From IMG/VR virus record IMGVR_UViG_3300022848_000583, positions 1-55,610 of that record: a DNA stretch of 55,610 nucleotides; one strand, given 5' to 3'. Each line of letters begins with the position of its first letter. The first letter of the stretch is position 1. Shown piece after piece: positions 1 to 55,610 of this stretch. The position numbers and the translations under genes are program-made. This DNA comes from a virus. A model generated the notes under the pieces. It ran no database searches. It was not told where the DNA came from and saw nothing but the letters and a program-made list of their open reading frames with translations.

Positions 1-214
1 CAAGCTCTAAGCTGTCAGATAACTTGTACTTTCCTTCAACGTGATCGTAATCATCGTTGCCCATGGTTCTAACTTCTACACCCCAGTTACCACTGTTGAG
101 GTTGTAGTTGTGTTCAGATGTATTCCAGTTATCATCTGCGGCTTCTGCTTCTTTACCACATCCAATAATTGTTGCAAGTGCAACTGCTGATACTATTGCT
201 ACGATTTTTTTCAT
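1..214 (-). CDS. Putative phage lipoprotein, 3' end missing
   Basis: An open frame starts with ATG at 214 and runs off the window edge (71 codons visible, no stop). It begins MKKIVAIVSAVALATIIGC, a lysine-rich start and hydrophobic stretch ending in a lipobox-like I-I-G-C, so the product is probably a lipid-anchored exported protein. The following residues are polar with alternating aromatics (NWGVEV, GKYKL), which could belong to a beta-barrel or beta-sandwich, but this is a guess. A GGAG ribosome site lies just upstream. It follows pstS on the same strand, and PhoB-like repeats in the gap suggest phosphate-responsive expression. I do not recognise the family. Confidence 0.6.
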   Translation of the reverse strand, partial: MKKIVAIVSAVALATIIGCGKEAEAADDNWNTSEHNYNLNSGNWGVEVRTMGNDDYDHVEGKYKLSDSLEL

Positions 215-238
215 TTGTATATCTCCAATTTAAATTTT

Positions 239-256
239 GTTGTATAAATGTTACAG
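239..256 (-). promoter_or_regulatory. Weak PhoB-like box before lipoprotein gene
   Basis: Read on the minus strand this is CTGTAAC-ATTT-ATACAAC. The first heptamer matches the one in the pstS box exactly; the second is degenerate. It ends about 25 bases before the lipoprotein ATG. It may be a single half-site, so confidence is low. Confidence 0.3.
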
Positions 257-333
257 TTACGGTATTTCTACAAATAACTCTAGCAATTACTTATAGGTGG
301 GTGTTGCCAATAAACAACACACTTAACTATTTT

Positions 334-351
334 TGGACAAAAATGTTACAG
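334..351 (-). promoter_or_regulatory. PhoB-like box between pstS and lipoprotein gene
   Basis: The minus strand reads CTGTAAC-ATTT-TTGTCCA: two heptamers with a 4-base spacer, the geometry of a Pho box. It lies just after the pstS stop and about 120 bases before the lipoprotein start, so it could drive that gene separately from pstS. Confidence 0.4.
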
Positions 352-366
352 TCCGTTTTAATATCT

Positions 367-1374
367 TTATTCTAAATCGCTTGCTTGTAATACTGGCAGA
401 CTGTTCATTCTATCCATCATTTCTTTACGTTCTGCTTTACTCATTGGGATCATACCAGAATCAGCAAGGATACCATCATCACTCCAGTGCTTTGTCCACT
501 CAGTCATGTATTCCACAATACCCGGAACAACATTAACATGTGCATGCTTGACATAGAAGTAAAGAGCACGTGATGCTTTATACTTGCCTTCAGCAATAGC
601 ATCAAAGGTTGGTATAACACCAGATAGTTCTGCACCCTGTACCGTGTCACTGTTCTGATCCAAATACGAAAACCCAAATATACCAAATGCAGTTAAATCC
701 TCATTCAGCTTTTGGACAATCAGGTTGTCCTGTTCGCCCGCCTCTATGTAAGCTCCGTCAGTGCGCATTGCACGACAGTTCTTTGCTTTATACCCAATTG
801 CTTTTACTTCAGGGTCTTTTTTACAGTATGCTTTTTCATTAACAATCTCAGCAAAACTTGCTCTTGTGCCTGATGTTGTTGGTGGGCCATACACACGTAT
901 TTCTATGTCAGGAAGTTCTGAATTAACATCCTGCCATGTCTTATAAGGATTCTCCACCATCTTGCCATTTACTGGAACCTTGGCAGTTAGTGCCTTGCCA
1001 AGATCGCTTAATGAAATTTTAAGTTGTGGTACATCTTTTGAGTTTGCTAATACTATACCATCATACCCAACTTTAATTTCAGTAACAGTAACTTTATTTT
1101 TATCGCAATAGGCAAGTTCTTTCACCTTCATTCTTGAGCTTGCATTGCCAATATCAATAAACTGTGTGCCAATCCCATCACACACGCCTTTCTTACCAAC
1201 GCTAGAGCCACCCGATTCTACTACTGGGGTTTTTAAGTTTGGATTTTTTCCTAGTTGTTCTGCCACAATTGTTGCGAACGGAAATACGGTTGAAGATCCA
1301 GCAATACTAACGTAATCTCTTGCATGGATTGATGAACTAAATGCTAATACTAACACAGCGAGTAATAATTTCAT
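367..1374 (-). CDS. pstS: PstS periplasmic phosphate-binding protein
   Basis: The 335-residue product is the substrate-binding subunit of the high-affinity Pst phosphate transporter. It opens with a Sec signal peptide (about residues 1-18, cleavage after SIHA). It then shows the family phosphate-binding signatures: AGSSTVFPF near the N-terminus, SGGSSVGKKG about 30 residues later, and TTSGTRASF in the middle. Length is normal for PstS. Only the binding protein is present, so it would have to work with the host PstCAB transporter. Phage pstS genes are common in marine T4-like phages and are thought to help phosphate uptake during infection. A strong GGAGG ribosome site precedes the ATG, and a PhoB-like box lies upstream. 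Confidence 0.95.
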   Translation of the reverse strand: MKLLLAVLVLAFSSSIHARDYVSIAGSSTVFPFATIVAEQLGKNPNLKTPVVESGGSSVGKKGVCDGIGTQFIDIGNASSRMKVKELAYCDKNKVTVTEIKVGYDGIVLANSKDVPQLKISLSDLGKALTAKVPVNGKMVENPYKTWQDVNSELPDIEIRVYGPPTTSGTRASFAEIVNEKAYCKKDPEVKAIGYKAKNCRAMRTDGAYIEAGEQDNLIVQKLNEDLTAFGIFGFSYLDQNSDTVQGAELSGVIPTFDAIAEGKYKASRALYFYVKHAHVNVVPGIVEYMTEWTKHWSDDGILADSGMIPMSKAERKEMMDRMNSLPVLQASDLE

Positions 1375-1420
1375 TGATATATCCTCCTTGGTTTACTCGC
1401 TATTATTTAAACATAATAGT

Positions 1421-1438
1421 GTTACAGTAACGTTACAA
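1421..1438 (-). promoter_or_regulatory. PhoB-like box upstream of pstS
   Basis: The minus strand reads TTGTAAC-GTTA-CTGTAAC, two near-identical heptamers with a 4-base spacer (11-base period), as in PhoB-bound Pho boxes. A further CAGTAAC at 1454-1460 is in the same 11-base phase. A TAAATA that could serve as a -10 element lies about 11 bases downstream. This suggests host PhoB control of the phage pstS. Confidence 0.65.
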
Positions 1439-1454
1439 TTATATTAAATTTTTG

Positions 1455-2288
1455 TTACTGCGGAAGATATGTACGTGCGGAAGGATAATCGCCTGTGATA
1501 ACACTGGTGCTGTTGCGTATGGATTCTGGGAAGTAATCATCTAGGGCAACAGGTGCAAACTTGTAGCGTTCATCTGTTTGTATTATGCCATGCCCTTTGC
1601 GTATGCTTTCTTCAACGTTCAACTGTTCTAGTATCCACGGATCGTTGGTTTCGTCGTGTGCAAAACTACCAATTTTTTGTTTAGCAAACTCTTCGTTGCC
1701 AAAATACGTAAAGTGCCACCCAGCATGTTCAATCATTTCCACAGTGTCATCTTTGTGGTTATACGGAAAGCCTTGTAGTTGATGCCTTGCTCGTCTAAAG
1801 TCTTCTGGATTGTCCAGCAGTTTCTTCCTACATGCACTGCTCCACACAACATAGTTGTCTTGGTTAATTAGCATGTAATTAAACTTAAAGTTAAACAAGG
1901 GCATTCTGAATGGCCATATACTTGCACTACTTGCTCTAAGTTTCTCAATGGTTTCTGTTCTGGGTATTTCATCTATATCGCTTACTATGATTATATCATT
2001 GTCGTCTGCATCCCGCACACCGTTTAATATAGCATTGCGCTGATGTCTTTCCCTGCCCCATGTATCTGTGTCTTTGGGCATGTCTGTAACAGGATAGTAG
2101 ATAATTTTATCTGCCCATTGTGCAAAACGTTCTCTATTGTTGTAGTACAGCAGGTCTTTGGGATTGTCTTGGAATGTTCTATTGGCTTCTACTAATACAA
2201 AATAATCCACATGATCATATAGTTCACGCAGTCTGAGCTCAAGAAGCCCAAACTCATTGAAAAAGGGGAAACTGTCGTATATTTTCAT
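1455..2288 (-). CDS. Glycosyltransferase family 17-like protein
   Basis: The 277-residue product resembles GT17 (beta-1,4-mannosyl-glycoprotein N-acetylglucosaminyltransferase family). It starts with the family hallmark MKIYDSFPFFNEFGLLELRL, followed by FVLVEANRTF. The acidic metal-binding motif SDIDEIPR lies near residue 100, and the HAGWHFTYFG segment fits the C-terminal part of the fold. Such phage enzymes probably modify surface glycans or virion proteins; the acceptor is unknown. It is divergent from the plus-strand sugar cluster, with about 50 bases between the two start codons. Confidence 0.8.
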   Translation of the reverse strand: MKIYDSFPFFNEFGLLELRLRELYDHVDYFVLVEANRTFQDNPKDLLYYNNRERFAQWADKIIYYPVTDMPKDTDTWGRERHQRNAILNGVRDADDNDIIIVSDIDEIPRTETIEKLRASSASIWPFRMPLFNFKFNYMLINQDNYVVWSSACRKKLLDNPEDFRRARHQLQGFPYNHKDDTVEMIEHAGWHFTYFGNEEFAKQKIGSFAHDETNDPWILEQLNVEESIRKGHGIIQTDERYKFAPVALDDYFPESIRNSTSVITGDYPSARTYLPQ

Positions 2289-2340
2289 AGCAATACTTAG
2301 TATAATAAATATTCTTACAAATGATTTTCAAGGACAATAT

Positions 2341-2985
2341 ATGCCACATGCCGTAGCGACGCTATATGATGACAACTATCGCGACCTCGCTGAACTAACA
2401 AATGAACCCAAAATAGAATACTGTGAACGCTACGGTTACAAGTTCTTTGAACTAACCGAAATGAAGTACAGCAAGATCACAGGCTTCAATAAAATACATT
2501 ATACACTAGAACTTTTTAAACTGCATCCTGATATTGATTGGTTGTTGTTTTCAGAGTGCGATGCTATGATTACTAATCTCACTATTCCCATCGATGAGAA
2601 GATAGACAACGACTACCATGTAATAGTGCCAGTGGACAGACTAAACATAAACACAGGAAACTTCTTGGTGCGCAACACAGAGCAAGGCAGAGCTTGGCTA
2701 CAAATGATAATAGACAAAGAGCCAGACTACATATTAATAGAGTGGGCTGAACAACAAGTTGTTATTGACACTATTGAAGAATACCAAGACATTGTTAAGA
2801 TTGTTCCGCAAAGGTACATGAACAGTTACGAGCCACAAATTTATGATTACTGTGATGCCAGCAAAGATATTATGGGCAACTCAGGCGCATGGGCACAAGG
2901 AGATTGGATAGTACACTGGCCCGGCACTTACAAAAACGTTAGGCTCAAAAGAGCAGAGCGAGTTGGTAGACAAATAATCAGATGA
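2341..2985 (+). CDS. Galactosyltransferase-like (GMA12/MNN10 type) glycosyltransferase
   Basis: I place the start at ATG 2341, preceded by AAGGA, giving 214 residues; an in-frame upstream ATG at 2257 would run antisense into the neighbour. The protein has a nucleotide-sugar transferase pattern: an N-terminal AVATLYDDNY strand, the acidic motif SECDAM near residue 75, a NTGNFLVRN segment typical of GMA12/MNN10 enzymes, EQQVVID, and a C-terminal IVHWPGTYK. It would transfer a hexose to an unknown acceptor. It overlaps the next gene by ATGA, so the two are translationally coupled and begin the nucleotide-sugar operon. Confidence 0.7.
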   Translation: MPHAVATLYDDNYRDLAELTNEPKIEYCERYGYKFFELTEMKYSKITGFNKIHYTLELFKLHPDIDWLLFSECDAMITNLTIPIDEKIDNDYHVIVPVDRLNINTGNFLVRNTEQGRAWLQMIIDKEPDYILIEWAEQQVVIDTIEEYQDIVKIVPQRYMNSYEPQIYDYCDASKDIMGNSGAWAQGDWIVHWPGTYKNVRLKRAERVGRQIIR

Positions 2986-3830
2986 AGGTTTACATCACAG
3001 GCGCAACTGGGTTTGTAGGACTCAATCTAGCCGATTACTTTCGTACAAGAGGACATGCGGTTATACTACACGTGCGTACTGACGACGTCACAGCACATCG
3101 GCAACTCACAGCACAGTTGCAAAGTTTCCAGCCAGATGTTATAATAAACTGTGCGGCAGAGATATACGATGCTAATAAAATGTTTGAACCAAACATACTG
3201 CTCACATACAAGTTACTCGAATATGTAAGAGACGCTAAATGTCGTATGATACAAATTGGCAGTAGCAGTGAATATGGCCCAACAGAATACGCAACAGCAG
3301 AAGACACACTGCTGAAGCCAGTGGACTTTTATCAAGGCACAAAGGCCGCGGCTACGCTCATGTGCCAAGGTTGGGCAAGGGCGCACGATTTAAAAATTTA
3401 CATAGCAAGACCTTACAGTGTGTATGGTCCAGGAGAAAGACCACATAGACTATTTCCACACTTGTGGAGAGCATTCAAGTACAATGAACCTATGACACTG
3501 TACGAAGGCTATCATGACTTTATCTACATACATGATTTTTGTCGTGGTATAGAAATGCTAACACAGGACAACATTGCACCAGGTGAAATTTATAACTTTG
3601 GTAGCGGAGTGCAGGTAAGCAACAAAGAAGTACTGCAAATATTCGAAAAAATAACAAAGAAAACAGCACCAGTAACAGAAGTATTTGAAATTAGAAAAGC
3701 ATTCGAAAGTAAACTGTGGGTGTGCGACACAACAAAATCAAAACAGTTAGGTTTTGAATGTAACTATTCATTAGAAGAAGGTATAATATATTTTTTAACC
3801 AAGGCACATTATGAGAGCAAAAATACTTAG
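2982..3830 (+). CDS. NAD-dependent sugar epimerase/dehydratase
   Basis: The 282-residue product is an extended short-chain dehydrogenase of the sugar-nucleotide epimerase/dehydratase class. It has the N-terminal Rossmann motif TGATGFVG, an active-site IGSSSEYG strand and the catalytic pair in YQGTK (Tyr-x3-Lys). The RPYSVYGPGE motif is the substrate-binding segment common to this class. The substrate cannot be assigned. It overlaps both neighbours (4 and 20 bases), so the sugar genes are probably one transcript. Confidence 0.85.
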   Translation: MKVYITGATGFVGLNLADYFRTRGHAVILHVRTDDVTAHRQLTAQLQSFQPDVIINCAAEIYDANKMFEPNILLTYKLLEYVRDAKCRMIQIGSSSEYGPTEYATAEDTLLKPVDFYQGTKAAATLMCQGWARAHDLKIYIARPYSVYGPGERPHRLFPHLWRAFKYNEPMTLYEGYHDFIYIHDFCRGIEMLTQDNIAPGEIYNFGSGVQVSNKEVLQIFEKITKKTAPVTEVFEIRKAFESKLWVCDTTKSKQLGFECNYSLEEGIIYFLTKAHYESKNT

Positions 3831-4521
3831 AACAAGCAAAGGTAACAAAATTAACGTGGTTGCAGAATCTGCAGAAGCAAAATTACATTTTGACGAGCCA
3901 GAAAACCATGTAGACACCATACTAAAACAGATTAACGAAGAACGCATGTACGATCCTATTTTCCTAGACAAAAAAGATATGACTGTGTTAGACTTGGGTG
4001 CTAACATAGGACTGTTTAGTTTATATGCCGCGGACAGTTGCGACCGTGTTGTTGCTGTGGAAGCAGTGCCTAGCACCTATAAGATTGCCCAAGAGCTTAC
4101 AGCAAAGCATCACAACATAGAAATGCGACCATATGCAATCAATAACTATAATGGAGATGTTAGTTTTTATCTTAACGAAAATTCAACTACCAACAGTTTA
4201 GTAGGCCACAAAGGGGATGAGATTACTGTACCCGGTATTACCATTGCAGGTTTGCTAGAAACATTAGAAATTGACCATGTTGACTTTGTTAAATGCGACA
4301 TTGAAGGATCAGAAGTGATTGCACTAACAGAAGAAACGGTAGGAGCAGTAGCAGACAAGATTGACTTTTGGTTCATTGAAATACATCAGACCAATAATGA
4401 AAGTCATCAATGGCCAGGTAACCTGGAAACGAACAGACAACAACTAAAGACTGTGTTTGAAAACTGTGGCTACACAGTGGAACCAGTTATACATGATCAA
4501 TTATACGCATTCAAAGCATGA
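3811..4521 (+). CDS. FkbM-family SAM methyltransferase
   Basis: The 236-residue protein has the class I methyltransferase glycine motif VLDLGANIGLFS near residue 55, the acidic VVAVEAVP strand after it, and the FkbM signature VKCDIEGSEV further on. FkbM enzymes O-methylate sugars and other small molecules, so in this cluster it probably methylates a nucleotide sugar or a glycan. It overlaps the epimerase gene by 20 bases and the transketolase N-half by 4 bases. Confidence 0.85.
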   Translation: MRAKILRTSKGNKINVVAESAEAKLHFDEPENHVDTILKQINEERMYDPIFLDKKDMTVLDLGANIGLFSLYAADSCDRVVAVEAVPSTYKIAQELTAKHHNIEMRPYAINNYNGDVSFYLNENSTTNSLVGHKGDEITVPGITIAGLLETLEIDHVDFVKCDIEGSEVIALTEETVGAVADKIDFWFIEIHQTNNESHQWPGNLETNRQQLKTVFENCGYTVEPVIHDQLYAFKA

Positions 4522-5138
4522 ACGAACTAGAACGTAGACTCTTAGACGTCACCTATCAAGAAAAACTTAGTCATCTGAGCAGTACGCTTAGTGCGTTGCC
4601 GATTATTGAAGAAATATATCATCATCGCAATAACGACGAAGTTTTTATACTGAGCAATGGCCACGCCGGACTTGCACTGTACGTAGTTCTCGAGAAATAC
4701 TACGGAGTTGATCCCGTAGCCATGTTGCATAAACATGGTATCCATCCGGGTAGAGATCTTGAAAATCATTTGTACTGTAGTACAGGCAGTCTCGGCAGTG
4801 GTCTCCCTATTGCCATTGGGCATGCACTAGCAACACCTGAAAAGCGTGTTTGGTGCATGATCAGCGACGGTGAAGCCGCCGAAGGCAGCATATGGGAAAG
4901 TCTACGTTATATCACAGACAACAAGGTCAACAACATAGAAGTTTATGCAAACATAAACGGTATGGGTGCATATGATCCTGTTGACTCTGCAACACTGATT
5001 AAAAGACTAAGAGCTTTTATGCCACGTATTAGAATAAGACAAAGTGAATTACCCAATTGGTCATTTGCTAAAGATTTACTTACACATTACTACGTTCTCA
5101 AAGAACAGGACTACAAGGAGTTGATCAATGAGGCGTGA
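4518..5138 (+). CDS. Transketolase-like protein, N-terminal (PP) half
   Basis: The 206-residue product matches the thiamine diphosphate-binding N-terminal domain of transketolase. It has LSNGHAGLALY, then STGSLGSGLPIAIGHA, then the ThDP/metal motif SDGEAAEGS followed about 25 residues later by NINGMG. Split transketolases usually have an N-half of about 270 residues; this one is shorter at its C-terminus. It overlaps the pyrimidine-half gene by 11 bases, and the two should form the active site together. In a sugar-nucleotide cluster it may transfer a ketol unit to an activated sugar rather than act in the pentose phosphate pathway; this is inference. Confidence 0.8.
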   Translation: MNELERRLLDVTYQEKLSHLSSTLSALPIIEEIYHHRNNDEVFILSNGHAGLALYVVLEKYYGVDPVAMLHKHGIHPGRDLENHLYCSTGSLGSGLPIAIGHALATPEKRVWCMISDGEAAEGSIWESLRYITDNKVNNIEVYANINGMGAYDPVDSATLIKRLRAFMPRIRIRQSELPNWSFAKDLLTHYYVLKEQDYKELINEA

Positions 5139-5610
5139 AGCGGCAGACTTGTTGTTAGGCAGTATGGTTGACTCTGATCATGTGCGTGTTGTTACTGCTG
5201 ATTTGGGATTTGGTGTATTGGATCAAGTACGTGCGGCATTTCCAGAACGTTTTTACAATGTCGGAGCCGCAGAGTTTACCATGGCTGGTATAGCAGTTGG
5301 GATGGCCAACGAAGGTGTAATACCTGTGTGCTACAGCATGAGCAGTTTCTTGTTGTACAGACCATTTGAGTTGTTGCGCAACTATGTTAATCACGAACGT
5401 ATCCCTGTTAAGTTAATTGGTAGCGGACGTGACTACGATTACAATCACGATGGCATAAGTCATTGGGCACACGACGACGAACAGGTATTGGCAGCATTGC
5501 CTAATATCAAACTGTACAAACCAGACACAGTAGAAGATTTAGAAAACATATGGCAGGAGTTCTTGTTTAGTACAGAACCTGCATACTTGAATTTAAGAAG
5601 AAAAATATGA
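5128..5610 (+). CDS. Transketolase-like protein, pyrimidine-binding half
   Basis: The 160-residue product covers only the pyrimidine-binding domain of transketolase. The ThDP-activating glutamate sits in NVGAAEFTMAGIAVGMA, and the SMSSFLLYRPFELLRN and SGRDYDYNHDGISHW segments follow family order. Normal split C-halves are about 310 residues and include a third domain, which is missing here; the gene ends soon after LNLRRKI. It overlaps the N-half upstream and the next gene by ATGA. The missing third domain is not needed for ThDP binding in the family, so activity is possible but untested. Confidence 0.78.
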   Translation: MRREAADLLLGSMVDSDHVRVVTADLGFGVLDQVRAAFPERFYNVGAAEFTMAGIAVGMANEGVIPVCYSMSSFLLYRPFELLRNYVNHERIPVKLIGSGRDYDYNHDGISHWAHDDEQVLAALPNIKLYKPDTVEDLENIWQEFLFSTEPAYLNLRRKI

Positions 5611-6560
5611 GTACAAAAGTTGTTTATGTTACAGGCTGTTTAGGCTTTATCGGATATCATGTTGCACAGCACTGCCTAAGCAAAGGTTGGTATGTGCGTG
5701 GCATTGACAAAGTTACGTATGCCGCAAATGAAGACTTGCTTGCAGAGCTCGAGACAAATACTCGCTTTGTGTTTGAACGCAAAGACATAAACGATATAGA
5801 CTTTTTATACGATTGTGACTATATTATTAATACTGCCGCGGAAACACATGTAGATAATAGCATAGTAAGCAGTGATGTATTTTTGCGCAGTAATGTTAAC
5901 GGAGTGCATCATTTATTGAACCTAATTAAAGAAAAACACCGGTTTAAGATGCCTACACTGCTACACTTTAGTACTGACGAGGTTTACGGTGATATCGTAG
6001 AAGGTAGTCATGTGGAAACAGATTTGCTGAAACCCAGCAATCCTTACAGTGCCACAAAAGCTGCCGCTGATCAGTTAATACTAGCATGGGCTAGAACATT
6101 TAACGTGCCTTACATTATTGTACGCCCTACAAACAACTACGGCGTAGGACAATACACAGAAAAATTTATACCCAAAAGCATCAAGAGCCTACAACTAGGC
6201 AGGACTATTCCACTGCACGATGCTGGTACACCAACACGCACATGGTTGCACGTTAGCGACACTGCTGAAGCAGTAACTACTCTAATAGAAAGTGGTGTGC
6301 AAAACGAAATCTTCAACATTGCAGGCAACTACGAAGAACAAAACATTGTGGTTGCACGTAAGATTATTAATGACTTTTTTAAAGGCAAAGAACAAGACAC
6401 AGACCGCCATCTTGACTTATCAGTAACAAGACAAGGGCAGGATGTGCGCTACAGTATCGACGATAGTAAGTTAAGGAATTTAAATTGGGATGCTGTTGCT
6501 AATTTTAATACTGAGCTTGCTACGATTGTTCGTCACTACCAGCAGAAGTTTGTATGGTAG
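5607..6560 (+). CDS. dTDP-glucose 4,6-dehydratase-like protein (RmlB type)
   Basis: The 317-residue protein is a sugar-nucleotide dehydratase. It has TGCLGFIGYH for NAD binding, DKVTYAAN and NTAAETHVDNS as in RmlB, the active-site STDEVYGD, the catalytic YSATKAAAD, and the RPTNNYGVGQYTEKFIP segment that is near-diagnostic of RmlB. It would convert a dTDP-hexose to the 4-keto-6-deoxy sugar, giving a plausible acceptor for the transketolase pair or the methyltransferase. Its last 41 bases overlap tail to tail with the minus-strand DUF2452-like gene. Confidence 0.85.
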   Translation: MSTKVVYVTGCLGFIGYHVAQHCLSKGWYVRGIDKVTYAANEDLLAELETNTRFVFERKDINDIDFLYDCDYIINTAAETHVDNSIVSSDVFLRSNVNGVHHLLNLIKEKHRFKMPTLLHFSTDEVYGDIVEGSHVETDLLKPSNPYSATKAAADQLILAWARTFNVPYIIVRPTNNYGVGQYTEKFIPKSIKSLQLGRTIPLHDAGTPTRTWLHVSDTAEAVTTLIESGVQNEIFNIAGNYEEQNIVVARKIINDFFKGKEQDTDRHLDLSVTRQGQDVRYSIDDSKLRNLNWDAVANFNTELATIVRHYQQKFVW

Positions 6561-7053
6561 AACCTTTAAGGTTACCTTGATCATCAACTTCAATCCAAGT
6601 AAAATCACCTAACCATTTAACTCTAGCTAGATACTCGTAGTTATCTGGTATACCACTGGTCCACTGGTCCTTGTCCATTATTTCTAGTATAGTTCGTTCT
6701 TTGATGTTGTCCCAAACTAAATTATAAATCTGTCCAGGATATGGTTGAAATTCATAGTGTGCGGCATGCACTGCATCTGTAACATATAGTCTACGCTTTA
6801 TTTCTTCTGCTTGTCCTTGCAGTACAGCAACAAGATCCATAATGCGTTTGTACTCCTGCTCTGCATGCATACGAGCAACGTTCAGCATCAAATCCTTTTG
6901 TTCTTCTACTTTAACCAGTTCAAACTTGGGACTGCCTGCTTCTGTTGGATAAGGAGTTACGCTTTTGTTCAGGAAAGTAACTAAACTACCACCTAGTTCA
7001 CTGTCGTAGCTGTACCTTCCTTTTGCCTCATTGGAGTTTTTCTTTTTGGTCAT
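6520..7053 (-). CDS. DUF2452-like protein
   Basis: The 177-residue protein carries the pattern I associate with DUF2452: SPKFELVKVEEQKD, then a helix rich in Arg/Glu/Gln (ARMHAEQEYKRIMD), then GQIYNLVWD and a C-terminal WLGDFTWIEVD. Function is unknown. It lies 3 bases after the ferredoxin gene and is probably co-transcribed with it. The N-terminus is polar without a signal peptide, so it should be cytoplasmic. Confidence 0.65.
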   Translation of the reverse strand: MTKKKNSNEAKGRYSYDSELGGSLVTFLNKSVTPYPTEAGSPKFELVKVEEQKDLMLNVARMHAEQEYKRIMDLVAVLQGQAEEIKRRLYVTDAVHAAHYEFQPYPGQIYNLVWDNIKERTILEIMDKDQWTSGIPDNYEYLARVKWLGDFTWIEVDDQGNLKGSTIQTSAGSDEQS

Positions 7054-7056
7054 CTA

Positions 7057-7383
7057 CTACTTTTCTATTAGGTCTCTTTTATCCTTAATGTCTTTGTATT
7101 CTTCTGCTTCTGGGAGTGGGTCTTTTGCTTTGTCAATGTTAGGCCACTTTTCACTGAGTTCTGTGTTTATTTTTAACCAGTAATCAAGTTCTGCACCGTC
7201 GAGTTCGTTATCAGCAACAATTGCATCCACAGGACACTCAGGAACACACACTGCACAGTCAATGCACTCATCTGGATTGATTACTAAAAAGTTTGGACCT
7301 TCATAAAAACAATCCACTGGACAGACGTTTACACAATCTGTATATTTGCATTTTACGCAGGCTTCTGTTACTAAAAATGTCAT
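7057..7383 (-). CDS. fdxA: 7Fe ferredoxin, Azotobacter FdI type
   Basis: The 108-residue protein closely follows the seven-iron ferredoxin family, with the same length as Azotobacter FdI. The cluster ligands are all present: Cys9, Cys17 and Cys50 fit the 3Fe-4S site and Cys21, Cys40, Cys43 and Cys46 fit the 4Fe-4S site, with Cys25 also conserved. The family C-terminal tail ([12 protein letters not shown], then KDPLPEAEE) is retained. It would be a cytoplasmic electron carrier. Four radical SAM enzymes in this window need reduced iron-sulfur clusters, so it could supply their electrons. It overlaps the upstream gene by 4 bases. Confidence 0.93.
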
Positions 7384-8159
7384 GCTGTTATCCTCTTAAA
7401 ATAATCTACTATTCTGTGTGCATCTTCCTCGTTCATCCCTTTAAGGGGTCTTGCTTTAAACTTTACTACATTTGCTTCTGCCCAATCCAACCCTTCTAGC
7501 TCGTTGATATGATGTATTATAGGCATTTTATCTTTTATATAATGATAGTTATCTGGATCAAACACACTCTTGTAAATTCCCAGTAACTCATACTCGCTTA
7601 ACCATTTGGTGTCATCAAACGGCCCAACACTTTCGATTGCTGTTTTCCAATCACCACCTAGTTTCTGTTTAAGTGCAACCCAGTCTTGTTTAAGATAAGG
7701 CATAAATTCTGTTACATAACTTTCGTTGCTTGTTCGTCCTGCTCCGATTAGTTTTATTACTGCTTGTTCGTACACAGCGTGATGGTCGTTCCACACATCT
7801 TCTGTTCTAAATACAGGATGTCCATTCTGTATGTACTGCCACGGTTTGATATAGAACACATCGCAATCCTGTATCACAATGTCCGAGTCTAAGCTATCCA
7901 ATAGACTGAATTTTAGACCTTGCTGTTTGTACCAGTGGTCATCCCATCCAGGCAAATTAAATTCACTGTCTTTTTTGAAAATCAGTTTGGTCTGATCAAT
8001 GTGAGGAAACTGTGCAAATTTGTCTATAATATTAGTACTGCTTATCGGACTGACTATTACAGTTTGATCTATACCAGGGGATAAGAACTCATCAAAACTA
8101 AGCGCACAACAGGCATCATTTAAACGCCCGGGACCAATCATCATTATACGTGTGATCAT
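7380..8159 (-). CDS. Glycosyltransferase-like protein (DUF6492-like)
   Basis: The 259-residue protein has the layout of a GT-A type glycosyltransferase: an N-terminal strand, a [15 protein letters not shown] helix, and an acidic [12 protein letters not shown] motif near residue 100, expected to bind the metal-nucleotide sugar. A C-terminal [12 protein letters not shown] segment could supply the usual late histidine. It resembles DUF6492-type proteins, but I cannot assign donor or acceptor. It overlaps the MazG-like gene by 4 bases. Confidence 0.6.
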
Positions 8160-8425
8160 TTAAAAATATTGCTGTAAACTTTTAATTTTTCAATCTTTTC
8201 ACCATGGGCACGGTTAATATCTTCTTCTTTAACCAACCCAGACTCTACCATTAGGCCAATCATGCAAACTAAGTCGCCGACTTCCATGCTTAAATTTTCA
8301 CGTTGTGTGGCACCAGACTTATGACTATTGTCTATTCCGAAACGCACACACTTGCTGATTGCTTGTATAACCTCAGCACACTCTTCTTGGGTGATACCCA
8401 ATATCTCTCGTTCTTTTTCAGTCAT
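8156..8425 (-). CDS. MazG-like nucleotide pyrophosphohydrolase
   Basis: The 89-residue, all-alpha protein matches the single-domain MazG/NTP-PPase fold. It has EECAEVIQAISK and later LSMEVGDLVCMI, which together give the metal-binding glutamates and aspartate (E-x2-E and E-x2-D). MazG enzymes hydrolyse NTPs or dNTPs to NMPs, and phage versions are proposed to adjust nucleotide pools during infection. Short but complete for the phage type. Confidence 0.75.
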   Translation of the reverse strand: MTEKEREILGITQEECAEVIQAISKCVRFGIDNSHKSGATQRENLSMEVGDLVCMIGLMVESGLVKEEDINRAHGEKIEKLKVYSNIFK

Positions 8426-8446
8426 AGCACTATTATAAGCGATTGC

Positions 8447-9328
8447 TTATACTATGTCAACTAGATAGGTAAGTTTGTCCGGTAATGCGTCTGTGCAACT
8501 TTTGCACAAGCTCTTGTCTGAGAAACAAGTTTTGGTATTTTCTCTTATTAGATTGGTCATGCCCGGCCCGGTAAACAAGTCCCAATAACTGTCCTTGTTT
8601 AGGTTGCCGATCACATGTTTTAGATCGTAATCCATACAACATATTGCAACATCGCCATTGGGCATAAGCACATGTTGATCGTAGTTTACCGTCTTGCTAC
8701 AGCGTATTGGTGTTTCGTGTCGTTCAACAAACTTGATTTCTTGATCTGTTTCTACTTGTTGTTTGTTTAAACTACCTGCACGATCGTGTCCAAACCAGTT
8801 GTACAACTGCACACCCAGGTGTTGTAGATCTTCGTGTATCTTGCCATGATCGCTCATGGTCATTGCTTCTAGTTTAATGCCTGCACTCTGGACACCACCG
8901 GTCATGATGTTGTAAACATCTTCCCACTCTTTGGTATACTTCCAGCCTTTCATGTTACCGTACTCATCTGGAAAGTGTATACTAAACGTGTCTACTAACG
9001 GTTTGTGTGATGTCAACAATTCTAATACTTCGTTAGCAGTGTCTGTTGTCCAGTTATACAGTGTTGTGTATATAGCAACACGATGATTGGACTCTAGTGC
9101 ATAGCGCAACATGTTGGTTGCTTCTGGGTTAACCCAGGCTTCTGCCATGCCACTGAAGTCTATACGTGTGTCGCTTGGTACTTTACTAAGTGCTGTTTTA
9201 AATGTATCCAAGCTCATGTACTTGGTGTCTTCACCGTACTTGTCTCGTAAGTTTTCTTGTGGACAAAAATTACACATGAGTGGACAGCCAATCATGGTTG
9301 TAATTTCCAGTGTGGGCATTGTTTTCAT
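8447..9328 (-). CDS. Radical SAM protein with C-terminal SPASM-like region
   Basis: The 293-residue protein has the radical SAM cluster motif as CPLMCNFC near the N-terminus, followed by FSGMAEAWVNPE, which replaces the usual GGE strand. The last 80 residues hold several cysteines (RCSK, AICCMD, LCKSC) as in SPASM/twitch domains that bind an auxiliary iron-sulfur cluster. SPASM enzymes often modify peptides or sugars; the substrate here is unknown. The start could be Met1 or Met4. It lies between the MazG-like gene and a conserved late-type gene. Confidence 0.85.
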   Translation of the reverse strand: MKTMPTLEITTMIGCPLMCNFCPQENLRDKYGEDTKYMSLDTFKTALSKVPSDTRIDFSGMAEAWVNPEATNMLRYALESNHRVAIYTTLYNWTTDTANEVLELLTSHKPLVDTFSIHFPDEYGNMKGWKYTKEWEDVYNIMTGGVQSAGIKLEAMTMSDHGKIHEDLQHLGVQLYNWFGHDRAGSLNKQQVETDQEIKFVERHETPIRCSKTVNYDQHVLMPNGDVAICCMDYDLKHVIGNLNKDSYWDLFTGPGMTNLIRENTKTCFSDKSLCKSCTDALPDKLTYLVDIV

Positions 9329-9331
9329 AAA

Positions 9332-10678
9332 TTAATTGAATTTAAAAGCGAACTTACCCTTAGGAACTCCGCCGTAGTATGTTTTACCGTTGTCTAATAG
9401 TATAGTGCCTTTAAAGTTAGGCGGATAAACTGCTTCGTATGATGTAACTGCAACATCATCGCCTTTCTTGCCGACTTTTGTATATAGCTGAACAATGCTG
9501 GCTGTGTTTAGGAGTGCTAACGCACCTTTTGTGAATTCTGGATTGCTGTTGACAACGCCTGCAACTGCTTTTGCTAATCCTGCTAGTATAGCGTATCCTG
9601 TGTTGAAACCAGGCTTGCTGGGGTCTGACTTGATTGTGCTTGCAAACTTTGTTGCTTCTTCACTCAGTCCGTCAAAATCACGTTTACCTGATTCTATACA
9701 ACTGTTTACTTCGTCACGCAGTGCAGGAGTACTTATACCTAACATTTCTCCCAATACAAACGGTCCTTGCATTGCTGTGTTTTCTGCAATAGCAGTAACT
9801 ATTTTTCTAGCATACGCTACTGTACGCATAAGCTCTGCGTTATCTTTGTTTTTCTGTACACTATCGTATAAGTTCTTTACACTTGCGGCAGCGCCTTTGC
9901 CACCTTTGCTACTTACACCAATTTCTACACCGTCTGGCGCTACAAATACACTGTCTACTAGATTATGATTTTTACTTTGTGGCCAAAAGATAGGCATGTT
10001 CGCCCAGTCTGTTCCGCCTGCTAACGCAACTTTTGCTTCATCTGCTTGGCCGCCAACTATACCGCCCATCATGGCAACAGGTCCCATTATCTCACCAAAG
10101 TAGTCTCTGATAGTTTCTAATTGATCTACCATTCCCGGGAATACAGCAAGTTTGCCTTGTGCTGTTTGCTCTAGTGCATTTGTTAAAACTTCGTCGCCGG
10201 ATCTAGCAACTTGTTGGATTACAGATCCTGGCCCTTTAAACTGTTGTTCTGATCCTATTAGTGTTTGCGGATCTAATCCACTAGCAACTTTCTTTGCACC
10301 TTTGGTTTGTAATGACCATCCTGCAGGGACTTCTTTGTTGCTCCATTTACCCATCATGTCCGGCGATACTTGTTTAAAGTACCTGCCCCACAATAGAACC
10401 TTGCCGTCTGAAGTTTGCACTCTTGCAACTGCAAATGCTAAACTAGTAGCGTTAGGCGCATTAACCCATTGTATAACTGTGTTATATTCTTTTTCAATAT
10501 TAGAGATGCTACTATCTCGTGATTCAGGACTGTCGTACTGTTTTCCTTGTGTTTGTAAATCAGGAAAAGCACCAACGTCTACAAACTCTGCTATTTCTCC
10601 GTTTGCGTGTACAAAAGGGTCACCTTGGTTACGGCCAAACACACCTTTTGCTTCAATAATAAATTCTTTTGCTCGCAT
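9332..10678 (-). CDS. Conserved marine T4-like protein with capsid-targeting-like N-terminus
   Basis: The 448-residue protein begins MRAKEFIIEAKG. This is close to T4 capsid-targeting sequences (internal protein III begins MKTYQEFIAEA) and contains IIE before Ala, an L/I-x-E site of the kind cut by the T4 prohead protease. The body has no motif I can assign. I recall similar proteins in marine T4-like phages, always hypothetical. A late-promoter octamer sits 6 bases before the ATG, so it is probably made late and may be packaged into the head. That role is inference. Confidence 0.7.
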   Translation of the reverse strand: MRAKEFIIEAKGVFGRNQGDPFVHANGEIAEFVDVGAFPDLQTQGKQYDSPESRDSSISNIEKEYNTVIQWVNAPNATSLAFAVARVQTSDGKVLLWGRYFKQVSPDMMGKWSNKEVPAGWSLQTKGAKKVASGLDPQTLIGSEQQFKGPGSVIQQVARSGDEVLTNALEQTAQGKLAVFPGMVDQLETIRDYFGEIMGPVAMMGGIVGGQADEAKVALAGGTDWANMPIFWPQSKNHNLVDSVFVAPDGVEIGVSSKGGKGAAASVKNLYDSVQKNKDNAELMRTVAYARKIVTAIAENTAMQGPFVLGEMLGISTPALRDEVNSCIESGKRDFDGLSEEATKFASTIKSDPSKPGFNTGYAILAGLAKAVAGVVNSNPEFTKGALALLNTASIVQLYTKVGKKGDDVAVTSYEAVYPPNFKGTILLDNGKTYYGGVPKGKFAFKFN

Positions 10679-10684
10679 AATAGT

Positions 10685-10692
10685 GTATTTAG
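10685..10692 (-). promoter_or_regulatory. Late promoter octamer CTAAATAC
   Basis: CTAAATAC on the minus strand, 6 bases before the ATG at 10678. The TAA stop of the upstream gene (10689-10691) lies inside the motif. The spacing would give an mRNA with almost no leader. Confidence 0.6.
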
Positions 10693-11432
10693 TGCCGATC
10701 TATATCTTCTTCTACGCATTCGCTACCGTACTGTATTTCTACAAGTACGCAAGGCTCGTTGTATGGATTGCGTAATTGGTGCCACACTGTTGGATTTATT
10801 TTATAGTAATCGTGTGTATTAAGCTCAACATTCCCAACACAACAACGACCTTGTGCTATTAACCAAAGCTCTGTGCGCTTGCGGTGACGCTGGAGACTTA
10901 GACTTTGTCCTGGTTCTATTGTAAGCGTTTTTACTTTGGTTCCAGGTACACTGTACAGCACATCATAATGTCCCCATGGGCGATCTGTTCTACTGTCTGT
11001 TTTTTCCCAGAACGCTGTCCAATCTGTGAGTAGGTCACTACTGCTGTTCATCTTGTATGTCCCGCCTACACCCCATTCGTATGTAACACCGTCGACATCC
11101 ATTTCTAAAACATTTTGTGCTGTACGATCGCCACCGTTGGCAACAACAATCTCGTGCCCTGCCCAAGTTTGTTTTACTGTTTGTATAGCATCTCTCGCAC
11201 TGCCGTCTGCATCGTCAAATTCAACAACATAGTCTACCATTTCTAAATTCTTTACAATAGTAGCACGTTCATTCCAATTCATAAATGCACGATCTTTTTT
11301 GCGTTCAAGCCAAGCATCTGAGTTTATGCCCACTACCAAGTAGTCGCCTAGTTCTTTTGCGGCACGAAAGTAAGCTATGTGGCCACTGTGCAAAGGATCG
11401 TAGCCACCGGTACATAGTACAACTTTGTTCAT
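10689..11432 (-). CDS. Cytidylyltransferase-like/cupin fusion (RfaE/HldE-like + mannose-6-P isomerase type II-like)
   Basis: The 247-residue protein joins two domains. Residues 1 to about 135 form a nucleotidyltransferase with GGYDPLHSGHIAYF, whose H-x-G-H motif binds the nucleotide as in HldE and glycerol-3-phosphate cytidylyltransferases. Residues from about 145 form a cupin like the C-terminal part of bifunctional mannose-6-phosphate isomerase/GDP-mannose pyrophosphorylase, with RPWGHYDVL, LQRHRKRTELWLIAQG and PTVWHQLRNP. A role in activating a sugar phosphate for surface glycan synthesis fits both halves. It overlaps the methyltransferase gene by 4 bases. Confidence 0.8.
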   Translation of the reverse strand: MNKVVLCTGGYDPLHSGHIAYFRAAKELGDYLVVGINSDAWLERKKDRAFMNWNERATIVKNLEMVDYVVEFDDADGSARDAIQTVKQTWAGHEIVVANGGDRTAQNVLEMDVDGVTYEWGVGGTYKMNSSSDLLTDWTAFWEKTDSRTDRPWGHYDVLYSVPGTKVKTLTIEPGQSLSLQRHRKRTELWLIAQGRCCVGNVELNTHDYYKINPTVWHQLRNPYNEPCVLVEIQYGSECVEEDIDRH

Positions 11433-12193
11433 CGTTTATTAAAGTAAAGTCCCTTGTCGATCCACTGGGTAAGTATCTTGTCTTGCCTTATGTAACTGTG
11501 CTTGTTTAAACATTCTACAAAAGTCTTGTTTATCAAATCTTTGTCAGCGAGATCAAACCAAGTTGTTGTTTTTGGATCCATCGGCTCACAAGATTTATAT
11601 ACTGCAACGTGTAACCACGGATCATCTGCATCTTTTTTCATGTATGCATCTTTGCAGTCAAATCCGTTCACTGCTAACATGTAAACCATGTGTATTAGAT
11701 TGTGATTGTAGTACATTTGCGAAGCACTGTATATTACTTCTTCATGCCCATATTTCGTGTAGGTTGACTGTGGGAATACCATCATCAGCATACCGTTTAC
11801 TACCAATTGCCGATTCCAGGCAGCCAGTGTACGCATAGGATTAATTACGTATTGAAACGTGTCGTGACTCCATATAAAGTCAACTTCAACGCTCAACGGT
11901 GGATCGTCTGAGTCAATATCAATATTTGCTGGGTGTACATTTGCATATTCACGCACTTCGGCATCTAATACCTTGTCAACTGCTCGGTCACACGCATACA
12001 CTTTATAGTTACGTGGTCTTGGGGGATCATCGCGTGTCATTAAGTTTGCCCACCATTGCACATCCCTACCTGTGCCACATCCAAAATCTGCAATAGTAGT
12101 AAGGCTATCCAAGAAACTATCGTATTCGTATAGTTGATCTAGTGTGATTAAACTGTGTTCGTGTGATTCAAATTCATTCTTAAATGTTATCAT
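11429..12193 (-). CDS. Class I SAM-dependent methyltransferase
   Basis: The 254-residue protein has the SAM-binding motif IADFGCGTGRDVQWW near residue 40, an acidic YACDRAVDK strand after it, and a FIWSHDTFQYVINPMRTL segment matching motif post-I/II of small-molecule methyltransferases. Nothing resembles the catalytic motifs of DNA adenine or cytosine methyltransferases. The substrate is unknown. It overlaps the UvsY-like gene by 4 bases and the nucleotidyltransferase-cupin gene by 4 bases. Confidence 0.8.
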   Translation of the reverse strand: MITFKNEFESHEHSLITLDQLYEYDSFLDSLTTIADFGCGTGRDVQWWANLMTRDDPPRPRNYKVYACDRAVDKVLDAEVREYANVHPANIDIDSDDPPLSVEVDFIWSHDTFQYVINPMRTLAAWNRQLVVNGMLMMVFPQSTYTKYGHEEVIYSASQMYYNHNLIHMVYMLAVNGFDCKDAYMKKDADDPWLHVAVYKSCEPMDPKTTTWFDLADKDLINKTFVECLNKHSYIRQDKILTQWIDKGLYFNKR

Positions 12194-12642
12194 AATACTA
12201 TGTCTTCCATTCCTGCTGTACGCAATCTAACCACATGACCTATCATGAAGTTTTTGCTTTCTAGGCCTTTCATTAGCCCTAACCATTTGTTACGCAATAG
12301 TGCTACTTCGTTGATGAATGTCTCAAAGTGTATAACATCATCCTCGCCATCTACATACTTTTCTGCATCTCGACTGCTTAATGCTCGTTGATATCCTTCT
12401 AAGTATTTTTGAAAATATGTCCTGCGTATTTTGCGCAGTTCAATATTCAAAAAGTTTAGCACTGCTTCAATCTCTTGCAATTGATTAAAACGGTGCTCTG
12501 TTATGCCTGGAAGGTTTGCCGCGGCACGTTCAAGGCTGCCACTGATATAGGTTTCCTTTTTAGCTTCATCCAGTTCTTTCTCGTAATGGCGTATAAAGTC
12601 TGGTATCTTGGCAAGGTCTGCTACAACTTTATTATACCACAT
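12190..12642 (-). CDS. uvsY: UvsY-like recombination mediator
   Basis: The 150-residue, mostly helical and charged protein lies two genes downstream of uvsX, and proteins of this type in marine T4-like phages are labelled UvsY. Its C-terminal SKNFMIGHVVRLR resembles the C-terminal KSRGFAIKHIQDMR of T4 UvsY. UvsY loads UvsX onto gp32-covered single-stranded DNA. The central segment (LRKIRRTYFQKYLEGYQRAL) is strongly basic, as expected for DNA contact. The assignment rests on context and a short match. Confidence 0.6.
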   Translation of the reverse strand: MWYNKVVADLAKIPDFIRHYEKELDEAKKETYISGSLERAAANLPGITEHRFNQLQEIEAVLNFLNIELRKIRRTYFQKYLEGYQRALSSRDAEKYVDGEDDVIHFETFINEVALLRNKWLGLMKGLESKNFMIGHVVRLRTAGMEDIVL

Positions 12643-12860
12643 TATTCTTCGTAATAATCGTTATCTTCATCATCAACAAACTCAGTTACTGCTGAGCTAG
12701 TATAATTATCAGCAAGACCAAACTCCCTAAACTCCTTATCGTTAATAGCATCGTTTAACATACTTACTAGGTTATCTGCGGCTTCTTGCCGCTCCTTCGC
12801 TGGAATATATTGCTTTAGTATGGTATACGCTTCTACTAGGACTTCTACATCAATCGACAT
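12642..12860 (-). CDS. Small acidic protein between uvsX and uvsY-like gene
   Basis: The 72-residue protein is predicted helical with a strongly acidic end (VDDEDNDYYEE). It overlaps uvsX by 11 bases and the uvsY-like gene by one base, so it belongs to the recombination operon. I recall similar small genes at this place in marine T4-like phages without function. A DNA-mimic or partner role for the acidic tail is only a guess. Confidence 0.6.
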   Translation of the reverse strand: MSIDVEVLVEAYTILKQYIPAKERQEAADNLVSMLNDAINDKEFREFGLADNYTSSAVTEFVDDEDNDYYEE

Positions 12861-13941
12861 AGTTCTCTTCTCCTAAGTTATCAACATCCGATTCTACTAC
12901 AATTTCGACTTCCTTGCCTGCGGCTTTATTTTCCCAGTCATTCATAATGATGTCTAAAGACCCGCCTTCGTTACGTTCCCAAGCCTTGCGGAACTGTTTG
13001 ATTTCATCACCTGATGAAGTTGTGTATTTAAGGCTGTTGCCTTCTCTCACCAATAAACTCTTTTTCTCACACAGATCCACAAGTCCGCTGTAAGGGTTCA
13101 TACCGGTTTCATACGGTATTTTAACTTGTATGCCTTCAAATGGTTTTGCGTAACGAGTCTTCATTATCTTACAGCCTGCTCTGATACCTTTTACTTCTGA
13201 TATCTTGTTACCGTCTTCATCTTCTTTAAGTTTCATCTTCTTCATTGCAACAACAATACTGCTTGCATAGATAAAGCCTTGTCCACCGCTGATCTTATCA
13301 TCTGGATCAAACATGTCCTGACTTGCGTATGTGTGGTTAGTTGCCACAAGTCCCACATTGAGCGAACCAATCATGTTAACTGTGTTACGTACAAGTGATG
13401 TTAGTGCCTTGGGCTTACGACCCATATCACCTTTCATATCACCTTTTTCAAACTGTGCTACGTCAGTGGGTGTTAGCAACATACCCAAACTATCAATTAC
13501 AAACAGCACCTTGGGTCTGTCTTCCTCTGCTAGTGTTTTGTACTCTATCATAAAGTCACTAACAGTTTTAGCAACATCATCAATCATAGCCATGTTAAGT
13601 TTTAACAGTTTGTCTTCTGATGTGTCTACATTAAGTGCTTTTAGCCATGCTTCGTCTAGTGCATTTTCTGAGTCAATCAGCACTACAAAAATACCCTGCT
13701 CTTGTGCTGACTTTATGATATTACCTGAACAGATATAACTTTTACCTGCGCCTGACTCTCCGGCAAACACTGTAACTTTACCTAGTGGAACACCTTTGTA
13801 AAAGTCTCCTGAGATAAGATAGTTTAATGCATAGTTTCCTGTGCTTACCCAGTCTGTTGGATCATTGAACCCAAAACTGATTCCTTCAATACTCTTGGTC
13901 AGTCCCTTGCGAAATTTACTTATATCAAACGGTTTTGCCAT
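12850..13941 (-). CDS. uvsX: UvsX RecA-like recombinase
   Basis: The 363-residue ATPase catalyses homologous strand exchange in T4-like replication and repair. It shows the Walker A motif GESGAGKS near residue 60, Walker B as VLFVIDSLGML, a conserved ATNHTYAS segment, and the L2 loop region KISGGQGFIYASS. The C-terminus is acidic, as in UvsX. It lies 2 bases after the radical SAM gene 13944-15101, so the metabolic cassette upstream is probably on the same transcript. Confidence 0.95.
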   Translation of the reverse strand: MAKPFDISKFRKGLTKSIEGISFGFNDPTDWVSTGNYALNYLISGDFYKGVPLGKVTVFAGESGAGKSYICSGNIIKSAQEQGIFVVLIDSENALDEAWLKALNVDTSEDKLLKLNMAMIDDVAKTVSDFMIEYKTLAEEDRPKVLFVIDSLGMLLTPTDVAQFEKGDMKGDMGRKPKALTSLVRNTVNMIGSLNVGLVATNHTYASQDMFDPDDKISGGQGFIYASSIVVAMKKMKLKEDEDGNKISEVKGIRAGCKIMKTRYAKPFEGIQVKIPYETGMNPYSGLVDLCEKKSLLVREGNSLKYTTSSGDEIKQFRKAWERNEGGSLDIIMNDWENKAAGKEVEIVVESDVDNLGEENYVD

Positions 13942-13943
13942 GT

Positions 13944-15101
13944 TTATTTTTCCTTATATAGATCTATGAATATTTTACTACTATCAACACCACGTCTGGC
14001 GTCCATTACTGCTAACTGTTCAAATGTTCCTGCTAAATTCTTTTCAATTGGTTGCTCGATATAACGCAACAAATTTTGATAACTATTTTCCAATAAAAAT
14101 CCTGGATGTTCTGCAATGCGTTGTTCTAACTCTTGCTTGACTAATTGTAACATCTTATCTGGTAAATGTCTAATATTTAGGTAGTCAGGAAACAATAATG
14201 GGCCAATTACAAAAGCGTTTGGGTGGAAGTTCCAATCGTTCATAAACTTGTCCACAAATTTAAATACACTGAAGGGATTAAGTACAAAATACAACATGTT
14301 GAATGTAATTTTATGATCCGAATCTTTTATTTTTCTTAGATTGCGACAAAATGTTGCCCACTGTCCCCCGTGTCGTATATAGTCGTACTCGTCGCCCATT
14401 GTTTCTGCGCTAACTGTCCAGTGTACGTTCTTAAACTTACACGCTAAATCAAACACACGAGTATTTGTATGACTTAAATTGGTGTTGATGCGCAAATTAA
14501 CATCTGGATTGACTAATAATAGTTTTTCTAGTAGTTCTTCATTTTCCTTCATTAACAAGGGCTCGCCGCCAGCCATGTAAACATGTTTTAGTGTATCCAC
14601 ATGTTTGAAGATATATGCTTTGAAGTCGTCTCGCTGTTGTTTGTTGGGTGTGTCTATTTTTACACCCAACTCGTTTGCCCATTGACTGCTAAAGTCTGCG
14701 TTACAATACACACAACTAAAGTTGCAGAGATTGGTCCAACGCACATCTATTTTTTCTAATCTATGCGCATCTACCTTATCGTACGTGTCTAGTGGCACCT
14801 GCTTGAGTTCGCGCAGGTAAAAAACTCTATCACTAATAATATCAAACTTATTTCCCCCTTGCTCTAGTTCATAACAAGGATCACAGCGTTCACCTGGCTT
14901 ATTGTTTAACATGTTGACCCGTGTTGCTTGATTGTTTTCGCCGTTTAATATCTGTTCTATACCTTGTTCACGTATATTGCCAATGGGCGCACTGGATCTG
15001 ATACAGGTTTTAACATTACCGTCAAAGTTATACATTAACCCAGTCCACGGGATAGGACAAAAGTTACGATTAGTTAAGTAATCTTTGGGTTCCATTCCCA
15101 A
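13944..15101 (-). CDS. Radical SAM protein with N-terminal twitch/SPASM-like region
   Basis: The 385-residue protein starts with a cysteine-bearing region (NRNFCPIPW, VKTCIRSS, RCDPCYE) that looks like a twitch/SPASM domain placed before the catalytic domain. The radical SAM motif CNFSCVYC follows near residue 130 and MAGGEPLL about 40 residues later. This N-terminal order fits the N-twitch radical SAM family known from marine phages and bacteria. Substrate unknown. It overlaps the SDR gene by 28 bases; a start at Met3 would shorten the overlap. Confidence 0.85.
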   Translation of the reverse strand: MGMEPKDYLTNRNFCPIPWTGLMYNFDGNVKTCIRSSAPIGNIREQGIEQILNGENNQATRVNMLNNKPGERCDPCYELEQGGNKFDIISDRVFYLRELKQVPLDTYDKVDAHRLEKIDVRWTNLCNFSCVYCNADFSSQWANELGVKIDTPNKQQRDDFKAYIFKHVDTLKHVYMAGGEPLLMKENEELLEKLLLVNPDVNLRINTNLSHTNTRVFDLACKFKNVHWTVSAETMGDEYDYIRHGGQWATFCRNLRKIKDSDHKITFNMLYFVLNPFSVFKFVDKFMNDWNFHPNAFVIGPLLFPDYLNIRHLPDKMLQLVKQELEQRIAEHPGFLLENSYQNLLRYIEQPIEKNLAGTFEQLAVMDARRGVDSSKIFIDLYKEK

Positions 15102-15625
15102 TATTCTCCAATGGCAATTTCTTCTACTTGCATATCATTACCTGAATCTAATATGTCAACAATACGTTTAGCCCATGCATCGGGGTTTACACCACTGTCT
15201 CCTTGTGTGTTTACCTTTCCTGGTTTGACTAAGCAAAGTTTAGGCAGAGTATGCAGTCCACGTAGTTGGCGGATGGCTTCTTCTAGTGTTGTTTTTTCCA
15301 CGTGATACTTTAACATATCAAACCCAGGCAAACAACTGACTGGTTCACTTGTCATAAGTGTACTAATATTAACGATCTTCTTGTGTAGTTTTCCTTGCCA
15401 TGCTCCAAACACAGCAAACAATAGTTCTGTTTGTGCAAACCCAGCTTGTGCATTATTAATAAACAAGTCGCAAGGCTCTATATATTTTAACATTTTCATT
15501 GTGTTTCTAATGTTATTACCATCACGACGACTAAGTCCAACAACTTCATGTCCTTGTTCTTTGTAAATTTTTGCAAATGCTCGGCCAATGCCAGCACTGT
15601 GTCCTGTTATTGCTATTCTAGCCAT
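15074..15625 (-). CDS. Short-chain dehydrogenase/reductase
   Basis: The 183-residue protein has the SDR cofactor motif ITGHSAGIGRAFA at the N-terminus, LFINNAQAG in place of the usual NNAG, a IVNISTLMTS strand with the catalytic serine, and the catalytic YHVEK (Tyr-x3-Lys). It is shorter than a classical SDR (about 250), with the shortest part at the substrate-binding end. It should oxidise or reduce an alcohol/ketone with NAD(P)H. It overlaps both neighbours in the six-gene cassette. Confidence 0.8.
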   Translation of the reverse strand: MARIAITGHSAGIGRAFAKIYKEQGHEVVGLSRRDGNNIRNTMKMLKYIEPCDLFINNAQAGFAQTELLFAVFGAWQGKLHKKIVNISTLMTSEPVSCLPGFDMLKYHVEKTTLEEAIRQLRGLHTLPKLCLVKPGKVNTQGDSGVNPDAWAKRIVDILDSGNDMQVEEIAIGEYWEWNPKIT

Positions 15626-16161
15626 TCAATTGGTTCCTTGTGAAATGTGAAACTTGCTACAATCCTTGGTATCCTTGCATTGTCTGAGTATTGTTCGACA
15701 CTGTGGGCAATACTGCTGTTGAACACTATAGGATAGGGCATGTCACGATATTCTGCTAACAACACTCCTGCCGCTGTGGATAAATCATATACTTCACTGC
15801 CAAATTGGTTTTTAATCTTTGGATAGTTTTCTAGATTGTCTACCGTAAACCATTTGTTTGTCCAGCCCTTGGCATTAAGCACAGGAAAGTTCATTTTTGC
15901 TACAACAGGCTTTTCATCTACATGCATAGGTAAATCATTGCTATCTGTTATGTATGTTATTGCACTATCCTTGACTACTAATTTATGCTGTTTAAAGAAA
16001 TAGAGTAGTGCAGGGCAACTGACTAACAGGTCACGTGTGTCTAAAAACTTCCACGGACTACCTTCGTATAAACTTATACTGTCGTTGGTTGATATATAAT
16101 CAACTATTTGATTGGCAATGTCTGTTACGTCTACTGGTATTTCAGCGTAAGGCTTCATCAA
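15613..16161 (-). CDS. Putative 2OG-Fe(II) oxygenase
   Basis: The 182-residue protein shows an iron-binding pattern in family order: H-x-D in LPMHVDEK near residue 100, a distal histidine in SSIAHSVEQ, and PRIVASFTF with the arginine expected to hold 2-oxoglutarate. The double-stranded beta-helix length fits small phage oxygenases. It would hydroxylate an unknown substrate using oxygen and 2-oxoglutarate. Sequence similarity to named families is weak, so a cupin-like fold without oxygenase activity is possible. It overlaps the genes on both sides. Confidence 0.55.
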   Translation of the reverse strand: MMKPYAEIPVDVTDIANQIVDYISTNDSISLYEGSPWKFLDTRDLLVSCPALLYFFKQHKLVVKDSAITYITDSNDLPMHVDEKPVVAKMNFPVLNAKGWTNKWFTVDNLENYPKIKNQFGSEVYDLSTAAGVLLAEYRDMPYPIVFNSSIAHSVEQYSDNARIPRIVASFTFHKEPIEWLE

Positions 16162-17083
16162 TCCCTCTAACTTTATCTTGTTCTTCTAAAAATGCTTCTA
16201 ATTCAAAGTTATTGTTTCTTTGGGTTGCTACTAAATCAAACTGTCCAGCACATGCACTGGTAAACTTGTTTCTGTACTTAACACTCAGTACATCTGGCTT
16301 TTCTAAAAATGCATAACTGTGTTCTAACTTGTTTTGTTTAACAAACTTAATTATGTTCTTAAAGTCCCGTATGTTTAGTGCGCTAACTGTTGTCCAGGTG
16401 TTGAGTTTAACATTCATGCTTTTGTATATCATTAGGTTACTATAAAACTTATCCCATTTGATAGGCCAGCGTACATAATCATGCACATCTCCTATACCAT
16501 CCAAACTCACTGTAACAGTTACATCAATACCCTTTGCTACAATGTCTTCAAGTTCTTCTATGACCAAACTACAATTTGTGTTTAATCGTAATGATTTTAA
16601 GTTAGGCGGTAAGTTTTGCAGTATCCGTTTGTAATTTTTACTTGCACTTGGTTCACCACCGTTTATATCCAAGTGTACCACACGATCAAGTGGTAAGTTC
16701 CAGTATGCGTTGCTGTTGTCTACTACAGGATATATCTTGTTGGTTAAACTACCAATCTTTGTGCTGTAGGATGCATCACACGTAAAACAGGCACTGTTAC
16801 ACACATTATCCAGTATGCCACCTACTGTGAGATAGTTGTGTTTATCTTGCTGTTGATCAAATTCTATAGCATTTTGTCTAATGCTTTTACCGTTAACGCT
16901 CTCAGTGTCATAGCACCGCACACACTCCGCAGGCCATTCTTGGTTTCGTAAGTTATACAACCAATCACTCTGCTCCATTGCGTCAAGACCAGCAAACTTA
17001 GGTGGATCAACCATGTGACCACAACGGCTTACGGTCCCGCCTGGATTAAATCTTACAAAATGGTCTAAACGAGGACATTGCAT
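16142..17083 (-). CDS. Radical SAM protein with N-terminal cysteine-rich (twitch-like) region
   Basis: The 313-residue protein opens with MQCPRLDHF, VSRCGHM and ECVRCYD, an N-terminal cysteine region like that of gene 13944-15101. The radical SAM triad is CNSACFTC near residue 95, followed by DINGGEPSASKN, a clear GGE SAM-binding strand. It is a second N-twitch type radical SAM enzyme in the cassette and may act on the same substrate class. It overlaps the sulfotransferase-like gene by 19 bases and the oxygenase-like gene by 20 bases. Confidence 0.85.
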   Translation of the reverse strand: MQCPRLDHFVRFNPGGTVSRCGHMVDPPKFAGLDAMEQSDWLYNLRNQEWPAECVRCYDTESVNGKSIRQNAIEFDQQQDKHNYLTVGGILDNVCNSACFTCDASYSTKIGSLTNKIYPVVDNSNAYWNLPLDRVVHLDINGGEPSASKNYKRILQNLPPNLKSLRLNTNCSLVIEELEDIVAKGIDVTVTVSLDGIGDVHDYVRWPIKWDKFYSNLMIYKSMNVKLNTWTTVSALNIRDFKNIIKFVKQNKLEHSYAFLEKPDVLSVKYRNKFTSACAGQFDLVATQRNNNFELEAFLEEQDKVRGIDEALR

Positions 17084-17661
17084 AAGTCTATTGATCTCTG
17101 TATAACTTCTTTGTATACTTCCGGATAACGGTGTTTGATTGTTTGTACTATCTGTTTAAATGTAACAGTTTTACCTAACAGTTCACCAACTAATACTTGA
17201 TCAAGTTTTAGGTAAAATTGTACTTTATTGCTTACCCTTACTAATTTATTCTTATCACTTATATTGTGGTGTAATTTGGTAATGGTGTTTAGTTGATCCA
17301 GCGGACGCAATATAAGTTTAGCATCAGTGAAACGCTGTAAATTAAGTAGCCAATAAAATTGTGGAGCATAGTGATTATTGAGGAACAGATAGTTATCAAC
17401 AAAATGCAAAACTGTATAGTCATCTAATTCAGTGTCTTCGACAAACTTGGTTACACCACTTACATAACGGTCAACAGGATCACGAACAAATACTTCAATC
17501 ATGTCCAGTTGTTTTATTTCTTCTAGTTCTAGTTTCCTAAACCCGGAGTTGTGTAGACTAGTTGATCCGTTTTTGTGTATAGGATACACAAATCTTCTTG
17601 GAGCAACTTCCAATACTTCGCATGAGTCTGGAAACAATATTGTATCAATCTGACTTAGCAT
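17065..17661 (-). CDS. Sulfotransferase-like protein
   Basis: The 198-residue protein has both PAPS-binding signatures of sulfotransferases: a 5'-phosphosulfate loop in YPIHKNGSTSL near residue 30 and a 3'-phosphate motif in VFVRDPVDRYVSG about 30 residues later. It is shorter than most family members (250 or more), with the C-terminal part reduced. It would transfer sulfate from PAPS to an alcohol or amine, possibly on a sugar; PAPS would come from the host. It overlaps a radical SAM gene on each side. Confidence 0.75.
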   Translation of the reverse strand: MLSQIDTILFPDSCEVLEVAPRRFVYPIHKNGSTSLHNSGFRKLELEEIKQLDMIEVFVRDPVDRYVSGVTKFVEDTELDDYTVLHFVDNYLFLNNHYAPQFYWLLNLQRFTDAKLILRPLDQLNTITKLHHNISDKNKLVRVSNKVQFYLKLDQVLVGELLGKTVTFKQIVQTIKHRYPEVYKEVIQRSIDLCNVLV

Positions 17662-18781
17662 ACTTTAACACATTAATGTCTATTCTATATTTCAAAAGTT
17701 CGTTTAGTTCAGACTCTGTAGTAGCTTTTGGCGCACAATATCCACAAACACAAATGCTTTTTACGCATTTGATTACTGGCATGCTTTTAGTTTCTAGTTG
17801 TTTTCTAAGTGTGTCTAACATTACCTGGTAATTATCAATATTACCCAACGGCTCAACACGGTTAGTAGTTACATTCGTTAAACAATCTTTTGTGCTAGAA
17901 TAAACTTTACCGTTATACTGTCTTAGAAACAAAAAGTACCAATTAACACTACAGTTCCAGTCTTTGAATCCTTGCTTGTTAATATACAGCAAGTTTTCTT
18001 TATAGTTGCCATTTACACACATCTTACGTCCGCCACAGCAAGCTCTACCTTTTGCTATGCTTAATACTTTTTCGTCGGATCCTTCAACTTCGTTACTTGT
18101 GAAGTTTGCTTGTATTTTTTGAAACTGCTTGCCGGTATAGGCCCATTGTTCTTCTGTGTTGTCTAGCCGTTTAAGAAAGAATGGTAGGTTATTGTCCTTG
18201 CAATACTGTACCATACGTTCTACGTCATCAAACATTTCTTTATCGTTGTGCATTAGCATCACACACTTGAAACGTTTGTTTATCTTTTTCAGTTGCAGGA
18301 TGTTTTTCTTATACTGCTCTTTTTGCTTGGGTATGTTCTCTGGATGATAACTTACAATAAACTCATCTATATGTGGAATAATCTTACTCCACATCCGTGT
18401 ACCTACAATACCATTTGTTGTACAGGTAACAGTTAGTTCCCATCGATCTTTATACTGTTGATATTTTTCTCTGACAAGTTCTAAGATTCTTAGAATTTGT
18501 GGATGTACTAAACTTTCGCCACCGTAAACATTTAATACAACTTTTCTATTACTTTCTTTTCTGTACTGCATGTACAGGTCCACATACGCATACATAAAGT
18601 CAATTGACTTTACGCACTCTTCCAGTGGTGGGTGCTGTGTGCTATTGTCGTGTCCGCCAAACTCGCCGATGCCGCAATAAGAACAATCTAAATTGCATTT
18701 TTTAGTTAGTTCCCAATCCAACAAGAAAGCAGGTGGTGCTGAAGGATCAAGACCAAATGTAATAGATTTAACTGGATTCAT
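17645..18781 (-). CDS. Radical SAM protein with C-terminal cysteine-rich region
   Basis: The 378-residue protein has the radical SAM motif CNLDCSYC near residue 30 and NVYGGESLVHP as the GGE strand. Its C-terminal third is rich in cysteines (RACCGG, MCVNG, DWNCS, ICVCGYC), suggesting one or two auxiliary clusters as in SPASM enzymes. It is the first gene of the six-gene cassette, starting just beyond the gp32 terminator hairpin, so the cassette must have its own promoter or read-through; I see no clear promoter in the 76-base gap. Confidence 0.85.
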   Translation of the reverse strand: MNPVKSITFGLDPSAPPAFLLDWELTKKCNLDCSYCGIGEFGGHDNSTQHPPLEECVKSIDFMYAYVDLYMQYRKESNRKVVLNVYGGESLVHPQILRILELVREKYQQYKDRWELTVTCTTNGIVGTRMWSKIIPHIDEFIVSYHPENIPKQKEQYKKNILQLKKINKRFKCVMLMHNDKEMFDDVERMVQYCKDNNLPFFLKRLDNTEEQWAYTGKQFQKIQANFTSNEVEGSDEKVLSIAKGRACCGGRKMCVNGNYKENLLYINKQGFKDWNCSVNWYFLFLRQYNGKVYSSTKDCLTNVTTNRVEPLGNIDNYQVMLDTLRKQLETKSMPVIKCVKSICVCGYCAPKATTESELNELLKYRIDINVLKYAKSD

Positions 18782-18795
18782 TTTTTACAAAAAGT

Positions 18796-18828
18796 AATAT
18801 GTTGGGGCAAAGAACACCCCAACATATT
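18796..18828 (-). terminator. Rho-independent terminator after gp32
   Basis: A perfect 12-base-pair inverted repeat (arms 18796-18807 and 18817-18828, 9-base loop) is followed on the minus strand by a run of T (ACTTTTTGT). It lies 30 bases after the gp32 stop and separates gp32 from the cassette that follows. Confidence 0.85.
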
Positions 18829-18857
18829 TAACACAAGTACTATTATAATTAATAGTA

Positions 18858-19859
18858 TTACTTACTACGATTTCGAATCATTGCCAATATGTCTTCGGCA
18901 CGTTTGCTCGAATCGTTTGCTGGTGCTTCTGCTGTTACAGTTTCAGCAACAGGAGCGGGTGCGGCTTCAACAACAGGAGCGGGTGTAGCAGGCTCCGCAC
19001 TAGGCGTAGGTTGTGCTACAGAAGGTGATGATTCTTCGCTCTTGGTTGCTGGTGCCGCATTTGTTACCATCATGCCTGGTGGTCTATAATACTGCCCCCA
19101 GCGTTCTGCGTCATATGCTTGTCCGTCAACGCTGGCTTCAAACATTTCTTTAATTACTTTAAGTTCAACTTCGCCAGGTTGTTTTGGTAAGAAGTCACTA
19201 AGATTAAACAAACCGTGTGTGTCAATAGCCGCTTGTTCGTCTGCTGTTAATGCTGACTCACGTCTACTCCACTTGCTGGTGCTATAGTCTGCATAGCCGC
19301 CTTTGCTGGTTTTTGTAACTGTAAAATCTAATCCTGCTGTAATATCAGTTGGAAGATTTTCTAGTTCTGGATCCATTAGTGCCGATTTGATCAAGTTAAA
19401 GATCTGCGGACTAATCACAAGCCTACGAATAGGATTATCTGGAGCCTTGTCATCAGCAAGAGCATTTTCTCGCACAAAGCCTTGGAACAAGTAACTTTTC
19501 TTCTTCCAGTACTTACGACCCATGTCTTCCAAACTTGCGTCTTTAAACCATCCACGTACTTCTGCTAGAATGGGGCATGCTTCTTTGTACATTTCTACAC
19601 AAGGTACTTGTACAATAACAGGCCTGCTGTCTGCTTGCCCTTTAACTCCTGCAAATGGAAGTCTAATCATTAGGCGTTCTGCCCAAAAGAAGTCGTTGTT
19701 TGAGTTGCCGTCTGGTAGGAATCTAATTCTAGTGCTGGAACCTTCTGATATGTTCCAATGCGGATAAATGGCGTTGTCGCCCGGTGATCTTCCTCCGCCT
19801 GCACTGCGTGTGTCTTGCGCTTGTAGTTTTGCTCTGATTTCAGCCAATGATGTTGCCAT
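18858..19859 (-). CDS. 32: gp32 single-stranded DNA-binding protein
   Basis: The 333-residue protein follows the T4-like gp32 pattern: IRFLPDGNSN (T4 has VIRFLPSKN), a core with YWKKKSYLFQGFV, and an Ala/Pro-rich linker near residues 265-315. It ends RAEDILAMIRNRSK instead of the acidic T4 tail. Only two cysteines are present in the region of the T4 zinc site (VPCVEMYKEACPI), so the full Cys3-His set is not visible. It coats single-stranded DNA during replication and recombination and works with UvsX and UvsY. It has its own sigma-70-like promoter and a terminator, consistent with a single-gene transcript. Confidence 0.92.
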   Translation of the reverse strand: MATSLAEIRAKLQAQDTRSAGGGRSPGDNAIYPHWNISEGSSTRIRFLPDGNSNNDFFWAERLMIRLPFAGVKGQADSRPVIVQVPCVEMYKEACPILAEVRGWFKDASLEDMGRKYWKKKSYLFQGFVRENALADDKAPDNPIRRLVISPQIFNLIKSALMDPELENLPTDITAGLDFTVTKTSKGGYADYSTSKWSRRESALTADEQAAIDTHGLFNLSDFLPKQPGEVELKVIKEMFEASVDGQAYDAERWGQYYRPPGMMVTNAAPATKSEESSPSVAQPTPSAEPATPAPVVEAAPAPVAETVTAEAPANDSSKRAEDILAMIRNRSK

Positions 19860-19924
19860 AATGTATTTCTCCTTAATAAAATGCCTTAATAAATGTGCCT
19901 AGATATAACACTGCACTGTGCAAT

Positions 19925-19952
19925 ATTATAACAGTTTTATTTATCTTGTCAA
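19925..19952 (-). promoter_or_regulatory. Sigma-70-type early promoter for gp32
   Basis: The minus strand has TTGACA (19952-19947), a 16-base spacer and TATAAT (19930-19925), an exact match at both hexamers. The expected start, near 19918, leaves a leader of about 60 bases ending in AAGGAG before the ATG at 19859. Confidence 0.85.
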
Positions 19953-19963
19953 AGAGAAATTTA

Positions 19964-21397
19964 TTATTTTTTATCCAAACCACTTAACCAACGAATCATG
20001 TCTAAATCTTCATCTTCGTTCATGGCATTAGGTATTACTGGATCGCCATTACCAGCTGGCATTGTTGATGCCGCATATGTGTCATTGTCTGGTTCTTGTG
20101 GGCGTGGTGCAGGAGCGGTTGTGTTTATTGCTTGTGATTGCAGTATTGCTTCAAGTTCTTCTGCTAGGTCTGATTCACCGTTTTGGGCTAGCCAGGCAGA
20201 AATCATTGGTCTTGCATCTACATCTGGTCCTTGCTTGCTTAATTCTTGTAACTGAGCTGATACATCATCGTTATCCACGATACTAATACCTTGTATTGCG
20301 GCCATGGCGTCTTGTCCGTCTACACCAGTTGTGATTGGATCGTCAAACAGTTCTAAAAGTTTATCGGTTGCGGCTGGACCAAATGTTTCTTCTGTTACGT
20401 CTGTTGCCCAGTCTTCAAATTGACTTGTGTACGCACGTTGTACATACGGTAGTGCGTCATTGAATCTATCGTCGTATATTTTCTTAACAAAACGCTCACG
20501 CAAATCATCTATATCGACGTCGTCTTCTGGTTTGGCATAGTTTTCTGCCATGGATAACAATATCCCGTGTCCTTTGGATCCTTTGAAACTTTCCAAATTC
20601 TTTTTAACTTCTTGATAGCGAGCAAGTGCCGCTTCGACCATGCGTGTTGTTTCTGTGTCTTCAAATGTTCTGTTGTTCATGTTACGAGCAAAGTGTCGCA
20701 TAGCACTCATCTCTTTAACCATCTCAGCGATAACTTCGCTACCGCTATCGTTAATTTCGCCACCACGATTTAGGTGATTCGCTAATGCCCTAGCACCATG
20801 TAGGTTTTTGTGATCAAGTAAGAAGCGTTCTCCTACTGGTGTTTCAATAAAAACCTTGCTGATGTTTCTGGCACGAGCACCATGTTTGTCTGGGTCAATT
20901 GATTCTACGTGTTTAATAATAATTTTATGCTCACCTAAGTTTGCATAACTGGTATGCTTGTCTCTATTGTCACCATACAACTTTGCTTCTGATACTACCT
21001 CGTCTGAGTCCAAAGTACCATCTGCTACACTTTGTTGTTTTATATTTCTTAAATCAAGGTTACTACGATTGATATCACGGACATCAAAGTTTAACATGTT
21101 TCTTTTTGCAAACATGCGCAAATCCTTTAAGAACATAAACCATTTTTTTGTGTCGAGATCGGACATTTCTTCTGTTATGTTCATACCATAATAAACTTTA
21201 AGTGATTGTTCATCAATGATACTAATAGTAACATTTCCGTAATTCTCTCCATCTTCTCCTACGTAGTCAAAGTTAAAAAATCTTGCAAGTTCGGGGTCGC
21301 TAGTACGGTTAGCCTTGTTGTTCCCAAGACTAATGTTGTCAAAACGAGCACGGATTTTTTCAAATAAAGAAGCTGATATGTTGTCTAATTCACGCAT
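19964..21397 (-). CDS. Conserved marine T4-like phage protein of unknown function
   Basis: The 477-residue protein begins MRELDNISASLFEKI. I recall this type from other marine T4-like phages, annotated only as hypothetical. It is acidic, predicted mostly alpha/beta in the first 250 residues, then helical, with a Pro/Ala/Thr-rich linker around residues 425-455 and a short conserved C-terminal tail ending MIRWLSGLDKK. No catalytic motif is visible. Its late-type promoter octamer sits 5 bases before the ATG, which suggests late expression and perhaps a virion role. Confidence 0.7.
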   Translation of the reverse strand: MRELDNISASLFEKIRARFDNISLGNNKANRTSDPELARFFNFDYVGEDGENYGNVTISIIDEQSLKVYYGMNITEEMSDLDTKKWFMFLKDLRMFAKRNMLNFDVRDINRSNLDLRNIKQQSVADGTLDSDEVVSEAKLYGDNRDKHTSYANLGEHKIIIKHVESIDPDKHGARARNISKVFIETPVGERFLLDHKNLHGARALANHLNRGGEINDSGSEVIAEMVKEMSAMRHFARNMNNRTFEDTETTRMVEAALARYQEVKKNLESFKGSKGHGILLSMAENYAKPEDDVDIDDLRERFVKKIYDDRFNDALPYVQRAYTSQFEDWATDVTEETFGPAATDKLLELFDDPITTGVDGQDAMAAIQGISIVDNDDVSAQLQELSKQGPDVDARPMISAWLAQNGESDLAEELEAILQSQAINTTAPAPRPQEPDNDTYAASTMPAGNGDPVIPNAMNEDEDLDMIRWLSGLDKK

Positions 21398-21401
21398 TAC
21401 A

Positions 21402-21947
21402 TTATTTATGCGTAAAAGAGCCGAAGTAGGTGTAACTGCTTAGGCGCAATTGGTCCTTAGGGAGTACGTTAGGAACTCCGTGATATTGGTCTGAGCCATT
21501 CAACATGAAGTAACCTGTATTAACCTTGTAATGGAACGTATAACGTATTGTTTTGTCTGGGTTATAAAACACTGTACCATGTTCTGACCCTGCATTATCT
21601 AATAGATATATCTGCATTGCTGTTGGTATGTCACCATCTGTGTGCATTTTACAAGTATATGGAGAGTAATCAAGCCAAAAACTACTCCAGCAATCATATT
21701 CCGGAAAGTGTCCATTCATTGAATCTGCAATATCAAGACGCACGGTATTGAGATGCTTATCCAATTCAAACAATATGCTGTCTTGGGGTGGTAATAATTT
21801 TCGTCTAGGCCAATCCAATTGCCCTTCTTGCAACTCCCAATCATATTCCATAAAGTCTACTTGACTAATTTGGTCGATCAAATCTTGCGGATAAATGTCT
21901 TCTACTAGAAATAGATTATGTTGACTGTCAACCGGAGTAATTTTCAT
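21402..21947 (-). CDS. 2OG-Fe(II) oxygenase
   Basis: The 181-residue protein has the iron triad of 2-oxoglutarate dioxygenases: H-x-D in CKMHTDGD near residue 100 and a distal histidine in SDQYHGV, then the 2OG-binding arginine in QLRLSSYTYFG. Such small oxygenases are common in marine T4-like phages; substrates are unknown. Its ATG overlaps the stop of the terminase C-half by 4 bases, so they are translated together. Its last codons (CAT AAA TAA) form the late-promoter octamer of the next gene. Confidence 0.85.
   Translation of the reverse strand: MKITPVDSQHNLFLVEDIYPQDLIDQISQVDFMEYDWELQEGQLDWPRRKLLPPQDSILFELDKHLNTVRLDIADSMNGHFPEYDCWSSFWLDYSPYTCKMHTDGDIPTAMQIYLLDNAGSEHGTVFYNPDKTIRYTFHYKVNTGYFMLNGSDQYHGVPNVLPKDQLRLSSYTYFGSFTHK
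21403..21410 (-). promoter_or_regulatory. Late promoter octamer CATAAATA
   Basis: The octamer overlaps the last codons and stop of the oxygenase gene and lies 5 bases before the ATG at 21397, a near-leaderless arrangement. Confidence 0.5.
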
Positions 21948-23332
21948 ATCATTATAAAGGGCATCGGCGCTTGGAAATCATCTGCACCATCACGCATGTG
22001 ACTATCTAGTTCACTGTCAAAACTCTGTAGTGCCTGTGTCATTCTTAATGCCAATAAACTGGCCATGACCAAATCATCACGTTCGCCTTGTTTTGCGCTA
22101 AAACTAGCACCGTGCGCCACAAATGTTTTAAGTTCACTAATTAAGTTTTGACTGTTGATAATCATTTTCTTACTTTCGATCAAACTTTTAAACTTTGCAC
22201 ACACTGTTAGCTTAGACCTATTTGTAGTAGTAAACCCTTTTCTGTGTAGTCTAGACGAACCCGGGGTAACAGGCTGACTTAAAAATGTGCCTTTGATGTT
22301 CTCTTCACCCATATCACTGATCACTACCAGTCCTGCTTCGCCAAGTGTGTTGTTTTCTATACTATAATAAATGTTATTGGGTGTTTGTGTCATTTCCGCA
22401 ATGTAGTCACAAATTTCCTTTAGGATACCAATTTGTCTTTGTATTGGTGTTTTGTTGTGTTGCCATTCGCCACATTGTATCATTGTAGGCAATTCAAATA
22501 CTTGTATAGCCGCGGGATCACCACCTGTGCCAAGACTTGGATCCAACCCAATTACGTATGTTTTGCCTTTTTGAGGTTTTTTATACCAACGCACTTGTCC
22601 TTGTTTCTCTATGGGACCTTTCCCTTCCATGTCAATCAGTGTGGTGCTGTTAATCAGTGTTTCGTCGTAAATTAAGAACTCACATCCGTGTTCTCGTCTG
22701 AAGCGTTCTTCACCGATACGCCCCATTTCCTCTTCTTTCCACTTGTCATCCCTGTCAGGATGTTCCCACCAGTCTGACTTGTACGCATAGAAACCATTAA
22801 TACCTAACCCGTTTTTGGTTGGGTTACCATACTCGTCTACACTCTTGTTGGCTTGTTTCCATATAAACGCAAACTGATCTTCGTCACTGTTTGGTGTTGA
22901 TGTAATGATTGCTTGACCACCAGTACTAAGTGTGGGTGATATGGATGTCCAAAACTCTCTAGCAATGGTGGGTCGAACAAATGCGAACTCGTCGCATTGA
23001 TGAGAATTAATCTTATTTGCTAGTATGACATGATTCTCTGCATTAAATATTTCGTATGTGTCTTCTAATACCATATCTTCTAATGCTGTTACTATTTTAA
23101 TAGTATTTTCAGAATCTAATTTATCACCTAGTACAATATCTTTTACTTTAATTTCAGTATTACTGATAAAAAATCGATGCTCAAGGGTAGCAATAATAAA
23201 CGACTCATCATTAAATGTTATTTTTCGAGAGTCTTTATTTGCAGTTTCATTTACAAAAATGCCTTCAAAATCTTCCCAACCGTTGGGTGTAAAAATTTGG
23301 TATTCTGTATTAGGTGCGTAAGTTTGTTTCAT
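21944..23332 (-). CDS. 17: Terminase large subunit gp17, C-half, fused to split intein C-part
   Basis: The 462-residue protein has an N-terminal intein part (residues 1-112) followed by the C-extein. The extein begins with Cys113-Asp-Glu, which completes the ATPase Walker B motif, then AIITSTPNSDED (coupling motif). The RNase H-like nuclease follows, with VIGLDPSLGTGG, YSIENNTLGEAG and ERDDLVMASLLAL giving its acidic residues. It is the packaging motor and DNA-cutting enzyme after trans-splicing to the N-half (24211-24858); the joined protein would be about 521 residues, a normal size. The ATG overlaps the end of the homing endonuclease gene by 23 bases. Confidence 0.92.
   Translation of the reverse strand: MKQTYAPNTEYQIFTPNGWEDFEGIFVNETANKDSRKITFNDESFIIATLEHRFFISNTEIKVKDIVLGDKLDSENTIKIVTALEDMVLEDTYEIFNAENHVILANKINSHQCDEFAFVRPTIAREFWTSISPTLSTGGQAIITSTPNSDEDQFAFIWKQANKSVDEYGNPTKNGLGINGFYAYKSDWWEHPDRDDKWKEEEMGRIGEERFRREHGCEFLIYDETLINSTTLIDMEGKGPIEKQGQVRWYKKPQKGKTYVIGLDPSLGTGGDPAAIQVFELPTMIQCGEWQHNKTPIQRQIGILKEICDYIAEMTQTPNNIYYSIENNTLGEAGLVVISDMGEENIKGTFLSQPVTPGSSRLHRKGFTTTNRSKLTVCAKFKSLIESKKMIINSQNLISELKTFVAHGASFSAKQGERDDLVMASLLALRMTQALQSFDSELDSHMRDGADDFQAPMPFIMI
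22997..23332 (-). other. Split intein, C-terminal part (112 residues)
   Basis: It carries the Hint motifs missing from the N-part: block B in IIATLEHRFF (with the T-x2-H-type histidine) and blocks F/G in EDTYEIFNAENHVILAN ending SHQ before Cys+1. The split falls between blocks A and B, not at the usual site before block F. The last residue is Gln, not Asn. The layout resembles the AceL-TerL intein known from Antarctic lake metagenomes. Confidence 0.88.
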
Positions 23333-24203
23333 TAAACCTCTCTATTAGCATTGCACCACTAACCAATGCAGATTCTTTTATGTCATAACGAATCATATTT
23401 AAAAAAACATCAAATTCACTTTTTGATCTATCTATATTATAACTAGCACGGTTGAATAAAGTATCCAAGGTTATAGTACACTTACCATGTTTTGATAAAT
23501 TATCATGCCAAGGCAACATTTGTAAATTACTTTTACTACCTATCAATAATGGACTAACATTATCTTTATATCCTTGTAGTATAGAATATATATGGTCTAT
23601 ATGGTAGGCCCCAGCAACTCCAGCAACTCCTGTTTTGTATCCAGTTGTTATAGCTGATCGCTGTTTTTCGGTAAGATATAATACTATTGACTTATAACGG
23701 TAAAATTCGTTTCGTAGTGCAGGATCTAATATAATTCCTTTCTTAACCTTAGTGTTATTGCCTTTTACAATAGCATGTGTTGCTAATTGTGAATAACCGT
23801 TTCTGCCAAATTGGTCTATATTGTTCATATGAGTAGCACGGGTCTTTTTGCCTAGTTTGGCGTATCCTGATACACCGTCTGAATCCAGACTGGATAATGT
23901 CTGTTTTGATTTAACACATGCCAGCTGGTGCTTCGTTAATCCACTAGTCTTATCTATTTCTTTTAAGCCATCTTTGATATTTTTTCGGCGGGCGGGCGTT
24001 ACACCTCTAACACCAGGGAACAATTTGTCATATTCTGCTACGGTCATCTCTAGTACACGTTCAATGTATGTTGTTTTTATCATACTTAATCGCTCGTTAC
24101 TTACTGGACAAAGTATATAATCTATATTTTCTGTTAAGTAATCTGAATATAGTTGCGAGTTTCTTTTTTGATTTCTACGTTTAAATTGCTCTAGTTTGTT
24201 CAT
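23310..24203 (-). CDS. Free-standing HNH homing endonuclease between terminase halves
   Basis: The product is about 297 residues with ATG 24203 as start (8 bases after the N-half stop and just after a late-promoter octamer). The N-terminal half is basic and contains two short similar segments (DGVSGYAKLGKKTRATHMN and QFGRNGYSQLATHA) that look like DNA-binding repeats. The C-terminal half has a His-Me/HNH core, YHIDHIYSI, then SNLQMLPWHDNLSKHGK. It probably cuts an uninterrupted terminase gene and spreads the split intein locus. It is encoded outside the intein frame, as in fractured-gene split-intein loci. Confidence 0.82.
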   Translation of the reverse strand: MNKLEQFKRRNQKRNSQLYSDYLTENIDYILCPVSNERLSMIKTTYIERVLEMTVAEYDKLFPGVRGVTPARRKNIKDGLKEIDKTSGLTKHQLACVKSKQTLSSLDSDGVSGYAKLGKKTRATHMNNIDQFGRNGYSQLATHAIVKGNNTKVKKGIILDPALRNEFYRYKSIVLYLTEKQRSAITTGYKTGVAGVAGAYHIDHIYSILQGYKDNVSPLLIGSKSNLQMLPWHDNLSKHGKCTITLDTLFNRASYNIDRSKSEFDVFLNMIRYDIKESALVSGAMLIERFNETNLRT

Positions 24204-24207
24204 ACTG

Positions 24208-24215
24208 TATTTATA
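24208..24215 (-). promoter_or_regulatory. Late promoter octamer TATAAATA for the homing endonuclease
   Basis: A perfect T4-type TATAAATA. Its internal TAA is the stop codon of the terminase N-half, and it ends 4 bases before the endonuclease ATG at 24203, so the endonuclease message would be leaderless. Confidence 0.65.
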
Positions 24216-24858
24216 CGAATGCAAATTCATCACCTGAATATTCATCTGGACTATAAAGTTTAATACATAAATCCTTTAATGTAATATCTTCTTCTGCCAA
24301 CGTTTGTTTGTTTCGAATACGAACAATAGTGTCTCCACCTAAACAATATAGCAGTGTAATACTCATACCTCGTCCAGTTGTTTCGGTGGTTGTTTGTGAA
24401 ACAATACGTGATCCGTTTTCAAAGTCTATACTGCCTTTGTTGTAACTAACAACACCAGCACGTATATAGTCCGGGCAAAGTTCGTATGCATACCTAACAC
24501 GTTGCATAATCTCTTGCGCACCTGTGTACTTGTGTGCGGCAATAAGAATTGTGCTATCTGGGTTAAACATGGCCCGCCATAGCAGGTACCCAGCGGCAGT
24601 GGTTGTTTTACCAGTCTGCCTGGGCATAAGACTAATGCTGAATCGGTTTGTATGGTAAGCGTTGATCAGTCTATCCTGGTACTCAAATGGCTTATACAGC
24701 ATCTTACCTCTTGTGGGGTGCTGTATATTAAAGAAGTTACTCATAAAGAAGGTCGGCCCGGTGTCTGGGTCTGCACACTTCATGAATTCCTGTATTTGCT
24801 CCTCTGTGAAGCTTACCTTCTGGTAAGGAGACTTAATAATGTTTGCTTCGTTTGACAT
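24211..24858 (-). CDS. 17: Terminase large subunit gp17, N-half, fused to split intein N-part
   Basis: Starting at ATG 24858 (the first residues match gp17 style, and earlier in-frame starts run into the divergent gene), this is 215 residues: a 171-residue N-extein and a 44-residue intein end. The extein has the packaging ATPase Walker A motif SLMPRQTGKTT and ends GRGMSITLLY, the first half of Walker B. The second half (CDEFAFV) is supplied by the other gene after trans-splicing, so neither half alone can be an ATPase. The last seven residues, GDEFAFV, copy the Walker B peptide. Confidence 0.92.
   Translation of the reverse strand: MSNEANIIKSPYQKVSFTEEQIQEFMKCADPDTGPTFFMSNFFNIQHPTRGKMLYKPFEYQDRLINAYHTNRFSISLMPRQTGKTTTAAGYLLWRAMFNPDSTILIAAHKYTGAQEIMQRVRYAYELCPDYIRAGVVSYNKGSIDFENGSRIVSQTTTETTGRGMSITLLYCLGGDTIVRIRNKQTLAEEDITLKDLCIKLYSPDEYSGDEFAFV
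24214..24345 (-). other. Split intein, N-terminal part (44 residues)
   Basis: It starts with Cys1 in block A (CLGGDTIVRIR), and a short helix DITLKDLCIKLY follows. About 31 residues correspond to a very short intein N-part; the last 13 (from SPDEYSG) have no Hint counterpart and end with the Walker B-like DEFAFV. Confidence 0.88.
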
Positions 24859-24880
24859 AATGATATATACTTTATATACA
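24852..24880 (+). promoter_or_regulatory. Sigma-70-type promoter for HNH nuclease gene
   Basis: TTGACA (24852-24857), a 17-base spacer and TATACA (24875-24880), six bases before the ATG at 24887. The -35 element overlaps the start of the divergent terminase gene. Transcription would begin at or next to the ATG. Confidence 0.6.
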
Positions 24881-24886
24881 GTACTT

Positions 24887-25414
24887 ATGTCAGATACTCT
24901 GCTACTAAACAAAGATTACACCCCCATTTCAGTACTGCCGCTGTCTGTAATACATTGGCACCACTCAGTTAAATTGATGTTCTTAGGCCGCATACAAGTG
25001 CTGGAAACCTATCCTGATTGGCACATAAACAGCGAAAAACTTACCTTAAATGTGCCTAGTGTAGCAGTTACCAAGGAATACTTTAATCCTAAACGTTATG
25101 TACGTTTCAGTAGAACAAATGTTTATTTGCGTGATTTATATCAGTGTCAGTACTGTGCAGATACGTTTGACTTCAAAGATTTATCCATAGATCATGTTAT
25201 CCCACGTAGCCTAAATGGCAAAACGTCGTGGGAGAACTGTGTAACTTCATGTAAGAGTTGCAATAGTCGCAAGGCTGATAAACTGAGAAAGCCGATACGC
25301 AAACCGTTTAAACCAGACTATTGGGGACTAGCATCAGCATGGCGCAACAGTCATGTAGAAATCAAAGACCCTAAGTGGGAACAGTATTTAGGTATAAAAG
25401 CAAAGGTTGCTTAG
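24887..25414 (+). CDS. HNH endonuclease next to terminase
   Basis: The 175-residue protein has a classic zinc-bound HNH domain: YQCQYC near residue 85, then LSIDHVIPRS and WENCVTSCKSCNSRK, giving the four zinc cysteines and the catalytic His and Asn. The N-terminal 75 residues form the small domain usual in this bacterial/phage type. HNH proteins next to terminase genes can assist packaging or act as homing nucleases; this one sits against a terminase already invaded by an intein. It is transcribed opposite to its neighbours from an early-type promoter and ends 4 bases inside the 63-residue gene. Confidence 0.88.
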   Translation: MSDTLLLNKDYTPISVLPLSVIHWHHSVKLMFLGRIQVLETYPDWHINSEKLTLNVPSVAVTKEYFNPKRYVRFSRTNVYLRDLYQCQYCADTFDFKDLSIDHVIPRSLNGKTSWENCVTSCKSCNSRKADKLRKPIRKPFKPDYWGLASAWRNSHVEIKDPKWEQYLGIKAKVA

Positions 25415-25602
25415 TAAGGTTTTTCGCCTGTGAGATAGGGTCTCGAAAACCACAACTTAAACCATTCAGGCGTGCCTGGTTTAATTTTTCTTTTTTTCAT
25501 TATTTTAGCTTTTTCGGCCGCAGTATAACTGATGTTACTGAAAGACTTTGATTTCTTCTTCTCAGTAATGCCTGCTAACCGTTGTAGTTCTGCTATAGTC
25601 AT
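25411..25602 (-). CDS. Small conserved marine T4-like phage protein
   Basis: The 63-residue basic protein ends KPGTPEWFKLWFSRPYLTGEK, a C-terminus I recall in short hypothetical genes of marine T4-like phages. Its N-terminus MTIAELQRLAGI is an amphipathic helix resembling those of the putative packaged proteins further on. A CATAAATA octamer lies 5 bases before the ATG. Function unknown. Confidence 0.7.
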   Translation of the reverse strand: MTIAELQRLAGITEKKKSKSFSNISYTAAEKAKIMKKRKIKPGTPEWFKLWFSRPYLTGEKPY

Positions 25603-25607
25603 ATTAT

Positions 25608-25615
25608 TATTTATG
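25608..25615 (-). promoter_or_regulatory. Late promoter octamer CATAAATA
   Basis: It contains the stop codon of the SGNH-like gene (25611-25613) and sits 5 bases before the ATG at 25602. Confidence 0.5.
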
Positions 25616-26261
25616 TGTTGATCAAGTTCATAATCTTCTCAGCGGCTACCGTTTGGGTAGGGTAGGTAGTGTGAAACACTTCAGGCACAGGATCGTCGTT
25701 TAGATCTCTTGCTTCATCGTACACTTCAGTGACTTGATTGTTAAGGTTGATTACCTGTATGTTTTGCTGTTTGGCACGACTCTTGTACCCTGCAAACATT
25801 TCTCTATCCAAAAAGTCCTGCAACATTGCATCATACAATACATTAAAATAACTTTTAACAGCGTCAATTACAGCAGGGTCTAAGCCTAAATCCATTTCTC
25901 CCATTATACAAGGGATAGTATGGCTCACAAAAGGTTCTGGTCCGTCTACTTTGTATCTGATGTTTGCTAGTGGATCGCCCGTGGAAAACTGTGCATTCCA
26001 ATTTGGTTTTGCTGGTACTGTCATCCTGGCAGGGTCTGTAACAGAATAGATGATTACATCTGGATCTAGTGTTAATGCTTTGTGTAGTTGCATAAAAATG
26101 GCGGAATTGGATATCCCGCCACGTGCTAGGTTGGTTACTGTGCCTTCAAGTTGTTCACTGAAGTGTTTGCCTGGTGCATTCTCATCACGTGAACAGAAAC
26201 TGTCGCCACAGACTACAATTTCTAAGTTATTTCTTTTCCATTTGTTTGACTGCTTTTTCAT
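25611..26261 (-). CDS. SGNH-hydrolase-like protein
   Basis: I take ATG 26261 as start (216 residues); the longer frame uses TTG. The protein has the SGNH block I motif VVCGDSFCSR near residue 20 and ARGGISNSAIF, a block II glycine, then VIIYSVTDPARM. A late histidine near VFHTTYPTQ could complete the active site. SGNH proteins are esterases or deacetylases, often acting on glycans. Block III is not clear, so activity is uncertain. It overlaps the nuclease gene by 35 bases. Confidence 0.6.
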   Translation of the reverse strand: MKKQSNKWKRNNLEIVVCGDSFCSRDENAPGKHFSEQLEGTVTNLARGGISNSAIFMQLHKALTLDPDVIIYSVTDPARMTVPAKPNWNAQFSTGDPLANIRYKVDGPEPFVSHTIPCIMGEMDLGLDPAVIDAVKSYFNVLYDAMLQDFLDREMFAGYKSRAKQQNIQVINLNNQVTEVYDEARDLNDDPVPEVFHTTYPTQTVAAEKIMNLINT

Positions 26262-26709
26262 ACGCTTCTTGAGTAACAATGCCTTCTGCTAGTAGACGCA
26301 CTCTGTTTACTTCATGTGCGGCTTGTGTATCTTCTTTGCTTCCGCCAAAGTAAGGAACACAATGTCCTTCTGCTTCCATGATTTCAGTTACACGTTTCAT
26401 TTCGCCGTTGTGTTCTACTTTGAAGTCGCCTAGGATACGTCCAAACTTGCCTTTCATATCCTCGCCACTTTTGTCTTCTGTGGTAATAAGTTTACCACCG
26501 TGTTTCATAAGTTCTTTTAGTCTTGCTTTGGCTGCTTCACCAAACAAGTCCTCTACTCGGTCACTTGTTCTTGACTCCGGGGTATCAATACCCATAATAC
26601 GTACACGCTCGTCCTTAAGACAAACGCCAAATCCTAAATCGATATCTACGTCTACGGTATCGCCATCAACTACTTTAATGACGACTACGTCATACTCATT
26701 GTGTTGCAT
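26227..26709 (-). CDS. Staphylococcal nuclease-like protein (thermonuclease family)
   Basis: The 160-residue protein has the SNase OB-fold pattern: KVVDGDTVDVDID, then VRIMGIDTPESR with the catalytic Arg and a metal-binding Asp. A Glu lies in the following FGEAAKARLKEL helix, and the second catalytic Arg is in GKFGRILGDF. It should cut DNA or RNA with calcium. No signal peptide is present, so it acts in the cell or is carried in the virion. It has a strong AAAGGAG ribosome site. In phages this family is found both as degradation nuclease and as virion-associated protein. Confidence 0.88.
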   Translation of the reverse strand: MQHNEYDVVVIKVVDGDTVDVDIDLGFGVCLKDERVRIMGIDTPESRTSDRVEDLFGEAAKARLKELMKHGGKLITTEDKSGEDMKGKFGRILGDFKVEHNGEMKRVTEIMEAEGHCVPYFGGSKEDTQAAHEVNRVRLLAEGIVTQEAYEKAVKQMEKK

Positions 26710-26770
26710 CTTGATTGCTCCTTTTGAATTACTGTAATTATTATTATTTTATATTACTAAATGTACTACA

Positions 26771-28186
26771 CTACCAAGCCCTACAACTCCAATAGCGAGC
26801 CTTGGTCTTTGGTCCCGGATTATCACAATTGTGTCTTGCTCTAAAACTCTTTCTTCTTGCTGGATCACTCTTTTTAATACTCATTGTTTTTTGGCCGGCA
26901 CGTTTAGCACTTGTACCGCCGTGTCCAAAGTTGACTTTTTTTACGTTGCCTGTCTTTGGATCTTTAACATATACCTTAGACTTTTTAACATCACCACGTG
27001 TTGGCTTGTTAAGTGTAACTTCACGACCTTGGTATTCTGCTTCGTCTAGCTCATTATCAAAAACTGGAACCCAACCATGCTGTGGATCTTTTTTAATTTT
27101 AGTTACATTAGGAAATGTTTTCTTAAAATGTTGTAGTATAGAAGCCTTATCAGCTTTTACTCTAGCACCACCAATATTGATGTACCCTTTATCAACATCT
27201 GCTTCGTTAATTTGTTCTTTGTACATGTTCAATTCGTACGAGTTACCTGTGTTGTAAACCTGTACTTGAATAGCCTTCTTTCCATCTTTTCCTAATAGGC
27301 GGTAAGAGTTTGTTTTACCAGTGGCTGGTTTTGGGGGACCCATTGCAACTTCGTTATCAATCTCATTTGGATCAATCTCAATACCAAGATTTTCCATTGC
27401 GTATGCATAAGCATGTTGCATAGCATCAGAGAATGTTTTGTGGTACAAGTCATATGGTTTGTTGCTTTTCTTTTTCTTTTTCTTTTCGTCTGAGCTGTGT
27501 CCAAATGTTTTATGTACAAGATCATCTAGTTCAGTATGGAAATCATCTTCCTCTTCTGCACTAGCATCACTTGCTTCGTTGAACCTTTCACCTGCTTCTG
27601 CCTTTGACATTTTATGCTTGGCTTCAAATTCTTCATCAGTAAGGTCTATTAGATCAACTTGTATTCTGCGTTCGTCATGACCGGGAATACGTGTATTCTT
27701 AATGTTTTCTTTGTCTTGCATCATACCGGCCAATCGACGCATGGCTGACATTTCATCAAGTTCTTCTTCATCTTTGATGTCAAACTTTTCTCTTGCTTCG
27801 TCTTTGGACATGTTGTACTTGCCGCTGAACTCATCGTGTGTGAGTTCGTTAATATCGCCAAGTAATTCTTTCATCTTGCCTTCTGCCAACTCGCCTGGCT
27901 TAGACTGCTGGGTGTTTGCTTTTTTATAAGCACTGCCCATGGCACTCTTACTACCACCGCTTGGTGCTGGCATGCCAGTATTGTACTCTTGCAAGTATCC
28001 AGCGTCTTCAAACATTTTCATAACAGCGTCATCTGCGTTGATTACAATACCATCTTCTAAAACTTCTACTACAGTGGTTTCAATTAAAGTCTCGTCACGA
28101 GCCATTTCAATTTCAAAAACATCACCAACGCTAGGGGTTTCGTTGGCGTGTTCTTCTGCTATTAGATAATCGTTAAATGTTTTCAT
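26771..28186 (-). CDS. Virion-associated-type protein with capsid-targeting-like N-terminus and DUF5872-like C-terminus
   Basis: The 471-residue protein starts MKTFNDYLIAEE, very like the T4 internal protein III signal MKTYQEFIAEA, with an I-A-E site of the prohead protease type. Two copies of a helical module (ELTHDEFSGKYNMSKDEA and DLTDEEFEAKHKMSKAEA) lie about 60 residues apart near residues 110-200. The last 70 residues (VYVKDPKTGNVKKVNFG to FRARHNCDNPGPKTKARYW) form a basic conserved domain found in marine T4-like phages and other large viruses. The basic end may bind packaged DNA; this is inference. Confidence 0.72.
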   Translation of the reverse strand: MKTFNDYLIAEEHANETPSVGDVFEIEMARDETLIETTVVEVLEDGIVINADDAVMKMFEDAGYLQEYNTGMPAPSGGSKSAMGSAYKKANTQQSKPGELAEGKMKELLGDINELTHDEFSGKYNMSKDEAREKFDIKDEEELDEMSAMRRLAGMMQDKENIKNTRIPGHDERRIQVDLIDLTDEEFEAKHKMSKAEAGERFNEASDASAEEEDDFHTELDDLVHKTFGHSSDEKKKKKKSNKPYDLYHKTFSDAMQHAYAYAMENLGIEIDPNEIDNEVAMGPPKPATGKTNSYRLLGKDGKKAIQVQVYNTGNSYELNMYKEQINEADVDKGYINIGGARVKADKASILQHFKKTFPNVTKIKKDPQHGWVPVFDNELDEAEYQGREVTLNKPTRGDVKKSKVYVKDPKTGNVKKVNFGHGGTSAKRAGQKTMSIKKSDPARRKSFRARHNCDNPGPKTKARYWSCRAW

Positions 28187-28191
28187 TGTGT

Positions 28192-28953
28192 TTACTTGTC
28201 TCTGTGCTGGTAAAATTTAGCTGTTACTGGATCGTTTTCTTGTCCTTTAACTGGAGATGGGACTGTTATGCTCACTGGTTCAAAACCTGCATGTGCACCG
28301 CCATCAGCCCTATTTTCCATGTCAGCAACTGTCTTTTCTAGTTTGTTACTAACATAACCTCTGGTAGGTCTGCTGTTGACTTCTTCATCAGATTCTTCAC
28401 CAATTAAGATTTCAGCCAACATTGCTTCTAAATCTTCTTCAGCTTCATCCATCTTGTTGCCAGCTTTTAGCTCTTCCATCCAGTTGTCAGCCATCTCTTT
28501 AGCGGCTGCTCTACGCACAGCAGGACTAAACATTTTTAGACCGTTGCCTGTGCCATGTTCTTGTCCATACTTCTTAGCACCGTTAACTGCTAGGTAGTAC
28601 CATAGCTTTTGTGCTAGGTCATGATCATAAATGCCTTTGTCCCACTTGCGTGAAAGGTTACGCATGATAGGCTCGCCTTGTTGTTGGTATAGTTGACTAT
28701 CGTTGTCAATAAAAAGCACAAGTTCACGTACTTCATCTTCATCGCTTTCTTCTTCAGCAAGCGGATTGTCACCTGTAAACCCAGCAACTGGGTGCTGTCG
28801 CTTTTCTCTGTTTAGGTCTGTACCTTGACGTATAATAGTGTCAACTGTTTGATACTCTTCATCTGGTTCGTTAGCGTATGCTTCCTCAACTTCAACACTT
28901 TCGTTGAGCTGGGTCATACCAGATAATTTTAATAAATCGTTTAAATCTTTCAT
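28192..28953 (-). CDS. Conserved acidic protein, putative head-core or virion protein
   Basis: The 253-residue, strongly acidic protein begins MKDLNDLLKLSGMTQLNES, an amphipathic helix followed by L-N-E before Ser, a prohead-protease-type site. A segment LNREKRQHPVAGFTGDNPLA and a helical central region (residues 75-155) are of a type I recall from other marine T4-like phages. No enzyme motif is visible. A late-promoter octamer lies 19 bases before the ATG, with an AGGGGAAA ribosome site between. The start sits 23 bases after the upstream transglycosylase gene. Confidence 0.65.
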   Translation of the reverse strand: MKDLNDLLKLSGMTQLNESVEVEEAYANEPDEEYQTVDTIIRQGTDLNREKRQHPVAGFTGDNPLAEEESDEDEVRELVLFIDNDSQLYQQQGEPIMRNLSRKWDKGIYDHDLAQKLWYYLAVNGAKKYGQEHGTGNGLKMFSPAVRRAAAKEMADNWMEELKAGNKMDEAEEDLEAMLAEILIGEESDEEVNSRPTRGYVSNKLEKTVADMENRADGGAHAGFEPVSITVPSPVKGQENDPVTAKFYQHRDK

Positions 28954-28972
28954 TTGTTTCCCCTAGGATAGT

Positions 28973-28980
28973 GTATTTAG
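28973..28980 (-). promoter_or_regulatory. Late promoter octamer CTAAATAC
   Basis: It contains the TAA stop of the transglycosylase gene (28977-28979) and serves the acidic protein gene starting at 28953. Confidence 0.6.
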
Positions 28981-30878
28981 CTCTTTTTGCCTTTACGCTT
29001 ATTGTACAAATTCCATGCTGTAGCGTAGGCTATACCCCGTTCTGTGTCGGTTAACTTGCCGTCTTTGGTATAGCCTTTTTTAATATCTTTAACCATGCGC
29101 TCATACTTGTCGCCTGGTGGCGCAGATTCTTTTGCTTTATCCCTAATAGGACCACCCTGTGTTTGTGGTCGAGGCGCTGGTGAACGTGGTTCTATAACAT
29201 CTGGCAACTCACCTGTATCGCCTGCTCCTGCAATAGTGGCTGTGTCTGTTCCGGCACTTGTTGCCATTGCGTCCGTTTTAAAGTCTTGCCATTTTTTATT
29301 CAAATAATCTGAAGTTTTTTTAAACACAGGCTCTATATCTTTTTTGTATACTTCTTTGCCAATGGTGCCAGCTGCCTTACCTAAATCTTTTGCTATAGGA
29401 GCAACATAATCATACCCTTTTTTAGCATAATCTTGTGCAGTCTGTGCTATTGTATCGAATCCTTGCGCGGCGCCAGTTGCCATTTGTTGCGGATCAAGTT
29501 TTCTTGTATCTAGCTGTGGAGCGAGTGTCTGTTTTTCTAGATATGATTGTGCATTTGTTCCTAAATAAGCATTGATCTGTTGGGTAAAATCATCGTTATA
29601 AGGAGCCCAACCTTTTTCTTCACTGCCGTAAATGTAATCACGTGTTTCTTGTGGTATATTCCCTTTGCCGCCTTTTGCTAGCCAGTTGGCTGTTGCTGTT
29701 GGTCCCCAATTATATGCCATAAGTGCATGCTGAGGATTCTCACTAAACCTATTATAGTTCTTTGCAAGATACCTAACACCTGCTTCAATGTTTTTTACTG
29801 GGTTAGTGAGATCTCGCTTTTTAATACCAAAGTCTTTTGCGTACCGGGGAAGTAGTTGCATGGGTCCTACTGCCCCCGCTCTGCTCTTAATCGTGGCCGC
29901 TTTGTTTGGGTCGTATATTCCTGTTTCTCGATTAAGGACATGTAGAGCTAATGATTCTGGCACACCATATTGTTTAGAGTATTTGCGCACGAGATCTGCA
30001 TACTGTTCTTTGGTGTAACTTTGTTGTTCTTTAAGAGGCACTCCGGGTTTATCCCAATCATAATACGAACCTCGATTAGCCATCCATCCATAGAGATCAA
30101 CTCCCGTATCCGTGTCACCAACTGGTGTTAGGACCGGGGTCAATTTATTACGATTACGATTACGATTACGTATACTTGGTTCACCTGTTTTTGGTATTGA
30201 TACTGTTGGTGCTTTTATTGTTGTTGATTGTGAGGTCTTCGTCTGAGAACGCACCGGCGGTGCGTTAGTACCTGGGTCGATCTTTGTTTTTGATCTCTTT
30301 GGTAGCAGTCCTGGTTTAATAAGAGGCTGTGGTTCAACCTTAGGTATAACTGGCTCTGGAACGTCTATCTTACCAGGTGTTGGTGTTGGTGTTGTTTGCC
30401 TTTGTGGCAACGGAGTATCACCTGGTTCGATCTTTGTTTTTGATCTCTTTGGTAGCAGTCCTGGTTTAATAAGAGGCTGTGGTTCAACCTTAGGTATAAC
30501 TGGCTCTGGAACGTCTATCTTACCTGGCTTCGGCTCTGCTTGCCTTTGTGGCAACGGAGTATCACCTGGTTCGATCTTTGTTTTTGATCTCTTTGGTAGA
30601 GTTTTGGGAGCTACCTCTGTACCAAACGCATCTTCTAAATCTGCATAGCTCTTTGCCAAATCCTTTATTCTATCTAATTCTGCTTGCTCACCTTTGTTTA
30701 ATTGGCCGGAACTAAATATTGTGGTGATAAGTTGCATAACCTTGTTAGGGTTAAGGATTTTTGCCACAGTGCCAGGCGTAATTTTTTTTAGTATATCTTT
30801 AAGAATTGGATTGTCTTTTATTATCCTGTCCCAATTTATACCCTTTTTCTCTGGTCCTTTAAACTCCCTTAGACGCAT
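28977..30878 (-). CDS. Lytic transglycosylase (SLT-type) with Pro-rich repeat region
   Basis: The 633-residue protein has an N-terminal helical part (1-90) beginning MRLREFKGPE, then two full copies and one partial copy of a Pro/Lys-rich unit (about residues 93-202, each starting LPKRSKTKI). A short Arg-Asn repeat follows near 237-244, then a soluble lytic transglycosylase domain (about 285-440). Glu318 in NRETG is the likely catalytic residue, followed by RAGAVGPMQLLPRYAKDFG. It would cleave peptidoglycan, most likely as a virion enzyme opening the wall at entry, since no signal peptide or holin-linked context is present. Confidence 0.85.
   Translation of the reverse strand: MRLREFKGPEKKGINWDRIIKDNPILKDILKKITPGTVAKILNPNKVMQLITTIFSSGQLNKGEQAELDRIKDLAKSYADLEDAFGTEVAPKTLPKRSKTKIEPGDTPLPQRQAEPKPGKIDVPEPVIPKVEPQPLIKPGLLPKRSKTKIEPGDTPLPQRQTTPTPTPGKIDVPEPVIPKVEPQPLIKPGLLPKRSKTKIDPGTNAPPVRSQTKTSQSTTIKAPTVSIPKTGEPSIRNRNRNRNKLTPVLTPVGDTDTGVDLYGWMANRGSYYDWDKPGVPLKEQQSYTKEQYADLVRKYSKQYGVPESLALHVLNRETGIYDPNKAATIKSRAGAVGPMQLLPRYAKDFGIKKRDLTNPVKNIEAGVRYLAKNYNRFSENPQHALMAYNWGPTATANWLAKGGKGNIPQETRDYIYGSEEKGWAPYNDDFTQQINAYLGTNAQSYLEKQTLAPQLDTRKLDPQQMATGAAQGFDTIAQTAQDYAKKGYDYVAPIAKDLGKAAGTIGKEVYKKDIEPVFKKTSDYLNKKWQDFKTDAMATSAGTDTATIAGAGDTGELPDVIEPRSPAPRPQTQGGPIRDKAKESAPPGDKYERMVKDIKKGYTKDGKLTDTERGIAYATAWNLYNKRKGKKS
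30147..30170 (-). repeat. Hexanucleotide microsatellite (four units)
   Basis: Four exact copies of ATTACG on the plus strand encode the Arg-Asn repeat of the transglycosylase linker. Units are in frame, so slippage would lengthen or shorten the linker without a frameshift. Confidence 0.9.
30277..30524 (-). repeat. Two identical 98-base direct repeats in the transglycosylase gene
   Basis: Bases 30277-30374 and 30427-30524 are identical, with a 150-base period, and a shorter third copy starts at 30571. Identity at the DNA level implies a recent duplication of the Pro-rich spacer. Confidence 0.9.
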
Positions 30879-30887
30879 TCGACTAGC

Positions 30888-31766
30888 CTACTTGTTTTCT
30901 TTTGCTTTTTTGTCTTTGGCGGCTTTCTTCATTGGCTCTTTTTTGTCACCGTCACCATCTAAATCTAAATAATCTGGCTTGTAATCACGTGTGTGCTTTA
31001 CACCTTTGGCAGTCTTTTCTAGTGTACCGTGCTTGGTTTTTTTCTTAGAACCAACTGGTGCACCTGCGTCAAAGTCTTCGTTAACATCATACTCTTTGCC
31101 GCCAACCTTGAATTTGTCTTTGCCATCTTTTTTGGCCTGTGCTAACGCACCCGAAAATTCGTTGCCTTCATTTGGCTCTTCTTCAAGCTCTTGCTTTGCT
31201 TCTGCAAATTCAGCAAACTCTTTAAGTAGTCTTTGTTCGATCTGTGCAACACCTTCAGCAATGGCACTTTCGTTCGTGCGTTTCTTTTTTGTACCGCAAC
31301 TAGACTCGTCCATCTCTTCCTCAGAGTCTTTCATTTCTTCCTTGCAATCATCAATCATAGCTTTTAGCTTGCCTTGATCGCAGTCAGGATGCATATCGCA
31401 GATTTCTTTCTTAGTCATTCCATCTTTGCACATGTCCATAACATGCTTCTTTGATGGCATTTTGCCTTCAGCACCTTCGTTAACTTCTTCATCTCCAAAG
31501 TTGAACTTTGCTTTTGCTTCTGCTTTGGACATGCTGTACTTGTCACTGAACTCGTCGCTAGTTAGTTCGTCAATATCGCCGAGCAGTTCTTTCATCTTAC
31601 CTTCGGTAACTGGCTGTGCGCTTTCGTTTAATTGTTGTAACTTTCCTAAGATATCAGCCATTGCTGTATCTGCGGTTACTGTGCGCTTGCCTTCTGTAAG
31701 TGGCTTTGATTCGTCTGTTGCTTGCGAAAAAGTTGATAGTATATCTAGCATTTGTCTGTCAGTCAT
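30888..31766 (-). CDS. Acidic/lysine-rich putative virion protein sharing a module with its neighbour
   Basis: The 292-residue protein is very rich in Glu and Lys. It begins with a short helix (MTDRQMLDILSTF) and has several L/I-x-E sites (PLTEG, QLNES, AIAEG). It carries the module KMKELLGDIDELTSDEF...MSKAEA, nearly the same as in gene 26771-28186. A cysteine segment (MCKDG, EICDMHPDCD, DDCKEE) and a C-terminal DYLDLDGDGDKKEP, which could bind calcium, follow. No enzyme motif is seen. Its position and composition suggest a head-core or packaged protein. Confidence 0.65.
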   Translation of the reverse strand: MTDRQMLDILSTFSQATDESKPLTEGKRTVTADTAMADILGKLQQLNESAQPVTEGKMKELLGDIDELTSDEFSDKYSMSKAEAKAKFNFGDEEVNEGAEGKMPSKKHVMDMCKDGMTKKEICDMHPDCDQGKLKAMIDDCKEEMKDSEEEMDESSCGTKKKRTNESAIAEGVAQIEQRLLKEFAEFAEAKQELEEEPNEGNEFSGALAQAKKDGKDKFKVGGKEYDVNEDFDAGAPVGSKKKTKHGTLEKTAKGVKHTRDYKPDYLDLDGDGDKKEPMKKAAKDKKAKENK

Positions 31767-31787
31767 TGTATTATCCTTAATATCTTT

Positions 31788-32333
31788 TTAACTGCCCATT
31801 GGGCTTGTTGTTCCTTGTGGTACATCATTGGTTGTTTTGCCTGCGGCTGTTTTTTCAGCTACTGGCACTGAGTGCTTCTGTAGATCTTTTAACATACTGT
31901 CGATGCGCTCTTGGCCCACTAATTCTTGCGAACCTGGAGCATCTTTAAGTGTATCGTCTGTTAATAAAGCACCTTCATGGTCTTTTCCAGCTTCTTCTGC
32001 GGCTTGGGTCAACTCAGCAGTATCTTTGGTTTGTACACAAACATAGTCTGGGCTCATACCAGCACGTTCTCGTAGCATCTGTTCAATCTGCACAGTGGTT
32101 GTTGGGTAAGCAACTTCTACATCAAACTGCCAGCACTCACATGCACCCCATCTTGGAAATTCCTGATGCTCCATTACAGGCATGCTCTTTGGCTTGCTAA
32201 CACTTACTAACTCGTAGGTGTCAAGAGCACTTTTAATCTGCTCCATCATTTTGCTTGGATCTTGTTTTGCCATCTTAACACGGAAAGTATATGTTGTGTT
32301 AAGAGAGGCTATATATTCGTTTAGACTTTTCAT
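31788..32333 (-). CDS. Conserved marine T4-like phage protein
   Basis: The 181-residue protein begins MKSLNEYIASLNTTYTFRVKMA. The first 10 residues resemble a capsid-targeting helix; the next 90 look like a ferredoxin-like alpha/beta domain (YTFRVKMAK, VSVSKPKSMPV, CWQFDVEVAYPTT, YVCVQTK). The C-terminal third is low-complexity and probably disordered. Function unknown. It lies just after gp16 with a late-type octamer before it. Confidence 0.65.
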   Translation of the reverse strand: MKSLNEYIASLNTTYTFRVKMAKQDPSKMMEQIKSALDTYELVSVSKPKSMPVMEHQEFPRWGACECWQFDVEVAYPTTTVQIEQMLRERAGMSPDYVCVQTKDTAELTQAAEEAGKDHEGALLTDDTLKDAPGSQELVGQERIDSMLKDLQKHSVPVAEKTAAGKTTNDVPQGTTSPMGS

Positions 32334-32356
32334 TGGTATTCGTCCTGTTTATAGTA

Positions 32357-32364
32357 TATTTATT
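32357..32364 (-). promoter_or_regulatory. Late-promoter-like octamer AATAAATA
   Basis: It overlaps the stop codon of gp16 (32363-32365) and lies 23 bases before the ATG at 32333. Confidence 0.4.
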
Positions 32365-32887
32365 ACTTCTTGCTGTTTTGCAAAATCTGATCTAGCAGTG
32401 CATTACGATCTAACACAACGCCTTGGCCGTCTACTGCTGTGTCTTCTGGTGCATCTTTGCTGGTCCGATGATCCAGCTTTGCTTTTTGCAACTGCAACTG
32501 CACCATGCGCAACTTCTTATCCATCTTTGCAGTTTTAGCAGTGATAGCATGACCTAATAATGTGCCTGCTGTTTGAAACACTTGTCCACCAAAACGGGGA
32601 TCCATGTTCATACCCAGTTCCATCAAATCCTCAAACTTGTCTTTGGCCAATGTAGCAAGATCGTCCATTTCTTGATCGCTGGCTTCTAGGTCTCTGACTG
32701 TGGGCAGTGCAATGTCAATCTTGTCTATTGCATCATCTACTTGTGCAATAATGTTTCTCTGCTCTTGTATTTCTTGTTTGGCCTGCAGGCTTACTTCAGT
32801 GTCGTGCAGTATTTTAAAACTGCTGTCGCTGGATCCTGGTCCCAGGTCAGTGGGTAAATCAAATAGGTTTTCTAGTTTCTTAGTCAT
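32363..32887 (-). CDS. 16: Terminase small subunit gp16
   Basis: The 174-residue helical protein fits marine T4-like gp16: MTKKLENLFDLPTD at the N-terminus, ALPTVRDLEASDQEMDDLA, then the long helix pair with QVFQTAGTLLGHAITAKTAKMDKKLRMVQLQL. gp16 forms the ring that recognises phage DNA and stimulates gp17. Here it is separated from gp17 by about 7 kb, unlike T4 where they are adjacent. A GTAAATAC octamer lies 4 bases before the ATG. Confidence 0.8.
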   Translation of the reverse strand: MTKKLENLFDLPTDLGPGSSDSSFKILHDTEVSLQAKQEIQEQRNIIAQVDDAIDKIDIALPTVRDLEASDQEMDDLATLAKDKFEDLMELGMNMDPRFGGQVFQTAGTLLGHAITAKTAKMDKKLRMVQLQLQKAKLDHRTSKDAPEDTAVDGQGVVLDRNALLDQILQNSKK

Positions 32888-32891
32888 GCAC

Positions 32892-32899
32892 GTATTTAC
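32892..32899 (-). promoter_or_regulatory. Late-promoter-like octamer GTAAATAC
   Basis: It contains the stop codon of the gp4 gene (32896-32898) and ends 4 bases before the gp16 ATG. Confidence 0.45.
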
Positions 32900-33333
32900 C
32901 GTGCTTTGCCCTGGTGGAAGATATCATGTTCAGTTACTATACGGAACTTTAGGCCGTGTTGATCACACCATGCTTGAGCCGCTTGCCACTTGTGCATGTT
33001 TAGCACTGCCGCGGCTTGATCCCTTGGACTTTTTGCTTCATCCAACGAAGTTTCTTTGTTTGGCTTGACTTCAATTAGTTCTGCATGTTTCTCGCCATTC
33101 TTCTTTACATACACAACCATGAAGTCAGGAACGTATACTGTGTTTTTGTTAGTAAAAGGATTTCTATAAGGAATACGTATCGATTCGCTTGCCCACTGTA
33201 GTATAGCAGGATTCTCATCACAGAAGCGCATGAACACATGTTCCCATCCGCTTCTAAACTGTGGTGTTTTGTTTCCTACATATTTTGATGTATTCTTTAC
33301 TTGATAAAATCCATTATGGTACTTGGAGCTCAT
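32896..33333 (-). CDS. 4: Head completion protein gp4
   Basis: The 145-residue protein aligns with T4 gp4 by eye: YHNGFYQVKNTSKYVG, then SGWEHVFMRFCDENP, WASESIRIPY, VPDFMVVYV, LIEVKPNKE, WQAAQAWCDQHGLKFRIVTE. PDF and E-x-K together form a PD-(D/E)xK nuclease-like core. gp4 finishes filled heads before tail joining. It overlaps the next upstream gene by 4 bases. Confidence 0.9.
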   Translation of the reverse strand: MSSKYHNGFYQVKNTSKYVGNKTPQFRSGWEHVFMRFCDENPAILQWASESIRIPYRNPFTNKNTVYVPDFMVVYVKKNGEKHAELIEVKPNKETSLDEAKSPRDQAAAVLNMHKWQAAQAWCDQHGLKFRIVTEHDIFHQGKAR

Positions 33334-33728
33334 GGCAATATTGATCGTTGTACGTATTTGTTAATGGTTGGTGCATTTTTTATTCCCAAGAAACTGGTTC
33401 CTACACGGTCGAAGTTTAAAAACATTGCAGTGTAGGCATCTAAGTCACCTATAGGGATTTTTTGGAATTCCTGCAATGTCTCCATTGGATTCAAACCTTG
33501 CTTTACACTTGTATAAATTACAGCACTGGCTAAAGCCCTAGCAGATTGTTTGTCAGCAGTAACAGTTTCAAAGAAACCAACTATAGCAGAATCAACGTTA
33601 CTGCTTACTTCTACAGGAATTTCTGTAAAATTATTAAAATACTTTTGTATGTCTTTTTGGACAATAGCATTCAGATTAACTGATCCTAGGTTTGTGGGAT
33701 TATTTTTTGTCTTAACCAAATTTGGCAT
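33330..33728 (-). CDS. Conserved small protein of the tail/head gene block
   Basis: The 132-residue protein has a basic N-terminus and a helical body (SNVDSAIVGFFETV, SARALASAVIYTSVKQGLNP) and ends with FLNFDRVGTSFLGIKN. I recall this type beside gp4 in marine T4-like phages, where it is hypothetical and probably structural. It overlaps gp4 by 4 bases and the 62-residue gene by one base. Confidence 0.65.
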   Translation of the reverse strand: MPNLVKTKNNPTNLGSVNLNAIVQKDIQKYFNNFTEIPVEVSSNVDSAIVGFFETVTADKQSARALASAVIYTSVKQGLNPMETLQEFQKIPIGDLDAYTAMFLNFDRVGTSFLGIKNAPTINKYVQRSILP

Positions 33729-33916
33729 TAATTATCCTTTGCAACACGCTGATTACTCGGTACTGATGGAAGTTTGCTTTCAATCTTATAAGCAGTGCCT
33801 TGTGCAAAATAGTTCTCTTGCGTAGTTGTGTCTATAGAAGTTAACTCAGACGCAGTATTACTAGTACTTTCTCCAAAAATTGAAGAAGAAAATATGGCAC
33901 TATTGGATATTGTCAT
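33728..33916 (-). CDS. Small Ser/Thr-rich protein of unknown function
   Basis: The 62-residue protein is rich in Ser, Thr and Asn and has no recognisable motif. It is supported only by its tight overlaps with both neighbours (4 and 1 bases) in an otherwise continuous late operon. Confidence 0.5.
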   Translation of the reverse strand: MTISNSAIFSSSIFGESTSNTASELTSIDTTTQENYFAQGTAYKIESKLPSVPSNQRVAKDN

Positions 33917-35670
33917 TGTGTGGTTTTTCCTGGGTTGGTGTTTCTACCAAATCTAATTTCAGGTGGAACTAGATCATCAATATTACCTGTTTCAACAAAT
34001 TTTTGTCCTTGCTCTCCTGCTAGTTCTATCATTGACTGCAAATCTCGTGTGGTGTTAGGTCCTGTTGATGCAATTAGTCTATCTCCAAAAGGAGTACGCT
34101 TGAGTGCATTAATGCCATTTGTTACAGTGTTTGTGCCTGTAGTAAACGTTGTATCGTTTAGACTTTGGGGTCCTATCTTGGTCGTGCCGCTGGCGGCTCT
34201 ACTTTGTTGGCTAAACAGTGCTTGCGCATCACTAGCTAAATTCTGTCCTATAGATGCTATTCTACCAAAGAATCCACTGTTAACTGGTGTAGTTGATTGG
34301 TCAGTTGCAGATACTGTGGATCCGCCTGCATCTTTTGCTAAATCTAAAACGTTATTAAGATTAGTTGTACCAGCAATGTCACCATTCAATGAAGAAAGAC
34401 TTTCTATGAAGGGGAAACTAGCACCAAATCCTGGAGTTCCTGTTATCGGTGAAGTCACTGACTGGAATATATCTGGAATTGCACCTAATGATATGCCGTT
34501 GCTTATTAAATTGTTAGATCCAGGGTTGCTCTGTTTTGCCGTTGGATTGTCTAGTTTAATTTGTGTTTGTGCATCATTAAATTCTACAGAACTATTGTTT
34601 GGTACAAACACAGTATTCCTTGGGTCTTGACCACTTAATATGCTTTTAATTTGTTGTGTTAGCTCTGTTTCAGCAAGTCCTTTAAGATCTGTATTATTAG
34701 TTTCTAGATTTTGAAAAGTTCTAAACGCGGTAAACAATGCACTACCTACGCCAGCGGCATTTGTTCCCCTGGCCCCACCTGTGCCACTTTCGGATAGTAT
34801 TGTGTCAATTGCATTAACGAAACCTCCTGGGCCCAATATACTTTCTACCCCGCCGCCTTGCGGTGTGAGTGGACTTGGCGACTTGTCATAATGTAACTCA
34901 CCAAAGCCAATTACTGTTGAGGGATTGACGTCTCCTGTTGCGTACAAGACTGTTGTGAAGTCAACTGTCATCCTATGACTTAATGTAGCATTTTGACTAG
35001 CATCATGATTACCGTGTTCAAATTTTGTAATTATAGGGTTAATTAACGTGTATTCACTGAATCTTTTTTGATGTAAGCTATACACTCTGATGGCATTTAA
35101 GTATTGTGGTGTACCAAATGACGTGCCTCTCGGGGCATAACCAAAGTCATTTAACCCTGTTGAGCCTTCTGATAAACCAGGCACAAAAACTTCTCCGCCC
35201 TCTACCCTCGGTCTATACTTGGAGTTTCTATAATAGGTACTGTTTACTTCGCCCGATTCAGATCCCGAAGATGACTTGTAACCTAAATCTGTGTCGCGAT
35301 AGTAATGTGTTAAGTAGTCAAACCAAAAGTGTCTAACTACATCTGCTGAATCGTCATGAAATTCAATATCAATTGAAGGATAACGTAATTTTGTTTGAAC
35401 AATGTCTTTTCTATTGTAACTATTTAATTCTGTATTATCAACTGTGTATCGTGGCAAAGTAACTGCTTTAACCAACATCCCAGTTTCTAGTTGCTTGGTC
35501 CTAGCGTACGATGCTGTACTAGCAAAGTCAAAAAATACATGATATAGCCATGTATACTTAGGAGACAACCTATAGTTGTCAGTGACCATTAGTCTACTGG
35601 CGTGTTTGTAGTCTTTTACTGTATCGCCAGTACCTAGTTGTCTTAAAAATCCGTCAAAAATGTTTGCCAT
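33913..35670 (-). CDS. Tail-tube-like structural protein (possibly tube-initiator/baseplate type)
   Basis: The 585-residue protein has an N-terminal half with the tail-tube fold pattern seen also in gp19: KYTWLYHVFFDF, LVKAVTLPRYTVD, then LRYPSIDIEFHDDSADVV. A second matching strand set sits near TLINPIITKFEHGNHD and LSHRMTVDFTTVLY. The C-terminal 300 residues are low-complexity and rich in Ser, Thr, Asn and Gly. This fits a baseplate-associated tube protein such as T4 gp54 or gp48, but the long tail is not in T4. It follows gp19 in a late operon. Confidence 0.6.
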   Translation of the reverse strand: MANIFDGFLRQLGTGDTVKDYKHASRLMVTDNYRLSPKYTWLYHVFFDFASTASYARTKQLETGMLVKAVTLPRYTVDNTELNSYNRKDIVQTKLRYPSIDIEFHDDSADVVRHFWFDYLTHYYRDTDLGYKSSSGSESGEVNSTYYRNSKYRPRVEGGEVFVPGLSEGSTGLNDFGYAPRGTSFGTPQYLNAIRVYSLHQKRFSEYTLINPIITKFEHGNHDASQNATLSHRMTVDFTTVLYATGDVNPSTVIGFGELHYDKSPSPLTPQGGGVESILGPGGFVNAIDTILSESGTGGARGTNAAGVGSALFTAFRTFQNLETNNTDLKGLAETELTQQIKSILSGQDPRNTVFVPNNSSVEFNDAQTQIKLDNPTAKQSNPGSNNLISNGISLGAIPDIFQSVTSPITGTPGFGASFPFIESLSSLNGDIAGTTNLNNVLDLAKDAGGSTVSATDQSTTPVNSGFFGRIASIGQNLASDAQALFSQQSRAASGTTKIGPQSLNDTTFTTGTNTVTNGINALKRTPFGDRLIASTGPNTTRDLQSMIELAGEQGQKFVETGNIDDLVPPEIRFGRNTNPGKTTQ

Positions 35671-35687
35671 ATATAGAGCCTTATATG

Positions 35688-35696
35688 GTATTTATC
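35688..35696 (-). promoter_or_regulatory. Late promoter GATAAATAC
   Basis: Minus-strand GATAAATAC, 17 bases before the ATG at 35670 and immediately after the gp19 terminator. Confidence 0.6.
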
Positions 35697-35703
35697 CCAA
35701 AAA

Positions 35704-35730
35704 AATACCCGGATTTTTTGTCCGGGTATT
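35704..35730 (-). terminator. Rho-independent terminator after gp19
   Basis: A perfect 10-base-pair stem (35704-35713 with 35721-35730, 7-base loop) rich in G/C, followed on the minus strand by a seven-T run. Confidence 0.88.
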
Positions 35731-35752
35731 GTCTTAGTGCCTAATTTAAATA

Positions 35753-36376
35753 TTAACCACCACCTGTAACTAGTGTACCTAAAGTTCTTCCTACTGCTGA
35801 TCCTACGCCTGTACCAGTTGGTGTCTGGACTGCGTTATCATACATAATTGTTAAATCAATTTGTGCAGGATCATTTGAACTGTAGTCCATGTCACCATAG
35901 TTTACTTGGCTTACCAATGCACCATATAGTTCCCACGTTTCCAAAACATTAGCTTCATTGGCTCCGTTACCACCATCCAGCATTTCGAACTTAAGAACAA
36001 ATTTGTAATCAATACCTGAACTTGCTGATGCTTGTTCTGCAAAGTCGAATTGTTTCTGAATTTGTTCTCCAACAAGTTTGCTAACATTCCCGCCAGCATC
36101 ATCACGCAATGCAACTGTGATGTCCTGCCAGTTTGGTTTACCTATTAACTTAACTTTACTGTTATACACATCAAGTGTAATTGGGTCAAAGTTAAGATTT
36201 GGTCTGGCAATACTTACTACTTGTTTTGTGAGCTCTACTTTTTCGCTACTAACACCAAAGTTTTCAAATATCGCCCGGAAGCGGTATTTCATCTTTGGCA
36301 TTAACAAACCTTGAGTACTTGCACTCTGGTCTGTACTCAAAGGTACTGTAAATCTGTTTAATGACGATATTGCCAT
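35753..36376 (-). CDS. 19: Tail tube protein gp19
   Basis: The 207-residue protein fits the T4-like tail tube monomer: MPKMKYRFRAIFENFG, LTKQVVSIARPNLNFD, NSKVKLIGKPNWQDITVALRDD, and VLETWELYGALVSQVNYGDMDY. These are the beta strands that stack into the inner tube of the contractile tail. It follows the sheath gene as in T4, with its own late promoter and a strong terminator, which suits a highly expressed product. Confidence 0.93.
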   Translation of the reverse strand: MAISSLNRFTVPLSTDQSASTQGLLMPKMKYRFRAIFENFGVSSEKVELTKQVVSIARPNLNFDPITLDVYNSKVKLIGKPNWQDITVALRDDAGGNVSKLVGEQIQKQFDFAEQASASSGIDYKFVLKFEMLDGGNGANEANVLETWELYGALVSQVNYGDMDYSSNDPAQIDLTIMYDNAVQTPTGTGVGSAVGRTLGTLVTGGG

Positions 36377-36396
36377 ATTATGTTCTCCTGTTATAA

Positions 36397-36405
36397 GTAT
36401 TTATC
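36397..36405 (-). promoter_or_regulatory. Late promoter GATAAATAC for gp19
   Basis: Minus-strand GATAAATAC, 20 bases before the gp19 ATG, with CAGGAGA as ribosome site between. Confidence 0.65.
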
Positions 36406-36427
36406 GAAAATACCCATTGTGTTAACG

Positions 36428-36441
36428 GAGCCCGGAGGCTC
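36428..36441 (-). terminator. Possible hairpin between gp18 and gp19
   Basis: A 5-base-pair G/C stem (GAGCC/GGCTC) with a 4-base loop just after the gp18 stop. No T run follows, so it may only slow or process the transcript. Confidence 0.35.
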
Positions 36442-36456
36442 TATTAAGTACTACTA

Positions 36457-39400
36457 TTATAAAGTTCCTGCGGCTATATCACCTGGATTTTTTAGTCTAA
36501 TTGGAATGAAGATAAATTCAACTGCCTTCATTGGTTCAATAGCAATATCAACATACAACTCGTTACGTGCAATACGTGTCGGAGTATTGTTTGAATTATC
36601 GCAAACTACCAAGTAGTCAAAAAGACCACGTTTAGAAACTAAATCATTTAGTGAGCCACTAATAATATTTGAGATTTGATCTCTTGTTATTTTATCGTTT
36701 GGTTCAAACAAGAATCCATCTCCAACTCTTGCAAGTGATGTTCGTATAAAGTTAACTAAACGTGCTACGTTAATACGATCCAAACTACTTGCGGTTGGAT
36801 TACGAGTCTTCTGTCCAAATACAACTAAGCCAATGCCTGGCAAATTAGTAATTGGGTTGATCTTGTTTTCGTACAGTGTATCGCGTAGTCCTACTCTAAT
36901 ACTGTTAGTTTCAAACTCTCCTGTTGTTGAGTTAATATAACCAACACTAGAAGCATTGTCTACTAGACCTCGTCTTGTACCTGCTGGTGCAAACCACTGA
37001 TACGCAACATTATCGTTAAAGATCATTGTGCGCAGTGCCATATGACTTGATGGGACAACAATAGCGTTGCCTTGTAAGTCTGAAGTCAGACCTGCTGGAT
37101 AATACACACCTAAGTACGGATCACTAGTTGATAGTCCGTCTCCGTTAGTATTATTACTCCAGGCAGCAATGTCAGTAGCAGTTGGTGCTAGGCGTAACGG
37201 GGTATCACCAATAACAAACGCTGTATTCTTGCGATCGTTATTAAGAGCTACCATTTCATCAATTACTTCTTCATACCCTGGTGCGGCAATAATATTAAAA
37301 CTATATTGATCTTCACGCACTTCAGTATTTGCTGTTACTGCACTTTGCATTGCGGCTACAATTGATTGTCTTTGTGCTTTACGTCCTGCATTCATAGCAC
37401 CACTAGTTTGTACTCCACTTTGTGTTTGCCATGTGTTCTTTACAGTTGGTAAACTGCTACCCGCGCCTGGAACTGCTGGCAAAGTTGGGAATGCAGTTGC
37501 GTTAAACTTATCATTTACGTACTGTTTAATGTTGTATCCACCTCTACGCATGTTCCACAAAAGTGTACCACGTGGGAAAAGTCTATAGTCCGGTGCGTCT
37601 TGGTCAATATAATCACTTGCTAACAAACTTGTAATTGATGGTAGAGCTCCTGTGATAATGTCTGTAGTACCATCTGTATCCCAACGTGCATCTGCAAACA
37701 CGATACCATTCTGACTTGTTTGGTCTGTGTTGTCAATTAATACAAAAGCAGTACCACTGTAGCGATAAAGTTTTGGATAGTTTTCTAAATCACTGCTGTC
37801 TAACCACAAATCACCTGCTTTGAGTGAAGTTACACCATCGCTTTGGAATGTTGGCTCGGTTGCACTAACTTGCACACCGTTTGCATCTGTCAGACTTAAA
37901 TTAAAACCACGTGCATCTGTTGTTGACCCGTCATAGTAACTGCTCTTGTAGCCTTTCCAGCCACCGATATCAGCAATCATAATATCAACTGCGGCAGCGT
38001 CACTATAGTACCAAAGTGTGCCGTCTGCTGGTGCTTGGTATGGAGCAGTAGTGCTGTATGTGTATGTTAGTGCTTCCCAGTTAGTCAATGCAAGAACACT
38101 GCCAGCGTACAATATAGTACCTGTTGTGCTACTTGAAAAACCTGCATCTGCTGTTGGTGTACCCGAAACATCTGTTAGGTAAATATCACCACCATAGATA
38201 TGAGTGAAAGTAATAACATTTGTACTACTTACACTAATGTCTAACTCTGGAATGTTAAGTGCTAGTATGTCGCTTACAAAAAGTGCTGGTGATGTACCTG
38301 ACAATACTACTGTGTACTCTGTAATCACTGCTGAGCCAATACTGGTAACACCAATCTTTAGTTGCTCAGTGGCAGTAAATGGATTAGCGGCTGTTGCAGT
38401 ACCACTAACTACTGTTTGTCCTGCTACTCTACGACTAAATGGCTTGTAACCACCTGTGCTTGTACGTAATGGATCATAAGCAACCCAAAGTGTACCAGCG
38501 GCAATACCATTACCGCCACCAGCTGGATCTAAACCATAAAGTGCATTTTCTGCTCTGTTGTAGAAAGGAGCAGCCTGTGTAGTGAATATATCTGTGGTTG
38601 TGCTGTACTTTTTAATAGTCAAATCAGCACCTGAACCAGTTGCACCAAGTTTAGCAAATACTGAACCTGTCGGACGTGGTGTTGTGTCTGTGCTTCTCCA
38701 ACTTGGATATGCGGCAAAGCTACCGTAAAGCAATAGTGGGTTAGCGTATGTTCCTGCTGTAATGCCCAATGTTGTTAATGGAGTTCCTGATCCGTTAGCA
38801 ATTGCAATCTTTCCGTCTGCTGTTGCTCCGTCGCTTTCTGCTAGGCTTGAAGCATACAAGTACAACTTGTTGCCTACATTAGCGGCTGTAACACCAGTAA
38901 CTGCGGCAGTGTTGATTGAGCTAACAACTTGGTCTAGTGTCCTACCAGCGCCAGTATTACCAATAGTAACGGTATCGCCGTTAATTGTAACTGTAGCGGC
39001 TGGAGTGCTTGCAGGAATACTTGGTGAACTTGCTGTACCTTGGATTGTAGCAATACTAGTTGCCCAATCATCTGTTCCTATACGTACCCATGTGTTGTAC
39101 TTTGCATCACCTGTTGGTAAATCTCCACCAGCTTTAAGGAACAAGTTAGCACTGCTTCCTGTGCCAAATGATACAGCATACTGACCAATTTGTCCAATGC
39201 TTGCTTTAGGTACATAGATGCTACTAACTAGTGTTTGATCAGCTGTGCTTGTGATCAGCAACGGAGTATTATTTGTAAATGTATTTGTACTAGCATTCCA
39301 TGAATAAATGCCCCATGCACTTACACTCAAATCTAACCAATGTGTGTTGTTTGCTACTGCGCCTGTTGGGCGAACTGCTGTTGGTGCTAGTTGATCTAAG

Positions 39401-39741
39401 TCAACATTTGCTCTAATAGCAAAAATTTTGTTTACATTACCCAATGCGCTATAAGCTGCCATTAAGCCATATTCATTTCTCTCGTCACCATGCAATGGTG
39501 TGCCTGCGGCGCTTTGCTTAAAGCTGGGATATCCCATTGCGGCAATAAGTTCTCTTTGGCTATTATAAGTCAATAACTTATTTGCTCTAGCGGCTGTTGT
39601 GTCTGCGGCTGTTGTGCCTGAGGGATTTGTTTTGTCCTGGGCTGTGGCCATTATAATAAGTGGTACAGTTCCGACTGCACCTGGAACGTATTGACTTTCG
39701 TCTGTTACGGTAATTTCTACTCCTGGGGATACTAATGCCAT
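36457..39741 (-). CDS. 18: Tail sheath protein gp18, enlarged
   Basis: I place the start at ATG 39741 (MALVSPGVEITVTDES, with AAGGA upstream), giving 1094 residues against about 660 in T4. The N-terminal 130 residues and the last ~385 carry the conserved contractile sheath core (LLWNMRRGGYNIKQYV, RVGLRDTLYENKINPI, VDIAIEPMKAVEFIFIPIRL). The middle ~550 residues are a Thr/Ser/Gly-rich insertion of beta-type repeats, including two GDLWL/GTLWY-type segments (DGTLWYYSD, GDLWLDSSD ... LYRYSGTAFV). It forms the outer tail sheath; the insertion should lie on the outside. Confidence 0.92.
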   Translation of the reverse strand: MALVSPGVEITVTDESQYVPGAVGTVPLIIMATAQDKTNPSGTTAADTTAARANKLLTYNSQRELIAAMGYPSFKQSAAGTPLHGDERNEYGLMAAYSALGNVNKIFAIRANVDLDQLAPTAVRPTGAVANNTHWLDLSVSAWGIYSWNASTNTFTNNTPLLITSTADQTLVSSIYVPKASIGQIGQYAVSFGTGSSANLFLKAGGDLPTGDAKYNTWVRIGTDDWATSIATIQGTASSPSIPASTPAATVTINGDTVTIGNTGAGRTLDQVVSSINTAAVTGVTAANVGNKLYLYASSLAESDGATADGKIAIANGSGTPLTTLGITAGTYANPLLLYGSFAAYPSWRSTDTTPRPTGSVFAKLGATGSGADLTIKKYSTTTDIFTTQAAPFYNRAENALYGLDPAGGGNGIAAGTLWVAYDPLRTSTGGYKPFSRRVAGQTVVSGTATAANPFTATEQLKIGVTSIGSAVITEYTVVLSGTSPALFVSDILALNIPELDISVSSTNVITFTHIYGGDIYLTDVSGTPTADAGFSSSTTGTILYAGSVLALTNWEALTYTYSTTAPYQAPADGTLWYYSDAAAVDIMIADIGGWKGYKSSYYDGSTTDARGFNLSLTDANGVQVSATEPTFQSDGVTSLKAGDLWLDSSDLENYPKLYRYSGTAFVLIDNTDQTSQNGIVFADARWDTDGTTDIITGALPSITSLLASDYIDQDAPDYRLFPRGTLLWNMRRGGYNIKQYVNDKFNATAFPTLPAVPGAGSSLPTVKNTWQTQSGVQTSGAMNAGRKAQRQSIVAAMQSAVTANTEVREDQYSFNIIAAPGYEEVIDEMVALNNDRKNTAFVIGDTPLRLAPTATDIAAWSNNTNGDGLSTSDPYLGVYYPAGLTSDLQGNAIVVPSSHMALRTMIFNDNVAYQWFAPAGTRRGLVDNASSVGYINSTTGEFETNSIRVGLRDTLYENKINPITNLPGIGLVVFGQKTRNPTASSLDRINVARLVNFIRTSLARVGDGFLFEPNDKITRDQISNIISGSLNDLVSKRGLFDYLVVCDNSNNTPTRIARNELYVDIAIEPMKAVEFIFIPIRLKNPGDIAAGTL

Positions 39742-39770
39742 GTTCTTTTCCTTTTTAAGAAACTTTGTTA

Positions 39771-39778
39771 TATTTATA
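39771..39778 (-). promoter_or_regulatory. Late promoter TATAAATA for gp18
   Basis: Perfect T4-type octamer, 29 bases before the gp18 ATG with a normal leader and ribosome site. Confidence 0.75.
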
Positions 39779-39827
39779 ATAACACTATAGATTTTAGGTC
39801 GTTTAGATGCCTTTCGAAAGGTTTGCT

Positions 39828-39835
39828 TATAAATA
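39828..39835 (+). promoter_or_regulatory. Late promoter TATAAATA for zinc-ribbon gene
   Basis: Perfect octamer 5 bases before the ATG at 39841, giving a leaderless message. It is divergent from the gp18 promoter about 50 bases away. Confidence 0.65.
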
Positions 39836-39840
39836 CTAGC

Positions 39841-40185
39841 ATGCAACGTCCTTTATGTCCCACATGTCACGGTAATCCAGTGGCAATAAACTACTATTCT
39901 AAAGGCAAAGTCCGTTATAGAAAACAGTGTTCCGGTTGTGCTCGACAGGGTAAAAGGGGAAAACAGGTTGCCGCCTGGCTACGTGCTGGCTATAAGAAAA
40001 AATTAACTTGCGAACGATGCGGATTCAAAGCTAAACACAAACAACAGATGTTTGTTTTTTATGTAGATGGTAATTTAAAAAATAACAATTGGGTTAATCT
40101 AAGAAGCGTATGTGCTAACTGTAGGATAGAACTACAACAGACTACAAACTCCTGGGTCGAAAGTTCCATCAAAGACGATATATGA
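39841..40185 (+). CDS. Zinc-finger/HNH-like small protein
   Basis: The 114-residue basic protein has four Cys pairs: CPTCHG, CSGCARQ, CERCGF and CANCR, enough for two zinc sites. The final part (VFYVDGNLKNNNWVNLRSVCANC) resembles the end of HNH nucleases, but the catalytic first histidines are missing. I recall similar proteins in marine T4-like phages, unnamed. It may bind nucleic acid. The next gene overlaps it by ATGA. Confidence 0.7.
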   Translation: MQRPLCPTCHGNPVAINYYSKGKVRYRKQCSGCARQGKRGKQVAAWLRAGYKKKLTCERCGFKAKHKQQMFVFYVDGNLKNNNWVNLRSVCANCRIELQQTTNSWVESSIKDDI

Positions 40186-40964
40186 AATTCTTAATAAAAT
40201 TTAAAAACTTCAACCAGCTGATCTGTAACATTGATGACAGCGATGTTGGTGCAAGGTATTACAGTTTAGTTAAGTCAAATTATCAACAGTCATTTCCTGT
40301 ATATCGAGATCGACCTAAATTTACAAGACAGTACCTAAGTAGTTTGGCAGAACAAGCAAACAATCACTTCCGTTGGAACTGGGATGTTAACGAGCTTACC
40401 CTTGAAAACACAACACAATTACACAAAGATATAGAACAACTGCTAGTAGATGGATTTGACAGTATCCCTGCAGATCTGGATCATGTTATACACGATTTGC
40501 ATTACGGTTTACATATATTACAGGATAATGTTACGCCTAGTAGGATAGGTTGGATGCAGATAGAATGGTACAACGACAGCGGCTTTGCACTAGAAGACTA
40601 CAAGTTTAAGTCCAAATTGGATATTGGAGATCTTAGACTACAAAACCCTTACGTTGGACATGGTCCTTTACAAGTATACACCGAGAAGGATTTTACCAAC
40701 ATAAGCCAGACTTGTAAGTTTCATGATGTTGCTAAACCTGGTATTAACTTAATTACAGTGTCTACTGATAAGTTCAATGAAGAAGATCAACTAATAGAAA
40801 AGTTTCAGCAACATGATCCTAAATTTGTAGATCAACATGGTATTGAAAAAATTAAATCGTATATAGGATTCCCGGTTGTAGGGAAAGTTGAGAATATAGA
40901 CTTGTTAGAACAAATAATAAGTTACGATTCGATCTTAGAATTAGAAAGTATTAAGTTTGATTAA
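40182..40964 (+). CDS. Conserved hypothetical protein
   Basis: The 260-residue protein begins MKFLIKFKNFNQLICNIDD and has no motif I recognise. It contains a His/Asp-containing helical stretch (HVIHDLHYGLHILQD) and a strand pair near GWMQIEWYND. It is translationally coupled to the zinc-finger gene and ends convergent with the kinase gene (4-base overlap). Confidence 0.6.
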   Translation: MKFLIKFKNFNQLICNIDDSDVGARYYSLVKSNYQQSFPVYRDRPKFTRQYLSSLAEQANNHFRWNWDVNELTLENTTQLHKDIEQLLVDGFDSIPADLDHVIHDLHYGLHILQDNVTPSRIGWMQIEWYNDSGFALEDYKFKSKLDIGDLRLQNPYVGHGPLQVYTEKDFTNISQTCKFHDVAKPGINLITVSTDKFNEEDQLIEKFQQHDPKFVDQHGIEKIKSYIGFPVVGKVENIDLLEQIISYDSILELESIKFD

Positions 40965-41572
40965 AGTCGGCTACTGATCTTAGAGTAGAGATGATTTACA
41001 GTGCTGTTGTTGTTAAGCACTAGGTCAAACACAGTTTGTAGCCAAGCCCATTCACTTATGTGTACGTTTTGTTCTTCTAATTGTTTAACTGCATCCTCGT
41101 AGCCGTTACTGGCTAACATACCTTGCGGATACCATTCTGGCAGTGCTCCACGCTGGACCCACCACACTTTTCCGCCTGCTTTCTTTATCACTTCAACTTC
41201 GTTTGGGAAACGTACATCGCTAATGACTATGTCGCTATCTTGCTGTAACAGCCTATGTTCTAAACTAGCAATCCATATATCATTGTGGAAACTTTTACGA
41301 CAAACTTCTGTACCCCAGTATTGCAGTACCCAACGTGGAGTAAGTTCGGGCATGTTTAGTCTTTCTGCCCACCAAGCGTCTACTTGTTCTCGCCATTCAC
41401 GTGCTTCAGGGGTTGCACCTTCGAGCAGTTGTCTATCCCAACCAAAGATAGATGCTACAGCGTCGTTAAGTGCGCCAGCAAAACTGTCACGTTGATAATT
41501 GTGTTCATCTACTAGGTAGTTTGCTACTGTGTCTTTGCCGGATCCAATGAATCCACATATTCCTATAATCAT
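40961..41572 (-). CDS. 1: Deoxynucleoside monophosphate kinase (gp1 type)
   Basis: I take ATG 41572 as start (MIIGICGFIGSGKDTVANYL), which places the P-loop GFIGSGKDT at the very N-terminus as in T4 gp1; the longer frame adds six residues. The 203-residue protein then has RDSFAGALNDAVASIFGW, WVLQYWGTEVCR and VISDVRFPNEVEVI, matching the dNMP kinase family that phosphorylates dNMPs for phage DNA synthesis. Confidence 0.88.
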   Translation of the reverse strand: MIIGICGFIGSGKDTVANYLVDEHNYQRDSFAGALNDAVASIFGWDRQLLEGATPEAREWREQVDAWWAERLNMPELTPRWVLQYWGTEVCRKSFHNDIWIASLEHRLLQQDSDIVISDVRFPNEVEVIKKAGGKVWWVQRGALPEWYPQGMLASNGYEDAVKQLEEQNVHISEWAWLQTVFDLVLNNNSTVNHLYSKISSRL

Positions 41573-41602
41573 AGATAGATTATAACACAATTAAGTTAAG
41601 AA

Positions 41603-41956
41603 TCAAACGCCGTATTTGTTCTTTTTAGGTTTAGCTACAGGACTAAGTTTATTAACAATCGGATGCTCTCTACTGCCTTTAGGAACCATAGTCTTGCCTT
41701 TAATACCTTGCTGTTTCATAGCAGTTTTGGCAATTAGTTCGTCTGCGTCAGAATACATCCATATATGTGCATTGTCTTTCGTGGGGCCAGCTTTGGGTGT
41801 TTTAATATCCGGGGCACCAGCCATTGCTAATCCAATCCTATAATGATCGTAATAGTGTTCATTGCCAAGTTCGACTGCGTGTACTCCAGAGTATTTCAAG
41901 TTACTAGACACGTGCCCTTTATAATGATCTTCTTTAATAAATTCTTTTGCTCTCAT
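41603..41956 (-). CDS. Small protein with capsid-targeting-like N-terminus
   Basis: Starting at ATG 41956, which overlaps the gp13 stop (TAATG), the 117-residue protein begins MRAKEFIKEDHYKG, nearly the same start as gene 9332-10678 (MRAKEFIIEAKG), with an I-K-E site. The rest is basic (pI probably high) with no known motif and ends KLSPVAKPKKNKYGV. It may be packaged in the head; this is inference from the N-terminus. Confidence 0.65.
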   Translation of the reverse strand: MRAKEFIKEDHYKGHVSSNLKYSGVHAVELGNEHYYDHYRIGLAMAGAPDIKTPKAGPTKDNAHIWMYSDADELIAKTAMKQQGIKGKTMVPKGSREHPIVNKLSPVAKPKKNKYGV

Positions 41957-42882
41957 TACCCAATTACCCAAGTTATCGGAATACTACCATCAATATAATC
42001 TCTAAGTTGTTGCTCTAAAGATGCCATTTCTTCATTTGCTTCTGCTTTAAGACTAGCACCGTTCAGAACGGTTCCGCCTTGTGGTCCTGCGATAGTAGCA
42101 AATTTTTCACGTGCTTCGCCGAGTATGCGTTTAGCAAAACTATATGCATACTCTTGTAACCACGGAAAAGCCTGGTAGTCATTTAACAACATGCTGTCTG
42201 GCTTATAGTTATATATGTGAAGTAAACAATCCTCCATGTCTTCTTCTCTAGGGATAGTACCTTGAAAAGGTATCTTACGAATAAGGGTTAACTTACGTGT
42301 AGTCCTGTTGTAAGTAAAATTCAGATACCCTCCAAACATTTTCATTGCTTGCTTTTGGTAGTCAACAAACAGTTCATAACTTAATAATCCCCCCACACGA
42401 CCTGCTACTAGCATATACGTGTTAAGATAACCACTAGCAAACGGTTCGAACTGACTTGCTGTTGTACCTGTAACACTACCTATACCTCGTCTGTATGCGG
42501 CTCGTACATCCATAACAGTACTAGGCAAAATATATTCTTGTGTTTCTGGCTTTAGTTTTAAGAACGCATACGATTCTTCTTGACTGTTGCCAGCTCGCTG
42601 GCGATATTTAATTACGGCTTGGTCAATAGCCAAATTGTAGTGTTCTGTATCAAGTTCGACATCAACAATACCATCTGCTAAACGCAATCTAATGTAATCT
42701 GTGATTTCACCACGTTTTAATTGTACTGTTCCGTCTACTGGTACTGTGGTTACATCACCGAAGTTCCCATCTGGGTCATACTTAACATGCCCGTGCCCGG
42801 TGCCCGTAGCAGGCACATAGAGGCTATCGGTCCTTAGGTTTCCGTTAGCAAAAAATGTTGGTGATAGATCTTGTTCAGCCAT
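41956..42882 (-). CDS. 13: Neck protein gp13
   Basis: The 308-residue protein matches T4 gp13 in length and end: LRLADGIVDVELDTEHYNLAIDQAVIKY corresponds to the T4 N-terminal helix, and IPITWVIG corresponds to the T4 end PPFGILVG. In between are SYAFLKLKPETQEYILP and WLQEYAYSFAKRILGEAREKF. gp13 joins the portal to the tail after head filling. Unlike T4, an N-terminal 50-residue extension precedes the core. A GATAAATAC promoter lies 20 bases upstream. Confidence 0.85.
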   Translation of the reverse strand: MAEQDLSPTFFANGNLRTDSLYVPATGTGHGHVKYDPDGNFGDVTTVPVDGTVQLKRGEITDYIRLRLADGIVDVELDTEHYNLAIDQAVIKYRQRAGNSQEESYAFLKLKPETQEYILPSTVMDVRAAYRRGIGSVTGTTASQFEPFASGYLNTYMLVAGRVGGLLSYELFVDYQKQAMKMFGGYLNFTYNRTTRKLTLIRKIPFQGTIPREEDMEDCLLHIYNYKPDSMLLNDYQAFPWLQEYAYSFAKRILGEAREKFATIAGPQGGTVLNGASLKAEANEEMASLEQQLRDYIDGSIPITWVIG

Positions 42883-42902
42883 ATTAGTATTATCCTTATA
42901 AT

Positions 42903-42911
42903 GTATTTATC
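42903..42911 (-). promoter_or_regulatory. Late promoter GATAAATAC for gp13
   Basis: Minus-strand GATAAATAC 20 bases before the gp13 ATG, with AAGGAT as ribosome site. Confidence 0.62.
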
Positions 42912-42927
42912 AGGTTACTAATATTGG

Positions 42928-44082
42928 CTACAAAGCCTTTAGCAGGAGTATGTCTTTGTTAATGCGACCATTGGCAGGTATACTCACAGCTTTTATCTCA
43001 TCTAAAAACTTACGTAACTGTACTTTACCCGCTTTCATAAACTCTAGTAACTTTTGTTCAGGTTTGCGGACCGTTTTACCCTGACTTTTGACAGTATCGT
43101 AGCCTAAAATGCTGGTTCCTTTAACGCTTAGGGGTCCAAAGGTATCGTCTGCTACATACTTAAACATCTTACGTGTTTTAACATTATACACCCAAAGTTC
43201 TTGTGCGCCTATAATATCAACAGGATTAATAGACACTAGTTTAAGTACGTTGTCCTCTTTTAGGTACTTCATCTTGCTAACTGATTTTTCCTTATTGGGG
43301 GCTCGTTTGACCTTTGCTTTTTTGGTTTGCTTCTTAACTTGTCTATACTGTTCTATTGCATCTTGGAACTTGTCAAAGAATCCAAATATGCGTCTGAAGT
43401 CTGCGGCCCTGTAATGACTATATGCTTCTGTTAAATCTTCGTCAGTACCTAGTTGTGCTTCTTTAAGTTCGCCAACATACTGCTCGGCCCATTCTGTATA
43501 CCGGCTCAATTGTGCTTGTGGTACATTGCTGGCTTTGAAATATTCAAATGCTTTGGGATCAATCTTCTTGCCTACAATCAAGTCGTCGACCAGCCCATCA
43601 AAGTGTGCAAGGTGCTCGTTAGTCTTTTCCTGCAACCTGTCTTGGATGGTTTTTACTTGGCTTGGTGCAGTTACCTTCTTACTGCCTTCTTCCTGAATTT
43701 CGATAGGGTCAACAAGTTTGGTCACGTGTTCGATAGTTTCCCTAAGATATTTAACATGTGGCTCTTTCAGCGGCATGCCTTGTTTGTGTGCCTTAACCAA
43801 ACTGCATGCTGTCAATGACAAGCTACGGTCTGAACTTCGTACAAAGTTGCTTACATCTTCTTTTTTGTAACCACTGTCCTGCATCCATGATACCAAATAC
43901 TTTTTAAGATCCTTTGGCGAATAATGATAGTTGTAGTAATTAAAACTTTGTCGCATGTGGTGGTCAAATTCAGCTTCGTCCATTTTTAATGCACGTTCGG
44001 TATCCCACACTGGCTCGGGCCCAGTACCTTTTTCGTCTGCTAGTTTTTGCATTTTAGCTTTCGCTTTAGTATTAATTGCCAT
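42928..44082 (-). CDS. Conserved hypothetical protein upstream of gp13
   Basis: The 384-residue protein is basic and helical for most of its length, with a C-terminal beta-rich part (VLKLVSINPVDIIGAQELWVYNVKTRKMFKYVAD). I recall such genes beside gp13 in marine T4-like phages without function. No catalytic or transmembrane motif is seen. It starts 134 bases from the divergent gp14-like gene. Confidence 0.65.
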   Translation of the reverse strand: MAINTKAKAKMQKLADEKGTGPEPVWDTERALKMDEAEFDHHMRQSFNYYNYHYSPKDLKKYLVSWMQDSGYKKEDVSNFVRSSDRSLSLTACSLVKAHKQGMPLKEPHVKYLRETIEHVTKLVDPIEIQEEGSKKVTAPSQVKTIQDRLQEKTNEHLAHFDGLVDDLIVGKKIDPKAFEYFKASNVPQAQLSRYTEWAEQYVGELKEAQLGTDEDLTEAYSHYRAADFRRIFGFFDKFQDAIEQYRQVKKQTKKAKVKRAPNKEKSVSKMKYLKEDNVLKLVSINPVDIIGAQELWVYNVKTRKMFKYVADDTFGPLSVKGTSILGYDTVKSQGKTVRKPEQKLLEFMKAGKVQLRKFLDEIKAVSIPANGRINKDILLLKAL

Positions 44083-44216
44083 ATTATACGCTCCTTAATT
44101 ATCTAACAAAGTACTATTATACGCTCATTGAGTATATATGTCAAGCACCTATTAGAATCAACAACTTACACCAGGTTCTAAATACCGCTAAATACTAGAT
44201 ATTATAGGATTTTATT
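44083..44216. other. Divergent intergenic region
   Basis: This 134-base gap separates the minus-strand gene 42928-44082 from the plus-strand gp14-like gene. It holds a tandem late-promoter motif near its right end. No coding frame is supported. Confidence 0.6.
44178..44195 (+). promoter_or_regulatory. Tandem late promoter octamers CTAAATAC
   Basis: Two exact CTAAATAC copies start at 44178 and 44188, one helical turn apart, 21 bases before the GTG start of the gp14-like gene. AGGA lies between. Confidence 0.6.
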
Positions 44217-45602
44217 GTGCCACGGTTATCACTCTGGAAAGACGGAAGACACTCAAACGATTACAAGTTTATGGATCGTGTTATCGGCGAAGAATTCACT
44301 GTCGGTGGCACTGGGGTAAACGTACACAAATACCTTGGTACTCAGGAACAGAACACAGTAAAAGTAACTAATGCGACACAAGGTTCTGCAGGTGTTGTTC
44401 TTTCTTTTGCTAGTACATCAAATATCGAATTAAATTATTATGTGTCTGGGACAGGCATTCCTGCAGATACCAAAGTTATTGCTAAAAATGCAACAACTGT
44501 TACACTAAACAACAGCACAACTATAGCACTGCTTAGTGGCAGTACTATTAAATTTTACGACAACCCGAGCGAGCCGAGTTATACAACTCAAAGTGAAAAA
44601 AATATTCAGGACTTGTTCTTCTTAGAGAACAGAGACCGTAAGTACGACACTGACATTTATCCAATGCGTGGAATTTACACAGTACAGGATACTACGTTTG
44701 ATCTGAGCCAATTTGGCATGTTCTTACAAACAGGCACACTGTTTATGACGTTCCACATTAACGACATGGTACAATCACTAGGTCGTAAAATGATGAACGG
44801 TGATGTGCTAGAGCTACAACATCTATTAGATTATTATCCACTAGATGACACACTGCCTGTTGCACTTAAAAGATTCTACGTAGTAAGTGATTGTCAAAAT
44901 GCCGCTGACGGGTTTAGTCAAACTTGGTGGCCTCACTTATGGCGTGTGAAACTTAATCCGCTGACAGACAGTCAAGAATACAAAGACATACTTGATAATA
45001 TTAAAGTTGATGCTCCTGATTGGGATCCAACCAATGGCAATGTTAGTCTCGGCAGTGTACAGAGTACTATTGAAACTTATCAGAATATAAACAATGCTAT
45101 TATCAAAGAAGCAGAAAAAGAAGTTCCACTAAGTGGCTACGATATTAGTCATCTTTACATTAAGTCAACAACGCCAGACGGCAAGTATCCAGGTGACCCA
45201 GTTGGTGTAACTGCTGACGGTAATGTTACTGCTGATAGCGATAGTGTAAGCACAGACTATGCTATCTTGAGTCCACAAGCAGTACCAGAAGGATATTTAA
45301 CAGGGACAGGGCTAGGACCAAATGGTATGCCAGTAACAGTTGGCATTGCTTTCCCGAATGGGCCATCAGTAGGTGACTATGCACTTAGATCAGACTACTT
45401 GCCAAACAGGCTGTTTAGATATGACGGGAGACGTTGGGTGAAAATTGAAGATAACGTAAGAACAACACTTACACCAGGATCAGAGAACACCACACAACGT
45501 AGTGGCTTTGTAAACAACACAGAAACATACACAAACAATTCAGGCAATGTAACAGTAAGACAAAGTCTTAGTGATGCATTAAAGGCTAAGGCAGATAATT
45601 AA
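44217..45602 (+). CDS. Neck/structural protein, gp14-like
   Basis: The 461-residue protein uses a GTG start (MPRLSLWKD). Its core (NIQDLFFLENRDRKYD, FDLSQFGMFLQTGTLFMTFHINDMVQ, NGDVLELQHLLDYYPL) is a marine T4-like structural family. The FGM strand followed by GDVLE-type residues recalls T4 gp14 (SNFGMQV, GDLIYFP), and position before gp15 supports that, but the match is weak. Residues 45-110 hold an inserted beta module (YYVSGTGIPADTKVIAKNA), and the C-terminus has a GDYALRSD ... LFRYDGRRWV decoration motif. It ends TAATG into gp15. Confidence 0.6.
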   Translation: MPRLSLWKDGRHSNDYKFMDRVIGEEFTVGGTGVNVHKYLGTQEQNTVKVTNATQGSAGVVLSFASTSNIELNYYVSGTGIPADTKVIAKNATTVTLNNSTTIALLSGSTIKFYDNPSEPSYTTQSEKNIQDLFFLENRDRKYDTDIYPMRGIYTVQDTTFDLSQFGMFLQTGTLFMTFHINDMVQSLGRKMMNGDVLELQHLLDYYPLDDTLPVALKRFYVVSDCQNAADGFSQTWWPHLWRVKLNPLTDSQEYKDILDNIKVDAPDWDPTNGNVSLGSVQSTIETYQNINNAIIKEAEKEVPLSGYDISHLYIKSTTPDGKYPGDPVGVTADGNVTADSDSVSTDYAILSPQAVPEGYLTGTGLGPNGMPVTVGIAFPNGPSVGDYALRSDYLPNRLFRYDGRRWVKIEDNVRTTLTPGSENTTQRSGFVNNTETYTNNSGNVTVRQSLSDALKAKADN

Positions 45603-46960
45603 TGGCTCAACAATTTTTTTACGATGGACAAATACGCAGATTCCTAGTTCAATTTATGCGAATACTCAGCGGATTCCAAGTTGAATTTGGTAAAAACGCT
45701 GACGGTGTAAAAACGCTACAGACTGTTCCCATATACTACGGGGACCAAAGCAGACAAGCCGCTACTATCCTACGCAATAATAGTGAGAATGCACTCAATG
45801 GCGTGCCTGCTATGAGTGCATATATTTCAGCACTGCAATATGATCAGTCCCGCATGCAGGATCCTACACATGTAGGAAAGATTAACTTACGTCAACGTCA
45901 GTACGATCCCGAGACTGGAACATATACTGATCAACAGGGAGATAGTTATACTGTTGAAAGACTAATGCCTGTTCCTTATAAGTTAACAATTATCTTGGAT
46001 ATTTGGTCGAGCAACACTGAACAAAAAATGCAAATAGTAGAGCAAATTGCTACGTTATTCAATCCAAGTTTTGAAATTCAGTCAACAGATAATTATGTTG
46101 ATTGGGCTAGTTTAACTTTTGTACAATTAACTGATATGTCATGGAGTTCAAGGACTGTGCCGATGGGAGCAGATGAAAGTATAGACATTGCTAGTCTTAC
46201 TTTTGAAATGCCAATTTGGATCGCAAGTCCTGCTAAGGTTAAGCGTCTTGGTGTGATACAAAAGTTTATTGGTAGTGTTTATGACGAGCAGGGTGAATTC
46301 AATGAGGATACTGTATTAAGCAATCTTGTTGCCCGTGTAAAAGTCACACCGTTAGAGTATGGCATTTACTATACTGGAAATCAAATGAAGTTGGTTAAGC
46401 CAGAAGAAGTTGTTAGCGAGGCTGGTGTTATAACCAAAGTTGCTCCAACAAAAGAAACTTGGGAAGCACTGATTGGGGTATATGGCACACTGGTTACAGG
46501 TACCACAGAGATAAGATTAGAGTTAGCAACTGGTAACGAACTGATAGGGCAAATTGCGTATCACCCAACAGATCCAACTATACTATTGTTTACCCCAACC
46601 GAAGATACAATGCCTCTCAACACACTAGAGGCAGTAGCTAAAATTATAAATCCAATCAACATTACTGTAGACAGTAGTTTAACAAGCCCTACTACAGGAA
46701 CACGCTACTTGCTTACAGATCACATTGGTGCTGAAGATAACGAAAACTACAGTGTCTGGGGTGATATAGTTGCTAGTGGGAACGACATAATAGAATATAA
46801 CGGATCAAGATGGATCGTTGTGTTCGATAGCGGTGAAATTACAGATACAGAATATGTAACCAATACAAATACTGGTGTTCAATATCGCTGGACCGGGTTA
46901 GAATGGGTCAAAAGCGTTGAAGGTTTATATCGAGGTGGTGAGTGGAGTCTGGCTATATAG
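45602..46960 (+). CDS. 15: Tail completion/sheath stabiliser gp15
   Basis: The 452-residue protein aligns with T4 gp15 over its first 230 residues: QFFYDGQIRRFLVQFMRIL (T4 GYFYNSSFRRYATLMGDLF), VPIYYGDQSRQ, PVPYKLTIILDIWSS and MQIVEQIATLFNPSFE. gp15 caps the tail and attaches it to the neck. The C-terminal 190 residues are an extra beta-rich part with YNGSRWIVVFD and YRWTGLEWVK decoration motifs, absent from T4. It overlaps the gp14-like gene by one base and the Nudix gene by 19 bases. Confidence 0.88.
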   Translation: MAQQFFYDGQIRRFLVQFMRILSGFQVEFGKNADGVKTLQTVPIYYGDQSRQAATILRNNSENALNGVPAMSAYISALQYDQSRMQDPTHVGKINLRQRQYDPETGTYTDQQGDSYTVERLMPVPYKLTIILDIWSSNTEQKMQIVEQIATLFNPSFEIQSTDNYVDWASLTFVQLTDMSWSSRTVPMGADESIDIASLTFEMPIWIASPAKVKRLGVIQKFIGSVYDEQGEFNEDTVLSNLVARVKVTPLEYGIYYTGNQMKLVKPEEVVSEAGVITKVAPTKETWEALIGVYGTLVTGTTEIRLELATGNELIGQIAYHPTDPTILLFTPTEDTMPLNTLEAVAKIINPINITVDSSLTSPTTGTRYLLTDHIGAEDNENYSVWGDIVASGNDIIEYNGSRWIVVFDSGEITDTEYVTNTNTGVQYRWTGLEWVKSVEGLYRGGEWSLAI

Positions 46961-47400
46961 GCTGTGGTGCATTAGTTTACAGCAAATCAACACACAGATA
47001 CTTATTTTTGTTGCGCAACCGCAAGCGACATGCAGGCACATGGGGTTTAGTTGGTGGCCGTGTTGAAGATGGGGAATCGCCATTACAAGCACTTGAGAGA
47101 GAACTAGTAGAAGAAATTGGTACGGTAGTATCTTATAACAAAATAATCCCAATGGAAAAGTTTACAAACGAATCCAATAATTTCGAATATCACACATACT
47201 TAATACCAGTAGAAGAAGAGTTTGTGCCAATACTGAACGACGAACATAGAGGATATGCATGGACCAGCATAGCCGATCACCCGAAGCCTCTGCACCCGGG
47301 TGTTTGGCGTACTTTTAGTTTTAAGGTAATACTGGAAAAATTAAAGATAATGGAGGCAATCTTTACAGATCACACTCTGTTACCAATTGATGAAAACTGA
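46942..47400 (+). CDS. Nudix hydrolase
   Basis: The 152-residue protein has a complete Nudix box: GRVEDGESPLQALERELVEEIG, i.e. the G-x5-E-x7-R-E-x2-E-E-x-G pattern (GRVEDGE through ELVEEIG), near residues 34-56. It starts at GTG 46942 after GGTGG, overlapping gp15 by 19 bases, so it is translated with late genes. Substrate unknown; phage Nudix enzymes act on nucleotides, caps or sugar nucleotides. It overlaps the convergent gene 47363-48088 by 38 bases. Confidence 0.88.
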   Translation: MESGYIGCGALVYSKSTHRYLFLLRNRKRHAGTWGLVGGRVEDGESPLQALERELVEEIGTVVSYNKIIPMEKFTNESNNFEYHTYLIPVEEEFVPILNDEHRGYAWTSIADHPKPLHPGVWRTFSFKVILEKLKIMEAIFTDHTLLPIDEN

Positions 47401-48088
47401 TCCTGCGGAAGTTAGAGCACTCTTTCCAAGCGCCAGGTATGTTGCCTTTACCAGTTTTGTTTACATGAATAAACTCTACTAACGGGTACGCTTGCATTAG
47501 TGTTTTAAGTGCAAGACCATAGAAATCATCAGTAACCACTGTGTCTTCAATTTGATATGCATTAGTTCCTGTGTAGACATTATTATTGTTACCGTGTGTG
47601 TCTTGTCCATCAAACCCTACTAGATAGATTTTGCTGTGTCCATCAAATGCAGCCATGTAAGCTGCCATGGCACCTGCATTCCACTGCGGATCCTGTGGCA
47701 TCATATAAAATACCCCTGGGTGATCAAAGATTTGATCCGAGTTTGCGTAAACAATTTTTCTCGTTGCTCCACCAGTTTCGACTAGTTCTTGTGCAATCTT
47801 ATCGTTGTTAATTACCAAAAAGTCTACGTCATAGTGTGCATCTCGGTGTATGGCATTGCAACCATATGTTTGTAATTTTGGTTGCTTGAAGATATAGTTA
47901 ATATCAAAATCACCGCGACTCAGGCCGTTGCCAAGCACCACAGCTTGTTGTCCAGTTCTGTTGTTATCTAGTATTGATGGTTCAATTGTCTCTGTTTCGT
48001 ATGTCCAGGAGCCGTTTTCGTATGTGGCTGTGGCGTTAATTTCTTCGCCAGTGTATGTGGTTCGCAGACGTTGGTAAAAGTTTTGCAT
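47363..48088 (-). CDS. MptE/DUF115-like protein, possible glycan-modifying enzyme
   Basis: The 241-residue protein has a Rossmann-like GNGLSRGDFDI motif near residue 55, then TYGCNAIHRDAHYDVDFLVINN, and IYLVGFDGQDTHGNNNNVYTG. This pattern (GxGxS, then C-N-x5-D, then GxD) is that of MptE-like/DUF115 proteins found in surface-glycan gene clusters. The exact reaction is unknown. It lies between gp15/Nudix and the tail-fibre genes, so it might decorate fibres. Confidence 0.55.
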   Translation of the reverse strand: MQNFYQRLRTTYTGEEINATATYENGSWTYETETIEPSILDNNRTGQQAVVLGNGLSRGDFDINYIFKQPKLQTYGCNAIHRDAHYDVDFLVINNDKIAQELVETGGATRKIVYANSDQIFDHPGVFYMMPQDPQWNAGAMAAYMAAFDGHSKIYLVGFDGQDTHGNNNNVYTGTNAYQIEDTVVTDDFYGLALKTLMQAYPLVEFIHVNKTGKGNIPGAWKECSNFRRISFHQLVTECDL

Positions 48089-48127
48089 TTGTTAGCTCCA
48101 TGTAGTTGTTATTGTTAGCTAGTATAT

Positions 48128-48319
48128 TTATTTTGGATTGTTATCTTTCACTGTCTTAATCGCATTATAAAAGTCTGCAAACTTTACTTTTAGATCTTCG
48201 TCTGCATCAATAGCATGCCACAACAGATCTAACTGTTCTGTGATAGATGGATACGAAAACGCACGATTTTTATCTACTTCTTTTTCTGCGTCTGTCATGT
48301 TTTCTATAAGTTTTGCCAT
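48128..48319 (-). CDS. Small tail-fibre-associated protein
   Basis: The 63-residue protein has the pattern YPSITEQLDLLWHAID followed by AIKTVKDNNPK. Short proteins with YPSIxxQLDxL and IxxVKxxxPK are found next to phage tail-fibre genes. Its ATG overlaps the stop of the fibre gene (TAATG). Probably structural or assembly-related. Confidence 0.65.
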   Translation of the reverse strand: MAKLIENMTDAEKEVDKNRAFSYPSITEQLDLLWHAIDADEDLKVKFADFYNAIKTVKDNNPK

Positions 48320-49716
48320 TATGCTATTGCCTGTATCAGTAACATTGGTTTAATTGGAGCTAGGCGAGTGCCCGAAGCAGTAGTACCATCCCACCAGACA
48401 TTTTGATGAAGCGTGTGAGAATAACCGCCACCATAATGCCGATGCAATCCTCTAATTGTTTTTGCACTTGTCCAACTGGTAAACTTTCCGTTTGCGGCGT
48501 CATCGCTTGCGGCGGCGCAATCAAAAACCCACTCTACACCAAGTTCTAAGTTCGCATGATGCCAGTTTGTTGATGCATAGTTGGATGAATAGTTTCTAGA
48601 TGACGGGATAACATCTGTTCCATCTATTTGAACTTTAAAATGTGAAATGCCAGAATAGCCGGTACAATCCCACTTGAAATTGTATCTATATATGACTCTT
48701 TTTGTTCCTGCTGGTGGGGTATACGCTACAGAACTACCTGTCATTACTACATGTGAGGCTGTTGATGCCTGTCCGGCAGTAACATTTGTAATAGTATATG
48801 ACCCAGATAGAACTGATACAGTTGAACCATCACACATACAAGCAATTGTTTCAATAATTTCGCCTGGCCTATATGTGCCTGGAGTAATTTTACCGCTGGT
48901 TGTGATATCACCACTAGGGTCAATTGTCATTGCGGAATTAGTTATACCACTACCATAACTGTTGCTAGTACCAAAAATCAGTTTAGAACCACCACCTGTG
49001 TACTGTGCTCCAATTCTTACATGCGGAGCGGCTTGACTTGCTAGATATTTTCCTTCAATTAAAGAAACGTAATTATCAGCAGTATAACTAGTTTGCGAAA
49101 CTTCAACGCCCTCACCAGCAGTTGTTCCTGTAAATGTAGACCCTAATGTATTTGCGGCATTTATTTCTAAACTTGTAGTAGGACTAGTCGTACCAATACC
49201 GACTTTGCCAGCGCTGTTGATACGCATACGTTCTGTACCGTCAACACTAAAATTAAGTATTGAACCAGCACCTGCATTAGTTGGATCAGACGTTATACCT
49301 ATAGATCTACTTGAATTACTAAGATTAATTATTCCACCAGAATAACTAGTATCAGCAACACTTCCAACAAAGGCTTGACTAGTAGCCATTGATGTACCAA
49401 CGGTTACTAAATTAGTAGTTGGACTAGTAGTACCGATACCGACTTTACCAGCACTGTCAATTGCCAATGAATCGTCTGGTGCTGATCCGTTAACATCAAT
49501 AGCGGCAGGTAAGGATTCAATGCCTGTTAATGCACTGCCGTCACCTGCAAATGCCGTAGCAGTTACAGTACCAGCTACATGCAGTTTTGAGCTTGGCTCA
49601 GCAACCCCAACACCAATGTTACCGTTGCTTTTAACTCTTAATGAATTGGCAGGGGCACTTTTATCAGCTTTGATTGATGTCCCAGAAGTTGCTACTCTAT
49701 TTCCAATATATGCCAT
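48319..49716 (-). CDS. Tail fibre protein
   Basis: The 465-residue protein begins MAYIGNRVATSGTSIKADKS and has repeated short fibre motifs (GNIGVGVAEPSSKLHVAGTVTA and two GKVGIGTTSPTT copies) that form beta-helical or trimeric stalk segments. The last 180 residues (from about GEIIETIACMCDG) are a distinct globular tip with HFKVQIDGTDVIP, IRGLHRHYGGGYSHTLHQNVWWDG, probably the receptor-binding or assembly domain. I see no S74 peptidase motif. It abuts gene 49717-50394 with no gap. Confidence 0.75.
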   Translation of the reverse strand: MAYIGNRVATSGTSIKADKSAPANSLRVKSNGNIGVGVAEPSSKLHVAGTVTATAFAGDGSALTGIESLPAAIDVNGSAPDDSLAIDSAGKVGIGTTSPTTNLVTVGTSMATSQAFVGSVADTSYSGGIINLSNSSRSIGITSDPTNAGAGSILNFSVDGTERMRINSAGKVGIGTTSPTTSLEINAANTLGSTFTGTTAGEGVEVSQTSYTADNYVSLIEGKYLASQAAPHVRIGAQYTGGGSKLIFGTSNSYGSGITNSAMTIDPSGDITTSGKITPGTYRPGEIIETIACMCDGSTVSVLSGSYTITNVTAGQASTASHVVMTGSSVAYTPPAGTKRVIYRYNFKWDCTGYSGISHFKVQIDGTDVIPSSRNYSSNYASTNWHHANLELGVEWVFDCAAASDDAANGKFTSWTSAKTIRGLHRHYGGGYSHTLHQNVWWDGTTASGTRLAPIKPMLLIQAIA

Positions 49717-50394
49717 TTATAATCTTCCCGCAATCACTTCAATAGTGCCAACCGTTTCGGAGTCATAAGATTCAAGTGCTTTGCCTACCACTGTTCCAAA
49801 ATTTGGTGCTGTGCAGGAAGTGCCTGCTCCTGCTATATTACCAGAAACAATCATGTCTCCACGTTGTATTTTTCCATGCACCTTACAAGGAACACGACCT
49901 GTTAGTGCCAGGTCAACAACATTTTCTGCCACTAGGTCTTTGTTCATTAAAAATGCAGGATTGGTACTGACTATGCCCGCCACTGTGGGATCCATGTAAC
50001 TGTTGCTGGATGTAACTTCTTTTGGACCGCCTATTGTCATAACAGTTCCTGGGTCATATTGGCTATCCGCTACGTATTTTTCAGCCAAGTCAGCATACAA
50101 TGCTTGTGTTGCTGTACCTGTAAAATATGTTGCTGTAACATTACCACTAAAGTTTCCGTGTACTGCTTGTACTGTTCCTGTTGCGTTAACATGTGAAGCA
50201 CCTACGTTACCGGATGTAGTTAGCAAGTCAGTACTTGGGTTGTATGTTAAATTAGCATCAGTTTCTAACGCGGTTGTAGCCCCTTGTGTATCGCTGAATA
50301 CCAAGAAAACAGTTTCGTTATTGCCATCATTAGCTGTATTAATAACTGTTTCAGCTGTTGTTATAACGTCGGGTTCGTTGCCTAAATATGCCAT
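49717..50394 (-). CDS. Fibre protein with IMC-like C-terminal domain
   Basis: The 225-residue protein begins MAYLGNEPDVITTAETV, like the next fibre gene (MAYIGN). Its C-terminal 145 residues (from NATGTVQAVHGNFSGNVTAT to IEVIAGRL) are shared with the end of the large fibre gene 51556-55610. That region has ADLAEKY, VAGIVSTNPAFLM, ALTGRVPCKV, GDMIVSG and VGKALES in the order of Peptidase_G2-type intramolecular chaperones; this resemblance is by eye. It may be a short fibre or an adaptor. Confidence 0.65.
   Translation of the reverse strand: MAYLGNEPDVITTAETVINTANDGNNETVFLVFSDTQGATTALETDANLTYNPSTDLLTTSGNVGASHVNATGTVQAVHGNFSGNVTATYFTGTATQALYADLAEKYVADSQYDPGTVMTIGGPKEVTSSNSYMDPTVAGIVSTNPAFLMNKDLVAENVVDLALTGRVPCKVHGKIQRGDMIVSGNIAGAGTSCTAPNFGTVVGKALESYDSETVGTIEVIAGRL
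50129..50189. repeat. 61-base exact repeat, copy A (copy B at 51962-52022)
   Basis: Identical at every position to 51962-52022, 1833 bases away, in the same orientation. Both copies code for the conserved NATGTVQAVHGNFSGNVTAT segment at the start of the shared fibre domain. Confidence 0.9.
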
Positions 50395-50402
50395 TGATTA
50401 TC

Positions 50403-50732
50403 CTAGGTCGACGATGACAAGTAACTCATGATAGAATCTGTACTGGTGGTTGTGTCAGAAGAAACACTTATTGTGTCGCCCTGTTCAAGAACTACTTTTT
50501 GATCGCCACCAACGATTACTATTGCACCACCACTTGCTATTGTTGCGCCTTTGATCATGTTTACTGTTGCCCCACCACTTTTGCTTAGTGTTGCTGTTAC
50601 AGCTATATTATTTGCGTGTATATTTGATAAACTAAAACCAATAATGGTGTGTGTTGTACTTGACGAGACTGTGTCAGACACCTGTGCAGGGCTAGTCCCT
50701 ATGTTCCCGGTTACTACGCTTTTAAATGCCAT
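50403..50732 (-). CDS. Small beta-rich structural protein
   Basis: The 109-residue protein is Thr/Ser/Gly/Val-rich and predicted all-beta (MAFKSVVTGNIGTSPAQVSDTV, HTIIGFSLSNIHANNIAVTATL, KVVLEQGDTISVSSDTT). It looks like a fibre-attached or head-decoration domain, but no family can be named. A ribosome site AGGAATT precedes the ATG. Confidence 0.6.
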   Translation of the reverse strand: MAFKSVVTGNIGTSPAQVSDTVSSSTTHTIIGFSLSNIHANNIAVTATLSKSGGATVNMIKGATIASGGAIVIVGGDQKVVLEQGDTISVSSDTTTSTDSIMSYLSSST

Positions 50733-50751
50733 TTCTAATTCCTATCATACT

Positions 50752-50759
50752 GTATTTAA
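50752..50759 (-). promoter_or_regulatory. Late-promoter-like octamer TTAAATAC
   Basis: It contains the stop codon of gene 50756-51463 and lies 19 bases before the ATG at 50732. Confidence 0.4.
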
Positions 50760-51463
50760 CCTAATGCTATTGCATACTCAATTGCTGTTGCTTCAGTAAG
50801 ACCACCACCACTTGCGGTAGCAAAACTTAGTGTACCACTGCCGTTTGTAGTCAACACTTGATCGGCAGTACCGTCACTTGTAGGGAAAGTGTACGCACTG
50901 TTGATTGTAATACTGCCAGCGTGTAAACCTACTTGTGATACGGTCAAGTCACCTGTGCTTGCACCTGTTGCTGTGGTGGTACCTAGTACAAAAACATCTG
51001 CGCTTTCGTCCCATATGATCGCGGCATTGTCGCCTGTGCTACCACGCTCAAATATAAATCCTAAATCGTTCGCATTACTACCGGCACCACTGTTTAATTC
51101 TATTAAACTATCTGATATGGTACTGTTTGTTGTGTTTATTGTTGTGGTGAGTCCACTTACTGTTAAGTTACCTGTAACTACTGCATTGTTGGCATTTAGT
51201 GTGCCCACCGTTATTGGTGCGTAGCTTGTTGGTACTAGGTTGGCATCTCCCGCACCGCCTGAGTTAGTGAATGCTGTATAGAACGAGTTGTCTGTTTCGC
51301 TCCAGTATACAGCGACGTTTGAAACCAAACCGTTTGCTCTGTTGAAAACAAATCCAACATCACTGTCGTTGGATGTTGACCCTTGATGCAGGACCAACAG
51401 TGGGTCATTAAACACTGTGCTGTCTGAGTTTAAGAATGATAATGGCGGTCTAGTTAATGGCAT
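50756..51463 (-). CDS. Tail fibre/hinge-like protein
   Basis: The 235-residue protein has two related segments (SDVGFVFNRANGLVSNVAVYW and NDLGFIFERGSTGDNAAIIW) and a GNLTVSGLTTTINTT stalk motif shared with the large fibre. It probably forms a fibre segment. The late-type octamer AATAAATA at 51492-51499 may serve it. Confidence 0.6.
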   Translation of the reverse strand: MPLTRPPLSFLNSDSTVFNDPLLVLHQGSTSNDSDVGFVFNRANGLVSNVAVYWSETDNSFYTAFTNSGGAGDANLVPTSYAPITVGTLNANNAVVTGNLTVSGLTTTINTTNSTISDSLIELNSGAGSNANDLGFIFERGSTGDNAAIIWDESADVFVLGTTTATGASTGDLTVSQVGLHAGSITINSAYTFPTSDGTADQVLTTNGSGTLSFATASGGGLTEATAIEYAIALG

Positions 51464-51503
51464 AATATAAGTCTATAAAAATATGTGTATATATTTATTC
51501 AAA

Positions 51504-51533
51504 AATAAAGGGACACCTAAATGTCCCTTTATT
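51504..51533 (-). terminator. Rho-independent terminator after the large fibre gene
   Basis: Perfect 11-base-pair stem (51504-51514 with 51523-51533, 8-base loop). A T-rich tract (TTTATTTTTG) covers and follows the minus-strand 3' end. It separates the large fibre gene from the fibre genes that follow. Confidence 0.85.
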
Positions 51534-51555
51534 GTGTTGCTTAAGATATTGCAGG

Positions 51556-54500
51556 TTATACTTTACCTACAACTACCTCAATGGTTGCTTTTACACCATC
51601 TTCTAGTGTTTCTAGTGCTTTACCAATCACAGTACCTGTTGCTGGGTTGGCGTGTGCTTTCGCATAACCAAATCCTGCTGATACCATCATGTCACCTTTG
51701 ACTACTGGACCAATTGCTAAACATGGAACACGGCCCATAAGTGCCAGTGCTACAACATTAGAACCTGTTAGTCCACCATTCATCAAGTGAGCTGGGTTGG
51801 TTGAAACAATACCTGCTACACGTCTTGAATCTTCTGTAGCAGTTGTTACTTCTTGTGCTCCACCAAACTCAAGTACTGTGGCTGCTGAATAGTTAGCATC
51901 TGCTTGATAGTTCTCAGCCAAGTCAGCGTAAAGTGATTCAGTAGCAGTACCAACAAAGTAAGTTGCTGTAACATTACCACTAAAGTTTCCGTGTACTGCT
52001 TGTACTGTTCCTGTTGCGTTAAGACTTGCAACACGAACATTACCAGCTGAGCTGTAAATTACAGCCTTACTGTTAACCACTGTATCAGCAACTGAAGTAT
52101 CAACTAAGTTTAGTTCAGCGGCTGTTGAACTAACAGCAGTACCGTTGATTAACAATGATGAAACATCGGTTGCTTTGTTAAGCACCCACTTGTCGCCTGA
52201 GTTGGCGTAAGTAATTGTAGCACTTGCGCCATCGACTGTAATACCAGCACCGTCTGCAGTTGCGGCATCTGCGGCACCTGAAGCAAGAACAATGTTTTTA
52301 TCATCAACTGTTAACGTTGTTGAATTGATTGTTGTTGTAGTACCGTTAACAGTGAAGTCACCGCTAACAATCAAGTTGTCGTCAACTGTAACTGTTCCGC
52401 CTGCTGAATCAATTGTTAATCCACCGCTTGTTGTATCAATCTCGTTCGCACCTGTAACACCAACTTGGATGTTTTGTGCTGTGAGTTGACCAGTTACATC
52501 ACCAGTTACAGCACCAGTTACAGCACCAGCAAATGCGGCTGATGTTACTGTACCTGTGCTTGGATTGTAATGTACACCGGTGTCATAGTTGACTGCTGTT
52601 AATGCACCACTAGTAGCTGAAGCAAAATACAAGTTAAAGTTTGTATTTGTTGCTTCGTCTTGAGCAATAGTAGCACCAGCGGCTGCCCAACTTAGTGTGC
52701 CTGAGGCATCACTAACAAGAGCGTAACCGCTTACACTTGCATCTTCTGCTGGCAGTGTCCAAGTAATGTTTGAACCCACTGTGGCTGGAGCTTGGAATGC
52801 AACAAAGTTACTGCTGTCTGCATCATTAAAGCGTAAATCACCTTGGTTACCTGTTACGAGATCAGTTACATATAATGTACCAAGCCTGTTGCTTGAGCTA
52901 CCAATGTTTTGGGTAGAATTGGCTGCCGGTACTAAGTGTCCATCTGTGTCAATTGTCCAACGTAGTGTTGCGGCACCTGCTCCTGCGTAGATCTTAGCAC
53001 CATTGTCTGCGGCTTCAAACTGTACATAACCATTTGGTGACTCTAGTGCAGCCACTGTTGAAGTTGTAATAATTCTACGTACTTCAATCTTGTCGCCTGT
53101 TGCTGGAGCCTCAGTAAATGTTAGTGTAGTTCCGCTAACACTGTATGCTGTGGTTGGAAGCTGTACAACACCGTTAATACTTGCAATTACGCCTGCTGTT
53201 GTAGCTGCCGCACCAAGTGTAAAGCCTGTTGTACTATCATCACCGTCAAATGTATCACTAGCAAGTACAGTAAATTCACTACCTGCTGCGGTCCATTCAC
53301 TGCCATTGTAAAACTCTAAATTAGCAATACTGGTGTTAAAACGTATCATACCAGCAGTGTTGGTACCACCAACACTGCCTGGACGTTGTGCTGTTGTACC
53401 ACTTGGTATCAAGATACTGTCTGTGGTGTTGATTTGCAGTTTAGCACCAGTAACCAAAGTACTTACTGAGGCACTATTACCAATCAACACCTGATCGTAA
53501 CCACTTGCACTACGTGCCCAAAGCAATGATGTGTCATTTGCACCATAAACTTTAACATCGTAGTTAGCAGTTTGATCAGTATTGAGTAGCGCACCGCCAC
53601 CAACATTGATGTTACCACCAATACCAGCACCACCAGTACCTGTAATTACCAATGCACCTGTGATATCGCTTGTGCTTGCTGTACCTGATGTGCCAACAAT
53701 GTTGCCTGCTAGTGTCGAAACACCACTTGCATCAAGTGAAGTAAATGCACCAGTACTAGCACTTGCGGCACCAATTGGTGTTCCGTCAACTGCACCACCG
53801 TTAATGTCAACGTTACCACTACTAAAGTTAGTAGCAACCAATGTTGTAACGTTACCGTTGGTTGCGTTTACACCAGTTGATGTAGTATTTTGTGCATTAA
53901 CTGTTGTGCCTGTTAGTGTTGTAATGTTGCCGCTGGTACTGTTTATTGTGGTACTTGTTGTTGTCTGTCCGTGTATTGTAGGAGCAGTAAGTGTTGTAAT
54001 ATTACCAGTAGTAGCATTAACTGTAGTACTTGTTGTGGTTTGTGCATCAATGGTTGGTGATGTCAATGTTGTAATATTACCAGCTGTTGCATTAACTGTA
54101 GCACTATTGAGTATTGTTGCATCTACTTGTGCTACAGTTGAAGTACCTGAAGCACTTAGTGTTGTAAATGCACCAGTACTAGCACTTGCGGCACCAATTG
54201 GTGTTCCGTCAACTGCACCACCACCAACATCAACATTACTTGAGCTAAAGTTTGTTGCAACCAGGGTTGTATTGATAACATCAGTTGCTGTTAGTGTAGT
54301 AATATTACCTGTTGTAGCGTTAACAGTTGTACTTGTTGTGGTTTGTGCATCAATTGTTGGTGATGTCAACGTTGTAATATTACCAGCTGTTGCGTTAAGC
54401 GTAGTAGTTGTTGTGGTTTGTGCATCAATTGTTGGTGATGTCAACGTTGTAATATTACCAGCTGTGGTATTAAGTGAAGCACTGTTTAATACAGTAGCAT

Positions 54501-55610
54501 CAACTTGAGCAACTGTTGATGTACCACTTGCACTTATTGTTGTAAATGCACCAGAGCCTTGTGACGAAACACCAATGTTAGTACCGTCAATTGTACCGCC
54601 ATTAATATCAACGTTACCTGAGCTAAAGTTTGTTGCAACCAATGTGGTGTTAATTACATTTGTGGATGTTAGTGTTGTAATGGAACCAGTTGTGGCTTTT
54701 ACTAGTTTGTTAAAGTTCCAACTGTCATCTGCACTTGCGTATGTAATGGTTGCGGAGGCACCGTCAACTGTAATACCAGCACCGTTAGCGGATGCGGCAT
54801 CTGCGGCACCGTCAGCAATAGTAATGTTCAAATCCTCAACATTAAGTGTTGCTGTGTTAATAGTTGTTGTATCACCTTCAACTGTCAAGTCACCAGTGAT
54901 AATAACATCACCACCAACGTTTAAGTTTTCACCAATACCAACGCCGCCTGTAACAACTACCGCACCAGAACTTGCATTGCCGCTGCCTTGTGAACTTGTA
55001 ACAGTTGTATTACCACTTGCTGTTAATGTAGTAAATGCACCAGTACTAGCACTTGCGGCACCAATTGTGGCTCCGTCTATTGCTCCGCCATTAACATCAA
55101 CATTACTTGAGCTAAAGTTTGTAGCAACCAATGTGGTGTTAATTACATTTGTTGCGGTTAGTGTGGTTACATTACCTGTCGTGGCATTGAGTGTGGTAGT
55201 TGTGGTTGTTTGTGCATCAATGGTTGGTGATGTGAGTGTAGTAATGTTACCAGCGGTAGCATTTAGTGTAGCACCGTTCAGTATGGTTGCGTCTACTTGC
55301 GCTACTGTTGAAGTACCCGAAGCACTTAGTGTTGTAATATTACCAGTTGTAGCATTAAGTGTGGTAGTTGTGGTAGTTTGTGCATCAATTGTTGGTGATG
55401 TAAGTGTTGTGATGTTACCAGTTGTAGCGTTAAGTGTAGTACTTGTAGTAGTTTGTGCATCAATTGTTGGGCTAGTAAGCGTAGTGATGTTACCTGCTGT
55501 ACTGTTTAATGCTGGAATAGTAGCAGTTGCGGCATTTAATGTTGTAACTAAGCCTGCGCTTATAACAACTTCACCAGTACCATTTGGTGTTAGTGTAATG
55601 TCACCATCAG
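51556..55610 (-). CDS. Large tail fibre protein, 5' end missing
   Basis: The frame is open from the window edge to the stop at 51556, giving at least 1350 residues; the apparent start near 55131 is an internal TTG, and the frame continues past it. The N-terminal half consists of repeats such as AGNITTLTSPTIDAQTTTSTT, typical of a trimeric fibre shaft. A GFTLGAAATTAGVIASINGVVQL module near the middle is common in phage fibres. The last 145 residues match the IMC-like domain of gene 49717-50394. It is probably the receptor-facing long fibre. Confidence 0.82.
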   Translation of the reverse strand, partial: DGDITLTPNGTGEVVISAGLVTTLNAATATIPALNSTAGNITTLTSPTIDAQTTTSTTLNATTGNITTLTSPTIDAQTTTTTTLNATTGNITTLSASGTSTVAQVDATILNGATLNATAGNITTLTSPTIDAQTTTTTTLNATTGNVTTLTATNVINTTLVATNFSSSNVDVNGGAIDGATIGAASASTGAFTTLTASGNTTVTSSQGSGNASSGAVVVTGGVGIGENLNVGGDVIITGDLTVEGDTTTINTATLNVEDLNITIADGAADAASANGAGITVDGASATITYASADDSWNFNKLVKATTGSITTLTSTNVINTTLVATNFSSGNVDINGGTIDGTNIGVSSQGSGAFTTISASGTSTVAQVDATVLNSASLNTTAGNITTLTSPTIDAQTTTTTTLNATAGNITTLTSPTIDAQTTTSTTVNATTGNITTLTATDVINTTLVATNFSSSNVDVGGGAVDGTPIGAASASTGAFTTLSASGTSTVAQVDATILNSATVNATAGNITTLTSPTIDAQTTTSTTVNATTGNITTLTAPTIHGQTTTSTTINSTSGNITTLTGTTVNAQNTTSTGVNATNGNVTTLVATNFSSGNVDINGGAVDGTPIGAASASTGAFTSLDASGVSTLAGNIVGTSGTASTSDITGALVITGTGGAGIGGNINVGGGALLNTDQTANYDVKVYGANDTSLLWARSASGYDQVLIGNSASVSTLVTGAKLQINTTDSILIPSGTTAQRPGSVGGTNTAGMIRFNTSIANLEFYNGSEWTAAGSEFTVLASDTFDGDDSTTGFTLGAAATTAGVIASINGVVQLPTTAYSVSGTTLTFTEAPATGDKIEVRRIITTSTVAALESPNGYVQFEAADNGAKIYAGAGAATLRWTIDTDGHLVPAANSTQNIGSSSNRLGTLYVTDLVTGNQGDLRFNDADSSNFVAFQAPATVGSNITWTLPAEDASVSGYALVSDASGTLSWAAAGATIAQDEATNTNFNLYFASATSGALTAVNYDTGVHYNPSTGTVTSAAFAGAVTGAVTGDVTGQLTAQNIQVGVTGANEIDTTSGGLTIDSAGGTVTVDDNLIVSGDFTVNGTTTTINSTTLTVDDKNIVLASGAADAATADGAGITVDGASATITYANSGDKWVLNKATDVSSLLINGTAVSSTAAELNLVDTSVADTVVNSKAVIYSSAGNVRVASLNATGTVQAVHGNFSGNVTATYFVGTATESLYADLAENYQADANYSAATVLEFGGAQEVTTATEDSRRVAGIVSTNPAHLMNGGLTGSNVVALALMGRVPCLAIGPVVKGDMMVSAGFGYAKAHANPATGTVIGKALETLEDGVKATIEVVVGKV
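51962..52022. repeat. 61-base exact repeat, copy B
   Basis: Identical to 50129-50189; lies at the start of the shared C-terminal fibre domain. Confidence 0.9.
53820..55560 (-). repeat. Degenerate tandem repeats of the fibre shaft
   Basis: Units of about 60 bases coding for N-A-T-x-G-N-I-T-T-L-T-S-P-T-I-D-A-Q-T-T-T recur more than eight times. They are broken by blocks coding for LVATNFSSxNVDxxGGxxDG and ASGTSTVAQVDAT. Near-identity of neighbouring units suggests repeated duplication. Confidence 0.85.

What the first reader, a model, noticed from the sequence alone, without database searches (positions are those of the whole stretch)
21944..24858. Terminase large subunit made by an atypically split intein that cuts the Walker B motif in two
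Gene 24211-24858 ends in intein block A (Cys1, CLGGDT) and gene 21944-23332 begins with blocks B, F and G before Cys+1. The split lies between A and B, leaving an N-part of about 31 to 44 residues. The joint falls inside Walker B (ITLLY before, CDEFAFV after), so ATPase function exists only after trans-splicing. This resembles the AceL-TerL class of atypically split inteins. The natural homing nuclease sits between the halves, so the locus shows the whole arrangement.
Basis: partly seen in the sequence, partly recalled or inferred. Interest (0 to 1): 0.9.

Follow-up and report, generated by a model that had tools for sequence, protein, structure and literature searches.

The report
Split-intein terminase, nuclease with target-copy promoter
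A phage DNA-packaging motor gene is cut in two by a split intein, and the nuclease gene between the halves carries beside its own promoter a short copy of the DNA it probably attacks, which may work as its off-switch.

Summary
TerL is encoded in two genes (24211-24858, 21944-23332, minus strand) that an atypically split intein would join inside Walker B. Splicing would give 521 residues, as in an intein-less relative about 91% identical. The intein is kin to Cat-TerL (PDB 6dsl, profile E 1.1e-8) but ends in Gln. That kind, and a nuclease gene between the halves, are known.

In most relatives that DNA lies outside the N gene's frame, so it is a DNA site. It abuts TATAAATA and the nuclease start. 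It is present in 33 of 37 comparable nuclease-bearing loci and in 0 of 10 without a nuclease match (both sets redundant), and differs from its target mostly at codon position 3. All 34 distinct linked nucleases share an N-terminal domain; 9 have another C-terminal domain. At a second TerL intein site, other nucleases carry a copy of that site's target (15 of 16 pattern hits, 5 of them new contigs).

Best reading: an I-TevI-like autorepression operator in a split-intein element. Several nuclease lineages lack the copy. No binding, repression or splicing was tested.

The parts
24346..24858 (-). TerL N-extein, 171 aa (Walker A RQTGKT; ends ITLLY, first half of Walker B)
24232..24345 (-). N-intein fragment, about 38 aa from Cys1 (CLGGDTIVRIRNKQTLAEEDITLKDLCIKLYSPDEYSG)
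   Evidence: alignment with relatives; no PDB match on its own
24214..24234 (-). copy of the homing target (GGTGATGAATTTGCATTCGTA), read here as G-DEFAFV before the stop; putative operator
24208..24215 (-). TATAAATA, T4-type late-promoter element, overlapping the copy and 4 nt before the nuclease ATG
23310..24203 (-). putative homing endonuclease gene, 297 aa: conserved N-terminal domain (about 1-141) plus C-terminal HNH/Endo VII-like part (invariant D203 H204 N226 N235)
22997..23332 (-). C-intein fragment, 112 aa, ending NSHQ (terminal Gln)
21944..22996 (-). TerL C-extein, 350 aa, begins Cys+1 DEFAFV (second half of Walker B) and includes the RNase H-like nuclease domain
22976..22996 (-). the genuine target stretch in the C-extein (TGCGACGAGTTCGCATTTGTT), of which 24214-24234 is the copy

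Best explanation
The locus is a mobile split-intein element in a phage terminase large-subunit gene. The two gene products associate and trans-splice into intact TerL, restoring Walker B (inferred from homology). The gene between them encodes a homing endonuclease that recognises the intein-less TerL sequence around the codons CDEFAFV, cuts it and so spreads the intein (inferred). The nuclease gene has its own T4-type late promoter, and fused to it is a copy of the C-side part of the target (about +3 to +20). The nuclease, probably through its N-terminal domain, binds this copy without cutting it and blocks the promoter, as I-TevI does in T4 (inferred). Shown by sequence: the copy, its position, its conservation at codon positions 1 and 2, its presence with the same N-terminal domain whatever the C-terminal domain, its absence from loci without a nuclease match, and an equivalent copy of a different target at a second TerL intein site. 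Not shown: binding, cleavage, repression, splicing.
For: Copy directly before the nuclease gene in 33 of 37 Walker-B loci whose nuclease match starts within its first 10 residues (30 in exact register with ATAAATA, L021 and L070 shifted by 1-2 nt, L075 with a spacer; 20 distinct 21-mers, so the loci are redundant). No copy within 4 mismatches in 10 of 10 loci with both TerL parts and no nuclease match (L003, L004, L014, L017, L018, L026, L027, L028, L053, L065, about six lineages); a decayed copy (4 mismatches) in L052 and L068, which keep only a nuclease remnant. Mismatches of copy to own target over 26 distinct pairs: 102 of 182 at codon position 3, 21 of 156 at position 1, 12 of 156 at position 2, although in most loci the copy lies after the stop codon or supplies it. 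Intein-less targets L005-L008 and L038 equal the copy of L015/L016/L033 at 20 of 20 bases. A 25-base degenerate pattern found 25 stretches in the viral collection (15 contigs already held, 10 new), all 25 with this nuclease's N-terminal domain just downstream; in the larger bacterial/archaeal collection a slightly wider pattern found 1, unrelated. Of 34 distinct nucleases behind a copy, 34 match the N-terminal 141 residues, 24 also match the C-terminal part, 9 have another C-terminal domain, 1 is truncated; L101 is 90% identical in the N part with another C-terminal part. Second site: in 6 of 13 loci the second-best same-strand match to the target profile lies just before the nuclease ATG; a pattern scan gave 16 contigs, 15 with the copy between the N-intein and a GIY-YIG or HNH nuclease start, of which 10 were already held and had shaped the pattern, and 5 new. 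11 of 13 NATAAATA sites in the window lie 5-78 nt before a same-strand gene start. T4 precedent: PMC2988022 passages.
Against: No experiment. Copies are absent from divergent Walker-B nucleases that do have the N-terminal domain (L049, L050, L051, L069), from L073 (dropped from the 37) and from Salicola phage SCTP-2; from 7 of 13 loci at the second site (L056, L060, L133, L134, L136, L138 with a different nuclease, and L062 with an HNH one); and from the PolB split-intein element of phage MIJ3. L070 keeps a copy although its nuclease frame is broken. A cruder local-alignment test at the second site gave P 0.29 (L063), 0.135 (L069), 0.155 (L119), 0.93 (L062), against 0 to 0.02 for L110, L111, L113, L115; in L069 the profile hit does not exceed the best reverse-strand hit. 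The copy fits its own target no better than other loci's (P 0.59). Exact TATAAATA is not enriched over shuffles in the window (3 found, 4.5 expected). In loci with the other C-terminal nuclease domain the C-intein is also of another kind, so the copy could follow the whole left half of the element rather than the N-terminal domain alone. The nuclease ATG lies 1-5 nt after ATAAATA in nearly all loci, which would make a late transcript leaderless. The nuclease model has no significant PDB match.
Confidence: 0.72

Rival explanations
1. The DEFAFV at the end of the N gene is a functional peptide that mimics the C-extein, for example shielding the open Walker B strand or guiding the C part until splicing.
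For: Read in frame in the window and in L062 and L070.
Against: In the other nuclease-bearing loci listed the N gene stops before or inside the copy; loci without a nuclease match lack it; at the second intein site the copy also lies after the N-intein.
Confidence: 0.04
2. The copy is a passive scar: target DNA carried along when the nuclease gene first moved in, with no present role.
For: The copy is one-sided (only C-side DNA) and abuts the nuclease gene, as carried-over flanking DNA would; L070 keeps one beside a broken nuclease frame.
Against: Positions 4-5, 8, 10-11, 13-14, 16-17 and 19-20 are invariant or nearly so over 26 distinct 21-mers while the wobble positions vary (partly found with a wobble-tolerant pattern, from loci found through TerL, gives a similar picture); the copy is decayed where only a nuclease remnant is left (L052, L068) and, by eye, in L014; two insertion sites show the same layout.
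Confidence: 0.13
3. The copy is bound by the nuclease but for another purpose: to activate transcription, to tether the nuclease in cis, or to act as a target-sensing switch that is released when intein-less genomes soak up the nuclease.
For: The sequence evidence for the operator applies equally; I-TevI binds its operator and homing site with the same affinity (PMC2988022 passages), so titration is physically plausible.
Against: No evidence separates these from plain repression; overlap with the promoter element favours occlusion.
Confidence: 0.15
4. The two genes are a decayed terminase and the extra residues are not a working intein.
For: Terminal Gln instead of Asn; the N-intein alone matches nothing relevant in the PDB.
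Against: Both parts intact, Cys1, TLEH, penultimate His and Cys+1 kept; a Gln end is shared by most relatives held; a naturally fused member folds as an intein in prediction; the ligated product equals intein-less TerL in length.
Confidence: 0.03

Closest known systems
AceL-TerL / GOS-TerL / Cat-TerL atypically split inteins
   Same: Host protein, split near the N end with a short N part (GOS-TerL 37 aa, AceL 25 aa: PMC11766414 passages), sequence match to CatC 6dsl (E 1.1e-8 as a family profile, E 0.002 for the window C part alone).
   Different: Ends in Gln rather than the usual Asn; the locus includes the nuclease gene and the target-site copy. AceL/GOS sequences themselves were not compared here, only CatC.
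Fractured genes with split inteins and a homing endonuclease between the halves (Dassa et al. 2009; phage MIJ3 PolB)
   Same: Gene order N half, nuclease gene, C half. MIJ3: PMC6892783 passages and record. Dassa 2009 is not held and is known here from reference lists and recall.
   Different: MIJ3 shows no target copy near its nuclease start; whether Dassa 2009 mentions one could not be checked.
T4 I-TevI (and I-TevII, I-TevIII) autorepression operators
   Same: A near-copy of the homing site overlaps a phage late or middle promoter just before the nuclease ORF; 15 of 20 identical for I-TevI (PMC2988022 passages); here 16 of 20 between the window copy and intein-less L005.
   Different: Those elements are group I introns; here the element is a split intein in a terminase gene, and the same copy stands before nucleases with different C-terminal domains.

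Membership tests
Atypically split TerL intein (AceL/GOS/Cat) | Hint-type intein in TerL with sequence kinship to CatC | tested here: met
Atypically split TerL intein (AceL/GOS/Cat) | Split between blocks A and B, short N part (25-37 residues in AceL and GOS) | tested here: met
   44 residues to the stop, about 38 without the copy
Atypically split TerL intein (AceL/GOS/Cat) | Cys1, block B TxxH, penultimate His, Cys+1 (motifs recalled) | tested here: met
Atypically split TerL intein (AceL/GOS/Cat) | C-terminal Asn (recalled as the usual residue) | tested here: not met
   Gln in the window and in 79 of 87 intein-ended hits at this site (redundant loci); 8 hits with another C-intein end in Asn. 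Other inteins ending in Gln are recalled as active, so this is a variant rather than an exclusion
Atypically split TerL intein (AceL/GOS/Cat) | Trans-splicing activity | not testable with these tools
   needs co-expression
HNH/Endo VII-like homing endonuclease | Conserved D/H...N...N nuclease motif (recalled) | tested here: met
   invariant D203 H204 N226 N235 over 20 sequences
HNH/Endo VII-like homing endonuclease | Match to a curated nuclease family or solved fold | tested here: inconclusive
   no Pfam nuclease family; PHROG endonuclease VII E 0.001; phage proteins annotated as homing endonuclease E 4e-7; no PDB fold match at E 0.001, weak HNH hits near E 1
HNH/Endo VII-like homing endonuclease | Cleaves the intein-less allele | not testable with these tools
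   intein-less alleles with an intact target exist
I-TevI-type autoregulated homing endonuclease | Near-copy of the homing site upstream of the nuclease ORF | tested here: met
I-TevI-type autoregulated homing endonuclease | The copy overlaps a phage late promoter | tested here: met
   overlap with TATAAATA; NATAAATA marks gene starts in the window; transcription itself not shown
I-TevI-type autoregulated homing endonuclease | The nuclease binds the copy and represses | not testable with these tools
   needs binding and reporter assays

The most novel reading that the evidence does not exclude
Split-intein homing elements have repeatedly fused a copy of their own target to the nuclease's late promoter. 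The copy works as a target-sensing switch: the nuclease stays repressed while every genome in the cell is already occupied, and is released when intein-less genomes of a competitor titrate it away. The copy goes with the DNA-binding part rather than the cutting part, so promoter DNA alone predicts a phage nuclease's target.
Probability: 0.25. Interest if true: 0.8.

Novelty: new variant of a known kind. Interest (0 to 1): 0.6.

Why it matters
Autoregulation of a homing nuclease through a target-like operator has been shown for I-TevI and proposed for two other T4 intron enzymes. If it holds here, the same solution exists for nucleases that travel with split inteins, at two sites of one gene and with several nuclease types. 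The copies would also give a simple way to read a homing nuclease's recognition sequence from its promoter, here a site of about 18 bases conserved mainly at codon positions 1 and 2, and to tell its DNA-binding part from its cutting part. The intein adds Gln-ending, naturally split and naturally fused members to a family used for protein labelling.

Tried and rejected
Peptide-mimic reading of DEFAFV: given up after relatives showed the copy outside the reading frame. Gene conversion keeping copy and own target alike: no signal (P 0.59). N-side of the target in the copy: no stretch of similarity. Best hit in L056 at the second site (N-side register, P 0.005): coincides with a GGAG ribosome-binding-like stretch and was not supported by the C-side profile scan, so not counted. 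MIJ3 PolB element: no copy. gp41-1 split-intein loci (50 fetched): TATAAATA lies before a GIY-YIG ORF and a 12-base identity to the target abuts its ATG in several loci, but P ranged from 0.008 to 0.708 in the 7 loci tested; left as a weak lead. Nuclease fold search: no significant match. Rows dropped: L020, L029, L052, L068, L073 from the 37 (nuclease match starts after residue 10); L076 (the window's own copy); L075 is not among the 34 proteins (spacer). Dassa 2009 could not be read. Literature searches bearing on operators of split-intein nucleases (listings; passages of PMC2988022, PMC3943268, PMC10448857 read) showed none; the most relevant paper is not in the library.
Full report
WHAT IS THERE. 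On the minus strand of the window, TerL is encoded by two genes with a third between them. The N gene (24858-24211) holds the N half of a T4-type terminase ATPase (Terminase_6N) and ends in an intein N part beginning at Cys172. The C gene (23332-21944) begins with 112 intein residues and continues with the rest of TerL (Terminase_6C). Relatives 88-93% alike carry ITLLYCDEFAFV without interruption, so the insertion sits between Tyr and Cys of Walker B. Ligation gives 171 + 350 = 521 residues, the length of intein-less L005, about 91% identical.

INTEIN. A profile of the intein family matches the engineered atypical intein CatC (6dsl_B, E 1.1e-8) and gp41-1 inteins; the window C part alone gives E 0.002 to 6dsl_B. 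The N part alone finds nothing relevant, as is likely for some 40 residues. Two kinds of natural relatives are fused into one open frame with no nuclease match (L017/L018, L026/L028). The L026 intein was predicted with pLDDT 83 and matches inteins in the PDB (best 7oec E 7e-8, gp41-1 6qaz E 3.5e-7, 6dsl_B E 1e-4). At this site 79 of 87 intein-ended hits (redundant loci) end in Gln, including the window; 8 end in Asn and belong to another kind of C-intein. Inteins at the second TerL site end in Asn where seen.

THE NUCLEASE. The 297-aa ORF has no Pfam nuclease family. It matches an endonuclease VII PHROG weakly (E 0.001) and phage proteins of which some are annotated as homing endonucleases (E 4e-7). 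D203, H204, N226 and N235 are invariant over 20 sequences. The predicted model (pLDDT 91, pTM 0.64) has no significant match among solved structures, so the HNH/Endo VII assignment rests on motif and weak sequence similarity.

THE COPY. The N gene ends ...SG-DEFAFV-stop. The six residues repeat the C-extein start with 5 of 6 codons changed, each at the third base. In most relatives the same DNA stretch lies after the N gene's stop codon, or supplies it, just before the nuclease start; it is read in frame in the window, L062 and L070. Among 37 Walker-B loci whose nuclease match starts within its first 10 residues, 33 have the copy before ATAAATA: 30 in exact register, L021 and L070 shifted by 1-2 nt, L075 with a spacer. 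Four lack it: L049, L050, L051, L069. The loci are redundant: 20 distinct 21-mers. L073 (dropped from the 37) and SCTP-2 also lack it. The copy covers target bases from about +3 to +20; the N side of the target is not in it. Differences from the own target fall at codon position 3 (102 of 182 cells) far more than at position 1 (21 of 156) or 2 (12 of 156), over 26 distinct pairs, the three shifted loci included. The own target is matched no better than other loci's targets (P 0.59). Intein-less relatives L005-L008 and L038 equal the copy of L015/L016/L033 at 20 of 20 bases; the lowest of 18 intein-less loci has 17 of 20.

LINK TO THE NUCLEASE GENE. Ten loci (about six lineages) have both TerL parts but no nuclease match; none has the copy within 4 mismatches, though L014, whose gap holds other DNA, keeps a decayed remnant (read). 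L052 and L068 keep only the last third of the nuclease gene and a copy with 4 mismatches. L070 keeps a copy although its nuclease frame is broken. A 25-base degenerate pattern of copy plus TATAAATA found 25 stretches in the viral collection, 15 in contigs already held and 10 in new ones; all 25 have this nuclease's N-terminal domain downstream. In the collection of bacterial and archaeal genomes a slightly wider pattern found one, before a transketolase-like ORF, taken as chance. Over all loci then held there are 34 distinct nuclease proteins behind a copy: all match residues 1-141 of the window protein (45-100% identity), 24 also match the rest (one of them a fragment of the window's own type), 9 have another C-terminal domain, 1 is truncated. 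L101 is 90% identical in the N part and has another C-terminal part. So the copy stays with the N-terminal domain, which is probably the DNA-binding part (inference). A caution: in those of the 9 whose C gene is in reach (L079, L087, L093, L094, L099, L101) the C-intein is of the other, Asn-ending kind, so one block of nuclease domain plus C-intein has been exchanged, and the copy could go with the whole left half of the element. The other C-terminal domain resembles, from recall, Vsr/EDxHD-type nucleases; Pfam has no match for the three scanned.

SECOND INSERTION SITE. Some relatives have a further split intein at the position of residue 217 of the window's C protein (residue 276 of spliced TerL; RREYGC|EFLxYDET). 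With a profile from 35 uninterrupted sequences, the second-best same-strand hit in the locus, after the true target, lies just before the nuclease ATG in 6 of 13 loci (L063, L069, L110, L113, L115, L119; L110, L113 and L115 are near-identical, and in L069 the score is no better than the best reverse-strand hit and GATAAATA is missing). It does not in the other 7 (L056, L060, L062, L133, L134, L136, L138). A pattern built on the positive loci then gave 16 viral contigs: 15 have the copy, then GATAAATA, then a nuclease ATG 4-5 nt on, just after the N-intein; 10 of these were already held and 5 are new; one new contig (L157) is taken as chance. Ten have a GIY-YIG and five an HNH nuclease, some ORFs running off their contigs; NUMOD3 was found in the three copy-bearing ones scanned (L063, L119, L145). 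So different nuclease domains again share one copy, and the copy matches that site's own target. A cruder test gave P 0 to 0.02 for L110, L111, L113 and L115 but 0.29, 0.135 and 0.155 for L063, L069 and L119.

PROMOTER. Exact TATAAATA is not enriched in the window (3 found, 4.5 expected), but of 13 NATAAATA sites 11 lie 5-78 nt before a same-strand gene start, with 52,293 of 55,610 bases in roughly called genes, so it very probably is the late promoter of this phage. Most distances from ATAAATA to the nuclease ATG are 4 or 5 nt (L063 1 nt, L098 31 nt); a T4-like start about 6 nt downstream (recalled) would give a leaderless message. Three other window sites show the same 5-nt spacing to an ATG (39828, 21403, 25608).

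MECHANISM. For T4 I-TevI an operator with 15 of 20 bases of the homing site overlaps a late promoter, is bound with the same affinity, is cut about 100-fold less, and mediates autorepression; [quoted passage not shown] also PMC3943268, passages). The layout here is the same, so autorepression is the best-supported reading. One-sidedness of the copy fits binding without cutting. Binding, cutting, repression and splicing are all untested.

NOVELTY. The intein kind, the gene order and the operator principle are each known. The combination and its recurrence at two sites were not found in the searches made (listings), with the caveat that the founding paper on fractured genes could not be read.

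Noticed in passing
L079, L087, L093, L094, L099, L101/L106, L119: At the same Walker-B site these loci have another C-intein that ends in TKN (Asn), beside an N-intein like the window's; in all but L119 it goes with another nuclease C-terminal domain, as if one block had been exchanged.
   Followed up: partly
L077, L108, L109 (Salicola phage SCTP-2, MF360958): TerL of this isolated phage appears to be encoded at three distant places (matches at 429482-429733 minus, 256692-257120 plus; gene 215993-218077 minus), the pieces ending or beginning in intein parts, plus a third intein in one frame in the last piece.
   Followed up: partly
L069:400-5438: TerL interrupted by three split inteins (Walker A, Walker B, and the second site), so four genes for one protein; two of the gaps hold nuclease genes.
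   Followed up: partly
L015:346-1125, L016:2659-3438, L052:2307-3098, L033:1-561: A second, intein-less, short TerL-ATPase-like ORF (about 31-40% identical) ends just before the fractured terL gene.
   Followed up: no
window 24208, 39828, 21403, 25608: NATAAATA late-promoter elements only 4-5 nt before an ATG, as if late messages were leaderless.
   Followed up: no
window 24839-25414 (+): An HNH gene (HNH_5 E 3.8e-16) on the opposite strand, overlapping the start of the terL N gene.
   Followed up: no
L160-L209 (gp41-1 split-intein loci): A TATAAATA and a 12-base identity to the gp41 target lie just before a GIY-YIG ORF in several loci; significance mixed.
   Followed up: partly
window 367-1374 (-) and 12850-13941 (-): A periplasmic-binding-protein-like gene (PBP_like_2 E 7e-38) and a RecA-like gene (E 1.1e-14).
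   Followed up: no
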